From positions 1 to 43,569 of the forward strand of contig JAFTZQ010000023.1 of NCBI GenBank assembly GCA_017464475.1: a DNA stretch of 43,569 nucleotides. Direction: 5' to 3'. This DNA is from Paludibacteraceae bacterium. GTDB taxonomy: Bacteria > Bacteroidota > Bacteroidia > Bacteroidales > Paludibacteraceae. The notes beneath the pieces are model-generated. The model saw only the letters and a program-made list of their open reading frames with translations. It was not told the DNA's origin and searched no databases. Within the stretch, counting starts at the first letter, position 1, and every line of letters starts with the position of its first letter. A program made the translations under genes and the position numbers. This document shows, piece after piece, positions 1 to 43,569 of the stretch.

Positions 1-1
1 A

Positions 2-463
2 CCATACCTCATCCAGTGGGACAATACAGGCGAAGTGCTGACGCTCATGCATTTCACCGACATCACTTGGGACGAAGACAATAATGCCTCCCACGCCGGT
101 ACAGGCGACGTGAGTTACGCCGGGTTCTACGGCAAAACGCACATCAATGACAACGAGAGCCATAGCAACCTTTTCTTAGCCGGCGGAAACGAACTCTACT
201 GGCCCTCCGACGGAGATGATGAGGACGCCAAAATGTTGGGCTTCCGCGCATACTTCCAAATCTCCAGTGACCAATCACCAATCACCAATCACCAATCACC
301 CCTCTATCGTGGCATGCCTGCCGCACTGCGTATCAAATCGACACCGACCGGCATTGAGACAGAGCATGTGGATAATGTGCATTGCGCCAAGATCCTTCAT
401 GACGGACAAATAATCATTATTAGAAACGGAGAGAAATACTCCATAAACGGACAGAAATTATGA
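2..463 (+). CDS. C-terminal part of a secreted/surface protein (5' end outside window)
   Basis: The reading frame is open from base 2, so this is the C-terminal 153 residues of a longer protein whose start lies outside the window. The last 45 residues have the pattern often seen at the ends of secreted Prevotella/Bacteroides proteins: a GIE segment, a variable stretch, then IIIIRNGEKYSINGQKL. This resembles a type IX-like or anchoring C-terminal domain, which suggests an exported multi-domain protein. A heptamer tandem repeat at 270-297 encodes a low-complexity segment rich in Q, S, N and P (about SSDQSPITNHQSP). No catalytic motif is visible and the function is unknown. The family assignment of the tail is by resemblance only. 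Confidence 0.65.
   Translation, partial: PYLIQWDNTGEVLTLMHFTDITWDEDNNASHAGTGDVSYAGFYGKTHINDNESHSNLFLAGGNELYWPSDGDDEDAKMLGFRAYFQISSDQSPITNHQSPLYRGMPAALRIKSTPTGIETEHVDNVHCAKILHDGQIIIIRNGEKYSINGQKL
270..297 (+). repeat. Heptanucleotide tandem repeat, 4 x ACCAATC, inside a CDS
   Basis: Four perfect copies of ACCAATC followed by a partial ACC. Seven is not a multiple of three, so gain or loss of one unit would shift the frame of the host gene and remove its C-terminal domain. Confidence 0.9.
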
Positions 464-600
464 GACAATATGTACAACCCTGTACGGAAATAATTTCTGT
501 ACAAATGCAATCATCCGTCCTCGTTGGCAGCAATAATATGCCTGTTAAAGGCGCAGAAAGTCAAATAAAAGCTTGGTAAAAACAAAAAATTAGTAAAACA

Positions 601-1104
601 ATGAAAACGAATCTCCTTCGTACATCGTACTTCGTACCTTTGTACATTTTTCTGTTCCTCTGTACCTTCTTTGGCTGTAAGAAAGGTAACACCCCCGAAA
701 CCCTGCAAGGCTCTAGCGAAAAACCGGCATGGACTGCTCCTGCCAACTACGACTTAGCCTCATCCATGACTGCGGTCATTAAGGTAGATCTTTCTTCCTG
801 CTATACGGCGGAGCAACTATCAACTGTCAACTATCAACTATCAACTGACGACATGCTTGCTGCCTTCTCCGGCGACGAATTGGTAGGAGTTGCAGAACCC
901 CTCCCCCTTCAGGGGGACGGGGGGCAGGAAGAGGGGTTATTGTTCTTCCTCTATATTTGTGCACCGACTAAAGGGGAGGACATAACGCTCAAATACTACT
1001 CATCGGTATTGAAGAATATCTTTATCGCCGAACCGTTCGCTTTTGCCAATGATACCCAACTCGGTTCTATTGCCAACCCGTATATGCCGCAGTTTACTAT
1101 ATAG
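601..1104 (+). CDS. Putative lipoprotein, unknown function
   Basis: A 167-residue protein. It starts with a charged, hydrophobic signal peptide ending in the lipobox-like FFGCKKG (Cys near residue 26), so it is probably acylated and exported. The mature part has the pattern 'DMLAAFSGDELVGVAEP...' and ends 'IANPYMPQFTI', resembling small domains found in Bacteroidales surface proteins; I do not recognise a named family. The coding sequence is unusual in holding three simple repeats: heptamers at 618-645 (in the signal peptide) and 814-848, and a C/G-rich palindrome at 898-922. A strong terminator follows at 1186-1221. The start ATG at 601 was chosen because the signal peptide begins there. Confidence 0.7.
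   Translation: MKTNLLRTSYFVPLYIFLFLCTFFGCKKGNTPETLQGSSEKPAWTAPANYDLASSMTAVIKVDLSSCYTAEQLSTVNYQLSTDDMLAAFSGDELVGVAEPLPLQGDGGQEEGLLFFLYICAPTKGEDITLKYYSSVLKNIFIAEPFAFANDTQLGSIANPYMPQFTI
618..645 (+). repeat. Heptanucleotide tandem repeat, TCGTACN x 3 plus a variant
   Basis: Units TCGTACA, TCGTACT, TCGTACC and TTTGTAC lie directly in tandem inside the signal-peptide codons of the lipoprotein gene. Confidence 0.8.
814..848 (+). repeat. Heptanucleotide tandem repeat, CAACTAT-type x 5
   Basis: Five 7-bp units (CAACTAT, CAACTGT, CAACTAT, CAACTAT, CAACTGA) lie inside the lipoprotein gene. A one-unit change would frameshift the protein. Confidence 0.85.
898..922 (+). repeat. C/G-rich palindrome inside the lipoprotein CDS
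   Basis: A run of C with one T, a 4-nt TTCA spacer, and a run of G with an AC interruption form a self-complementary stretch. It looks like an inserted simple element rather than conserved coding sequence. Confidence 0.6.
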
Positions 1105-1107
1105 AAG

Positions 1108-1157
1108 TAATCGTGCCTTTGGCTAAGAAATAATCGTGCATGTCAGGGCTAAGAAAT
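1108..1157 (+). repeat. Two tandem copies of a TAATCGTGC...GGCTAAGAAA repeat
   Basis: Copies at 1108-1130 and 1131-1157 begin TAATCGTGC and end GGCTAAGAAA, with a different short centre in each. A third copy lies inside the DUF5675 gene at 3516-3543. In copies 1 and 3 the centre is a small hairpin (GCC-ttt-GGC; GCCCC-ttgt-GGGGC). Confidence 0.75.
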
Positions 1158-1185
1158 AAATTTTAGTATTCGCCTATTTTCCGAA

Positions 1186-1221
1186 GAAGCGGAGCACCTC
1201 AATAGTGCCCCGCTTCTTTTT
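1186..1221 (+). terminator. Rho-independent terminator of the lipoprotein gene
   Basis: A 12-bp stem (GAAGCGGAGCAC with GTGCCCCGCTTC, one mismatch) and a 7-nt loop are followed by TTTTT. It lies 81 bp after the lipoprotein stop. Confidence 0.85.
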
Positions 1222-1343
1222 GCGTGTATTCTTGCTTCTGCTAGGGCTCCGCCATCATTTTCTAAAAAAAATGTTCATTATATGGTCCATCATGCCGTTC
1301 TGTATAAATAAAAAAATAGTAAATGAGAAAATCGTAAATATTT

Positions 1344-1535
1344 ATGGCAAAATACAAAGCAATGACCCATACCCAATTGGCGGATTGCGCGGGTGTGTCG
1401 CGTCGCACGTTATATAAATGGTTACATCCGTATGAGGATAAATTACGTAAATTAGGCGTCCAACCAAACGCCAAAGTGATTCCACCAAAGGCTGTACGTT
1501 TTATCTGTGAAACCTTCACGATTGATATAGACTAA
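1344..1535 (+). CDS. DUF4248-like helix-turn-helix protein
   Basis: A 63-residue protein with a helix-turn-helix in its first half (THTQLADCAGVSRRTLYKWL) and a C-terminal segment 'VIPPKAVRFICETF' that matches the layout of Bacteroidales DUF4248 proteins. In related genomes DUF4248 genes commonly precede a small DNA-binding protein, a tiny membrane protein and a peptidoglycan-active protein. The same order is seen here (A/B, holin-like, DUF5675), so this is probably the cassette's DNA-binding regulator. It is separated from gene A by 252 bp containing a promoter. Family assignment is by pattern only. Confidence 0.7.
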   Translation: MAKYKAMTHTQLADCAGVSRRTLYKWLHPYEDKLRKLGVQPNAKVIPPKAVRFICETFTIDID

Positions 1536-1666
1536 TGCCCTTTCTACAATCATATCACCCTCGTGCTCCACCTCTCTATCGGGGTCCCCAACGAACGCTA
1601 ACGGGAAGGAGTGGGATTTATTGTGCATAATTGGGAAGCACTGGGAAATCACCATCCCCCTTGTCG

Positions 1667-1674
1667 TATCTTTG
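1667..1674 (+). promoter_or_regulatory. -7 element TATCTTTG for the A/B cassette
   Basis: TATCTTTG followed by CACTCG matches the Bacteroidetes -7 element. The -33 element about 20 bp upstream is weak (TGGG). It leaves a leader of about 110 nt before gene A that contains four TTTAAC motifs spaced 8-9 bp apart. The rest of 1536-1787 holds no visible gene. Confidence 0.55.
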
Positions 1675-1787
1675 CACTCGATTTCTAATTTCGCTGAGCT
1701 CAAACGATTATTTCCGAAATCAACTAACTGTTTAACGTCACGTAAGCGACCATTTTAACTATTTAACTCTTTAACATTTTAACAACT

Positions 1788-2093
1788 ATGAGTCAAATCA
1801 AACCTATGGGACTTATCGAGTCCATGTCCGGCAAAGTATGCGAACACTCTGACATGTATTTCTTCCGCAAGAACGGCAAAGTCTTCTCCGGCAAGATCTG
1901 TAATCCTTCCACCAAGGAACCATCAGAAAACCAACTCGCCGCGCAAGCCAAGTTCAAGACCGCACGCACCAATGCCAAGGCAGCCCTTGCAGACCCCGAG
2001 CAGAAAGCTATTTTGGAAGCCGCCTTCAAAGCGCAGAAGAAATACTATTCTTTATATGGTTACGTTTTTGCGCAAGAATATGCGAAACTCTAA
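1788..2093 (+). CDS. Paralog A of a four-member small-protein family
   Basis: A 101-residue protein that I cannot assign to a named family. It aligns by eye with paralogs B (2294-2674), C (5939-6274, minus) and D (9730-10206, minus). Shared features are an N-terminal hydrophobic/P-I-x-x-I/M-S-G-K segment, a central aromatic-lysine stretch (FRKNGKVFSGKICNPSTKE) and a basic, Ala-rich helical C-terminal half (RFK/KFK..R..AKAAL). There is no signal peptide, Cys pair or catalytic motif. Small basic proteins in this slot of DUF4248 cassettes are often DNA-binding, so nucleic-acid binding is a reasonable guess only. A hairpin array follows directly after the stop. Confidence 0.75.
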   Translation: MSQIKPMGLIESMSGKVCEHSDMYFFRKNGKVFSGKICNPSTKEPSENQLAAQAKFKTARTNAKAALADPEQKAILEAAFKAQKKYYSLYGYVFAQEYAKL

Positions 2094-2112
2094 TCTCGTC
2101 ACCGGTCATGCT

Positions 2113-2248
2113 CTCGCGGGTAGTACCGCGAGCAGCACCATCGGTTTAGGCCTTGCGGCTGTTTCCGCAAGCCTGCACCACCGGTCCTGTGCGCGGTCTT
2201 TCCGAGACCGCGTTACCGCCTCTCCGCTACCCGGAATAGCGAAGCGGT
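2113..2248 (+). repeat. Hairpin array 1 between paralogs A and B
   Basis: Four consecutive inverted repeats fill the A-B spacer: CTCGCGG/CCGCGAG at 2113-2132, CTTGCGG/CCGCAAG at 2149-2173, CGCGGTCT/AGACCGCG at 2192-2212, and a nested CGCTA/TAGCG within ACCGC/GCGGT at 2215-2248. Stem sequences differ but the format is constant. The segment 2231-2249 recurs, one base apart, on the minus strand at 9636-9656 downstream of paralog D. Confidence 0.85.
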
Positions 2249-2293
2249 CAGGATAATCCAGATTTTCCGGAAACCTTAATCGTAAATGAATTT

Positions 2294-2674
2294 ATGGCTA
2301 AAGTATTTTTTCTCGACCCGATAGACTACATCAGTGGCAAAATCTCCAAACAGCACCGGACGATGTTTTGCTACCGGCGAGCCTCCAAACTCAAGTACAC
2401 CTCCGTTCACGGCGACCGCTCCACACCGACAACCACAAAGGAGATGGAACTCCGCAATCGTTTCAAGGTTGTGCGCGAGGCAGCCCGTCTGCGTGCGATG
2501 GATCTCATGCACCTGACTTACGACCAGATGGATTTCATCGAGGAGCGCAAGACCAAAGGCACGGCATTCAAGTACACCACCTACAAAGGCTGGCTATTCG
2601 GCAAGGCGTGGAAATGCTTTGACGAAAGCACCAACAAGGTAACTTTGCCCGATCGTCTCAATACTCTCGCATAA
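2294..2674 (+). CDS. Paralog B of the small-protein family
   Basis: A 126-residue protein, unassigned. It starts MAKVFFLDPIDYISGKISKQ; the centre (SKLKYTSVHGDRSTPTTTKE) is nearly identical in type to paralog C (GLKYTSVHGERTTQPSTKE), and it is followed by a basic helix (RNRFKVVREAARLRAMDL). The C-terminal quarter is aromatic and basic (YTTYKGWLFGKAWKCF) and is absent from A. The start ATG at 2294 is fixed by alignment with paralog D (MAEVIYQDP). It lies 17 nt after the end of the TTTTCCGGAAACC segment that closes hairpin array 1. The holin-like gene follows after 13 bp, so A, B and that gene are probably co-transcribed. Confidence 0.75.
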   Translation: MAKVFFLDPIDYISGKISKQHRTMFCYRRASKLKYTSVHGDRSTPTTTKEMELRNRFKVVREAARLRAMDLMHLTYDQMDFIEERKTKGTAFKYTTYKGWLFGKAWKCFDESTNKVTLPDRLNTLA

Positions 2675-2687
2675 AAGGAGATGAACC

Positions 2688-2882
2688 ATGAAAAGGAACT
2701 CTTTTCTCCAACTCCTTGGGGCAGTCGCAATGTGCATCTTCGGTTGCACATTGCTCACCGCCGCCTTTGCCCTCCCTCCCGTCGGCATCATCGACTCTTC
2801 CGTCCTCGTTGCCTTTGGTGAAATCCTCACCTTCGTCGGCTCTCTCGTAGGTATTGACTACCGCTATCGCTACAAAGAATAG
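2688..2882 (+). CDS. Small two-TM holin-like membrane protein
   Basis: A 64-residue protein with a basic N-terminus and two hydrophobic segments (residues about 7-30 and 35-56), then a basic tail (DYRYRYKE). The segment VLVAFGEILTFVGSLVGIDY resembles small membrane proteins of Bacteroidales phage-like lysis modules. It has an unusually good ribosome-binding site for this phylum (AAAAGGAG seven bases before ATG). In comparable loci this position is filled by the tiny 'smalltalk' protein or a holin. Residues GC near position 20 could also read as a lipobox, so a lipoprotein cannot be excluded. Confidence 0.65.
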   Translation: MKRNSFLQLLGAVAMCIFGCTLLTAAFALPPVGIIDSSVLVAFGEILTFVGSLVGIDYRYRYKE

Positions 2883-2925
2883 CAATGTCTATTTCTTATC
2901 TCGCCTTGCTCGAACGATTCCTTCA

Positions 2926-2942
2926 GGCGAATAGGATTCGCC
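2926..2942. repeat. Single short hairpin, array format
   Basis: GGCGAAT-agg-ATTCGCC: a perfect 7-bp stem with a 3-nt loop, the same format as the units of the hairpin array at 6302-6624. Confidence 0.7.
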
Positions 2943-2976
2943 GCTCTAAGGACTAGAATGTTTTTTATGTTTATGT

Positions 2977-3101
2977 CTGCTTTATCGTCCGTCCTCAATA
3001 GAGGCAAGTGTTTGTGCGGACGGGCTATTATAAACTTGTTTATAGTTAGTACGGCTGTGCAAATACTTGTGGGCACGGTAGTGCGACGGACGGTAAAGCA
3101 G
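2977..3101 (+). ncRNA. Cloverleaf-like structured region, candidate RNA
   Basis: An outer 17-bp stem (2977-2993 with 3085-3101, one G-U pair) encloses three arms: CCTC-aata-GAGG (2993-3004, sharing one base with the outer stem), a 13-bp wobble-containing stem 3005-3017 with 3057-3069 capped by TATAAAC-tt-GTTTATA (3029-3044), and GCAC-ggta-GTGC (3073-3084). It is located between the holin-like and DUF5675 genes. It has no protein-coding potential and no known family is recognised. It could be a leader or attenuator for DUF5675, a stand-alone RNA, or a DNA-level hairpin element. The strand is uncertain. Confidence 0.4.
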
Positions 3102-3136
3102 GGTTTTATATGTTTTTTTCTAAAATAATCAACACC

Positions 3137-3955
3137 ATGTTATTATCATTGATTAGAACCAACGCCACGCCCAACGAAACAACGGGCATCCTTCTCATCG
3201 GTGGCAAGCCTTTTTGCGGCACCCTTGAACCACCCACAGTCCCTAACGCTGCCCATCCCAAGGGAGCTATCCCTATCGGGTGGTACAAACTGACGCTGAC
3301 CAAATCCCCGCATTTCGGTCGCGTGCTCCCGCTTGTGAACTATGTCCCGGGCTTTGATGGCATCCGTATCCATGCCGGCAATACGGTCAAAGACACCGCC
3401 GGCTGCATCCTTGTCGGGCAACTTTCCGGCACAACACTCTTCCACTCACGGACGTTCGAACAGGACTTGATTGCCAAACTTCAAAAACACCCAGAAGATG
3501 AACACTACATTGAAATAATCGTGCCCCTTGTGGGGCTAAGAAATTACTACTCCGGACCGTTTTTATACCGAGCATTGCAGCAGTACTCATGCTCTTGCCT
3601 GGCCTGTTCGGTGGAGCACAGCTTGACCTCGACTGACACCCGCCGGCAACTCTCCACCCATTTCCACCGCGACAGCATCTATCTTCATGATAGTACGGCG
3701 GTTGTGTATAAAGCCTCTCCAACTTTCACACCGTGCAGGGTAGATACCCTGCTGGTGCATGAGTGGCACACGCGTTGGCGTGAGAAAGAGGTCATCCGCA
3801 CCGACACTGTCCGAGTAGAAACAACCCGTACAGAAACCATCCCTGTCCGCTATGTCCCGCCCTTCTACAAGTACTGCACAGCCTTTGCAATCCTTGTCCT
3901 CATTGCTCTCCTTCTCCGCCTTGCATGGTGGTTCTATAAAAAGTTCTATCTTTAA
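3137..3955 (+). CDS. DUF5675 domain fused to a spanin-like membrane tail
   Basis: Residues 1-129 form a DUF5675-like domain (GTLEPP, GIRIHAGN at 75-82, TAGCILVG at 87-94). The H-G...GC spacing is reminiscent of L,D-transpeptidases, so a cell-wall role is plausible. From about residue 140 the sequence changes to a Cys-rich linker, a charged HTRWREKEVIRTDTVRVETT segment and a C-terminal membrane helix (about 245-265) before FYKKFYL. That second part resembles the spanin-like proteins of Bacteroides phages. The junction coincides with the dispersed repeat at 3516-3543. The start is set at 3137 because the DUF begins MLLSLIR; an upstream in-frame ATG at 3110 would add nine residues. Confidence 0.7.
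   Translation: MLLSLIRTNATPNETTGILLIGGKPFCGTLEPPTVPNAAHPKGAIPIGWYKLTLTKSPHFGRVLPLVNYVPGFDGIRIHAGNTVKDTAGCILVGQLSGTTLFHSRTFEQDLIAKLQKHPEDEHYIEIIVPLVGLRNYYSGPFLYRALQQYSCSCLACSVEHSLTSTDTRRQLSTHFHRDSIYLHDSTAVVYKASPTFTPCRVDTLLVHEWHTRWREKEVIRTDTVRVETTRTETIPVRYVPPFYKYCTAFAILVLIALLLRLAWWFYKKFYL
3516..3543 (+). repeat. Third copy of the TAATCGTGC...GGCTAAGAAA repeat, inside a CDS
   Basis: TAATCGTGCC, TTGT spacer, GGGGCTAAGAAA: same ends as the 1108-1157 copies. It is translated as part of 'IIVPLVGLRN' exactly where the DUF5675 domain ends. Confidence 0.7.
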
Positions 3956-3975
3956 TAAGGTGTGCGCTCTGCGCA
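3954..3975 (+). repeat. AATAAGGTG hairpin repeat, copy 1
   Basis: AATAAGGTG runs into TGCGC-tct-GCGCA. It begins inside the overlapping TAATAA stop region of the DUF5675 gene. Between here and 4731 no gene is seen; the stretch holds four copies of this repeat and one 5S-derived element. Confidence 0.7.
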
Positions 3976-4012
3976 TAAGCGATCTTTGACATATTGTCTT
4001 CTCTTTCCCCCT

Positions 4013-4040
4013 TTATAAGGTGTTCGCTTCGCTCACGGCT
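4013..4040 (+). repeat. AATAAGGTG-type hairpin repeat, copy 2
   Basis: TATAAGGTGTTCGCTTCGCT followed by CACGGCT. It is identical over the core to copy 5 at 23849-23875, 19.8 kb away, and both lie about 120-150 bp before a minus-strand 5S-derived segment. Confidence 0.75.
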
Positions 4041-4117
4041 GTGTTGAATCTTTGCTATTGGAGACATTTGGAGGGAGGTGAAGCGTCAGTAAAAAGATAC
4101 CTTATGACGGATGCAGA

Positions 4118-4330
4118 CAAAGAAAGAAGCTCCAAGGACGAATCCAAGAGGCTTCTCAAAGTGGCGGCTACCTACTCTCCCACAACGCAGTGCAGTACCA
4201 TCGGCGATGCTGTCTCTCGCTGCTGCCCTCGCCCCTCTGCCGCGCCCCTCTCTGCTCCGCTCTCTCCCGCGCCCGCGCGCCGCAGGCGCGCACAGCCCAC
4301 ACCCCGCATGGCGCACACCGCAGACACCGC
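4118..4330 (-). repeat. 5S rRNA-derived repeat, copy 1
   Basis: Read on the minus strand, 4161-4206 has the hallmark 3' half of Bacteroidales 5S rRNA (CGCCGATGGTACTGC, then GTGGGAGAGTAGGT and AGCCGCCAC). It is followed by a terminator-like hairpin (4126-4155) and a T-rich tract (4118-4125). Upstream of it is a GC-rich, 13-bp-repeat core (4207-4320) in place of the normal 5S middle. The 5S 5' end is missing. ORFs seen in this stretch are artefacts of the GC-rich core. Confidence 0.75.
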
Positions 4331-4407
4331 GCGCGCCTCTGAAGCAGGCTTGGCGATGTCAAACTCCGATTATACCGCCCGACTACATAAAATCTATGGT
4401 CTCTCTC

Positions 4408-4432
4408 AATAAGGTGTTCCCTCTGGTCACGG
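4408..4432 (+). repeat. AATAAGGTG hairpin repeat, copy 3
   Basis: AATAAGGTGTTCCC-tct-GGTCACGG. The centre differs from copy 2 but keeps the GTG...CAC pairing. Confidence 0.65.
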
Positions 4433-4458
4433 TCTTTGTCTATATATAGGGCTTTCCT

Positions 4459-4480
4459 AATAAGGTGTGCTTCGCACGGC
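4459..4480 (+). repeat. AATAAGGTG hairpin repeat, copy 4
   Basis: AATAAGGTGTGC-ttc-GCACGGC: a compact version with a perfect GTGC/GCAC stem. Confidence 0.65.
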
Positions 4481-4637
4481 TGTCATAAGTGCGTAGCACT
4501 GGGGACCCCAGCGTAAACCAATGTAATGTTTGCGATGGGGAGAGCGGAGGCACAAGTCGCCTTTACCAACTAGCGGAGTGGTTTGGTCTTTGCGATCTTG
4601 TTGCCGAACGCGAGGGCAACTACCTGCGGTGTGGAAC

Positions 4638-4664
4638 GTGAACGCATTTTCTCAATACGTTCAC
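4638..4664. promoter_or_regulatory. Inverted repeat upstream of the nitroreductase promoter
   Basis: GTGAACG and CGTTCAC, a perfect 7-bp inverted repeat with a 13-nt spacer, lie directly upstream of the -33 box. This is a possible operator. Confidence 0.4.
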
Positions 4665-4673
4665 TCACATTTA

Positions 4674-4705
4674 TTTGCGTATATCGGAAAATTGTTGTAC
4701 CTTTG
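4674..4705 (+). promoter_or_regulatory. Bacteroidetes promoter of the nitroreductase gene
   Basis: TTTGCGTATATC (-33, extended), 20 bp, then TACCTTTG (-7) followed by CACTCG. The leader is 26 nt. Confidence 0.85.
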
Positions 4706-4731
4706 CACTCGCAAACGTAAACAACACCACA

Positions 4732-5406
4732 ATGACACTATTAGAAGCCATCCAAGCCCGCCACTCTGTGCGGCAGTACATAGACAAACCGATAGAAGCG
4801 GACAAACTGCAATCACTACGTGATACTATCGACCTCTGCAACCGCGAAGGCGGTACACACCTCCAACTAATAACAGACGAGCCGCTTGCTTTCAGCAAAA
4901 GCAATGCCCCTATGTACGGTAAGTTTGCTAATGTGCGTAATTACATTGCTATCATCGCATCCAAAGGTAACGAAGGTAGCGAACTCGCTGGCTATTATGG
5001 AGAAAGGGTAGTGCTCCATGCGCAAACGCTTGGACTAAACACCTGTTGGGTAGGCTTAACTTTCAAGAATATCAAGACTGCCTATACGATCGCACCCGGC
5101 GAAGAACTGAAAGCGGTAATCTCATTAGGATACGGAGTAACACAAGGCGTGCAACACCCGCAAAAGAAATCTATCGAGGATGTAACGATTAACAAATCAA
5201 ACCAAGCGTTACCGGAATGGTTCATCAAAGGAATAGAAGCTGCTCTCTTGGCGCCCACCGCCGTTAATCAACAGAAATTCACCTTCATCCTAAACGCAAA
5301 CCAAAGCGTACAAGCCCAAACTAAATTCTCCCTCATCGGCTACACCCATCTTGATCTCGGTATCGTCAAATACCATTTTGAACTCGCCTCCGGTCATAAG
5401 ATCTAA
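4732..5406 (+). CDS. Nitroreductase family protein (FMN-dependent type)
   Basis: A 224-residue protein. The N-terminus MTLLEAIQARHSVRQY is the classic nitroreductase signature (R-x-S-x-R binding FMN phosphate). 'YYGERVVLHAQTLGLNTCWVGL' and 'LAPTAVNQQKF' match the Nitroreductase_2 subgroup, which reduces nitro or quinone-type compounds with NAD(P)H in the cytoplasm. The ATG at 4732 follows a strong promoter by 26 nt; the in-frame extension upstream would run through the -7 box and is rejected. The gene is monocistronic and lies between inverted 5S-derived repeat copies. A hairpin at 5502-5545 lies downstream. Confidence 0.85.
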   Translation: MTLLEAIQARHSVRQYIDKPIEADKLQSLRDTIDLCNREGGTHLQLITDEPLAFSKSNAPMYGKFANVRNYIAIIASKGNEGSELAGYYGERVVLHAQTLGLNTCWVGLTFKNIKTAYTIAPGEELKAVISLGYGVTQGVQHPQKKSIEDVTINKSNQALPEWFIKGIEAALLAPTAVNQQKFTFILNANQSVQAQTKFSLIGYTHLDLGIVKYHFELASGHKI

Positions 5407-5501
5407 AGCAATACCCGCGCAACCTCTTATCCAATAACCTCTTAACCCTCTAACCCGTATTACTCGCGCGCCCTGCGGTCGCTCGAAAAAAAGAAAGACC
5501 C

Positions 5502-5545
5502 GGAGCGTCCTTCCTTTGAATTGGAAGGAAGTCCGTGACCGCTCC
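5502..5545. other. Nested hairpin downstream of the nitroreductase gene
   Basis: GGAGCG (5502-5507) pairs with CGCTCC (5540-5545) and encloses CTTCCTT/AAGGAAG (5510-5516/5525-5531). There is no T-tract. It may limit transcription; nothing else is seen in 5407-5650 except AACCTCTTA direct repeats. Confidence 0.5.
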
Positions 5546-5658
5546 GCCTAGAAAGGTTATAAAAATGGAAAGACCTATATTTCTTTTTTGAGAGAGACCA
5601 TATCTTTTCTGCCCCGGTAGGAATAACCTGCGTTTGCCTCCCCGTGTATGCCTCATCG

Positions 5659-5889
5659 GTGGCGGAGTGGCGCTATGGGGTGCGGTGTGCGCCATGCGGG
5701 GTGTGGGCTGTGCGCGCCTGCGGCGCGCGGGCGCGGGAGAGAGCGGAGCGGAGAGGGGCGCGGCAGAGGGGCGAGGCAGAGGGGCGAGGGCAGCAGCGAG
5801 AGACAGCATCGCCGATGGTACTGCACTGCGTTGTGGGAGAGTAGGTAGCCGCCACTTTCAGAGCTCCAAGCATCAGCTTGGGGCTCTTT
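5659..5889 (+). repeat. 5S rRNA-derived repeat, copy 2, with terminator
   Basis: The ends are those of a 5S rRNA: GGTGGCGG then GGCGCTATGGGGT at the 5' side, and CGCCGATGGTACTGC, GTGGGAGAGTAGGT, AGCCGCCAC at the 3' side; GTGGCGG and CCGCCAC form helix I. About 130 bp of GC-rich sequence replaces the normal middle, so the whole spans about 200 bp instead of about 115. It includes one 13-bp unit more than copy 1. It ends in a 12-bp terminator stem (5860-5871/5876-5887) with TTT. It is a chimera or pseudogene, not a normal 5S gene. Confidence 0.75.
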
Positions 5890-5938
5890 GTATATGTGGT
5901 GATGCTACCTATTCTCCTTCCATCGGGGGCTGGGGGAC

Positions 5939-6274
5939 TTATCCCTGCTGCTGATCGTACTCCTGTCCGCATACCCTCCACAAGTACGCGCGCATGGTCT
6001 TGGCACCGCCTGCCGTGTCTTTCTGCGCAAGGAAGGCTTGCTGGTCGGCAACGATCTTGGTCAGATCGGCGCGACGTGCGGTGACCATCGCTGCTACTGC
6101 CGAGAAACGCTCACGCGCTTTCAACTCCTTGGTGGAGGGCTGGGTGGTACGCTCGCCGTGGACGGAAGTATATTTCAGTCCGGTGGCTTTCATGTAATTG
6201 TAAATCGTGCGAAATTTCTTCGCGATCTTGCCCGAGATGTGATGAATCGGGTCTTCAAAAAATACTTTTCCACG
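5939..6274 (-). pseudogene. Paralog C of the small-protein family, start codon lost
   Basis: The conserved part begins GKVFFEDPIHHISGKIAKK, continues GLKYTSVHGERTTQPSTKE and a basic helix, and ends 'YLWRVCGQEYDQQQG'. DNA identity with gene B is obvious at the N-terminus (AAAGTATTTTTT...GACCCGAT), but where B has ATGGCT this copy has CGTGGA. No ATG, GTG or TTG start lies in frame near it; the only in-frame ATG is at 6364, inside the hairpin array, and would add 30 unrelated residues. It is therefore probably inactive or dependent on an unusual start. Downstream it abuts the 5S-derived repeat. Confidence 0.65.
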
Positions 6275-6301
6275 GAGTGTTCTCCCAACGGAAAGGAAGA
6301 G

Positions 6302-6624
6302 GCAGCTTCTGCATAAGAGGGAAAGATACAGACCGTTTGTGCTAATAGTGGAAAACCTCGGCAATGGATGTGCCGAGCACAGGACACCGCAGACACATGT
6401 CGGCAGAGCCGATTACCCGCATTCAATGCGGGCGCAATGAACAAAGAAAGGAGCGGCATAGTATGCCGCACAATGAACGTTGCGCAAGCCCGATAGTATC
6501 GGGCGAAACTACCAAGAAAGAGGCGGCTATATCATAGCCGCACAACAGACGAGACAAGAACGGCAAATCTGATTTGCCGGGAAAGGAAGAAAAAGCCAGC
6601 CTGCTTGGATGGAAAGCAGGCTGG
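6302..6624 (-). repeat. Hairpin array 2, phased stem-loops about 36 bp apart
   Basis: Perfect inverted repeats at 6302-6312 (weak, 4 bp), 6357-6377, 6399-6413, 6416-6432, 6453-6469, 6488-6504, 6523-6541, 6561-6579 and 6596-6624. Most have 7-8 bp stems and 3-nt loops (tca, agt, agt, atc, ctg), each with a different stem sequence. Centres of the last six are 35-40 bp apart. The spacers are purine-rich (for example CAATGAACAAAGAAAGGA). It lies directly upstream of paralog C on the same strand. Confidence 0.85.
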
Positions 6625-6680
6625 AGTGAATGTCGCTCGGCGGACTAACGCTGAGAGTTAAACAGCACCGATAGACCCGA

Positions 6681-6700
6681 AATAATGTTCTTACATTATT
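6681..6700 (-). terminator. Hairpin at the end of the lipoprotein gene
   Basis: AATAATGT-tctt-ACATTATT, a perfect 8-bp stem overlapping the stop codon of the 6696-7127 gene. It lacks a clear T-tract. Confidence 0.4.
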
Positions 6701-7127
6701 GCAGTACACCCTGTATGTCATCGCGGACTTGGCGTCCAATTACATCGCTGTAACCATTGACCCATTCATCGCGAATCAATTTCTGTACTTCTGTTTTAAC
6801 CGACAATTGGGTTCTGTCATGATTGAATTTCAGAGTAACTCTTACACGGAATTTTTTGTCACTCATGCCATTCGACTTACGGTAATAGTTCCAAGCAGAA
6901 CGTGCATAACCACCATCTTTGTTAATCATCTCCATTTCATACTTCTCTGTTAATAAGTCTAGAGCCGTAGAGAAGGCTTTGTCATAATCAAAATTTTCGT
7001 GAATCATTACACGCATCCAGTCTGCTTGACCTTTGTGCCATCCTTTTACAGAAGCACATCCTAATGCCAGCATTACAAATATTCCCGCCACGATGCAGGA
7101 GCATACCATTTTAATTGTTTTTTTCAT
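6696..7127 (-). CDS. Putative lipoprotein, unknown function
   Basis: A 143-residue protein. The signal peptide (MKKTIKMVCSCIVAGIF...) ends in LALGCASV, a lipobox with Cys near residue 24. The mature domain contains 'YARSAWNYYRKSNGMSDKKFRVRVTLKFNHDRTQLSVKTEV' split across alternating strands, suggesting a small beta-rich periplasmic domain. No named family is recognised. Its first 17 bases overlap the end of the upstream membrane-protein gene, so the two are translationally coupled and should act in the same envelope process. Confidence 0.7.
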   Translation of the reverse strand: MKKTIKMVCSCIVAGIFVMLALGCASVKGWHKGQADWMRVMIHENFDYDKAFSTALDLLTEKYEMEMINKDGGYARSAWNYYRKSNGMSDKKFRVRVTLKFNHDRTQLSVKTEVQKLIRDEWVNGYSDVIGRQVRDDIQGVLQ

Positions 7128-7554
7128 AATAAATTTGTTTTAATTTGATTAATAATGCAAATAGCAAAATAGCTGCTATATAAAATATTATGTCTAAAAT
7201 ATCACCTGTTCCCGGAAAATATCCCAAGAATTGCAATATTTCCAAAATAAGTGCGAGAGAAATTATCGGAATACAAAACATCCATTTTATACGCTTATCT
7301 CTTGTCCAAAAACCTTCCATAAACAATAAATACGATAACATCCATAGACCATCTGTCAAATTATATTTTACCCATAGTGGTAAATGGATAGAATGATTTC
7401 TAATGAAATTAAAAGAATCATTATAGTAATCCATTCCAAGCCATGAGTATAATGCCATATCTCCATCCCTATTACTCACGTAAATATATAATGTTAATAT
7501 AAGCAGAAATATAGCTGATAGTATGGTTGTCAGACTGATAAGCGTTTTAGACAT
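7111..7554 (-). CDS. VanZ-like multi-pass membrane protein
   Basis: A 147-residue protein with four hydrophobic segments (about residues 6-26, 66-81, 92-108, 118-138). The pair 'ILQFLGYFPGTGDILDIIFYIAAILL' contains the E...Q...G...DILD pattern typical of VanZ-like proteins, a family of unknown biochemical role linked to envelope stress and glycopeptide tolerance. It sits between a small secreted protein and a lipoprotein on the same strand with very short gaps, forming a three-gene unit. Confidence 0.65.
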   Translation of the reverse strand: MSKTLISLTTILSAIFLLILTLYIYVSNRDGDMALYSWLGMDYYNDSFNFIRNHSIHLPLWVKYNLTDGLWMLSYLLFMEGFWTRDKRIKWMFCIPIISLALILEILQFLGYFPGTGDILDIIFYIAAILLFALLIKLKQIYYEKNN

Positions 7555-7578
7555 TTCACATACAAATAAATCCCCTAA

Positions 7579-7884
7579 TTAGCATTTTCTTAAAGTAACA
7601 CCTCCAACATTCACCCACAGCAACTTACCTGTATTGCTGTTGTATTCATATTTACATGCGTAGATTTGTTTCCCATTCTCATCCAGCAAAAGTAAATAAC
7701 CATCTTTGATAGTATAACTTCCTTCATAAGAATGACTATCATTCCAGAAAACCATTCTGCCAGAAGAATACAATGTTAATTCTGCGCCATTTCCACAAAC
7801 TTTGTGCGTTCCGCGCAATACAATTGCATTAGCACTTAATGATAAAGCAAACGCTGCAACTAATATTAATAATACTTTTTTCAT
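7579..7884 (-). CDS. Small secreted protein, unknown function
   Basis: A 101-residue protein with a clear signal peptide (MKKVLLILVAAFALSLSANA) and an 80-residue beta-rich mature part that has two cysteines (CGNG near the N-terminus and a final RKC) plus one central Cys. The pattern 'YEGSYTIKDGYLLLLDENGKQIY' is a typical antiparallel sheet. I do not recognise it. It is first in the 7884-6696 unit; the gap to the next gene is 24 bp. No clear -7/-33 promoter was found upstream. Confidence 0.65.
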   Translation of the reverse strand: MKKVLLILVAAFALSLSANAIVLRGTHKVCGNGAELTLYSSGRMVFWNDSHSYEGSYTIKDGYLLLLDENGKQIYACKYEYNSNTGKLLWVNVGGVTLRKC

Positions 7885-8004
7885 TTTTTTTAGAGCCGTT
7901 CTATCCCATCGCCACTTCGGTTTAAAATCTATGTATTAGCCTACTCTTTATTGGATTTTCGGCGTTCTCCGTCAAGTACCATGAATCTGCAGTGAGGCAC
8001 ATAA

Positions 8005-8167
8005 AAAAGCGCGGTACTTCGTATCGCTTCAACAGGATTCTTGAGGATTTACCGGACTACCTTACATTTCCTATATCTATCGAACAAAGCCCACGCTGAA
8101 AACGTGAGCATCGTGCTTTGTTCTCGGAAATGTAATTCTTGTCAAGTGTCCGGCTTTTCAAGAATCC
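8005..8167 (-). ncRNA. Rod-like structured RNA candidate with terminator
   Basis: Five nested stems share one axis: GGATTCTTG/CAAGAATCC (8035-8043/8159-8167), CCGGAC/GTCCGG (8052-8057/8148-8153), TTACATTTCC/GGAAATGTAA (8062-8071/8126-8135), GAACAAAGC/GCTTTGTTC (8082-8090/8115-8123) and CACG/CGTG (8092-8095/8103-8106). The internal loops are asymmetric and alternate sides. On the minus strand it is followed by AAGCG...CGCTT and TTTT at about 8028-8005, a plausible Rho-independent terminator. The overall rod shape recalls 6S RNA, but no sequence signature was recognised; a MITE-like DNA element is the alternative. No gene is seen in 7885-8237. Confidence 0.5.
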
Positions 8168-8237
8168 AAGTATAAGCGCAACGCTATAATTCTATGTATA
8201 TTGCCTTTTAGTTGTTATGCTTCATAGGCGGGTGGTG

Positions 8238-9419
8238 TTATTTGTTATTGTTATTTAGTTCACTACCAATAATCTTCAGCAGTTCTTCTTGGTCGGGTAA
8301 AGCCTTTCGCAGACGTTCCGGCATGTCGGTCGCAGTTTTATAGGTTGCGACTCCCATCGGTTTGTCATAGTCCTGAATCATGTACTCCACATACGACTTG
8401 TCGGCACTCTTACAAAGCACAATGCCTATTGACGGATTCTCATGTGGTTTGCGTACGAAATCATCCAACAGGCGCAAATATCCATTAAGTTCGCCAAGAT
8501 AAATCTGCTTGAACGGTCCTGTTTTCAGCTCGATAGCCACCAGACAATCCAACTCACGATTGAAGAAAAGCAAATCAATGCGATGTTCATGTCCGTGTAC
8601 GTTGAGCGTGTATTGGTTGCCGACAAAGAGAAAATCCTTGCCGAAACGAAGAATGAACTGCTTGATATTGTCCACTATCTTTTGCTCCACCACCGTCTCG
8701 TTAACCTCTTCAATATCACGCGCGCCTAATTCCTCGACGTTAATAAAATCGAGCATGTATTGGTCTTTGAACGCCAAAATAGCACGTTTTGCAAGGCTTC
8801 CGGACGGTAACTTTTGCAAGAAATTATTGGGTAGTTCTCCTCTTTGCGCATAGAGATTTTGTCTGATGCAGTTTTTGATTCCATCCGGTGTCAGGTGCTC
8901 CCGTGCACAAAGCGAGATATAAAACATCCGCTCTTGGCGGGATTTGGTTCCTATGAGGATATTGGTGTGATGCGTAAAACCTATACTGCGGAAATCATTT
9001 CCCGGGAACGCATCAGTAGAAGGGAAATTAAACGGCAGTATTTGAATTTCGTTCATTTGAATGAGCGAATTGATTTCCGGCAAATCGCTCGTTTGAATGA
9101 GCGATTTTGCTTCCGGTGTCTGCGCATCCAATTCTCGCCATTCTTCATAAAAGGTTCTCATCTTCTTTATATTAGCTTCCGAGAACCCCCTGAGCCCGGG
9201 CATGTCATGTGAGAGCAAATGGCTGATAGTTGCAATCGCAGCAGTTCCCCATTGGGCTTTGCGAGAGTAGTGCGAGATAAAACGACCAACAGAATAATAC
9301 AGCATCAACTGGATGTTATTCACACCTCGTGCAGCTTCGTACTGGGCACTAAGAATGGCATTCTTAATCGTTTCTGCTGCCTTTATATATGATTGTTGTA
9401 TCTCGTTTGAGGTTGCCAT
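8238..9419 (-). CDS. DUF1016 (YhcG-type) PD-(D/E)XK nuclease domain protein
   Basis: A 393-residue protein. The N-terminal DUF1016_N helical domain (residues 1-100; 'GWGTAAI'-like AQWGTAAIATISHLLS, LRGFSEANIKKMRTFYEEW) precedes a C-terminal nuclease domain with D282, E297 and K299 (HRIDLLFFNRELDCLVAIELK). The family is annotated as putative nuclease and is often found near restriction or defence genes. The variable linker at residues 105-125 contains a short internal duplication (SLIQTSDLPEI/NSLIQMNEI) from a repeated GTTTGAATGAGCGATTT-like sequence. A strong promoter lies at 9493-9524. A CCGGTT-tag-AACCGG hairpin sits in the leader (9452-9466). Confidence 0.85.
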   Translation of the reverse strand: MATSNEIQQSYIKAAETIKNAILSAQYEAARGVNNIQLMLYYSVGRFISHYSRKAQWGTAAIATISHLLSHDMPGLRGFSEANIKKMRTFYEEWRELDAQTPEAKSLIQTSDLPEINSLIQMNEIQILPFNFPSTDAFPGNDFRSIGFTHHTNILIGTKSRQERMFYISLCAREHLTPDGIKNCIRQNLYAQRGELPNNFLQKLPSGSLAKRAILAFKDQYMLDFINVEELGARDIEEVNETVVEQKIVDNIKQFILRFGKDFLFVGNQYTLNVHGHEHRIDLLFFNRELDCLVAIELKTGPFKQIYLGELNGYLRLLDDFVRKPHENPSIGIVLCKSADKSYVEYMIQDYDKPMGVATYKTATDMPERLRKALPDQEELLKIIGSELNNNNK

Positions 9420-9492
9420 ATTCTGTTATTTTTGCAACTTTCGGCTGCAAACCGGTTTAGAACCGGAGCAAGATATTTTGCACTTTTGGGTG

Positions 9493-9524
9493 CAAAGGTA
9501 CTGCTTTTTTTTGATATATGCAAG
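9493..9524 (-). promoter_or_regulatory. Promoter of the DUF1016 gene
   Basis: Minus strand CTTGCATATATC (-33, extended), 20 bp, TACCTTTG then CACCC. The leader is about 75 nt and holds a perfect 6-bp hairpin. Confidence 0.85.
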
Positions 9525-9558
9525 GGTTTGGGGTGAAAAAGCGTACGAGGGGTGTCGT

Positions 9559-9608
9559 TTTTAGGCCGATTTATGCCGGAATAGGCAGATATAGGCCGTC
9601 TTAGGGGA
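9559..9608 (-). repeat. 10-bp phased repeat upstream of the DUF1016 promoter
   Basis: On the plus strand the units are TTTTAGGCCG, ATTTATGCCG, GAATAGGCAG, ATATAGGCCG and a decayed TCTTAGGGGA, directly in tandem. This is one helical turn per unit. Confidence 0.7.
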
Positions 9609-9609
9609 G

Positions 9610-9728
9610 CAAGGTACCGGAGAATCAGGAAAGACCGGACCGCTACGCTATTCCGGAAAATCGCTCTTTTGGGGCGATGCTATACCATGCGGAACGGGAC
9701 TGCTCGCAGAACTCGCGGACACAGGACA
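9610..9728 (-). repeat. Hairpin array 3 downstream of paralog D
   Basis: On the minus strand directly after the D stop there are ATCGC...GCGAT (around 9660-9677) and a CCGGAATAGCGTAGCGGTCC segment (9637-9656) that matches 2231-2249 of array 1. A GTGTCCTGTGTCCGCG motif at 9714-9729 is shared with array 2 (6373-6389, complement) and, in shorter form, with array 1 (2183-2196). Confidence 0.65.
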
Positions 9729-9729
9729 C

Positions 9730-10206
9730 CTATTCCATTTCGCGGAGGAGGCAGGTGCGGATGAAGGCATCAAGGCGGAAGTACTGCTTGCGCTTGCCGG
9801 TTTTCGGGTCAATGGGTGCATCGGGTTCGGGCTTTTGAAGTTGGGCTTTGAAGCGGTCTTGCCAGTATTGGAGCGTAGCAAGGTCTTCGGGCGTAGGGGT
9901 GTAGTCCGACGGAAGCGCAGGGTTGGTCGATTGGGAGGCTTGCGCTTTGAGGTATTTGGCAGCCATGAGAATACGCTTGGTCTCGGCACACGCGGCTTTG
10001 AACCGAAGCTGATGCTCCAGTTCCTTGCCTTTCGCGGGATTCTTCTTCCAGTTGCGCGGGTAGAGAATCTGGTACGCTTCAGGCTTGGAGGCTCCGATGA
10101 TTTTGCCGTTTGCGTCACGGTAATACTTGCGGCGGTGGATGGTTCCGTCCTTGGTCAGTGTGCCGCGGATCTCTTGGACGGGATCTTGATAAATAACTTC
10201 TGCCAT
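9730..10206 (-). CDS. Paralog D of the small-protein family
   Basis: A 158-residue protein, the longest member. MAEVIYQDPVQEIRGTLTKD aligns with the N-termini of B and C. The centre (KYYRDANGKIIGASKPEAYQ) is a variant of the aromatic-lysine segment, and the helical basic part (HQLRFKAACAETKRILMAAKYL) corresponds to the C-terminal helix of A. The tail is Pro/Gln-rich (PALPSDYTPTPEDLATLQYW) and ends in a segment (FRLDAFIRTCLLREME). It has its own strong promoter and a leader of about 100 nt with four 11-bp repeats, so it is expressed as an independent unit. Function unknown. Confidence 0.75.
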   Translation of the reverse strand: MAEVIYQDPVQEIRGTLTKDGTIHRRKYYRDANGKIIGASKPEAYQILYPRNWKKNPAKGKELEHQLRFKAACAETKRILMAAKYLKAQASQSTNPALPSDYTPTPEDLATLQYWQDRFKAQLQKPEPDAPIDPKTGKRKQYFRLDAFIRTCLLREME

Positions 10207-10252
10207 GTCTTTTTCTCGCTATCGTCAGGCTTGTCTCGGCTTAGTAGCATAT

Positions 10253-10296
10253 TAAAATCCAAATAATATCCTAATAATAACCTAATAAAAGCCTAA
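10253..10296 (-). repeat. Four 11-bp tandem repeats in the leader of paralog D
   Basis: Minus-strand units are TTAGGCTTTTA, TTAGGTTATTA, TTAGGATATTA and TTTGGATTTTA, contiguous and transcribed in the 5' leader of D. Confidence 0.8.
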
Positions 10297-10318
10297 TATA
10301 CTATGCTAAAACTGCGTG

Positions 10319-10350
10319 CAAAGGTACGACAATTTTTTGACATACGCAAG
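10319..10350 (-). promoter_or_regulatory. Promoter of paralog D
   Basis: Minus strand CTTGCGTATGTC (-33, extended), 20 bp, TACCTTTG then CACGC. It drives a leader of about 105 nt. Confidence 0.85.
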
Positions 10351-10399
10351 GATTTTCGGTAAAAAGTGCTCGAAAAGGCACTTTTTACGTTATTGGCTA

Positions 10400-11533
10400 T
10401 TATTGATTAATTTTAATCATATAATCTGACAAATACAGCCGCCAGTTGCGCCAAGTGTGGCCACCGATGGTCTCGGTATATTCGTGCGGGGCTTGAGCTT
10501 TATCCAAACGACGATTGAAACGTTTGGCGTTCACATGGAACATGTCTGTCTTGCCGGAATAGACGTAATAGGTCGCGCTATCTTTTGGCAACTGCTCTTT
10601 GTGTACCACCGGAGAAAAGAGCCCGACCGCAGAGAAATAGTTCGGCAATAGATTGGCGGTATTGGCAGCCATCCGTGCACCATCCGAAAGACCTGCGATA
10701 TAATGGTCATCGGAAACACAAAGCGTTGAATCCACGAATGCCGTCAGTTCCACTAATGCCCGTTCAATGTCATGGTCATGGCACAAGCGCGAGTAATTCA
10801 TGATATTATTAAACAATGAGCGATGAGTCGGCTTGCCTTCTTGCGGCTTGACATTCACGTCCGGCATGACAAGAATCATCGGTTGGCTCTTGCCTTGCGC
10901 CACCAAATTTTCCAATATCTGAATCGCCCTTCCCCGTTCACTCCAAGAACCCTCATAACCACTGATACCATGTAGCAAGTAAAGAACAGGATAACGAAGT
11001 GTATCGCTGTAGCCTGCAGGCAAGTATATATTTACCCGCCTGTTTAACTTCTCCGCAGAGCTATACCAACTTGTATGTAGCATTGTGCCGCGTTGTGCCG
11101 GTTGTTGGTAGAGTGCAGTTTGTGCCGTTCCGCCTACTGTTACGATGTTCCACTTATGTGTCATCTGCCAAGCGGTATCATTGTTCAGCGGGTCGTTTTT
11201 CCGCTTGCCATTCACCTTGAAACAATACGTATAAACCTCCGATTGGATAGGGCGAGTAGTGGCATGGAAGCAACCGTCACTCCCCCGTTTCATCTTCACG
11301 CGCTTGCTTCGCAAATCGGTGTAACGCGTACTATCCTCGCCTGCATAGAAGAAATCTCCATAAACGCTCACCCGTTTTCCCATTCCGCAGTAGCAGAAAG
11401 TCACTGTACTATCCTCGTTCACCACCACCGATTGATAATCGTGTGATATATTGATGGTATGCCGTTTGCGCGCCTCCGAAGGAAGCACGCAAAGCAACAT
11501 CAGTATTAATATGAAAGATTTACCACTTTTCAT
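10400..11533 (-). CDS. Secreted CE1-like esterase
   Basis: A 377-residue protein with a signal peptide (MKSGKSFILILMLLCVLPSEA), an N-terminal E-set/CBM48-like region (about 40-135, VSVYGDFF...DGCFHATT...VYTYCFKVNG) and an alpha/beta-hydrolase esterase domain (PVLYLLHGISGYEGSWSERG; nucleophile in AGLSDGARMA; His in GGHTWRNWR). This is the architecture of Bacteroidales acetyl-xylan or feruloyl esterases that act on plant cell-wall polysaccharides. The nucleophile elbow reads G-L-S-D-G rather than the commoner G-x-S-x-G-G. It overlaps the PCMD gene by four bases (ATGA), so the two are coupled. Confidence 0.8.
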   Translation of the reverse strand: MKSGKSFILILMLLCVLPSEARKRHTINISHDYQSVVVNEDSTVTFCYCGMGKRVSVYGDFFYAGEDSTRYTDLRSKRVKMKRGSDGCFHATTRPIQSEVYTYCFKVNGKRKNDPLNNDTAWQMTHKWNIVTVGGTAQTALYQQPAQRGTMLHTSWYSSAEKLNRRVNIYLPAGYSDTLRYPVLYLLHGISGYEGSWSERGRAIQILENLVAQGKSQPMILVMPDVNVKPQEGKPTHRSLFNNIMNYSRLCHDHDIERALVELTAFVDSTLCVSDDHYIAGLSDGARMAANTANLLPNYFSAVGLFSPVVHKEQLPKDSATYYVYSGKTDMFHVNAKRFNRRLDKAQAPHEYTETIGGHTWRNWRLYLSDYMIKINQ

Positions 11534-12447
11534 TTTTTCGCATGTGCTAAATCGGTATTATCGTAAGCCAAACGGATATTATCAACCCACATGGTGTTTC
11601 CGGGGCAACCGGTGAACGGTGCCATACTGCCGGCAGAGATCTGAACAATGATATGGGTTGGTTCAAGGTCTCCACGGTAATCTACCTCCTCAATGCAGAC
11701 CATCTGTCCTTTGCTGTTATGCGTCTGATGGCGGTCATTGGTAAGTGCTAAGGACGATTTGCCGTACTGTACCGGCAAACGGAAGTCGTTTTGCCAATCG
11801 GTGGATTGCGTGATTTTCTTTTGCACCGTTCCCACACGGTACGCATAGACGTGTCCGTTCTCTTCCCAACGATGTTGAAGAATGAGCGTGATCTGTCCTG
11901 CATCGCGACCATCGACATTTTTCACATGAGTCTTAGCTGGTGCATAAACCGCTTGTTGGTTTTGAATGAGCGCTTTGTAATCGAGGATGAGCGCACTCGG
12001 ACGACCGCTAAAAGGTATTCCCATGTCAATCGCGGAGTTGGGATCAGAACTTTGTTTCATGCCCACCACGTCAATCATCTTGCCGGTGTAGATAGACCCC
12101 GTTGCGAAAGCTTTGAAATTGATGCCGATAGCACTCACTGTTTCCAGTGTACTCTCCATGCGACAGCAGGTTCCCTCTCCGCGCTTTTCCGGACGAACCG
12201 AAACAGATACTTTCTCTACGCCCATCGCTTTGGCGTGCGCATTGCTGCAATCCCATGTACCGCCTAATTTGTATAGCGTTTTGGTCCTGCCACCGATAAG
12301 CGATGATTCCTTGATTTGCTTTGTTTCCCAACTTTCAAAATCACTCAAAACTTCTACTCGCTCTTGTGCCGAAAGGCTGCAAGTAATGAATAGTAATGCT
12401 ATTAATAAAAACCCGGCAAACGCAGAATTATTAGTTTTAGTTGTCAT
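11530..12447 (-). CDS. PCMD-domain secreted protein (putative carbohydrate metabolism)
   Basis: A 305-residue protein with a signal peptide (AFAGFLLIALLFITCSLSAQ). The body matches the PCMD pattern: DFESW near the mature N-terminus, a GGTWDCSNAHAK segment, NFKAFATGSIYTGK, the hallmark GIPFSGRPSALILDYKA, and a C-terminal 'NTMWVDNIRLAYD'. PCMD proteins are surface-exposed and usually accompany glycan-use genes, in keeping with the esterase translated from the overlapping downstream start. It could bind glycan or help display the esterase. Confidence 0.75.
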   Translation of the reverse strand: MTTKTNNSAFAGFLLIALLFITCSLSAQERVEVLSDFESWETKQIKESSLIGGRTKTLYKLGGTWDCSNAHAKAMGVEKVSVSVRPEKRGEGTCCRMESTLETVSAIGINFKAFATGSIYTGKMIDVVGMKQSSDPNSAIDMGIPFSGRPSALILDYKALIQNQQAVYAPAKTHVKNVDGRDAGQITLILQHRWEENGHVYAYRVGTVQKKITQSTDWQNDFRLPVQYGKSSLALTNDRHQTHNSKGQMVCIEEVDYRGDLEPTHIIVQISAGSMAPFTGCPGNTMWVDNIRLAYDNTDLAHAKK

Positions 12448-12560
12448 AATTGTAATTGTTTAAAAATAAGTTCTAAATGTGATCATTATACTATTTTTCG
12501 GAGCAGCGTATAATTCGCTGTAAGGACAGGCGGTAGGGCTGAAACAACCCTTTGTCCGTC

Positions 12561-13844
12561 TTAGAAAAGTGCGGCAATGCGACGTAGTCTGCGGCCAAGG
12601 CTCTCACGCTGACGAACAGGGCGAAGAGACTCAAAAGTAACACGCGTTTCATTTTCTTTTATTTCTTCGTTCAACATTTGCTCAAACAATTCCACCGACG
12701 TTGCAAGGCTGTACTGACGACCGAACTGGCGGTATTTCTCTTCCATAACGCGGCGCTCTCCCGGATGGTCTAACCAGTAGTCGATAGCTCGTGCGAGGTC
12801 TTTCGGGTCACCGGGGATAAAGAGGCTGCGACCATCCAAAGCGAACTGCGGTGTCGCGCTGACGTGGCTGTTGGCAATAACCGGTACTAGACCCGTTGCA
12901 AACGCTTCTATACAACTAATAGCTTCGCTTTCCATATCCGAGGCATGTACGTAGAGATCCGTATCTAATAGATTCTCAATCAACTCGTCACGACCTACAT
13001 AGATAAACTGCGGCCGGTGCTTGAGGTTTTTGCCCAATTCCACATATTTCTCATATTCCGGACCCTTACCTGCAAAAACAAGTTGGATGCGATCGGCATA
13101 CTTCGAGTACTTTACAGCGTTGATGATGACGTCTTGACGTTTCTCTTGACTCAGACGACCGATCATCATAATTTTAATCGGAGCATCGTTGGCTTTCTTC
13201 ACGCGAATCATTGCTTTTTTGCGTTCACCAGCCTCCATGAATGCGTCCTGGATACCGTTGCTAATCGGGTGAATCTTCGCTGTATAACCACGCTCGGCGA
13301 TCATGCCGCCCATAAACTTAGAGGGAACATGTACGTGACGCACGTGATTATAAATATCTTTGCTCCAACGATGGTAGAACATCTCATTCACCCAATCCAC
13401 TTTACCCATGCCGATGGACGAAGTGATATTCTCCGGTTGGATATGGAACGCTGCCGTAACCGGTTTGCCAATCTTATTGCAATAATGGATAGCTTCCCAT
13501 GTGATACCGAATGGAACAAACACATGTACCAAGTCTGCCCAATCGCATGCCTCGTGAACAATCTCTTTGTCGTTGTGCGCGAAAGAGAAATCGTGCTTGT
13601 CCAACAGATATTGGAAAATTGGCACAATAAATTTCTGCGTGCGGAATACACCATCCGTCTTTGGCTCGGTCGCGTTGTCTTTCGGACTGTCCCAGCAGAG
13701 TACTCTCACTTCATGACCACGGCGACGCAACTCGCCTGCATAACGTTGTGCGGAAATAGACGTACCATTGTTGGTCGTGTAGAAACTGTCGATTACGAAT
13801 AAGATTTTCTTAGCCCCAAGGGCACGATTAGCTTCGCTTTTCAT
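12561..13844 (-). CDS. Glycosyltransferase family 4
   Basis: A 427-residue cytoplasmic protein with the GT4 two-domain GT-B layout. The N-terminal domain has KILFVIDSFYTTNNGTS and an RRRGHEVRVLCW element. The C-terminal Rossmann domain has IMMIGRLSQEKRQDVII, 'VFAGKGPEYEKY' and the E-x7-E motif region (SDMESEAISCIEAFATGLVPVI). It would transfer a sugar from a nucleotide donor, probably to a lipid, glycan or capsule intermediate. The C-terminal tail is basic (RQRESLGRRLRRIAALF), possibly for membrane association. It is monocistronic; the nearest genes on either side are unrelated. The short 12448-12560 gap has weak hairpins but no clear terminator. Confidence 0.85.
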   Translation of the reverse strand: MKSEANRALGAKKILFVIDSFYTTNNGTSISAQRYAGELRRRGHEVRVLCWDSPKDNATEPKTDGVFRTQKFIVPIFQYLLDKHDFSFAHNDKEIVHEACDWADLVHVFVPFGITWEAIHYCNKIGKPVTAAFHIQPENITSSIGMGKVDWVNEMFYHRWSKDIYNHVRHVHVPSKFMGGMIAERGYTAKIHPISNGIQDAFMEAGERKKAMIRVKKANDAPIKIMMIGRLSQEKRQDVIINAVKYSKYADRIQLVFAGKGPEYEKYVELGKNLKHRPQFIYVGRDELIENLLDTDLYVHASDMESEAISCIEAFATGLVPVIANSHVSATPQFALDGRSLFIPGDPKDLARAIDYWLDHPGERRVMEEKYRQFGRQYSLATSVELFEQMLNEEIKENETRVTFESLRPVRQRESLGRRLRRIAALF

Positions 13845-13930
13845 TTTTTCAAAATTTTAATTGTTAATACGTTGCGGCTCTTAACCGCTCATTTTTAGGA
13901 GCACTTTGTTTGCCCTTCTATACGTATAAC

Positions 13931-13958
13931 AAAACAGGCTGCAAAAATGCAACCTGCT
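13931..13958 (-). terminator. Terminator of the sigma/FecR/STN operon
   Basis: Minus strand: AGCAGGTTGC, ATTTT loop, GCAGCCTGTTTTG. A stem of about nine pairs with one wobble, followed by TTTT, 24 bp after the stop of the last gene. Confidence 0.75.
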
Positions 13959-13981
13959 AAATCATTTTTTTTGAAAAATTT

Positions 13982-14929
13982 TTATTTTCCTATGAGAAAA
14001 CCGAGTCGTAAGCCAACTGACCAAGGCGTGAGACCTGTTCCTGAAAAGTCACCATAAACACCGGTGAGAAGCGTTGTATGCTCGCCAATAGGATGAATGG
14101 CATCCATGTGAAGCAGAATCGTCTCGTCCGTCTCTTTGGTCGTGATAGCTCCCGAAGCGCCCTTATAAACAGGCCATGAAACGGCAACACTTGCAGAAGT
14201 GTGCAAACCCCATTGGGGTGAGAACAGCCAACGCATGTGAATACCTAAAGGAATGCCGAAACGCCCCTCATTCAACAATCCGCCGGAAGTTGGTTGTGCC
14301 GAATGGGAATAGAATAAACCGGCACTAATTCCCCAGTGGCGATAGAAATAAAAGACGTAGCGGGCGTCTATGTGCGTTTGTAATTCTGAACCGTAACCTA
14401 ATCCGACCGAACCGAGGAAAGCGTGGCTGATGCCGTTGGCTTTGGCTCGTTCGTCAATCAGGTTATATTGTGAACCCTTCTCCTTCAATCTGCCGCGATC
14501 ATACAATGAATCCAAGGGGACCAAGTCCAACGTGCTATACGCGCGTAACATCTCCAACTCTTCGTGCTCGCGCGTAATAAGTAAGGTGTCCGGTTCTGGG
14601 ATTTCCATTTCAGAAAGCTGCGGTTGAATTGTTTCCTGCGTCTTCTCCGGCGCAGGGGTGATAATGATAATATTCTTACGCATGACAAACGTGAGACGAT
14701 TGCCAAGGAATTTGCGCAAAAGGGGTTGAATATCTGAGCCAATATAGGTTCCTCCGACCGCAGGGGCAGAGGCTATGTCCTGCGGCCGACACATAAACGA
14801 ATAACCGAAGTAGCGCTCCAAATCCTGTAGCACCACATGGAGAGGTGTGTCGTAATAGGATTTTTGGAATACTGCCGCTTGCATCGATAGGCAGCAAAGA
14901 CAGAATACTATGAGCAGGCTTCTTCTCAT
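13982..14929 (-). CDS. STN-domain protein with outer-membrane barrel-like C-terminus
   Basis: A 315-residue protein starting MRRSLLIVFCLCCLSMQA (signal peptide). The STN domain (about residues 20-95) shows YYDTPLHVVLQDLERYFGYSF and the typical 'NRLTFVMRKNIIIITP' end. A linker follows, then a C-terminal region of alternating strands (AFLGSVGLGYGSELQTHIDARY ... VGLRLGFLIGK) ending in an aromatic/hydrophobic outer-membrane style. There is no TonB plug or CarboxypepD-reg domain. ATG at 14929 overlaps the FecR stop (ATGA), so it is the third gene of the operon. It probably senses a ligand or partner and signals to FecR. Confidence 0.75.
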   Translation of the reverse strand: MRRSLLIVFCLCCLSMQAAVFQKSYYDTPLHVVLQDLERYFGYSFMCRPQDIASAPAVGGTYIGSDIQPLLRKFLGNRLTFVMRKNIIIITPAPEKTQETIQPQLSEMEIPEPDTLLITREHEELEMLRAYSTLDLVPLDSLYDRGRLKEKGSQYNLIDERAKANGISHAFLGSVGLGYGSELQTHIDARYVFYFYRHWGISAGLFYSHSAQPTSGGLLNEGRFGIPLGIHMRWLFSPQWGLHTSASVAVSWPVYKGASGAITTKETDETILLHMDAIHPIGEHTTLLTGVYGDFSGTGLTPWSVGLRLGFLIGK

Positions 14930-15861
14930 TGAGCGGCAAGGCGATAGTGATCTTCTTCCTGTTCTATTACTATAGGCAGCAAGGCCTCCAATGCTACACA
15001 AACATCCTCGAAACTATCGTCCGTATTGATAGAGATAAAGAGCGTCTCATTTGCCAACGCCGTGTCTCCGACCTCTATATGTACATCATACAAGCGTTCC
15101 AAACGGTTAACCAAATCGGACAACAAGATATTGCTCGCTTCCAGTTTTTTGCGGAATAGTTTGGAAACGGTGTTGAACTGAACCAAGTCGCCTGTCTCAG
15201 CCAAGAGAGAATCCTGCAGGTACTGTACTTTGACTTTTCCGCTCGTCAACTGCAGCGTATAGATGCTGTCGGTCGGATAGGCACGCAAGGTGAACTCTGT
15301 CCCTAATACCGTTACACTAAAGTCACCCGAGTGAATGATAAAGGGGCGCTCTGCATCTTTGGCTACGCTAAATGACGCTTCACCTTCAAAGAGTACTTCA
15401 CGGGTTTTCTTTCCAAAGTTCTCTGCGCAAGCCAATGAGGAAGATTCATTAAGGCTTATCTCGGAGCCATCAGACAATACAAAATTTTGTTGTTCTTGTA
15501 CGTCTGTCTGAGCCATAAACGGTTCTTGAGCGTTCGGCCACAGCCACCATGCCAGACCGCCGATAATAGCAAACACAGCCACCGACGCCGCATAACGGAA
15601 CCATCGTAAGCTGTTCAATGGTTGAATAACCGGTTTTGAAGCATTCGCCTTTTGCCATTCGCCAGTTGCCCTTAATTTCTCCCATGCCGCTTTCGTTTTC
15701 TCCGAAGCCTGCGCCTTGGCTTGTTTGCGCCATTCATCTTCCCAGATACGGAAGAGTAGTGCGTGCTTGTCCTCATTTAGCCATTCGGACAAACGCTTCT
15801 CGTCAGCAGCACTAATCGTACCACGAAAATAGGCTTTCGCTATGTCGTAATATTCTTCCAT
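14926..15861 (-). CDS. FecR-type anti-sigma regulator
   Basis: A 311-residue protein. The N-terminal cytoplasmic part (MEEYYDIAKAYFRGTISAADEKRL...W) is the FecR_N anti-sigma domain, followed by one TM helix (residues about 92-110, FRYAASVAVFAIIGGLAWWLW). The periplasmic FecR domain contains FVLSDGSEISLNESSSLACAENFGKKTREVLFEGEASFSVAKD in several strands, and the C-terminal DUF4974-like domain ends '...ALEALLPIVIEQEEDHYRLA'. It controls the ECF sigma factor encoded one base upstream. The start ATG is taken at 15861 because the sigma stop TAG precedes it directly; an upstream in-frame ATG would overlap the sigma gene. Confidence 0.9.
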   Translation of the reverse strand: MEEYYDIAKAYFRGTISAADEKRLSEWLNEDKHALLFRIWEDEWRKQAKAQASEKTKAAWEKLRATGEWQKANASKPVIQPLNSLRWFRYAASVAVFAIIGGLAWWLWPNAQEPFMAQTDVQEQQNFVLSDGSEISLNESSSLACAENFGKKTREVLFEGEASFSVAKDAERPFIIHSGDFSVTVLGTEFTLRAYPTDSIYTLQLTSGKVKVQYLQDSLLAETGDLVQFNTVSKLFRKKLEASNILLSDLVNRLERLYDVHIEVGDTALANETLFISINTDDSFEDVCVALEALLPIVIEQEEDHYRLAAQ

Positions 15862-15862
15862 T

Positions 15863-16426
15863 CTATTCGTATAACAATATAACTTGCCAAAATGCAACCA
15901 ACGGCAGCAAATTTTTCGGCAAATAGGTTCGTAATGCGTCTAAAGCGGCATTAATATGCTTCTCCACCGCCTGTCGGGTGATACCCAATTCTTCCGCTAT
16001 CTCCTTTGGCTTCATTTCTTGCTGGCGGCTCATCGCAAAGATCTCGCGGCTTTTCTCACTCACATGCGTCAAAGCTTCATCAATCTGTTGTTGCAACTCA
16101 TCCCCAATGAGCACCGCGTCCGCGTCGGGTGCAAAATCCTGCCAATAGAGTTGTTCCGAACCTCCTACCTCCATGAGTCCATCCAACGATTCGGTACCAA
16201 TCACCGCCCTGTGTTTCAATTCGTTCAAACACTCATTTCGCACCATCTGAAACAGCAGCGCCTGAATGTTGTCCAACTTCACCTCGTCCCGTTTCTCCCA
16301 CAACTTAAGAAACGCATTTTGCACAATGTCCTCTGCCGCCTCTTCCTCCAAATACCGCACAGCGAACCGCACCAACCTCGGTTGGTATTCAAAGAACAAT
16401 TGCTCAAATTCCGCCGTGCTAATCAT
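15863..16426 (-). CDS. ECF-type RNA polymerase sigma-70 factor (FecI-like)
   Basis: A 187-residue protein. Region 2 (FEQLFFEYQPRLVRFAVRYL, AEDIVQNAFLKLWEKR) is followed by region 4 (SREIFAMSRQQEMKPKEIAEELGITRQAVEKHINAALDALR), the layout of Bacteroidales ECF sigma factors paired with FecR. It would direct RNA polymerase to genes released by the STN-FecR signal. It is first in the three-gene operon, with one base to the FecR gene. The divergent region 16427-16663 has an AT-rich spacer but no gene. Target promoters cannot be identified here. Confidence 0.9.
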   Translation of the reverse strand: MISTAEFEQLFFEYQPRLVRFAVRYLEEEAAEDIVQNAFLKLWEKRDEVKLDNIQALLFQMVRNECLNELKHRAVIGTESLDGLMEVGGSEQLYWQDFAPDADAVLIGDELQQQIDEALTHVSEKSREIFAMSRQQEMKPKEIAEELGITRQAVEKHINAALDALRTYLPKNLLPLVAFWQVILLYE

Positions 16427-16663
16427 GTCTTTATTGCATTGTAAAATCGGCCGTAAAATTACAAAAAAATCTGCACATATGCAAATTTATTTTCAGTTTG
16501 CAAGCAAATTAAACCAAACAGCATCACAGGTACAATACTTTTTCGAGATATGCTAATAAAATTTTGATTTTGATAGGGAATGTGTTGATATTTGTGTTGC
16601 TTCCCGCTTTGTTTTGTTTTCCGCGTCGCTTCTTGTGCATTCTCTTCCAAATCTAAAGATTTA

Positions 16664-16694
16664 TTTGTTTATGTTAAAAAAACTTGTAACTTTG
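16664..16694 (+). promoter_or_regulatory. Promoter of the YiiX-like gene
   Basis: TTTG at 16664-16667, 19 bp, TAACTTTG at 16687-16694, ATG 12 bp later. Confidence 0.8.
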
Positions 16695-16705
16695 CACTCA
16701 TAAAT

Positions 16706-17794
16706 ATGAAAAGGGAAGATATACAGTATGCTTTTAATACTGCGAAACTGCAAAAAGGTGACATCCTTTTAATAAACGACTACGAAGAAAGTCTTCGCAA
16801 GAAAATGGGCGGCGCAAAAAATACACACGCTGCTTTATATATGGGCGATGCGTTTATTATGGAAGCAAATGGATATGGTGTTACAATGAATCACATTTTT
16901 TCATATGGATTTATCAATAATGATGATGCATTGGTCTATAGACCAATCAATGCCACAAAAGAAAGTATTGAAAATGTTATCTTTTTTGCTCGTGCAAAAA
17001 TGGGAAATGAGTTTAGTACTCGCGAAGCATTGAGGACACGTGACTATAGGAATACAGAAGAGAAAGAACATGAAGAAAGAATGTTTTGCTCTCGTCTCGT
17101 GGCACAATCATATGAAAAGGCTGGGATAAAATTGGTTCACAATTCCGATTATTGTGCTCCCATTGATTTTATGAGTACCGATGCTTTAGAACAGGTACCA
17201 GATGTATTAGAACCTGTAGATACTGATGATTGGAGAAATATAATAGAAAAGAAAATTATAGAACGAGAGAGTGGTGACGACATGATATGGTTCTCTGAAC
17301 TATTTGAGAAATTACAAGCCTTATATGGAGATTCAAATATCCAATACTTTGACAAATTAGTAGAAGCCGGATTGAAAAGTCCGGAAAATGACGAAAAGTG
17401 TATAAAAGAAATAGAGGCATATGGCTATTTTAAGTTTAAAGATAGAATTATGGCTTCTTTCCCTTGGATAGAAACAACTGAAACATTTGCGGAATATTAT
17501 CCTGAAACAGAGGATAGACTTTGGTTCCTCCTTAATCAAGAAAATCATTTTGAAAAGACATATTTGCCTATTTTTAAGCAAAATGCCTCTACATTCTGGT
17601 TGATGAGTGTTATGTATCCAGAGTCTAAATTATTGCAATATTTATCCTCTGGTTCTCGCTCCATATTAGATGATGCAGAGAATCTCCTCGATAAAATGTA
17701 TCAATTATTTGACTTTACGCTGGCAGATGTGGATGGATGTAGATTGTTCTATAAGAAACTACACGAAGAAACACTGAAAATACAAAATCATTAG
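16706..17794 (+). CDS. YiiX/NlpC-P60-like permuted papain-fold protein
   Basis: A 362-residue protein. Residues 15-145 match the circularly permuted NlpC/P60 (YiiX/YebB-like) fold: KGDILLI, THAALYMGDAFIMEAN with H41, and MFCSRLVAQSYEKAGI with Cys128. Members are predicted to be cysteine peptidases, amidases or acyltransferases, some acting on lipids. The C-terminal 200 residues are helical and unrecognised. There is no signal peptide, so it is cytoplasmic. The base composition is clearly AT-richer than the neighbouring host genes, marking the left end of an acquired block. The start at 16706 follows a strong promoter; an earlier in-frame start would run through that promoter. Confidence 0.75.
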   Translation: MKREDIQYAFNTAKLQKGDILLINDYEESLRKKMGGAKNTHAALYMGDAFIMEANGYGVTMNHIFSYGFINNDDALVYRPINATKESIENVIFFARAKMGNEFSTREALRTRDYRNTEEKEHEERMFCSRLVAQSYEKAGIKLVHNSDYCAPIDFMSTDALEQVPDVLEPVDTDDWRNIIEKKIIERESGDDMIWFSELFEKLQALYGDSNIQYFDKLVEAGLKSPENDEKCIKEIEAYGYFKFKDRIMASFPWIETTETFAEYYPETEDRLWFLLNQENHFEKTYLPIFKQNASTFWLMSVMYPESKLLQYLSSGSRSILDDAENLLDKMYQLFDFTLADVDGCRLFYKKLHEETLKIQNH

Positions 17795-17908
17795 AGTTTG
17801 TTCTGCGCTTGTCTTGCAAGTAATCTTCCCTCTATTTAAACAAATCTTTTAGATCTTTCTAATCTCCAGAAACACAAACACCCTTCTCCAAATCCATAAA
17901 AAAATCAT

Positions 17909-17957
17909 AGATTTGGCTGAGTGTTATCGTAAAAATGCTAGAATTTTAGCCAAATCT
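17909..17957. promoter_or_regulatory. 10-bp inverted repeat upstream of the AAA gene promoter
   Basis: AGATTTGGCT (17909-17918) and AGCCAAATCT (17948-17957) are perfect complements 29 nt apart, with a further GATTTGG at 17972 next to the -33 box. Candidate operator, or a terminator for the preceding gene. Confidence 0.45.
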
Positions 17958-17977
17958 CAAAAAAAATACGCGATTTG

Positions 17978-18009
17978 GTTGCGTATATCATTTTTTTTTC
18001 GTACCTTTG
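17978..18009 (+). promoter_or_regulatory. Promoter of the AAA/GHKL/SEFIR operon
   Basis: GTTGCGTATATC (-33, extended), 20 bp, TACCTTTG then CACCCG; the gene starts 30 bp later. Confidence 0.8.
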
Positions 18010-18038
18010 CACCCGAAAATTAAAATGTACCACACATT

Positions 18039-19457
18039 ATGTTTGGCAGAGAGGAAGAAAAACGAGTATTACTATCGCTGTTAGAGAGCGATAAATCCGA
18101 GTTTGCGGCTGTTTATGGACGTCGCCGTGTCGGGAAAACGTATCTTGTGCGTGAGACGTTCAATTACAACTTTGCCTTCCAACACACGGGTTTGCAGGAT
18201 GCTACTATCCGGGAGCAATTAGAGGAATTTGCTAATTCCTTGATTATTGCAGGAATGAAAAAGGTAAAACGCCCTTCAAACTGGTCGCAGGCGTTCTTTA
18301 TGTTAGGCCAGCATTTAAGTACGCTGCCGGAAGGAAAGAAAGTAATCTTTATTGATGAGCTTCCTTGGTTGGACACTCCTAACTCTAAATTTGTTTCGGC
18401 ACTTGATCATTTTTGGAATGGATGGGCGACCGCTCGTAAAGATATAGTTTTGGTAGTATGCGGAAGTGCAACTTCTTGGATCATAGACAAAATCGTTATG
18501 AACTATGGTGGCTTGCATAATCGATTAACGGAACAAATCTATTTACGTCCGTTCACACTACACGAGTGTGAGCAATATGCAACGGAACGCAATTTGGGTA
18601 TGAGCCGCCGCAATATCCTGGAGACATATATGATTCTTGGTGGCATTCCTTTCTACTGGGATATGCTGCGTAAAGACTTATCTTGGGCGCAAAATATTGA
18701 CCGTATGTTCTTCTATCCCAATGGAAAGATGCGGAATGAGTTTGAGGCGCTATATAAATCATTATTCCGTTCCCCCAAAACTTACATTGATGTTGTCTCG
18801 GCTCTTGGAACCAAGAAGGTCGGCATGACGCGCAATGAGTTAATGGCAGCACTTGAAGAAGAGAGTGGCGGCACGCTGACAAAAACACTCCGTGAATTGG
18901 AACAATGTGGATTCCTGCGTTCGTATAGCTCCATCGGAAAAGCCAAGAAAGAAACTGTCTATCAATTGATAGACAACTTCACATTGTTCTACTTCAAGTT
19001 TATGGCGGATGGCACTATCAATGAGAAAGACTATTGGTCGCGTACAATATCAAAACCAATTTACAACGCATGGAGTGGTCTGGCGTTTGAGCGTGTTTGT
19101 TTCCAACATATAGACCAGATTAAACATGCTTTAGGGATATCTGGTATCATAAGCAATGTTTATTCATGGGTGTATGTTCCGAGAACTTCGGACGAAAAGG
19201 GCGCACAGATTGATATGCTTATTGACCGTGACGATAATATCATCAATTTGTGTGAAATGAAGTTCTCACAAGGAGAGTATGAACTAACAGAGAAATACGA
19301 TTTGGAGTTACGTAACAAAATAGGCACTTTCCAAGCGAAAACCAAAACGCGCAAAGGAGTAAGCCTTGTGATGATAACGTCCTATGGCCTCAAACAAAAC
19401 GCATGGGCAAACGGTATCAATGCTCAGTTGACAATGGATAACTTGTTCCATGCATAA
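18039..19457 (+). CDS. AAA ATPase with DUF234-type PD-(D/E)XK C-terminus
   Basis: A 472-residue protein. Walker A GRRRVGKT (27-34), Walker B KVIFIDELPW (D106 E107), a sensor-like CGSATSWI (141-148), a winged-helix region (about 255-300, 'TRNELMAALEEESGGTLTKTLRELEQCGFL'), and a C-terminal nuclease-like site D392...E406-M-K408 (AQIDMLIDRDDN, LCEMKFS). This is the archaeal/bacterial ATPase-DUF234 family, whose function is unknown but which is common in Bacteroidales and next to toxin or defence genes. The next gene follows after 45 bp with no promoter seen between them. Its base composition is less AT-rich than the next two genes, so it may have a separate origin. Confidence 0.8.
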   Translation: MFGREEEKRVLLSLLESDKSEFAAVYGRRRVGKTYLVRETFNYNFAFQHTGLQDATIREQLEEFANSLIIAGMKKVKRPSNWSQAFFMLGQHLSTLPEGKKVIFIDELPWLDTPNSKFVSALDHFWNGWATARKDIVLVVCGSATSWIIDKIVMNYGGLHNRLTEQIYLRPFTLHECEQYATERNLGMSRRNILETYMILGGIPFYWDMLRKDLSWAQNIDRMFFYPNGKMRNEFEALYKSLFRSPKTYIDVVSALGTKKVGMTRNELMAALEEESGGTLTKTLRELEQCGFLRSYSSIGKAKKETVYQLIDNFTLFYFKFMADGTINEKDYWSRTISKPIYNAWSGLAFERVCFQHIDQIKHALGISGIISNVYSWVYVPRTSDEKGAQIDMLIDRDDNIINLCEMKFSQGEYELTEKYDLELRNKIGTFQAKTKTRKGVSLVMITSYGLKQNAWANGINAQLTMDNLFHA

Positions 19458-19502
19458 GAAGAATAAGTAAGTTAGGTGTGCAACATATTAAACTAATATA
19501 TC

Positions 19503-21509
19503 ATGAAATATAAGATATCAGCCTATAATGAAAGCGTAGTAAATGCGGGGATTACTACAGATTACCGTCAAGCAATTGCTGAATATATTTGGAATGGCTT
19601 TGATGCTGGTGCTCAAACCGTTCGACTCGATTATGTAGCAGATGAGTTAGGTAATCTTATGGAATTTTCTATAACTGACAATGGTTCTGGAATCAATAGA
19701 AAGACATTAGAATCAACATTTGGCGCATTTCTTTATTCGCAAAAAATGCGAACATTTCAAAGAACGTCTGAGGTAAAAGGCAAAAAAGGAAAGGGAAGGT
19801 TCTCTTTTCATAATTTTGCATTGATGGTCGATTGGAATACGCGATATATGGATGATGATGGACAACTAAAACAATATAATATTAGCATCTCCGTAGAAGA
19901 TATGTCAAATTATGAGGTGTCTGATGAAACAATTATAACAGATGCAAATGCATCCACGGGAACAACGGTTACATTTAAAAATCTTACAAGCCTCTATCAA
20001 GAACATCTTATAGATGCTTCTTTTACTGAATATATTGCACAAAAATTTGCTTGGTTTTTATGCTTGAATAGATTTAGGCATTATGCTATTCTCTTAAATG
20101 GAGTAGAATGGGATTATGAATATCTATTTGGTACAAAAGATGAATTCCAATTGCAAATAGGCGATGACCAATTTGATGTGACATATATAAGATGGAACCA
20201 AAAGATTGGAGATAAATTTTATTTTTACATGTTGAAGGGCGATTTCTCAGAGAACTGTAAAGTTTTGACATCGTTCAACAATAATACTATCAATTTTTAT
20301 CATAGCGTATATGTTACATCATCATATTTCAATAATTTCCAGTTTGAAAAAGAACCAAGTCCGCGATTTGATAATGTAACTAATCAATTAGATCCTACAT
20401 ATAAGGAATTGATGAAGGAATTGCGCAAAAGATTGGCATCATATGAAAGACACTTTGTGAAAGAAATTGGAGCGAATGATCTGCTACTGAAATTCGTAAA
20501 AAATGGTTCAATGCCTCGCTTTAAGGATAATAAATATGATCAAGAACGCAGGCAAGATTTAGAGGAAGCTATAAAGAATATATATATTATCCAACCGAAG
20601 ATATTCAAAGGTCTGAAAAAAGAACAAGAAAAGACATTAGTTGGCTTCCTTAACCTTTTGTTGGATTCTAATGAAAGAGAAAGGATTATATCCATTTTGG
20701 ATGGTATAGTAACTTTATCAGAAGAAGAGCGAGAGCAATTGTCAAACGTGTTGCGTTCAACCACGATTAGCCGTATTAATCGCATGGTTAATATGATTCA
20801 TGATAGATATGAAGTAATAGAGACATTGCGTAAATTGGTGTATGATTTATCAAAATTTACGAATGAAAGAGATCATATACAAAAAATCATTGAAAGTAAT
20901 TATTGGCTTTTTGGAGAACAATTTCACATGGTATCGCATGACGAATCTTTTGAAAATCTAATTTCAAAATATTTATACATTCTCGATGGAGAAGATGCGA
21001 AGCCAGAAGTTATAGGTAGCGAAGAAAGAAATAGGCGACCGGATATTTTCATGTGTAGGCAATACATCCATCCGTATTTGGACTCTAACTTGATAGAGGA
21101 TAATGTAATAGTCGAACTTAAGAGACCTAATGTTGAGATAGGTGTCGTTCAATATCGTCAAATTGAGGATTACATGAACCTTATTAAAAATGAGGCTCAA
21201 TTTAATAGTCAACTTAGGACGTGGAAATTTTATGTGGTTAGTAAAGAACTTTCAAAGGACGTGAAGGATAAATATCGTTCGTTTGAACATTTTAATAAGC
21301 GTTTTCTTGTTAATAAAGTTGATAATTATGAAATATATGCAATGAGTTGGGACGATGTATTTAAGTCTTTTGAGTTGCAACATAACTACATTCTTGAAAA
21401 ATTAGGGTTTGATAAATCAAAAATTCAAGAGGAAATAACTTCGGTTCCGCAGACCAAAGCAGGAGCGGATACATTAACAAAAGAGATTGATAACTTGAAT
21501 GCAAATTAA
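19503..21509 (+). CDS. GHKL (HSP90/MORC-like) ATPase with Shedu-like nuclease domain
   Basis: A 668-residue protein. The N-terminal GHKL ATP-binding fold has EYIWNGFDAGA (E27, N31, D34), DNGSGI (59-64), GKKGKGRFS (93-101) and GTTVTFKNL (153-161). The middle is helical. The C-terminal domain has ESNYWLFGEQF (464-474), RRPDIF (D514) and VIVELKRP (E538, K540), then Q550/Q553 and Y557, the layout of a DUF4263/Shedu-like PD-(D/E)XK nuclease. ATP-driven clamp closure coupled to DNA cleavage is a natural reading. It is strongly AT-rich, and the SEFIR gene follows after 52 bp. Defence role inferred, not shown. Confidence 0.8.
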   Translation: MKYKISAYNESVVNAGITTDYRQAIAEYIWNGFDAGAQTVRLDYVADELGNLMEFSITDNGSGINRKTLESTFGAFLYSQKMRTFQRTSEVKGKKGKGRFSFHNFALMVDWNTRYMDDDGQLKQYNISISVEDMSNYEVSDETIITDANASTGTTVTFKNLTSLYQEHLIDASFTEYIAQKFAWFLCLNRFRHYAILLNGVEWDYEYLFGTKDEFQLQIGDDQFDVTYIRWNQKIGDKFYFYMLKGDFSENCKVLTSFNNNTINFYHSVYVTSSYFNNFQFEKEPSPRFDNVTNQLDPTYKELMKELRKRLASYERHFVKEIGANDLLLKFVKNGSMPRFKDNKYDQERRQDLEEAIKNIYIIQPKIFKGLKKEQEKTLVGFLNLLLDSNERERIISILDGIVTLSEEEREQLSNVLRSTTISRINRMVNMIHDRYEVIETLRKLVYDLSKFTNERDHIQKIIESNYWLFGEQFHMVSHDESFENLISKYLYILDGEDAKPEVIGSEERNRRPDIFMCRQYIHPYLDSNLIEDNVIVELKRPNVEIGVVQYRQIEDYMNLIKNEAQFNSQLRTWKFYVVSKELSKDVKDKYRSFEHFNKRFLVNKVDNYEIYAMSWDDVFKSFELQHNYILEKLGFDKSKIQEEITSVPQTKAGADTLTKEIDNLNAN

Positions 21510-21561
21510 TAGAGGATTATAATGTTCTTAATACTATTGACAAAATTGGACGTACACGATT

Positions 21562-22749
21562 ATGAATGAAAGACAAATTGCTGAATTGATTTTTGATAAG
21601 TTTCGCTCATCAAAGTGCAAAGCTGGCGAAATCGTACCGATGAGAGTAATTCGTTTCTCGTTAATCATGAATTTGAATCCCAAAGAGAAAGAATTGTTTG
21701 ATATAGTTTTTGTCGGGTTGCAAATAACGGGATATTTTACATATAAAAAAGACTCTCTGGAATGCATCGTATTAACACAAAAGGGATATGATTATATTTA
21801 TGAGAGAAATCTTGTGGATAAAATGCAGAATACTCCATGGATAATTCCGGCCTGTGTTAATACTGATTGGAATAAAGCATATAATAAACTCTGGAGAATT
21901 ATAGGTCCACAGGAGGGAGCATTATGCTATATTAAGGGATCCGACTTTTATAACTTTATTTTAAAATATTCAGATGAATTACCGCCGTCGTATGGCATGT
22001 ACATTGATGAACTTAGGAAAAAGGGGAGATCAACAAGTAGAGTTGACTACTATAAAGATTTGATTGATGGACTGTTAGAAAAACAAAGAATGTATTTCTA
22101 CGGTGATTTGCAATCTTGGATAGAGGGTAAATTAGTATATAGTCGCGCAGAAATAGATTTTGGTGTTGGTAGAGATTTATTCGAGGACAAAAAATCGGAA
22201 ACAGAATCAACTCTGGCCGAGAAAGACGTTACTGATAAGCAAGTAGAAACCTCAATAGTAGAAGAACAACATCCCATAGTATTCATTTCATATTCATGGG
22301 ATAATGAACAACATGAGGAATGGGTGCTAAAGTTGGCTACTCATCTTCAGTCAAAATATGGAATTAGAGTCATTCTAGATAAGTGGGAGATGAAGCTTGG
22401 AAAACTATTACCTCATTTCATGGAGCATGCAATTACAGATTCACAAAGGGTTATATGTGTGATGACACCGAACTATAAAAAGAAAACGGAGAAATTAGTT
22501 GGGGGTGTTGGCGTTGAATATTCTATAATATCTGCTGAAATTCAAAAAGATATTAAAACTGAGAAATTTATTCCTTTATTTAGGTCTGGGAATTTGGAAG
22601 ATATTCCTGTATTCTTATCTGGTCGCGACTTTATAGATATGAGGGACGATGCTAATTATGAAGAGAAAACGGAAGAGTTAGCACGAGATATTTGGAATGA
22701 ACCAAAATGTAAAAAACCAGCACTTGGTTCAAAACCGAAATTCACTTAA
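21562..22749 (+). CDS. SEFIR/TIR-like domain protein with helical N-terminus
   Basis: A 395-residue protein. Residues about 237-375 are a SEFIR domain: PIVFISYSWDNEQHEEWV, a VILDKWEMKLGKLL segment, RVICVMTPNY and VGGVGVEYSII. SEFIR is a relative of TIR and in bacteria acts in antiphage and abortive-infection systems, either as NADase/signalling domain or as adaptor. Residues 1-90 look like a winged helix (RQIAELIFDKFRSSK..., GYFTYKKDSLECIVLTQKGYDYI); 100-190 are helical. It is downstream of the GHKL-nuclease gene and equally AT-rich; the two probably work as sensor and effector. Confidence 0.8.
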   Translation: MNERQIAELIFDKFRSSKCKAGEIVPMRVIRFSLIMNLNPKEKELFDIVFVGLQITGYFTYKKDSLECIVLTQKGYDYIYERNLVDKMQNTPWIIPACVNTDWNKAYNKLWRIIGPQEGALCYIKGSDFYNFILKYSDELPPSYGMYIDELRKKGRSTSRVDYYKDLIDGLLEKQRMYFYGDLQSWIEGKLVYSRAEIDFGVGRDLFEDKKSETESTLAEKDVTDKQVETSIVEEQHPIVFISYSWDNEQHEEWVLKLATHLQSKYGIRVILDKWEMKLGKLLPHFMEHAITDSQRVICVMTPNYKKKTEKLVGGVGVEYSIISAEIQKDIKTEKFIPLFRSGNLEDIPVFLSGRDFIDMRDDANYEEKTEELARDIWNEPKCKKPALGSKPKFT

Positions 22750-22798
22750 ATATATTTCCCTACAAAATCCACTTTCTTTGCACTTTCTCGCTCCAAAA

Positions 22799-22830
22799 TT
22801 TGCCTATGTACAAAAATAGCAGTAACTTTG
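22799..22830 (+). promoter_or_regulatory. Promoter of the SDR gene
   Basis: TTTG at 22799-22802, 20 bp, TAACTTTG at 22823-22830, a leader of about 55 nt containing a six-codon ATG frame at 22842. Confidence 0.75.
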
Positions 22831-22890
22831 CAGTGTAAAGTATGAAGGGACATAGCAAATAGGAATATAATAGTAAAGGTTTTGCAAAAT

Positions 22891-23595
22891 ATGAGAATAC
22901 TAATTATTGGAGCCAGTTCCGGCATCGGTAGAGAACTTGCCATACAATATGCAACTAAAGGAAATAAAGTGATTGCGGTCGCACGTCGCAAACCATTACT
23001 TTGTGAACTTTTTCAATACTCATCAAACATACAAATAGCACAATGTGATATATCGAACATAGAAGAAACAAAAACACTTCTATCGATGATTTTCAAGGAA
23101 ACCATTCATTTAGCTATTATATGTTCAGGAATAGGAGATTTTAATTCGGAACTTGATTTTGCAATAGAGAAACAAATCATCGATATCAATATTCTTGGTT
23201 GGACGTTTTGTGTTGATACAATATACAAGAATCTTGAAGAGCAATCAAGTGGACATTTGGTAATACTCAGTTCTTGTGGTGGTCTCCGAGGCGAGCCTTT
23301 GTCTCCTTCATATTCTGCTTCTAAAGCATATCAAATAAATTATATAGAAGCGTTATGCAAAAAAGCTTACAAAAGCAAATTGCCGATACACATAACTGAT
23401 ATTAGACCCGGATTGGTTAATACAAGGATGGCTAAAGGAAGTGGCTTATTCTGGGTGATGCCAACTGAAAAAGCTGCAAAACAGATTATAAATGCCATCG
23501 CCCAAAAGAAAAATGTCGCTATCGTAACAAAACGATGGGGAATTATACATTGGATCATGCGACATCTTCCTCGCTCATTTTATATCAGGATATAA
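22891..23595 (+). CDS. Short-chain dehydrogenase/reductase
   Basis: A 234-residue protein. MRILIIGASSGIGRELA gives the SDR cofactor motif (G7-x3-G-I-G). Catalytic residues lie in VILSSCGG (S127/S128) and YSASK (Y141, K145); PGLVNTRM is the usual post-catalytic loop. The C-terminus is basic (KRWGIIHWIMRHLPRSFYIRI), suggesting membrane contact. It would be an NAD(P)-dependent oxidoreductase of unknown substrate. ATG at 22891 is preferred over the in-frame TTG at 22882. It is monocistronic, between its own promoter and a strong terminator at 23615-23646. AT-rich like the preceding genes. Confidence 0.85.
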   Translation: MRILIIGASSGIGRELAIQYATKGNKVIAVARRKPLLCELFQYSSNIQIAQCDISNIEETKTLLSMIFKETIHLAIICSGIGDFNSELDFAIEKQIIDINILGWTFCVDTIYKNLEEQSSGHLVILSSCGGLRGEPLSPSYSASKAYQINYIEALCKKAYKSKLPIHITDIRPGLVNTRMAKGSGLFWVMPTEKAAKQIINAIAQKKNVAIVTKRWGIIHWIMRHLPRSFYIRI

Positions 23596-23614
23596 ATTAC
23601 TGATTAATACAAAT

Positions 23615-23646
23615 GCAAGCCTGTAAAAAATGGGCTTGCTTTTTTG
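23615..23646 (+). terminator. Terminator of the SDR gene
   Basis: GCAAGCC, 11-nt loop, GGCTTGC, then seven T. It overlaps a 60-codon ORF that is therefore not a gene. The rest of 23650-23848 shows no supported gene. Confidence 0.85.
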
Positions 23647-23848
23647 ATATAACGGGTCTATATTTGCTATTTATTGCACACTTGTGTGAGAAAATCACTC
23701 GTCAAAGTCTCCAAGCCATCTACCAACGTAAGACCCAAGTCCATCAGAAACTCTCCCTCGCCGAAGCCGAAGACATCACAACTGCGATAATCTAATTAGA
23801 ACAACGCTCATTCAACACCTCTTTTAACGATTTTTTCTTTCCCCCATT

Positions 23849-23875
23849 AATAAGGTGTTCGCTTCGCTCACGGCT
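23849..23875 (+). repeat. AATAAGGTG hairpin repeat, copy 5
   Basis: AATAAGGTGTTCGCTTCGCT followed by CACGGCT: core identical to copy 2 at 4013-4040, and again placed before a minus-strand 5S-derived segment. Confidence 0.75.
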
Positions 23876-23966
23876 TTGTCTTTGCTCTGCAAAATTTCTT
23901 TTTTACGGACATGCAAGAAGATAGTCGTCGCAGGTGGTGGAGAGGATGCCTCCCGCGCCCAATGGC

Positions 23967-24050
23967 ACAAAAGAAAGAACCCCCAAGACGAATCTCAGAG
24001 GTTCTCAAAGTGGCGTATACGCTACTCTCTCCACAACGTTGCGTACCGAG
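23967..24050 (-). repeat. 5S rRNA-derived repeat, copy 3 (3' tail only)
   Basis: Minus strand 24047-24010 reads GGTACGCAACGTTGTGGAGA, GAGTAGCG and TATACGCCAC, a diverged 5S 3' end. A terminator-like hairpin GAACCTC...GGGGTTC (24004-23977) and a T-rich tail follow. The order and spacing to the AATAAGGTG repeat are the same as in copy 1. Confidence 0.6.
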
Positions 24051-24068
24051 GGCACCAATCTGTACTGC

Positions 24069-24427
24069 CTGCGTTGGCTAGAGTTCAGTATATTAAACCG
24101 ACAGATAAGAAATTCAAACAACCCGGAAAGTTTGATCCCAAAGCATATTTCTCGGGCTATTATGGTGTATTCCGTGGCAAATAGTATACTCCCGAAATCA
24201 TCCAGGCACGAGCAGTTCCCATCGCAACAAAGTTCTTGCGCCCCTTGCCGCTTCATCATTCGCAAAAGGAAGTTGAACCTTGTGTTTTTGAATGGTTTGT
24301 GGCTCCGACTCTCGACTTCATTCAGCAACTCCGCACGTACGGTTCAGAACTGGAGATTCTACAGCCGCAATCTTTACGCGAGCAATTTAAAGCGGAATTG
24401 GAGAAACAATTAGCATTGTATAAATAA
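24069..24427 (+). pseudogene. C-terminal remnant of a WYL-domain regulator
   Basis: In one frame the sequence reads ARVQYIKPTDKKFKQPGKFD, YFSGYYGVFRGK, then an in-frame TAG (24182-24184), then YTPEIIQARAVPIATKFLRP, LPLHHSQKEVE, and FEWFVAPTLDFIQQLR with a final 'LREQFKAELEKQLALYK'. These are the second half of a WYL domain, a ligand-binding module of transcriptional regulators often tied to defence islands. The N-terminal half is gone; the 5S-derived fragment abuts the break. A 28-codon frame at 24439-24525 follows but is not convincing as a gene. Confidence 0.65.
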
Positions 24428-24602
24428 CAACAAATTTTATGTTGGAGGAAGAAGCAAAAGTTCTTGCAGAAGAGTACGTCCATGAGAATGAATCCTCACT
24501 ACTTAGTATATTCTTCAAAGCATAATTTTACCGAGAATAGCACTCATAATAGTCGTTTATTTCGCCACGAAATATATTTTTTGCCTTATAACGTGTTTTT
24601 TC

Positions 24603-24633
24603 TTGCATATCTCGCGAAAAAGTTGTACCTTTG
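24603..24633 (+). promoter_or_regulatory. Promoter of the Pif1-like helicase gene
   Basis: CTTGCATATCTCGCG (-33, extended), about 20 bp, TACCTTTG then CACTTGG; ATG nine bases after the -7 box. Confidence 0.8.
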
Positions 24634-24642
24634 CACTTGGAA

Positions 24643-26856
24643 ATGAATGGGACGAATCCACATATTGACGCAAGCAGACAATCCCTGCCGTACTATCTGG
24701 CGGAGGAGTTTGCGATGCACACCAACCGACCGCTGTTTATCACCGGCAAAGCCGGAACGGGAAAGACAACATTCTTGCGGAAGTTGCGCGAACAGACGCC
24801 GAAGCACATGGCAGTCGTGGCGCCAACCGGTGTAGCAGCCATCAATGCCGGCGGAATGACCATTCATTCGTTCTTTCAGTTGCCCGTCCGGACACTCATC
24901 CCCACACCGCAGTCGTACAAGCAACTGTTTGCAGAACAGCGACTTACGCAGCGCAAACGCAATCTGATTTATCATCTGGAGATGCTGGTAATAGACGAGA
25001 TCAGTATGGTTCGTGCGGATGTGCTGGACGCGATAGACGCCGTTTTGCGGCGGTACAAATACCGCAAGGATCAGCCTTTCGGAGGCGTGCAAGTGGTGAT
25101 GATCGGAGACCTGTTTCAGCTCTCGCCGGTAGTGACGCGCGGAGAGGACGAAGAGGCGATGAAGAAGTACTACGACGGACCGTATTTCTTCCAAGCGAAG
25201 GTGATGCAGGAGTTGCAACCGGTTTACGTGGAGCTCGATCATGTCTTCCGGCAACAGGATCAGACCTTTGTTCAACTGCTGAACGAAGTGCGTGAGAACC
25301 AGCTGACTGCGCAAGGTCGTGCGTTGCTCAATGCGCGGTACAACCCGCGGTTCAGGAACACCGACGAGGACTTCCATATCACCCTCACTACCCACAACCG
25401 CTTGGCGGACGAACTGAACGAACGCGAGTTAGCCAAACTGCCGGACGAGCCGCGTGTTTTCACGGCGGAAATCAAGAAAGATTTTCCGGTCAATATCTAT
25501 CCCACGGACGAAGAACTGACGCTCAAAACAGGTGCGCGGGTGATGTTTGTGCGCAACGACGACCAGAAGCCGCGGCGGTTCTACAACGGCAAGATCGGCG
25601 TGATTACGGAGATCGACAGCGACAAGATCATCGTGCGCTGTGAGGACGGCGAGATAGAGGTGACGCGCATGGTGTGGGAGAATATCCGCTACCGCGAGGA
25701 CGAGAAAACGGGTAAGATTGACGAGGAGATTTTAGGCACCTTCACCCAGTATCCGCTGCGGCTCGCGTGGGCGGTGACGATCCATAAAAGTCAGGGTCTG
25801 ACCTTCGACAAAGTGATCATCGATGCGGCACGTGCTTTTGCCGCCGGACAGGTGTATGTGGCACTTTCCCGTTGCCGGACGCTCGAAGGCATCGTGCTGT
25901 CTTCGCCGCTCGATTATGTGGAACTGGACAACGACCCTTCCGTGCTGCGTTATACCGACAGCCAACCGTCCGTAGAGACGGTCAATCAGGCACTTCCGAC
26001 CGCGCACAAGGAATACGAGATACAACTGTTCAGTGCGCTTTTTGACTTCCACCGGACGCTTTCGCTAGTCGATCAGATGCGCAAAATGGCGACATCCAAA
26101 GTGTCGTTCAACGCTGAGACCCTGCCGTTCTTGGAGGGCCTGCAACCCGTTTTCACCGAATGGCAGGACATCGCCGATAGGTTCCGTCCGCAACTGACCA
26201 AACTGCTGCTTTCTGCCGACAAGACGATGCTACGTGAGCGTTTGCATGCAGCGTGCGGGTATTTTGTGCCGCAGATGGAGCCCGTTGTGCAGCGGATAGC
26301 CGACCATCCCTGCCGGAGCAAGAACAAAGCCGATGTGTCGGATTTTGAGCCGCTGCTGAGTGACTTATTCTTAGTCTTGCACGAGAAGATGCATCTGATG
26401 CGATTGCTGCTCCAAACGGACTTTCCTTCTTCTGAGTCGCTGCTCCAAGCCCGCAACACGTTCGTCGCTCCGATGGATGATCTGCAGCCGCTCATGGAAA
26501 AGCCTCAGAAGAAAGCACCGAAATCAAAAACTCCCAAACAGCCCAAAGCTACCGCCCAAAACGAGATTCGTCAGGACACGATTGACGACATGGCGTTGGA
26601 AGCCATGATTCACGACATGTTGGAGGAAGGCAAACCTTCTTCCTATCTCTTGGATTTCATCAAAATGATGCGCAAGAAACCCGCGCAGGACAAGCCCGCT
26701 GCCTCTCAGGCGGGTGAGCGTTGGACAACGGAAGATGACTTGCGTCTCCGCGAACTGTTCCAAGAAGGCACTCCCATTTCCCAATTAGCCAGGGATTTCA
26801 ATCGCACGTACGGCGCCATCCGTTCCCGCCTCAAGAAATTAGGCTTGATCGAATAG
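24643..26856 (+). CDS. Pif1-like superfamily 1 helicase with C-terminal HTH
   Basis: A 737-residue protein. Walker A GKAGTGKTT (35-43), 'VVAPTGVAAINAGGMTIHSFF' (motif Ia region), Walker B LVIDEISMV, GGVQVVMIGDLFQLSPV, and the C-terminal SF1 motif 'WAVTIHKSQGLTFDKVIID...VYVALSRC', all typical of Pif1/RecD2-type 5'-3' helicases. Residues about 640-737 carry a Lys/Pro-rich linker and a SANT/HTH-like end (WTTEDDLRLRELFQEG, ISQLARDFNRTYGAIRSRLK). It probably acts in replication-fork or repair processing in the cytoplasm. The ATG at 24643 was chosen because the upstream in-frame TTG lies in the promoter. Confidence 0.9.
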   Translation: MNGTNPHIDASRQSLPYYLAEEFAMHTNRPLFITGKAGTGKTTFLRKLREQTPKHMAVVAPTGVAAINAGGMTIHSFFQLPVRTLIPTPQSYKQLFAEQRLTQRKRNLIYHLEMLVIDEISMVRADVLDAIDAVLRRYKYRKDQPFGGVQVVMIGDLFQLSPVVTRGEDEEAMKKYYDGPYFFQAKVMQELQPVYVELDHVFRQQDQTFVQLLNEVRENQLTAQGRALLNARYNPRFRNTDEDFHITLTTHNRLADELNERELAKLPDEPRVFTAEIKKDFPVNIYPTDEELTLKTGARVMFVRNDDQKPRRFYNGKIGVITEIDSDKIIVRCEDGEIEVTRMVWENIRYREDEKTGKIDEEILGTFTQYPLRLAWAVTIHKSQGLTFDKVIIDAARAFAAGQVYVALSRCRTLEGIVLSSPLDYVELDNDPSVLRYTDSQPSVETVNQALPTAHKEYEIQLFSALFDFHRTLSLVDQMRKMATSKVSFNAETLPFLEGLQPVFTEWQDIADRFRPQLTKLLLSADKTMLRERLHAACGYFVPQMEPVVQRIADHPCRSKNKADVSDFEPLLSDLFLVLHEKMHLMRLLLQTDFPSSESLLQARNTFVAPMDDLQPLMEKPQKKAPKSKTPKQPKATAQNEIRQDTIDDMALEAMIHDMLEEGKPSSYLLDFIKMMRKKPAQDKPAASQAGERWTTEDDLRLRELFQEGTPISQLARDFNRTYGAIRSRLKKLGLIE

Positions 26857-26887
26857 TGCGCATCTGTGTTCGTCTCGTATCCTTTGG

Positions 26888-27181
26888 CTATATAGGTAAA
26901 TGACCATAATACACCACAGCCACGAGGGCGGCGATTTGGAGGATGAGGATGACGGGGAGACCGTATTTGAACTTGGCGTGCTGGGTTTTGTGATGCCAGA
27001 GTTTCATGCCGAGGAGTGCACCGAGGCTGCCGCCGGCAACGGCTATCCAAAGTAAGGTCGCTTCCGTGATACGCCATTTGTCATGTTGCGCCTTCCATTT
27101 GTCGATGCCGTACAAGAAGAACGCGACGATGTTAATCACCGCGAGGTAAATCAGAATGCCATATAAGAGGTATTGGCTCAT
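26888..27181 (-). CDS. DUF1294 membrane protein
   Basis: A 97-residue protein with three hydrophobic segments. The DUF1294 signature is plain: FFLYGIDKWKAQHDKWRI followed by EATLLWIAVAGGSLGALLGM and HHKTQHAKFKYGLPV. The family is of unknown function; some members are fused to cold-shock domains. Its ATG directly follows the TAA of the GNAT gene (TAAATG), making it the third gene of the ogt-GNAT-DUF1294 unit. It converges with the helicase gene across 31 bp. Confidence 0.85.
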   Translation of the reverse strand: MSQYLLYGILIYLAVINIVAFFLYGIDKWKAQHDKWRITEATLLWIAVAGGSLGALLGMKLWHHKTQHAKFKYGLPVILILQIAALVAVVYYGHLPI

Positions 27182-27493
27182 TTACGCCAGGATGTCTTTG
27201 TATTCATCGGTGCGGGTGAGGAGGGCTTGGGCGTAGGAGCAGACAGGGATGATTCGGCGGTTGTTGGCACGCGCAAAATTCACTGCGGCAAGAACCATCT
27301 GACGGGCAATACCTTTGCCTTCAAAGCCCTCAAAAACGCGTGTGTGGTCAATGATTATCCGTTCGGGCGTGGGGCGTGCGTAGGTCATCTCGCCGACCTG
27401 GATCGGCTCGGTACATGCCCCTTCATCGGTGGCTTGCAGCCATGCCTCGAAAACGCCGTTCTTTCCGGTCTCTTGGTGTTGAATAGTTATCAT
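27182..27493 (-). CDS. Small GNAT-like N-acetyltransferase (YjdJ type)
   Basis: A 103-residue protein of the compact GNAT family: IIIDHTRVFEGFEGKGIARQ gives the beta4-acetyl-CoA loop and 'IIPVCSYAQALL' the final strand; the conserved end EYKDIL is also present. These proteins bind acetyl-CoA; the substrate is unknown. The start overlaps the ogt stop (ATGA) and the stop abuts the DUF1294 start, so all three genes are translated in series. Confidence 0.85.
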   Translation of the reverse strand: MITIQHQETGKNGVFEAWLQATDEGACTEPIQVGEMTYARPTPERIIIDHTRVFEGFEGKGIARQMVLAAVNFARANNRRIIPVCSYAQALLTRTDEYKDILA

Positions 27494-28011
27494 CGTTGTT
27501 CCAGTTCTAATAATCGTTTCTTAATTTCTATGCCGTATTCGTAGCCGCCTATTTTGCCGTGTGCGGCGATGACGCGGTGGCATGGAATGAGCAATGCAAT
27601 GGGGTTGGCTCCGACGGCTTGTCCTACAGCCTGCGCGGATTTACAGCCGACCATCCGGGCTACGTCTCCGTAACTGACCGTCTTGCCGTACGGAATAGTC
27701 AATAGAGCCTGCCAGACGCGTTGCTGAAACGCCGTGCCTTTGGGGCGGACGGAAATACGCCCGTCTGTCGTTGCGCCCATGACGGCATTCTCCGTCCGCT
27801 TACCGCTGAAATACTCATCCAGCCAACGCTTTGCTTCGTTGAAGACGGCGATTGCCTGCGTTGGCATGGAGTGGGGGGCTGTTCCATTACCGGAGTTCCC
27901 GGATTGCATACCGGGTTGTCCTTCTTCGAACCGCAACGCCGTCAGCACCTCTCCGTCACTCTCCATAACGATTGTACCAAGAGGTGACGGATATGTAGCG
28001 ACAAACATCAT
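27490..28011 (-). CDS. ogt: Methylated-DNA--protein-cysteine methyltransferase
   Basis: A 173-residue protein. The C-terminal domain carries the helix-turn-helix (PYGKTVSYGDVARMVGCKSA, then VGQAVGANP) and the active site LIPCHRVIAA with acceptor Cys144, which takes the alkyl group from O6-alkylguanine in a suicide reaction. The N-terminal ribonuclease-H-like domain (FVATYPSPLGTIVMESDGEV) has a low-complexity insert around residues 32-50 (GQPGMQSGNSGNGTAP). Two adjacent ATGs make the start 28011 or 28008. First gene of a three-gene repair/unknown operon with a good promoter. Confidence 0.9.
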   Translation of the reverse strand: MMFVATYPSPLGTIVMESDGEVLTALRFEEGQPGMQSGNSGNGTAPHSMPTQAIAVFNEAKRWLDEYFSGKRTENAVMGATTDGRISVRPKGTAFQQRVWQALLTIPYGKTVSYGDVARMVGCKSAQAVGQAVGANPIALLIPCHRVIAAHGKIGGYEYGIEIKKRLLELEQR

Positions 28012-28054
28012 CTCTGTATATTTTGTGAATGATGTATATACTCAATAATCGCTG

Positions 28055-28086
28055 CAAAGGTACAAAGATTCTTTGAAATGAGCAAA
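28055..28086 (-). promoter_or_regulatory. Promoter of the ogt operon
   Basis: Minus strand TTTG (28086-28083), 20 bp, TACCTTTG (28062-28055) then CAGCG. Farther upstream, to 28263, are two TTTACTCAATT direct repeats and an AACGCT/AGCGTT inverted repeat but no gene. Confidence 0.8.
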
Positions 28087-28263
28087 TATTTACTCAATTT
28101 TATTTGAATTTTTACTCAATTCTATTGATCATAAGGTTTGCTGATTTGGGGCAATTGAACTGACATTGGCCCGAGATGGGTAGGCAATAGGTTCGGTAAT
28201 GGATAACAGATGACTAAGAATATACAAGAACAACTAACGCTCAATTTTTGAACATAGCGTTCG

Positions 28264-28337
28264 AAAAAAATGACATTGCACTATTTGCACTATTTGCACT
28301 TTGGAGGGAGAAAGTGCAGAAAGTGCAGAAAGTGCAA
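28264..28337 (-). terminator. Terminator made of 9-bp tandem repeats
   Basis: On the plus strand TTGCACTAT x2 and TTGCACTTT, a 6-nt GGAGGG loop, then AGAAAGTGC x3: the two repeat arrays are complementary arms. On the minus strand the stem is followed by TTTTTTT (28270-28264), directly after the HD-cupin gene. Confidence 0.75.
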
Positions 28338-28344
28338 GTCACTT

Positions 28345-29343
28345 TTATACGCGTTCCGCATGTGAGATGGTTATTTCTGCGCCGGGAGAGGAGGCATAGA
28401 ACATGTCGAGAATGACGGGTTCGGAGCCTCGGTTTTCGCCACGGTGGACGGTGCCGATGACCTCTATCATCGCTTCGCCGGCATGGAAAGTGCGTTCGGT
28501 GCCGTCCGCACAGACGATGGTCAGTTCGCCCTGCTGGATGATGCCGTAGTTGATGACAGGGTGGTGATGCCATTCGGTCTTGGCGCCGGCAGGAAAGGTT
28601 ACACGCTTGACAATCAGTTCGGGTTTGCCGGCAGGATAGTCCGGCAGGGGCGCTCCATCCCAAGTTTGGGAGGAACGGAGCAGTTCAATTGTTTGAATAG
28701 CCATAGTTTTATCAGAAATGTTTGTTATGTACCACTTTTCACAAAGGGAACGGAGCTGCGGTTCGTTACGGATGATAGCGCGCAACTGCTCCAGACTCCG
28801 CACATTGCGCTCGGAGTTGAGCCAAAGGCGCATATAACCGCCTTCGGCGTATTTCTCCAGGAGATGTTCGCGTGAACGAGTGTATAGTGTTTCAAAATCG
28901 CCGTTCGGGTAGAGTTTTGCGGAGTATGCCATCGTACGGGCAATGACGGTCTCGGGAATGATCTGTCTGTCGGCTTCGGCTACGATAGCGCCGTAAATGG
29001 TACGCGGCGGGTTCTTACCGCTTGCGCGGTGGTCTTCTACTGCATCGCGCATGGTCAGCAGCTGTTCCTCCGTGAACCACTGCCGGAGTTTGGAATCCGC
29101 CATCAGGATTTCGCCGGAACGGATATGATGGGTCTCGCGGTCGAAACGCAGCCCGAGGTCATGGTATGCGGCAATGACATATACCATCTGTTCGTCTGCA
29201 CCATGTTCGCGCGCTAAGATGAGTGACTCGCGAATTACCGCCTCCGCATGGTCGCGTTTGTGCCCTCCGTCAAAGGCATCGTACTGCGGCAGGATCTCCT
29301 GCTCGATATATTGTTTTAGGTCCATCTTTGGGGTTGTTTGCAT
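28345..29343 (-). CDS. HD-domain hydrolase fused to a cupin
   Basis: A 332-residue protein. N-terminal HD phosphohydrolase: GGHKRDHAEAV (H28, D31, H32) and AAYHDLGLR (H61, D62), with EDHRAS and EADRQ further on. A separate cupin starts near residue 218 (MAIQTIELLRSSQTWDG) and holds the metal-site pattern WHHHPVINYGIIQQGE and 'TVHRGEN'. The cupin begins like a stand-alone protein with its own Met, and the short join (KWYITNISDKT) looks like a former intergenic gap, so this may be a read-through fusion. Start at MQTTPK chosen since the upstream extension crosses a probable promoter (CAAAAATA 29366-29373). Confidence 0.75.
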   Translation of the reverse strand: MQTTPKMDLKQYIEQEILPQYDAFDGGHKRDHAEAVIRESLILAREHGADEQMVYVIAAYHDLGLRFDRETHHIRSGEILMADSKLRQWFTEEQLLTMRDAVEDHRASGKNPPRTIYGAIVAEADRQIIPETVIARTMAYSAKLYPNGDFETLYTRSREHLLEKYAEGGYMRLWLNSERNVRSLEQLRAIIRNEPQLRSLCEKWYITNISDKTMAIQTIELLRSSQTWDGAPLPDYPAGKPELIVKRVTFPAGAKTEWHHHPVINYGIIQQGELTIVCADGTERTFHAGEAMIEVIGTVHRGENRGSEPVILDMFYASSPGAEITISHAERV

Positions 29344-29412
29344 AGTTGTGATTCTAAATTTTTCGCAAAAATAGAGAAAAAAACTGACATGTGCAAGAAT
29401 TGTTTCTTTTTT

Positions 29413-29444
29413 TTTGTGTATGTCGAAAAATTGTAGTACCTTTG
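29413..29444 (+). promoter_or_regulatory. Promoter of the Nudix gene
   Basis: TTTGTGTATGTCGA (-33, extended), 20 bp, TACCTTTG; the ATG follows six bases later. It is divergent from the HD-cupin gene. Confidence 0.85.
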
Positions 29445-29449
29445 CTGAC

Positions 29450-29827
29450 ATGAAAACGATAGAGGTAGTAGCAGCCGTCATTTTTGATGAGCAAGGACGG
29501 ATCTTTGCCACACAGCGAGGATATGGAGAGTGGAAAGACTGGTGGGAGTTTCCCGGAGGTAAGATAGAGCCGGGAGAGGAGCGAGACCAAGCTTTGAAAA
29601 GAGAGATCCGCGAGGAGTTGGATGCCGAGATAGAGGTTGGGGAGTTAATGAAGACGATCGATTATGACTATCCTTCATTCCATCTGACGATGCATTGTTT
29701 CCGATGTACCTTAGACAGTGCCGTGACGCTCAAGGAGCATGAGGCTGCCAAATGGCTGAAGCCGACGGAACTAAATTCCGTTCGGTGGTTACCGGCGGAT
29801 GAAGGATTTATCGCGGAGTTAAAGTAG
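29450..29827 (+). CDS. Nudix hydrolase, MutT-like 8-oxo-dGTP diphosphatase
   Basis: A 125-residue protein. The Nudix box GGKIEPGEERDQALKREI then REELDAEI fits GX5EX7REUXEEXGU. The N-terminus VVAAVIFDEQGRIFATQRGYG and WWEFPGGK are typical of MutT proteins that remove oxidised dGTP from the nucleotide pool. The length matches MutT (about 130). The start at 29450 is fixed by the promoter; an upstream in-frame ATG overlaps the -33 box. It converges with the antiporter gene, 8 bp apart. Confidence 0.9.
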   Translation: MKTIEVVAAVIFDEQGRIFATQRGYGEWKDWWEFPGGKIEPGEERDQALKREIREELDAEIEVGELMKTIDYDYPSFHLTMHCFRCTLDSAVTLKEHEAAKWLKPTELNSVRWLPADEGFIAELK

Positions 29828-29835
29828 AAGGTATA

Positions 29836-31194
29836 TTACTCTTTTGGTTGTTCGTCGTTCTCCGACATATTGCGGAAGAAGAGATCGACCACGCGTTTGG
29901 TGACGATGGTCTTGCGCACGGCGTGCCGCACTTTGTCCGCCGACGAAGGTCCTTCGTCTTGGGTAGCAGTAGCCGCTGCTTTCTCCGCCTCCTCCACTTG
30001 TTTCTCGCGTGCGTCGATCTTCGCTTTGAGCGAGTCGGAAGCGTGTGCGTAGAGGAAGTTATAGCAAGGCTCAGCAGCCTTCATGATATACGGCGTGAGG
30101 AAGGTTGTGAGCACCGAAGCCGCCACGATGATCGGGTAGATAACAGGGTCGGTAACACCCAGTTTGGAACCGAGCGAGGCGATGATGAAGGAGAACTCGC
30201 CAATTTGTACGAAGGAGAATCCGGTCATCATAGCGTCCTTGAGTGTCTCTCCTCCCCACCAGCAACCGAGGGTACCGAAGAGGATCATGCCGATGATGAT
30301 GACTACAGCCACGAAGAGGATCGAATCCCAATAAGTTACGAGCGAAGTGGGGTTGATCATCATACCGACGGATACAAAGAAGATAGCGGCGAAGACATTC
30401 TTCAGCGGCGCCATGAGATGCTCAATGCGATGTGCCTCTTTGGTTTCGGCAAGGATCATACCCATGACGAAAGCGCCCAGCGCGGAGCTGAAGCCTGCTT
30501 CTTCTGCGGTCAGCACCATACCGAGGCAGAGACCGAGGGAGAGGACGATGAGGATCTCATCGTTGAGATATGAGCGCACCCAGCGGAAGAGGGTCGGGAT
30601 GATCAGGATTCCGACGACGAACCAAACGACGAGGGTGACAGCCAAAATACCGACTTTCTCAAGCAGCTCGGTACCCTCGAAATTGTTTCCAACCGCAATC
30701 GAGGAGAGCAAGACCATGAGAACAACCGCCACGATATCTTCGAAGATGAGAATGGAGGTAGCTCCTTTGACGAACCGCGCTTTGGACAGTCCCGCTTCGT
30801 CCACCGCCTTCATCACAATCGTCGTAGAAGACATACAGAGCATAGCGGCAAGGAAGATAGAGTTCATGTTGTCCAGCAATGCAAACCGTCCGACGCCGTA
30901 CCCGAGGACGAGCATACCGAGCACGATGGTAGCGACACCGATAAGCGCGACCTTGCCGGACTCGAAGAGGTTCTTGAGTCGGAACTCCAGTCCGATACAG
31001 AAAAGGACGAAGAGTACACCGATATTGCCCCAGGTCTCGACATTCTCCATGTCAACGAGTTTCTCGCCGAAGAGGTGAGGACCGACTAAAATACCGGCTA
31101 CGATATAGCCGAGAACAACGGGCTGCTTGAGCAGCTTGAAGAGCAAGGCAACTATGCCTGCTGTGATCATTAAGATGTAAAGATCGTGAACCAT
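29836..31194 (-). CDS. Kef-type cation:proton antiporter (CPA2)
   Basis: A 452-residue inner-membrane protein with about 12-13 hydrophobic segments. Signatures are 'LFKLLKQPVVLGYIVAGILVGPHLFG' at the N-terminus, FVLFCIGLEFRLKNL, 'ATSILIFEDIVAVVLMVLL' (the ion-site D in the fifth/sixth helix), and FSSALGAFVMGMILAETKE. It exchanges Na+ or K+ for H+. The C-terminal 60 residues are cytoplasmic, charged and Ala/Lys-rich, with no TrkA-N domain. It lies 27 bp after the TamB-Omp85 gene on the same strand, so it may be co-transcribed. Confidence 0.9.
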   Translation of the reverse strand: MVHDLYILMITAGIVALLFKLLKQPVVLGYIVAGILVGPHLFGEKLVDMENVETWGNIGVLFVLFCIGLEFRLKNLFESGKVALIGVATIVLGMLVLGYGVGRFALLDNMNSIFLAAMLCMSSTTIVMKAVDEAGLSKARFVKGATSILIFEDIVAVVLMVLLSSIAVGNNFEGTELLEKVGILAVTLVVWFVVGILIIPTLFRWVRSYLNDEILIVLSLGLCLGMVLTAEEAGFSSALGAFVMGMILAETKEAHRIEHLMAPLKNVFAAIFFVSVGMMINPTSLVTYWDSILFVAVVIIIGMILFGTLGCWWGGETLKDAMMTGFSFVQIGEFSFIIASLGSKLGVTDPVIYPIIVAASVLTTFLTPYIMKAAEPCYNFLYAHASDSLKAKIDAREKQVEEAEKAAATATQDEGPSSADKVRHAVRKTIVTKRVVDLFFRNMSENDEQPKE

Positions 31195-31221
31195 ATTATT
31201 TATATTTTGTAGTTTGTTGTT

Positions 31222-34200
31222 TTAGAAGGGATAGCCAATGCCGAAGTTGAGGCGGAGGGCGTCAAGGGCAGAGGGGATGTTAAAATAGGTGGTGATGGGT
31301 TGCGTCTTGTCCACCTTTCCTTCTTTGTCGTATCGGAAGGTCTGGTATGGCGAGTGGATAGCAACGCCGAGGTCCAGCCGGATGACGAGTCCTTCTATGT
31401 CAAGTCGCAGACCGGCACCCGTTCCGAGCGCGATCTGTTTGGCGAAATCGGGGTTGTTATAGAGTCCGTCTTTCAGATCCTCGGGTATCTCCAGCCGCGT
31501 CAGGTAATCCTCGTATCCGGCAGCTTTGAATAGGTCCACGGTCGAGTACCAGTTCCAGACGTTTCCGGCATCGACGAAAGCGGCTCCGTAGAGTTTCCAG
31601 ACGATGGGGAAGCGGAGTTCGACATTCGCCTCCAGTTTGAAATCGCCTGCATGGAAGAAGTTCTGGTTATACTTGGCGGAGTAGAAGTTACCAGGTCCAT
31701 AGGCGTACGGCGTAGCGGCACGCATACCGTTCGGTCCGCCGGCATAGAAAGCCTCGGAGAGGGGCGCGAAATAGGAGTTACCTAATGGGATATTCGCTCC
31801 CGCGAAGAGGCGCGTAGCCAGCGATACTTTCTCCGTAAAATTGAATTTATTACGCAACTCCAGCGATAGTTTGACAAACTGGTTGAAGGTGATCTTGCCG
31901 AGCGGTTTGTCCTGCTCGTTCCACTTATGTCCGAAGGCGCAATAAAGGGCGTTGATGAGGTTGCCGGACTCCTTGACGCCGAAATCGAACATGGTGTTGA
32001 CGGCGCGTTTGGAGCGGTAGTTATTATAAATGAAGTTATATCCGATGGAAGGCACGAACTCGTTTCCGGCGATGACCTTGATGAGCTGCGGGTACTCCGC
32101 CGCCTTGTCCAACAGATCCGCCGACTCAGCCTTCATCAGCACAACCGAGAGGGAGAAGGGTGTGAAGGCGTGTGTGATATAGGGGTTGTTGGCGGAATGG
32201 AAGAAATAGGTGAACGAGCCCGATAGTTTATGCACACCATACCCTCCGGCGATGTTCTCGTATTGGTAGCCCATCATGTATTTGGTATCTCCTTCGGGGT
32301 TGTTCTTTCCAGCCCAGTGGAGGTACGGGAGGACGAGCGCTGCGTTCACGCCGAGTTTGTAAGTATCGGTTTTCTTCGGGTCGCCCGGATGGCGGTTGCG
32401 GAGTGCCCAATAATAAGCTCCGTTCGCTTTGACGGTAAAGGTCTCTCCGTTGCCGAGGACATTCTTGAGGTCATACTTGAGGCTGGCATCGGGACCGAGG
32501 GAGTTATTGGTACGGTATGCAATACCGGCGTCTGCAGAGAGACTGTGTGTGCGCGTGAGACTATCTCCGCGGAAGATCTCCCGTCTCCGCCAGTCCTTGG
32601 TATAGAGGAGTCCGAGACCGGATTTGTTGAGTTCGCCCTCCAGAATATTGTTGTAGTCGCGCTGGGAGTACAAGCGGACGGACAAACGGGGCAGGATACG
32701 GTAGTCGGCGGTCAGCGAGGAGAAGAGTCCGTTCGTCTTGTTGACCTCGGGATTGTCGGAGATAGTGGAGCCGAGGGTGATTCGCAGGCGGTCTTTGAGG
32801 AAGGACTTGCTGATGGCGATATTCATATCGTTGGAATTGCCGGAGGCATGCCGTGTCTGTCCGGAACTGATGTCAATCTCCATGAATTTGCCTACTTTGG
32901 AGTTCGCCATGGCGGCATTGATACGGCTGTTGATGATGGAGGAGAGGGCGTAGCCTTCGCGTTGCGCGGCTACGTTGCTCTCGCCAACGTACATGCCGGT
33001 AGCGAGGAGGGTGGCAGCGAGTCCTTCGCGCGTGCCTTCATCAACGGACGCCAGCTCACGCGTGATGGCTTCGTCCTGCGGCGCTTCCAGAAAGAAATCG
33101 ATGGACTCCAGACCGAGAGAGTCCAGCTCTCCGTTGACGCGCACGCCGGTTCGGAAATCCACACGCCGGGTTTCTTCGCCTTCGGACTCCACGTCGGCTT
33201 TCACTTTCTGGGAAGCGGATACATGGAGTTGGGTTTTTCCGATCGGTCCGTTGAAGGCTATATGGCTGCCGGAATCGACTTTGAACGGCATGACGGGATA
33301 AGCTTTCGGCGAATATTTGACCATACCGTCGTCCACATTCACTTTTCCTCCGAGGGTCAGCGGCACGCTGTCGTTGACTCCGTACCGCACATTGACTGTA
33401 CCGTGAGGTTTAACCTGCGCAAGGTTTTTCTTATCAATCGGATATGTGATGTCGGTGGTTGGTAAGATGGTGACGTCCACATCTGCGACGATGGAGTCGA
33501 GCGGTCCTGTGACCGTACCGCGGATGTCGGTTGCGAGGTCGCCATAGACCGGAATAGGTCCGCCTTTTGGCAGTTTGACCGGAGCAAAACTATCGGCTGC
33601 AAAGGTGACATCGAGCCGCATTTGATCGAGGTTGAGTCCGCCGTTGAGGGCGATGAACGTGCTGTCTGCTCCATAGACAGGCAGTCCGTTGAGATCCAGT
33701 TTGTTATGCTCCATGATGATGGGGGTCTCGCCCAGACTGATACCTGCTTCGAAAGGTTTGTATTCTGCTTGTACGCCGATGGGCTGCACTTCGGCGGAGA
33801 TGTCTGTCTTGCGTGGCAGTCCGTCCACGGCTGCTTTGGCTCGCACGGCTCCGTGCAGGGCTGTCTCTTCGGGTAAACGGACGATCCCTTTCACTATGTC
33901 CAGCGGAATATCATCGAGCCGCACATCGGCTTTGAGCGCGTGGGCGTAGTTCTGCGAGGGCTCGATCCGGATGTCGGCTGTGCGCGAACCTAAGTCCATC
34001 GTGCCGTAAGAGAGGCTGTCGAGCGTTAGTCTTCCGTCTCCGCGGAGGATATTCTCTGTCCGTTTCAGATTCATCCGCAGTATCGCATCGGTACACAGTC
34101 CTTCGACCGCTGCCACTCCGTCCGAAAGGCGTGTGCGGGCGTCAAGCGCGAGATCCGTTTGCCCTTCGGTCATATGGATGTCCAGCATGGCGTGAGCAGA

Positions 34201-36033
34201 GGGCAGGCGGAAAATAGTACTGTCTTTCGTACGCTCTATTTCGGGCATGGCGGCGGCAAGCGAGATGCCGGTCTGCAGCGAGTCGGAAGCGAGGGCGAGG
34301 TTGATTCGTTGGATGTCCAGTCCGAGGCGTTCGATGATCGGTTGCGCCGGACTGCCATGGAAGAGCGCGATGGTGGCGTCGATGGCAGGGATGAGATGAC
34401 GGAGTGTGTCCAGCATCGTGAGGTCGGAGAGGGACGTGATTGGCGTGAGGACAGCAGAGTCTCCCACGGCTCGGAGCAAAGGCTGGAGACGGCTGACGAA
34501 CTTAAGCGCGTGCATCGGAGTGCGGGCAGAGAGGTTCAGCCCGTCCGCAGCCAGATCCACAGAGGTCGTGCTATCCGTTGCAAAATCCAGATTCAGTTTG
34601 GAGGATGCAAAATCTTCCTCCGCCACATGCGCCTTCACATTGCGCATCCGGGTATGGTAATCGATGCGGATGTGCTCCGGCGTCATAAACTCCGCTACGC
34701 GGAACTGATGCTCGGTCTGCGCTTTGACCCGCAGGTCTTTGCCGCTCATGGCGAACGGCAGATGGAGCGTTCCTTGCACTTCATGGTTCGCCAACTCGGC
34801 ATTCAGACGCAGACCGGACGCGTCTATATCGCCATAGACGGCATCGTCCAGCCGGAGGTTCACCTTACTTTTCATCGCGCGTGAACGCGGGTTGATACCT
34901 TTGCCGGTAGCGTCCAAGTCTCCGGCGAGAATGATGCGTGTCGAGTCCTTGAGGAAAGGCGTGAGGTTGACGCGGTCGATATGGATGGTGGCGTCATAGA
35001 TTTCGTCGTTGATGTCGTAATACGCGCGGAGTCGGGCTTTGGAGCCGCGGAACTCGGCTTCTCCGACCGTCTGAACACTCATGGAAGCGAGGCTCATCTC
35101 GGTGGTCTGCAGATCCGCTTTGGCGCCTATCTCGGACGAGCGGACATGCAGTCCCGGGCTGGTGATGAGACTATGCGCTATATCTGCGCAGGCTGCGCCG
35201 TAGATGGTGTCGGCGGGGATGCGCAGGTTATTGAGCGAGAAGAGAAAATCGCCGACGTTGAGCCGACGTGCGTCATAGCAGTTCGCGCCCACATCGACGA
35301 GCGCGCTCGTCGAGAGCAGACGGGTGTCAATACCCATACCCAGCGGCGTAAGGCGGAAATGGATGTTTCGCAGTTCGCCATCCGGCAAATCAAAACAGAG
35401 TCGGAGCGGCGCAACCGAGTCAGTCGGAGGTGGTGGAGCCAGCGTGTCCGGTCTCAAATCAATCCCCACATCCGCATCGTGGATGCGCAACCCGTGCAAC
35501 GGATATTTGCCTTCGGCAATAGAGATCTCAGGACTCGATGTCTGTAGCATTCCTACAATTACATCAACCCCTACGGTTTTGATGAGGCTGTCGGAATGGA
35601 AAGTCGTTTGCTCTAAATACAACGTGTCCACCACAATAGGAAGGTGCAAGAAATCGCTGAAGGGAGCCGTCTTTCCGCCTGTCAATATCTTTGCTTCCAG
35701 CCAAAGCGTGCGCGTATAAACTAAGGTATCCACGCCCTGATGACCCACAAAGAGGCTGTCTATCTTCACCCGCACAGCCAGGTCGTCCTTGCCTTTGTAT
35801 GCACGGTATAGAGCCTTCGGCGAATGATGGAATGGAGAGAGGTAGAGTTCTCCCAAGTCGATATCCCAGTCGGTCTTTTCGTTGGCTACGGAAACGCCCT
35901 TCTCTACTACTGCATGCCGCGCGGAAGGCACATAAAGCACCACCCCTACTGCCGTCAGCAGCAGCAACACGATACCCGCCACAACGACTGTAACCGCCAG
36001 AGGTATCTTCCATATGAGCGACTTCCCTTTCAA
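31222..36033 (-). CDS. tamB: TamB-Omp85 fusion: inner-membrane anchor to outer-membrane barrel
   Basis: A single 1603-residue frame. Residues 9-33 are a TM anchor; about 35-1140 are a long repetitive beta-rich AsmA/TamB region. It ends with the TamB C-terminal pattern (LRITLGSTISDNPEVNKTNG, RLSVRLYSQRDYNNILEGEL, KSGLGLLYTKDWRRRE), which is normally the end of the protein. Instead about 450 more residues follow with Omp85/TamA-type barrel features (LKYDLKNVLGNGETFTVKAN, FYAGGPNGMRAATPY, VELRFPIVWKLYGAAFVDAG) and a final aromatic ...FGIGYPF. No POTRA domains are seen. It starts with TTG, whose last two bases begin the TGA stop of the upstream gene. Lipid transport and/or OM assembly is inferred. 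Confidence 0.8.
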   Translation of the reverse strand: MKGKSLIWKIPLAVTVVVAGIVLLLLTAVGVVLYVPSARHAVVEKGVSVANEKTDWDIDLGELYLSPFHHSPKALYRAYKGKDDLAVRVKIDSLFVGHQGVDTLVYTRTLWLEAKILTGGKTAPFSDFLHLPIVVDTLYLEQTTFHSDSLIKTVGVDVIVGMLQTSSPEISIAEGKYPLHGLRIHDADVGIDLRPDTLAPPPPTDSVAPLRLCFDLPDGELRNIHFRLTPLGMGIDTRLLSTSALVDVGANCYDARRLNVGDFLFSLNNLRIPADTIYGAACADIAHSLITSPGLHVRSSEIGAKADLQTTEMSLASMSVQTVGEAEFRGSKARLRAYYDINDEIYDATIHIDRVNLTPFLKDSTRIILAGDLDATGKGINPRSRAMKSKVNLRLDDAVYGDIDASGLRLNAELANHEVQGTLHLPFAMSGKDLRVKAQTEHQFRVAEFMTPEHIRIDYHTRMRNVKAHVAEEDFASSKLNLDFATDSTTSVDLAADGLNLSARTPMHALKFVSRLQPLLRAVGDSAVLTPITSLSDLTMLDTLRHLIPAIDATIALFHGSPAQPIIERLGLDIQRINLALASDSLQTGISLAAAMPEIERTKDSTIFRLPSAHAMLDIHMTEGQTDLALDARTRLSDGVAAVEGLCTDAILRMNLKRTENILRGDGRLTLDSLSYGTMDLGSRTADIRIEPSQNYAHALKADVRLDDIPLDIVKGIVRLPEETALHGAVRAKAAVDGLPRKTDISAEVQPIGVQAEYKPFEAGISLGETPIIMEHNKLDLNGLPVYGADSTFIALNGGLNLDQMRLDVTFAADSFAPVKLPKGGPIPVYGDLATDIRGTVTGPLDSIVADVDVTILPTTDITYPIDKKNLAQVKPHGTVNVRYGVNDSVPLTLGGKVNVDDGMVKYSPKAYPVMPFKVDSGSHIAFNGPIGKTQLHVSASQKVKADVESEGEETRRVDFRTGVRVNGELDSLGLESIDFFLEAPQDEAITRELASVDEGTREGLAATLLATGMYVGESNVAAQREGYALSSIINSRINAAMANSKVGKFMEIDISSGQTRHASGNSNDMNIAISKSFLKDRLRITLGSTISDNPEVNKTNGLFSSLTADYRILPRLSVRLYSQRDYNNILEGELNKSGLGLLYTKDWRRREIFRGDSLTRTHSLSADAGIAYRTNNSLGPDASLKYDLKNVLGNGETFTVKANGAYYWALRNRHPGDPKKTDTYKLGVNAALVLPYLHWAGKNNPEGDTKYMMGYQYENIAGGYGVHKLSGSFTYFFHSANNPYITHAFTPFSLSVVLMKAESADLLDKAAEYPQLIKVIAGNEFVPSIGYNFIYNNYRSKRAVNTMFDFGVKESGNLINALYCAFGHKWNEQDKPLGKITFNQFVKLSLELRNKFNFTEKVSLATRLFAGANIPLGNSYFAPLSEAFYAGGPNGMRAATPYAYGPGNFYSAKYNQNFFHAGDFKLEANVELRFPIVWKLYGAAFVDAGNVWNWYSTVDLFKAAGYEDYLTRLEIPEDLKDGLYNNPDFAKQIALGTGAGLRLDIEGLVIRLDLGVAIHSPYQTFRYDKEGKVDKTQPITTYFNIPSALDALRLNFGIGYPF

Positions 36034-36896
36034 AAGCTTTTCTGCACACCGAATTTGATGCCGTATAATCCCGGCGTGAACTGGTTATTGAGCAGGTTGC
36101 TCAGCTTGCCCGAGAAGATGATGATATCATTCGTGTATTCGCGGCGGTCTGTGTAGAAAAACGCCGTCCCGCTGTAACCGAGCGAGAGGATCGAGAAGAA
36201 GATCTGGAACGTGCTCTTGCGGTTGAACTGGTACGTAATGACCGGCGACACCTGGAATCCGTAGGTTATTTCATGACGTAAGCCGTCGTAATATGTATGC
36301 GCGGCGTTGCCCTCTGTCGCTCGCGGAAACGCCATTCCCGTGTAGAGGTGCGCCTCCAGCCATATACCCACCTTGTCGTTGAAGAGCGTCTTCATCTTGT
36401 AACGCACATACGGCGTCACCTCCCATGAGCCTACGTGAACACGCAGGTCCGCTCGGATGGTCGTGTCCGGTTCGGAGACAAGAAACGAAACCCTCGAACT
36501 GGCATAACTGCCGCCGAAGCGCAGACCCATATGCCATTTCTCGTTAAGACGCCAGCCTAACCCCGGCGTCAAGGATAACGACCATCCGTTCTCATTCACT
36601 TGGTCGCGCGTGTCGTTATGGAAATAAATGTCGAAATTATAGCCGTAATAAAGTTTCTGTTTCCACAAGGGAATCTCTTTCGCCGGCATGGCTGCTTGGG
36701 CTGTGTCTTGGGCGGCACTTATGCTGTCCTGCGGCGTCTCAACCGTTTTCGTCTCGCCTGCGATAACCGCCACATCCGCCAGACCTTCACCTATATGCGT
36801 TTCCTGAGACGCCAGCGGAGAGCAGACCAGTATTGCTATAACCAGCAGCCCGGTTTTCAGGAACGGCTGCTTGTGTTGTGTAGAGAACCAATTCAT
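36030..36896 (-). CDS. Outer-membrane beta-barrel protein
   Basis: A 288-residue protein with a signal peptide (FLKTGLLVIAILVCSPLASQ), a Thr/Ala-rich linker and about 190 residues of alternating amphipathic strands (WSLSLTPGLGWRLNEKWHMG, WEVTPYVRYKMKTLFND, VSPVITYQFNRKSTFQIFFS) ending ...GIKFGVQKSF with a terminal Phe, the usual OM barrel end signal. It probably folds as a small porin-like or DUF3575-like barrel. Its stop overlaps the TTG start of the TamB-Omp85 gene (TTGA), implying translational coupling and a shared envelope role. One base separates it from the upstream gene. Confidence 0.75.
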   Translation of the reverse strand: MNWFSTQHKQPFLKTGLLVIAILVCSPLASQETHIGEGLADVAVIAGETKTVETPQDSISAAQDTAQAAMPAKEIPLWKQKLYYGYNFDIYFHNDTRDQVNENGWSLSLTPGLGWRLNEKWHMGLRFGGSYASSRVSFLVSEPDTTIRADLRVHVGSWEVTPYVRYKMKTLFNDKVGIWLEAHLYTGMAFPRATEGNAAHTYYDGLRHEITYGFQVSPVITYQFNRKSTFQIFFSILSLGYSGTAFFYTDRREYTNDIIIFSGKLSNLLNNQFTPGLYGIKFGVQKSF

Positions 36897-36897
36897 A

Positions 36898-37392
36898 TCA
36901 GAATTGCAATGCTACTGCCATCCCGCCGTTGCGGTTCATACCAAACACCCAACGCAGGTCCGGACGTTTCGCCTTCTCTATATTATAGAGATTGACCGCT
37001 TTGTGCATCCGCGTGTAACCCACAGCCAGACACGTCACGCCTGCTACGGTAATACCTGCGCCTAATGTAGTAAGCGAATAACTGATGTCCAACATGTAGT
37101 CCTGCGTGATCTGACCGCGCAGACAAGAGGTTAGAATCGAACTACCGACTGAGTTCACAGCCAGACCGATTCCGAAACAACTCCAGCCGGCGATACTCAG
37201 CTTATGACCGTTGTCGAACAGCTCAAACGCTTCCGGACAGGTGTTCTTAAGGTAACCCTTAAACTCGCGTTTGTTCATCACACTGCCGTCCATCATGTAC
37301 TTGTCTCCCACACGATAAACAGGCGATTGAGCCATGGCACCTACGGCGAACATGACCAACAAGAACATTGATAAAAATTTCTTCATATTCAT
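36898..37392 (-). CDS. Exported membrane protein, unknown function
   Basis: A 164-residue protein. A signal peptide (MKKFLSMFLLVMFAVGAMAQ) is followed by a short polar domain (YRVGDKYMMDGSVMNKREFKGY) and two hydrophobic hairpin-like segments ('LSIAGWSCFGIGLAVNSVGSSIL' and 'TLGAGITVAGVTCLAVGY'). The end NRNGGMAVALQF is strand-like with terminal Phe. Similar small proteins occur in Bacteroidales envelope operons, but I cannot name a function. It is first in the minus-strand operon 37392-31222. Met at 37392 or 37386 could be the start. Confidence 0.7.
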   Translation of the reverse strand: MNMKKFLSMFLLVMFAVGAMAQSPVYRVGDKYMMDGSVMNKREFKGYLKNTCPEAFELFDNGHKLSIAGWSCFGIGLAVNSVGSSILTSCLRGQITQDYMLDISYSLTTLGAGITVAGVTCLAVGYTRMHKAVNLYNIEKAKRPDLRWVFGMNRNGGMAVALQF

Positions 37393-37434
37393 ATTTATTT
37401 ATTGTGAGTGTACACCTTTGCACTTTATCGGGTG

Positions 37435-37466
37435 CAAAAGTACTATTTTTTTTTGATTCATGCAAT
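37435..37466 (-). promoter_or_regulatory. Promoter of the envelope operon
   Basis: Minus strand ATTGCATGAATC (-33, extended), about 20 bp, TACTTTTG then CACCC. Confidence 0.7.
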
Positions 37467-37525
37467 ACTATATTAAGATTTTATATACTTTTATTAAGAA
37501 AAAGCACAAAAAATAAATATATCGC

Positions 37526-37556
37526 TTGCGATATTAAAATAAAAGTAGTATCTTTG
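37526..37556 (+). promoter_or_regulatory. Promoter of the glutathione peroxidase operon
   Basis: CTTG (-33, weak), about 20 bp, TATCTTTG at 37549-37556 then CACTCG; ATG 23 bp later. Confidence 0.7.
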
Positions 37557-37579
37557 CACTCGATTTAGTTCGACGAAAT

Positions 37580-38152
37580 ATGAAAACTTTATTAATTATA
37601 TTACTTACGGTTATGAACATTTATGATTTTACGGTGCTCGACACCAAGAAAAATGAAGTCAAATTGGACGAGTACAAAGGCAAAGTCCTTTTAGTGGTAA
37701 ATACCGCTACCGGTTGCGGATTTACGCCCCAATACGAGGCGCTCGAAAACCTTTACAAGAAATACAAAGACCAGGGTTTGGTCATCTTGGATTTCCCTTG
37801 CAACCAGTTCGGAGAACAAGCTCCCGGAACAGAGGAAGAGATCGTTTCGTTCTGCCAACTCAAATACAAAGTGTCTTTCCCGCAGTTCGCCAAGATCGAG
37901 GTGAACGGCGAGAACGAGAGCCCGGTATTCACCTACCTCAAAGAGCAGGCTCCGACCGAGGAGTACAACGGTCTGGGTGCAAAGGCTACCGGCGCGATGT
38001 TGAAGAGAATCAGCAAGACCTATAACAAAGAGTCCGACATCCGATGGAACTTCACCAAGTTCCTCTTGGACCGCGAAGGCAAGGTAGTGGGCCGTTTCGC
38101 TCCGACCACCAAACCCGAAGACATCGAGGCAGAAATTGTAAAATTATTGTAA
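37580..38152 (+). CDS. Glutathione peroxidase family protein
   Basis: A 190-residue protein. [12 protein letters not shown] has the peroxidatic Cys46, [18 protein letters not shown] has Gln76 and the family signature, and [11 protein letters not shown] supplies the conserved Trp and Asn, completing the catalytic tetrad. It reduces hydroperoxides with thioredoxin- or glutathione-type donors. The first 11 residues ([11 protein letters not shown]) are hydrophobic but short; the second Met ([10 protein letters not shown]) may be the true start of a cytoplasmic enzyme. It leads an operon with a ferritin-like and a PNPOx-like protein, which suggests an oxidative-stress unit. Confidence 0.9.
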
Positions 38153-38176
38153 TTAACTTTTAAAATCAATAAAATT

Positions 38177-38638
38177 ATGACAAAGGAAGAAGCACTCAAA
38201 CGCCTTGCATACCTTGGCGCAGTATGGTTTGGAAACAGTAAACAACATTTCGCTTTCTCGGCGTACGACCGTCTGAACGGCTGGAATAAGCTCGCCGACA
38301 AATGGAAAGAGGAAGCAGAGGAAGAGTGGGACGAGGCAGAAGAGGTTCTCAACCGTCTGGTAGAGCTCGGCTGCAAGCCGGCTGACCTGCAGGAAGCAAT
38401 GAAGACCATCGAGTTCCCGTTCTACGATGACCCGAAACAGCAGATCGAGACCGACTACAACCCACAGGCTGTAGAGGAACTCAGCCGCCTCCACGCTGCT
38501 TTCGCGGATGACGTTCCGACCCAGAAACTCATCGAGAAATGGATCGACGGCGAGGTAGAACACATGGCTTGGGAGAAGCAGTACATGAACTACATCGAGA
38601 AATTTGGCTATGAGAACTTCCTCATGATGATGGTGTAA
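38177..38638 (+). CDS. Ferritin-like helical protein, unknown
   Basis: A 153-residue, wholly helical, acidic protein. The segments EEAEEEWDEAEEVLNRLVEL and WIDGEVEHMAWEKQYMNYIE place Glu and His at helix positions reminiscent of ferritin/Dps di-iron sites, but the canonical ExxH pair is not clean. I do not recognise a named family. It is 24 bp after the peroxidase gene and two bp before the PNPOx gene, so it belongs to the same operon; iron or peroxide handling is an inference from that context. Confidence 0.65.
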   Translation: MTKEEALKRLAYLGAVWFGNSKQHFAFSAYDRLNGWNKLADKWKEEAEEEWDEAEEVLNRLVELGCKPADLQEAMKTIEFPFYDDPKQQIETDYNPQAVEELSRLHAAFADDVPTQKLIEKWIDGEVEHMAWEKQYMNYIEKFGYENFLMMMV

Positions 38639-38640
38639 TT

Positions 38641-39039
38641 ATGGAAGCAGCAAAAAAAGTATTCGACTTCTTGGAGGATGCAAAGTCGTTCTATCTGGCT
38701 ACCGTAGAGGGTGACCAGCCGCGAGTTCGCGTGTACGGCGCACAACTCTTCTTCGAGGACAAACTGTACCTCATGTCTTTTGCCCGCACGGCCGCTACAG
38801 ACCAGCTGGCAGCTAATCCCAAGGCGGAGTTCTGCGCCTTCAAGGGTCAGACACTCCGTGTGGAGTGCAAACTCGTGGAGGATCCCCGTCCCGAGGTGAA
38901 AGAAGCCATGCTGGCGCACATGCCCTCCCTCAAAGCCGCTCTCGGCGACCACGGCGAGAACGCAGTCATGTGGGAGGTTAAGGACGCCACAGCCCGTTTC
39001 TACAAACTCATGGAACTGGCAGAAGAACTGAAGTTCTAA
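38641..39039 (+). CDS. Pyridoxamine 5'-phosphate oxidase-like flavin-binding protein
   Basis: A 132-residue protein with the split-barrel PNPOx-like pattern: KSFYLATVEGDQPRVRVYGA, FFEDKLYLMSFARTAATDQL, NPKAEFCAFKGQTLRVECKL. The family binds FMN or F420/heme-like cofactors and acts as small oxidoreductases. It starts two bases after the ferritin-like stop, in the same operon. Confidence 0.85.
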   Translation: MEAAKKVFDFLEDAKSFYLATVEGDQPRVRVYGAQLFFEDKLYLMSFARTAATDQLAANPKAEFCAFKGQTLRVECKLVEDPRPEVKEAMLAHMPSLKAALGDHGENAVMWEVKDATARFYKLMELAEELKF

Positions 39040-39087
39040 TTAACAATATCAAACAGCGGCTCTGCCGCCAAACAACATCAAATTATT

Positions 39088-39261
39088 ATGAAAGAGCAAG
39101 TTTTAGCTGCCATGCGTGCAGCAGGCAAGCCTGTTTCGGCTGGCGAAGTGACAGCCGCTCTCGGCGCAGACCGCAAAGAGGTGGACAAAGTCTTCGCTGA
39201 ACTCAAGAAAGAAGGCGCCATCGTTTCGCCGGTACGCTGTAAGTGGGCTCCGGCCAACTAA
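39088..39261 (+). CDS. 57-residue winged-helix-like protein
   Basis: A short gene below usual ORF size limits. MKEQVLAAMRAAGKPVSAGE, VTAALGADRKEVDKVFAELK, KEGAIVSPVRCKWAPAN reads as a compact helix-turn-helix plus wing (residues 3-50), like small DNA-binding proteins of the ArsR/MarR type. A good coding pattern, a clean stop, the 48-bp gap and the position in the oxidative-stress operon support it. It may regulate the operon; the single Cys51 could be redox-sensitive. Both statements are inference. Confidence 0.65.
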   Translation: MKEQVLAAMRAAGKPVSAGEVTAALGADRKEVDKVFAELKKEGAIVSPVRCKWAPAN

Positions 39262-39269
39262 ATGACCAA

Positions 39270-39507
39270 ATGGTAAATTTAATTGGTCTTCTCATCCCGT
39301 TTTTGGGCACAATGCTCGGCTCGGCGTTTGTCTTCTTCATGAAGAAAGACATGCCCGACCGCCTGCAAAAAGCCCTGCTGGGATTCGCTTCAGGAGTGAT
39401 GGTAGCGGCCTCTGTCTGGTCGCTACTCATTCCTGCTATCGAAGCATTCCAACCTCTCCACCATCGGCTTTGTCCTCATGATGGTCCTCGATGTGGTGTT
39501 GGGTTGA
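39270..39507 (+). pseudogene. ZIP-family metal transporter with internal deletion
   Basis: The frame opens MVNLIGLLIPFLGTMLGSAF, 'FFMKKDMPDRLQKALLGFASGVMVAASVWSLLIPAIE', the typical ZIP/GufA N-terminus. At about 39441-39450 the family pattern breaks, and only a different frame continues with NLSTIGFVLMMVLDVVLG and a stop at 39507, the typical ZIP C-terminus. About 170 residues are missing between the two. This is a deletion with frameshift; the protein would lack its metal site. It would have formed part of the operon. Confidence 0.75.
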
Positions 39508-39543
39508 CACGTTAAACCGTTAAATTGTTAAAATGCAAATACC

Positions 39544-40221
39544 ATGACCCTCAAACTTTTCTTTCAGGCTCTGACGAAGTTCCTTGCCGGCTTATTATTG
39601 GTCGGTTTGCTGCTGTTTGTACCGGCCGGCACGTTCGATTACCCGCAGGCGTGGCGGCTCATCGGGCTGTTGTTCACGCCGATGCTTATCGCGGGTGCCT
39701 GGCTCATGTGTAATCAGCCGGAACTGCTACGCAGACGGTTGAGCGCAAAAGAGGAACAGCACGAACAGAAATGGGTCGTGGCTTTGAGCGGATTGCTTTT
39801 TGTGGCGATGTTCGTTGTGGCAGGGCTTGGCCGTCGTTTCGGTTGGTACATGCTGCCTGACTACGACTGGATTACGTACCCTGTTATCGCGCTTTTTCTC
39901 ATAGGCTATGGGCTCTATTTCCAAGTGCTCCGCGAAAACGTGTGGCTCTCACGAACCATCGAAGTACAGCACGACCAGAAGGTCATTGACACAGGGCTGT
40001 ACGGCAAAGTCCGCCATCCGATGTATGCGGCTACGCTGCTGCTTTTCCTGAGTATGCCGCTGGTGTTGTGCTCGCCGTGGGCGTTTGCTGTCATGCTGCT
40101 GTATATCCCGATAATCGCACTCCGTATCCGCAACGAGGAGCAGGTGCTTGAACGAGACCTGAAAGGCTACAAAGAATACAAGCAGCAGGTCCGTTATAAG
40201 GTCATTCCGTATATTTGGTAA
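39544..40221 (+). CDS. Isoprenylcysteine/phospholipid methyltransferase-like membrane protein
   Basis: A 225-residue protein with five to six TM helices. The C-terminal ICMT/PEMT signature is clear: DTGLYGKVRHPMYAATLLLF and RIRNEEQVLERDLKGYKEYK followed by VRYKVIPYIW (SAM-binding site and catalytic loop). It would methylate a membrane-embedded substrate with S-adenosylmethionine. The hydrolase gene starts one base after its stop, so the two are co-translated. Confidence 0.85.
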   Translation: MTLKLFFQALTKFLAGLLLVGLLLFVPAGTFDYPQAWRLIGLLFTPMLIAGAWLMCNQPELLRRRLSAKEEQHEQKWVVALSGLLFVAMFVVAGLGRRFGWYMLPDYDWITYPVIALFLIGYGLYFQVLRENVWLSRTIEVQHDQKVIDTGLYGKVRHPMYAATLLLFLSMPLVLCSPWAFAVMLLYIPIIALRIRNEEQVLERDLKGYKEYKQQVRYKVIPYIW

Positions 40222-40222
40222 G

Positions 40223-40960
40223 ATGAACTTCCAACTCTTCGGCACAGAAAAATCCCCGACTTTGCTGCTCATTCCCGGCTTGGGAGTGTCGTACGAGATC
40301 TTCCTTCCGCTCATTCGCCTGACGGAAGACCGTTTCCGTATCATCGCCGCCGAAGTGGACGGTTTCACCCTCGGCAAGCACACCCGTTTCACCTCCGTGG
40401 ACGACCAAGCCGCACAAGTCATCGCCTATATAAAAGACCATTTCGATGGACATCTGGATTGCGCTTACGGGCTCTCGCTGGGCGGTAAGATCCTCTCGCG
40501 TATCTTGGAGCGTAACGAGTTAACCATCGACCATGCCATCCTCGATGCCGCGCCTCTGCTGCCTTTGCCCCGATGGCTCGTCAATCCGCTCCGTTACTAC
40601 CAGGCGGCGAATGTCTGGACCTGCTACCACTGGACGGGCTTCTGGAAAGCACTCTTCCGCTCGCACTATTTCGACGTCCTGCTGGACGAGTGCAAGAAGG
40701 TCTGGCGCTTCGGCGGAACGCAGGCAGTCGTGGACGGCTATAAATCCGTCTATACCAACCGCCTCAACGCCATCCACGGCGCGGACATCCATTTCTGGTA
40801 CGGCACCAAAGAAGCTTTTGTCGCCAAACCGCAGGTGCGCCATCTCCTCTCCCTCTGCCCGCAAGCCCACATCGAAGTCTTCCCGGGCATGAACCACGGA
40901 CAACTCCTCATCGACCACCCCGAAGAAATAGCCAAACGAATCCAAACTATGGCACAGTAA
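40223..40960 (+). CDS. Alpha/beta-hydrolase
   Basis: A 245-residue cytoplasmic protein. LLLIPGLGVSYEIF gives the oxyanion region, AYGLSLGGKI the nucleophile elbow (S85, G-x-S-x-G-G), and FPGMNHGQLLIDHPEEI the catalytic His. The cap region between residues 110 and 170 is aromatic-rich. Esterase or lipase-type activity; substrate unknown. Adjacent to and probably coupled with the ICMT-like gene. Confidence 0.85.
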   Translation: MNFQLFGTEKSPTLLLIPGLGVSYEIFLPLIRLTEDRFRIIAAEVDGFTLGKHTRFTSVDDQAAQVIAYIKDHFDGHLDCAYGLSLGGKILSRILERNELTIDHAILDAAPLLPLPRWLVNPLRYYQAANVWTCYHWTGFWKALFRSHYFDVLLDECKKVWRFGGTQAVVDGYKSVYTNRLNAIHGADIHFWYGTKEAFVAKPQVRHLLSLCPQAHIEVFPGMNHGQLLIDHPEEIAKRIQTMAQ

Positions 40961-41006
40961 TTGTTCTGATAAAAGCAAAATGTTTAACCCTCAAAATCAT
41001 CGCTTT

Positions 41007-41624
41007 ATGAGAACCAAACTGCTTACCCTTTGCTTCGCCCTGATGGCAAGCCTGACGATGTCCGCGCAGTATGTGGTGTCGGACAAGTACGACCTCTGGT
41101 TCGAGGACACCAACAACGAGATGACCACCCGCAAACCGGAGTATTGCACCGAACACTACCAGGACCTTCGCAACGGCTGCCAGGTCCGCCTCTCCGGCAA
41201 AAAGGTCTATATCTACCGCAACGGCTATTCCATCCTCTATGGCGATGAGATCAACGTGCTCTACAACGGCTATTACCGCGTCCGCCGGGGCAACACATGG
41301 TATCTCGCGGACGAAGACGGCTACCTCGTCAGCGGCATCTACGGCAAAGAAATACGGTATTATCCGTTTGGCTATGTTACCGTGCAACGCTCTTCCGGCT
41401 ACTGGGACATCTACCATTGTTCGGGGCGCAAAGTAGAAACCTATTCCTATGAGCTTCCGGCAATGTTCGGAAACGGCTTTTTCTGCGTCAAACAAGGCAC
41501 ATGGTGGTATGCTGTGGATCAAAACGGCGACAAAATCTCCGGCGTCTATGGAGACCAAATCTTCCTCTTGAACGACGGTCGCTGGAAATGCATCCGCGGC
41601 AGCTATGTGCAATATGTAGAGTGA
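41007..41624 (+). CDS. Secreted WG-repeat-like protein
   Basis: A 205-residue protein with a signal peptide (MRTKLLTLCFALMASLTMSA) and a body of about six short beta-repeats of the WG type (NTWYLADEDGYLVSGIYGKE, GYWDIYHCSGRKVETYSYE, TWWYAVDQNGDKISGVYGDQ). Such repeats form beta-structures of unknown ligand; the protein is probably periplasmic or surface-exposed. The start at 41007 matches the signal peptide; the in-frame ATG at 40980 would put nine polar residues before it. Confidence 0.75.
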   Translation: MRTKLLTLCFALMASLTMSAQYVVSDKYDLWFEDTNNEMTTRKPEYCTEHYQDLRNGCQVRLSGKKVYIYRNGYSILYGDEINVLYNGYYRVRRGNTWYLADEDGYLVSGIYGKEIRYYPFGYVTVQRSSGYWDIYHCSGRKVETYSYELPAMFGNGFFCVKQGTWWYAVDQNGDKISGVYGDQIFLLNDGRWKCIRGSYVQYVE

Positions 41625-41670
41625 TTCTTCCGCCAAAATCGCAGATTTCTGTCATTTTTGAACGATTTTA

Positions 41671-41702
41671 TTTGCATAATTCATAAAAAAGTAGTACTTT
41701 TG
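41671..41702 (+). promoter_or_regulatory. Promoter of the Fic gene
   Basis: TTTGCATAATTC (-33), 20 bp, TACTTTTG then CACCCG; a 48-nt leader with GTTACA/TGTAAC half-sites at 41714-41729. Confidence 0.8.
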
Positions 41703-41750
41703 CACCCGAAATAGTTACACTACTGTAACCTTTTAATCAAAAATTGAATT

Positions 41751-42824
41751 ATGAAGCAAGTCAGTTTTAAGAAAGCAATCAAAGCGTGGCAGGGGATTCA
41801 GCCTGTCTCTGACAGAGACCGCGAGAGGCTGAGTCGCCGTTTTACGATTGACTACAACTACAACAGCAACCATATCGAAGGCAACACGCTGACCTATGGT
41901 CAGACGGAGATATTATTGCTGTTCGGCAAGATTGTCGGCGAAGCCACGGTCCGCGATGTGCAGGAAATGACCGCAAGTAATGTCGGCTTGAAGATGATGA
42001 GCGAAGAAGCGAAACTGCCAGACATGCCCCTCACCCAGAACTTCATCCGCACTTTGCACAAGACACTTCTGCGCGAAGATTACACCGTCTATCGCAATCT
42101 CCCCGGAGGCATGCAAACGAGTTACACCATCCATGCCGGACAATACAAGACCCGCCCGAATAGTGTGATTACGCGCTACGGAGACCGTTTTGAATACGCC
42201 TCGCCGGAAGAAACGCCCGCTCTGATGACCGACCTCATAAACTGGTACAATTCCGAGGAGGAACTGGGACGATTGTCGCCTGTTGAGTTGGCGGCGCTCT
42301 TCCACTATCGCTATATTCGCATCCACCCCTTCGAGGATGGCAACGGACGTATTGCGCGACTGTTGGTCAATTATATTCTCTCGCGTCACGATCTGCCGAT
42401 GATTGTAGTCCGCAGCCGCAAGAAACAGGAATATCTGGAAGCGCTTCACCAAGCGGATTTGAATGTGGGTGTTATCCCAAGTCAAGGAGCGCACGCTTCC
42501 CTTGAAAACATAGAGCCTTTTGTGCAATATTTCCATAAACTGGTAGCCAACGAGATTTACAATGACTATCTTTTTGTGACCCGCAAAGAGGAAAACGTCT
42601 GGTGGTATGACGGAGAGATGATTGAGTTCCGTACGCCGAATTATGCCAAACTGCTACGGTTGATGCGGACGCAGCCTGTATTGACACTGGAAGACATGAC
42701 GGAGGAACTGGGTATCAGTATGACCGCCGTACGGAAATTAGTCAACCAACTGATAGAAAAAAACTACGTCGAGAAGAACGAAAAAGACAGTTCCTGGCGT
42801 GTAATCATTACCCCCTCCGTATGA
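41751..42824 (+). CDS. Fic-family AMPylase, self-inhibited class II type
   Basis: A 357-residue protein. An N-terminal inhibitory motif (SNHIEGN, S39-x3-E43-G-N45) precedes the Fic core with HPFEDGNGRIAR (H192, D196, N198, R200) and the flap region upstream. A C-terminal winged helix (about 290-357, LTLEDMTEELGISMTAVRKL, VNQLIEKNYVEKNE) suggests DNA binding or autoregulation. It transfers AMP, or another nucleotide moiety, to a protein hydroxyl; the inhibitory helix suppresses basal activity. It is monocistronic. Members with this layout (Fic/DOC-wHTH) are also proposed in defence. Confidence 0.9.
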   Translation: MKQVSFKKAIKAWQGIQPVSDRDRERLSRRFTIDYNYNSNHIEGNTLTYGQTEILLLFGKIVGEATVRDVQEMTASNVGLKMMSEEAKLPDMPLTQNFIRTLHKTLLREDYTVYRNLPGGMQTSYTIHAGQYKTRPNSVITRYGDRFEYASPEETPALMTDLINWYNSEEELGRLSPVELAALFHYRYIRIHPFEDGNGRIARLLVNYILSRHDLPMIVVRSRKKQEYLEALHQADLNVGVIPSQGAHASLENIEPFVQYFHKLVANEIYNDYLFVTRKEENVWWYDGEMIEFRTPNYAKLLRLMRTQPVLTLEDMTEELGISMTAVRKLVNQLIEKNYVEKNEKDSSWRVIITPSV

Positions 42825-42870
42825 TTTTAATGTGCTTGTCTTGTAAATCTACCCTAAAATAGCGGTCAAT

Positions 42871-42969
42871 CCGCCTAAAAACCGCCTAAAAACTGCAGTA
42901 ATCCTGCTGTCAAACACGTAAACGACACGTAAACGACACGTAAACGAGACGTAATCGACACGTAATCGG
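42871..42969. repeat. 11-bp tandem repeats downstream of the Fic gene
   Basis: CCGCCTAAAAA occurs twice (42871-42892). Then CACGTAAACGA occurs three times perfectly and twice with changes (42915-42969). All are 11-bp units. Confidence 0.85.
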
Positions 42970-43037
42970 AAGCCGACGACTACGGGAGAACCTCGTGTAG
43001 TGTACCCCGTTTTTTTGGACACTTTAATTGATTTATT

Positions 43038-43569
43038 ATGAGAAAGAAAGTGCCCTTGGAGGTCAAAATGGAAGCGTTAAAAATGCTTCAGAGCGGCGAA
43101 TCCGCTCATGCAGTAAGCAAACAGTTAAGAATCGGACTCGGCGAGTTGCAGACCTGGCTCCTGATCTACGCCAAAGAAGGCGAGCGCGGTCTGGCAGCGT
43201 ACCCTAAAAACATCTGCACAGGTGCGATAAAAGACAAAATTATTTGCACATATCGTCAAAAAAGAGTACCTTTGCACACGCTAAGCGCCAAATACAGCGT
43301 TCCTTACTCGTCGGTATGCCGTTGCATATCGACCTACAAGCGCAAGGGAAATGCAGGCGTTGAAGGCGCAGTAATAGATATAATGGAAGTTATGAGATCA
43401 GGTGACACCTTGGAAGAAGCATTGACGAAAGCTGAGCTTAAACAAAAGCTCAAGGAGGCGTTAAACGAGAACGAGTACCTCAAAGCGGAGAATGCCTTGT
43501 TAAAAAAAGTAAAGGCCTTAATGGAAGCAGAAGAGCGCAGGAACAGTCGCTCGCGCAGGCCATCCAATC
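43038..43569 (+). CDS. IS3-family transposase OrfA, partial
   Basis: Open to the window end, 177 residues seen. Two helix-turn-helix units: VKMEALKMLQSGESAHAVSK and, near residues 72-105, a second (LHTLSAKYSVPYSSVCRCIS), then a leucine-zipper coiled coil (LKQKLKEALNENEYLKAENA, LLKKVKALMEAEE). This is the IS150-type OrfA arrangement: DNA binding to the terminal repeats plus multimerisation, normally fused to the DDE domain of OrfB by -1 frameshifting. A promoter-like sequence lies inside the frame (43243-43274). The ATG at 43038 follows the terminal repeat. Confidence 0.75.
   Translation, partial: MRKKVPLEVKMEALKMLQSGESAHAVSKQLRIGLGELQTWLLIYAKEGERGLAAYPKNICTGAIKDKIICTYRQKRVPLHTLSAKYSVPYSSVCRCISTYKRKGNAGVEGAVIDIMEVMRSGDTLEEALTKAELKQKLKEALNENEYLKAENALLKKVKALMEAEERRNSRSRRPSN
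43243..43274 (+). promoter_or_regulatory. Promoter-like sequence inside OrfA
   Basis: TTTGCACATATC (-33, extended), 20 bp, TACCTTTG then CACACG: fits the consensus of the chromosomal promoters here, yet lies within in-frame OrfA codons. Confidence 0.6.

What the first reader, a model, noticed from the sequence alone, without database searches (positions are those of the whole stretch)
1788..10206. A four-member family of small proteins (A-D) tied to hairpin arrays
A (1788), B (2294), C (5939, minus) and D (9730, minus) share an N-terminal D-P-(I/V)-x-x-I-x-G-(K/T)-(I/L) segment, a Lys/Tyr centre and a basic helix, yet match no family I recognise. The arrays lie between A and B, upstream of C, and downstream of D, as if the ancestral unit were first gene - array - second gene. 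The arrays share sequence: 2231-2249 recurs on the minus strand at 9637-9656, and a (G)GTGTCCTGTG-type motif lies in array 2 and array 3, with a shorter GGTCCTGTG form in array 1. Two copies (A, D) have real promoters; C lost its start. A protein family with a matched DNA or RNA hairpin element suggests binding, mobility or regulation by these hairpins.
Basis: partly seen in the sequence, partly recalled or inferred. Interest (0 to 1): 0.78.

Follow-up and report, generated by a model that had tools for sequence, protein, structure and literature searches.

The report
Multi-copy small-protein operons and hairpin repeats
In a rumen-type gut bacterium, a large undescribed family of small proteins sits next to arrays of RNA-like hairpins, but the two look like separate features of the same genus that only sometimes lie side by side.

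Summary
B and C are 46% identical; A and B align full length by profiles (99.1%); D joins over its N-terminal half (93-97%). The 1.9-Mb genome holds about 13 A-type, 15 B-type and 7 D-type places; no curated family model reaches its cut-off. In the genomes searched, A and B are confined to one genus. The usual unit is A - (small lipoprotein) - B.

The hairpins are real too: array 2 has 7, array 1 has 3, array 3 none of stem 6 or more though it shares modules. In relatives, array 2's stems change on both sides and stay paired.

The coupling is weak. Twelve close orthologues have A-B gaps of 19-99 nt without an array; two or three others have one. D's three closest homologues lack array 3. Array 2 stands beside gene 6696-7127 in a relative without any C, itself a start-less copy. 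Hairpins are denser near A-B genes (1.7 times; own genome 3 times), hardly near D genes (1.1 times). I read the arrays as a REP/BIME-like mosaic repeat of this genus. What the proteins do is open; B's C-terminal half tends to be genome-specific.

The parts
1344..1535 (+). small HTH-like gene upstream of A (DUF4248-like only weakly)
   Evidence: HTH_23 21.6 bits, DUF4248 13.0 bits, both under cut-off
1788..2093 (+). A: family member, first gene of an A - B pair
2113..2290 (+). array 1: three hairpins plus the CCGGAATAGCG..CCGG module in the A-B gap
   Evidence: also in L061 (B 99% identical); other clusters in the gap of L078, after A in L097 and in part in G048; absent from 12 close orthologues with 19-99-nt gaps
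2294..2674 (+). B: family member
2688..2882 (+). small ORF after B, membrane-protein-like by eye
   Evidence: no family over cut-off
3110..3955 (+). ORF with DUF5675 domain
   Evidence: PF18925, E 3.2e-24
5939..6271 (-). C: B-type copy without its start codon (homology begins at codon 2), likely a 5'-truncated pseudogene
6357..6627 (-). array 2: seven hairpins, with T-rich linkers on the strand of the gene 6696-7127
6696..7127 (-). lipoprotein-like gene (by eye) that array 2 follows; same order in genome G021 without a family gene
9617..9730 (-). array 3: GGTGTCCTGTG and CCGGAATAGCG..CCGG modules starting at D's stop codon, no hairpin of stem 6 or more
9730..10206 (-). D: distant family member

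Best explanation
Two largely independent features overlap here. (1) A, B, C and D belong to a multi-copy protein family, in the genomes searched confined to one genus, whose recurrent unit is an A - B pair, often with a small lipoprotein gene between. Shown: homology, copy number, gene order. Inferred: A and B are cytoplasmic partner proteins with a conserved helical half, in a module that resembles the DUF4248 - HU - smalltalk - amidase operons I recall from Bacteroides. (2) The arrays are a REP/BIME-like mosaic repeat of the genus, made of interchangeable modules, chiefly hairpins of a GC-rich stem closed by AT-NNN-AT. Shown: recurrence at many loci, compensatory stem changes. Inferred: they act as folded RNA behind genes (termination or 3'-end protection) and spread by recombination or an unidentified enzyme. 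Their contact with family genes is mostly due to both being common in small-gene, gap-rich regions.
For: Family. Pair and lipoprotein; smalltalk model 20.5 bits, E 3e-4, on one of two lipoproteins tested. Arrays not fixed to genes: array 1 absent in 12 close orthologues, array 3 absent behind the 94-95% identical D homologues L045, L205, L206, array 2 beside gene 6696-7127 without C. Genus-wide hairpins: 119 of 212 loop-3 elements have the AT apex; GCGGCATNNNATGCCGC in 14 of 61 genus genomes (own included) and in 1 of 147 other genomes of the order. Structure: 97.1% of cells paired, 8 of 48 pairs changed on both sides, 0 of 500 shuffles as high. Background density near D genes.
Against: Hairpins are 1.7 times denser near A-B genes and 3 times in the own-genome sample; clusters 1.18 against 0.48 per 10 kb, on 6 and 5 (these replace, whose masks hid part of the A-B gaps). 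Uncorrected for coding DNA, clusters were 8 in 63 kb near and 10 in 456 kb far. Family and hairpin class are restricted to the same genus. Array modules start at or near the stop codon of two D-type genes only 37% identical (window and L200). A place behind genes is only a trend (17 of 26 arrays, p 0.08). No Y1 transposase match in the own genome.
Confidence: 0.66

Rival explanations
1. One reading: the family proteins bind the hairpins (as DNA or RNA) and the two form one system of regulation or mobility.
For: Co-restriction to one genus in the genomes searched; hairpins 1.7 times denser near A-B genes, 3 times in the own-genome sample; clusters in or at the A-B gap of L061, L078, L097 and G048; arrays behind D-type genes in G016 and G050.
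Against: 12 close orthologous A-B gaps and the three closest D homologues lack arrays; arrays occur without family genes; density near D genes close to background, 0.74 and 0.65 per kb.
Confidence: 0.16
2. The arrays are series of transcription terminators or 3'-end stabilisers selected for each host gene, not a spreading repeat.
For: A strong GC hairpin followed by a T run heads array 2 on the sense strand of the preceding gene; T-rich linkers; 17 of 26 arrays follow a sense gene.
Against: The same modules with 77-93% identity stand behind other genes in different genomes, and single elements show no clear bias to convergent gaps (37 tandem, 18 convergent, 7 divergent against 144, 53 and 31 kb).
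Confidence: 0.3
3. The A - lipoprotein - B unit is a mobile or phage-derived element.
For: Dispersed copies; DUF5675 and a small membrane-protein-like ORF beside the window's copy; N-terminal halves of some own B copies 98% identical in DNA.
Against: No relative in viral contigs for the B alignment or L235, none for B in plasmids, no credible phage hit for A; no integrase or transposase recognised by eye in the ORF lists (not searched by model); C-terminal halves of own copies only 83-91% identical in DNA.
Confidence: 0.08

Closest known systems
REP / BIME repetitive extragenic palindromes (GTAG and CGTC families; PMC3733652, passages seen)
   Same: Short intergenic palindromes, single or in mosaic clusters, many copies, paired stems, sometimes inside coding sequence.
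   Different: Stems of many sequences with a frequent AT-NNN-AT apex and T-rich linkers of about 17-20 nt; no Y1 transposase match in the own genome or in the array-bearing G016, G021, G033, G034, G041 and G050, though array-bearing G009 and G035 have one.
smalltalk protein (NCBIfam NF033879) and its operons in Bacteroides (gene order recalled, not tested)
   Same: Small lipoprotein-like ORF in the middle of a small-gene operon.
   Different: Score 20.5 under the 24.7 cut-off and a longer C-terminal tail; A and B stand where HU and amidase are recalled to stand.
SGKVGN-type small proteins of other Bacteroidales (e.g. L235:1453-1743)
   Same: N-terminal SGK..VFR..GK pattern and a later Q..R-F pattern; hhalign 96.5% to the A profile.
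   Different: One to three matches per genome in 3 of 147 other order genomes; about 90 extra C-terminal residues in 5 of 7 loci, weakly Ig-like in 2 of 5; no family over its cut-off.

Membership tests
REP/BIME (GTAG or CGTC REPs) | 20-40-bp palindromes, multi-copy, intergenic | tested here: inconclusive
   Many elements are only 17-19 nt; non-coding density 0.65-1.4 per kb (2.4 in one small set) against 0.20-0.36 in coding sequence
REP/BIME (GTAG or CGTC REPs) | Occurrence in mosaic clusters | tested here: met
REP/BIME (GTAG or CGTC REPs) | GTAG or CGTC tag at one end of the palindrome | not tested
   no systematic scan made
REP/BIME with RAYT | Y1 transposase (PF01797) in the genome | tested here: not met
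   no match at E 0.001 in G000 (71% complete) nor in array-bearing G016, G021, G033, G034, G041, G050; but G009 and G035, also array-bearing, do match; over the cut-off in 18 of 61 genus genomes
smalltalk protein NF033879 | score over the curated cut-off | tested here: not met
   20.5 against 24.7 bits for one of two lipoproteins; not listed for the other
DUF4248 (PF14053), for the gene 1344-1535 | score over the gathering cut-off | tested here: not met
   13.0 against 27 bits
HU/IHF DNA-binding proteins, for A and B | sequence match to an HU model | tested here: not met
   no HU family among matches at E up to 1
HU/IHF DNA-binding proteins, for A and B | HU fold | tested here: inconclusive

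The most novel reading that the evidence does not exclude
The family and the hairpin arrays are one genus-specific system after all: the many A-B pairs are RNA- or DNA-binding proteins whose N-terminal halves read different hairpin stems from the array 'dictionary', while the C-terminal half of B, which tends to be alike within a genome and to differ between genomes, docks all of them on one shared partner.
Probability: 0.09. Interest if true: 0.8.

Novelty: new variant of a known kind. Interest (0 to 1): 0.42.

Why it matters
A 1.9-Mb genome that keeps some 35 places of an unnamed protein family probably gains something from it, and the family is not named by the four annotation libraries tried. 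The hairpin arrays are a REP-like repeat in which whole stems are swapped while linkers stay, a natural case for asking whether structure, not sequence, is selected. Showing that the two are mostly separate tempers a protein-target hypothesis before bench work.

Full report
What the window is. The window is a contig of a 1.9-Mb, 71%-complete genome bin. The best 80 of 123 relatives found with the B alignment are Bacteroidales bins, many from rumen or gut and many labelled Paludibacteraceae.

The family. B and C share 46% identity over 95 residues; pairwise BLAST E-values are 2e-4 for A-B, 2e-5 for A-C, 2e-4 for B-D, 0.002 for A-D and 0.025 for C-D. Profile comparison: A against B 99.1% over the full length, D against A 96.5% and D against B 93.3%, both over the N-terminal part only. 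Searching the own genome gave 18 matches with B, 19 with A and 8 with D, overlapping in part. By profile there are 13 strong A-type places and 15 B-type places, two of them cut by contig ends; D has 7 places (8 matches). The A profile found 2 marginal matches in 147 other genomes of the order, the B profile none in 295 other genomes of the phylum. D-type genes occur in 46 of 61 genus genomes, own included, at E 1e-5. One marginal match, a 97-residue protein (L235), aligns with the A profile at 96.5%, so the N-terminal part may belong to a wider undescribed Bacteroidales group.

The operon. Of the 13 A places, 12 have a B on the same strand downstream, two of these B cut by a contig end; the A on contig C3 has none found. 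C and two B copies at contig ends have no A in view. Among nine A-B loci printed, five gaps hold a small lipoprotein ORF (L041, L043, L047, L050, L052); in L046 it follows B. One of two such proteins tested matches the smalltalk model below its cut-off. Other small genes precede several A genes. I recall, but did not test, that Bacteroides has DUF4248 - HU - smalltalk - amidase operons of similar order.

Array 2. It has seven perfect hairpins in 270 nt, the longest series in the 174 kb first looked at. DNA search of 61 genus genomes found related stretches in 23, own included. In G021 the same three genes as in the window (7884 down to 6696) are followed by the same array, and no family gene was found in that 14-kb stretch. 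In other genomes parts of it, 77-93% identical, stand behind other genes. Six aligned copies, some of them partial, keep 97.1% of pair cells, with 8 of 48 pairs changed on both sides and no shuffle of 500 as high; sliding the partners by 1-3 columns drops pairing to 27-39%. So the hairpins are conserved as structures. C's homology to a sister copy starts at codon 2: it is a truncated copy that happens to lie beside the array.

Arrays 1 and 3. Twelve close orthologues of the A-B pair (L062-L068, L071-L074, L076) have gaps of 19-99 nt without a cluster, though three of them hold one or two single hairpins. A cluster is present in the gap of L061, the 99% identical relative, and of L078, just after A in L097 (B cut by the contig end), and in part in G048. 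Of 56 gaps between neighbouring family genes, 3 hold a cluster. The three D homologues at 94-95% identity are followed by unrelated sequence. A D-type gene at 37% identity (L200) is followed at its stop codon by a module like array 3, and one in G016 (35%) by an array, which is evidence for some affinity of arrays for gene ends or for D genes.

Hairpins in general. Among 212 distinct loop-3 hairpins of stem 7 or more in the loci held, 119 close the loop with AT; an even spread over 16 pairs would give 13. These loci include stretches chosen for arrays. One stem, GCGGCATNNNATGCCGC, occurs in 14 of 61 genus genomes and 1 of 147 others of the order; the reversed control pattern hit none of the 61 and 1 of the 147. 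Density of hairpins within 300 nt of family genes and farther off, in non-coding DNA: 1.41 and 0.85 per kb in 80 A-B loci, 0.74 and 0.65 in 29 D loci, 2.44 and 0.79 in 400 kb of the own genome, the last on 10 and 33 elements. Clusters of three: 6 near and 5 far in the A-B loci, 0 near and 4 far in the own sample, none in the D loci. An earlier count with a coarser mask gave lower near values for the A-B and D loci. The loci are not independent, since many are orthologues, and they were chosen for the family; the window itself and the stretches are left out of these densities.

Evolution of B. In 76 B genes (63 of the 80 loci, those with a usable frame, plus 13 own copies), within-genome identity is 0.70 for the N-terminal and 0.76 for the C-terminal half; between genomes 0.48 and 0.38. 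For 47 genes in 9 genomes with three or more copies, the best match lies at home for 27 by the N-half and 34 by the C-half. Six have their best N-half match abroad and their best C-half match at home, two of these by only two points; one (the window's B) is the reverse. The clearest case is L091: N-half 98% like own-genome L049, C-half 94% like its own paralogues and at most 78% like any other. L049 itself shows it less sharply (0.97 at home, 0.92 abroad). Synonymous codons are not homogenised. This hints at a shared, genome-specific partner for B's C-terminal half; it is an inference.

Verdict.

Noticed in passing
window 4154-4322 and 5681-5862: Inverted repeats, 98-99% complementary, flank the nitroreductase gene 4675-5406; the part GCCGATGGTACTGCA..GTGGGAGAGTAGGTAGCCGCC looks like the 3' half of a 5S rRNA (recalled; Rfam did not call it). 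Could be remnant rRNA ends or an assembly effect.
   Followed up: partly
window 7938-7972, minus strand: Rfam DUF805b RNA motif (37.3 bits, cut-off 35.6) upstream of the gene cluster 7884-6696.
   Followed up: no
window 9487-9539 and 10313-10365: 79% repeat, apparently the promoter regions of the YhcG-like nuclease gene (8238-9419) and of D; similar CTTTGCACTCG repeat at 1661-1680 and 4692-4711.
   Followed up: partly
window 8238-9419, minus strand: DUF1016/YhcG PDDEXK nuclease-like gene; distant relatives lie in several of the array-chosen stretches of other genomes (L186, L187, L188, L192, L194, L199), perhaps only because the family is common.
   Followed up: no
L043:3358-3376: A hairpin of the array type (TGTCGGATAGTATCCGACA) lies inside the coding start of the small lipoprotein gene, like palindromes that insert in frame.
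   Followed up: no
L199:8150-8320: In G048 a short tandem repeat (unit about 35 nt with GCGATTGCAACTTTACAGTTTTGCAATCTCTT) lies between A and B behind the array part.
   Followed up: no
contigs C15 end and C16 start of G000 (L053, L054): B copies sit at contig ends and share their upstream sequence, as if repeated B genes had broken the assembly.
   Followed up: no
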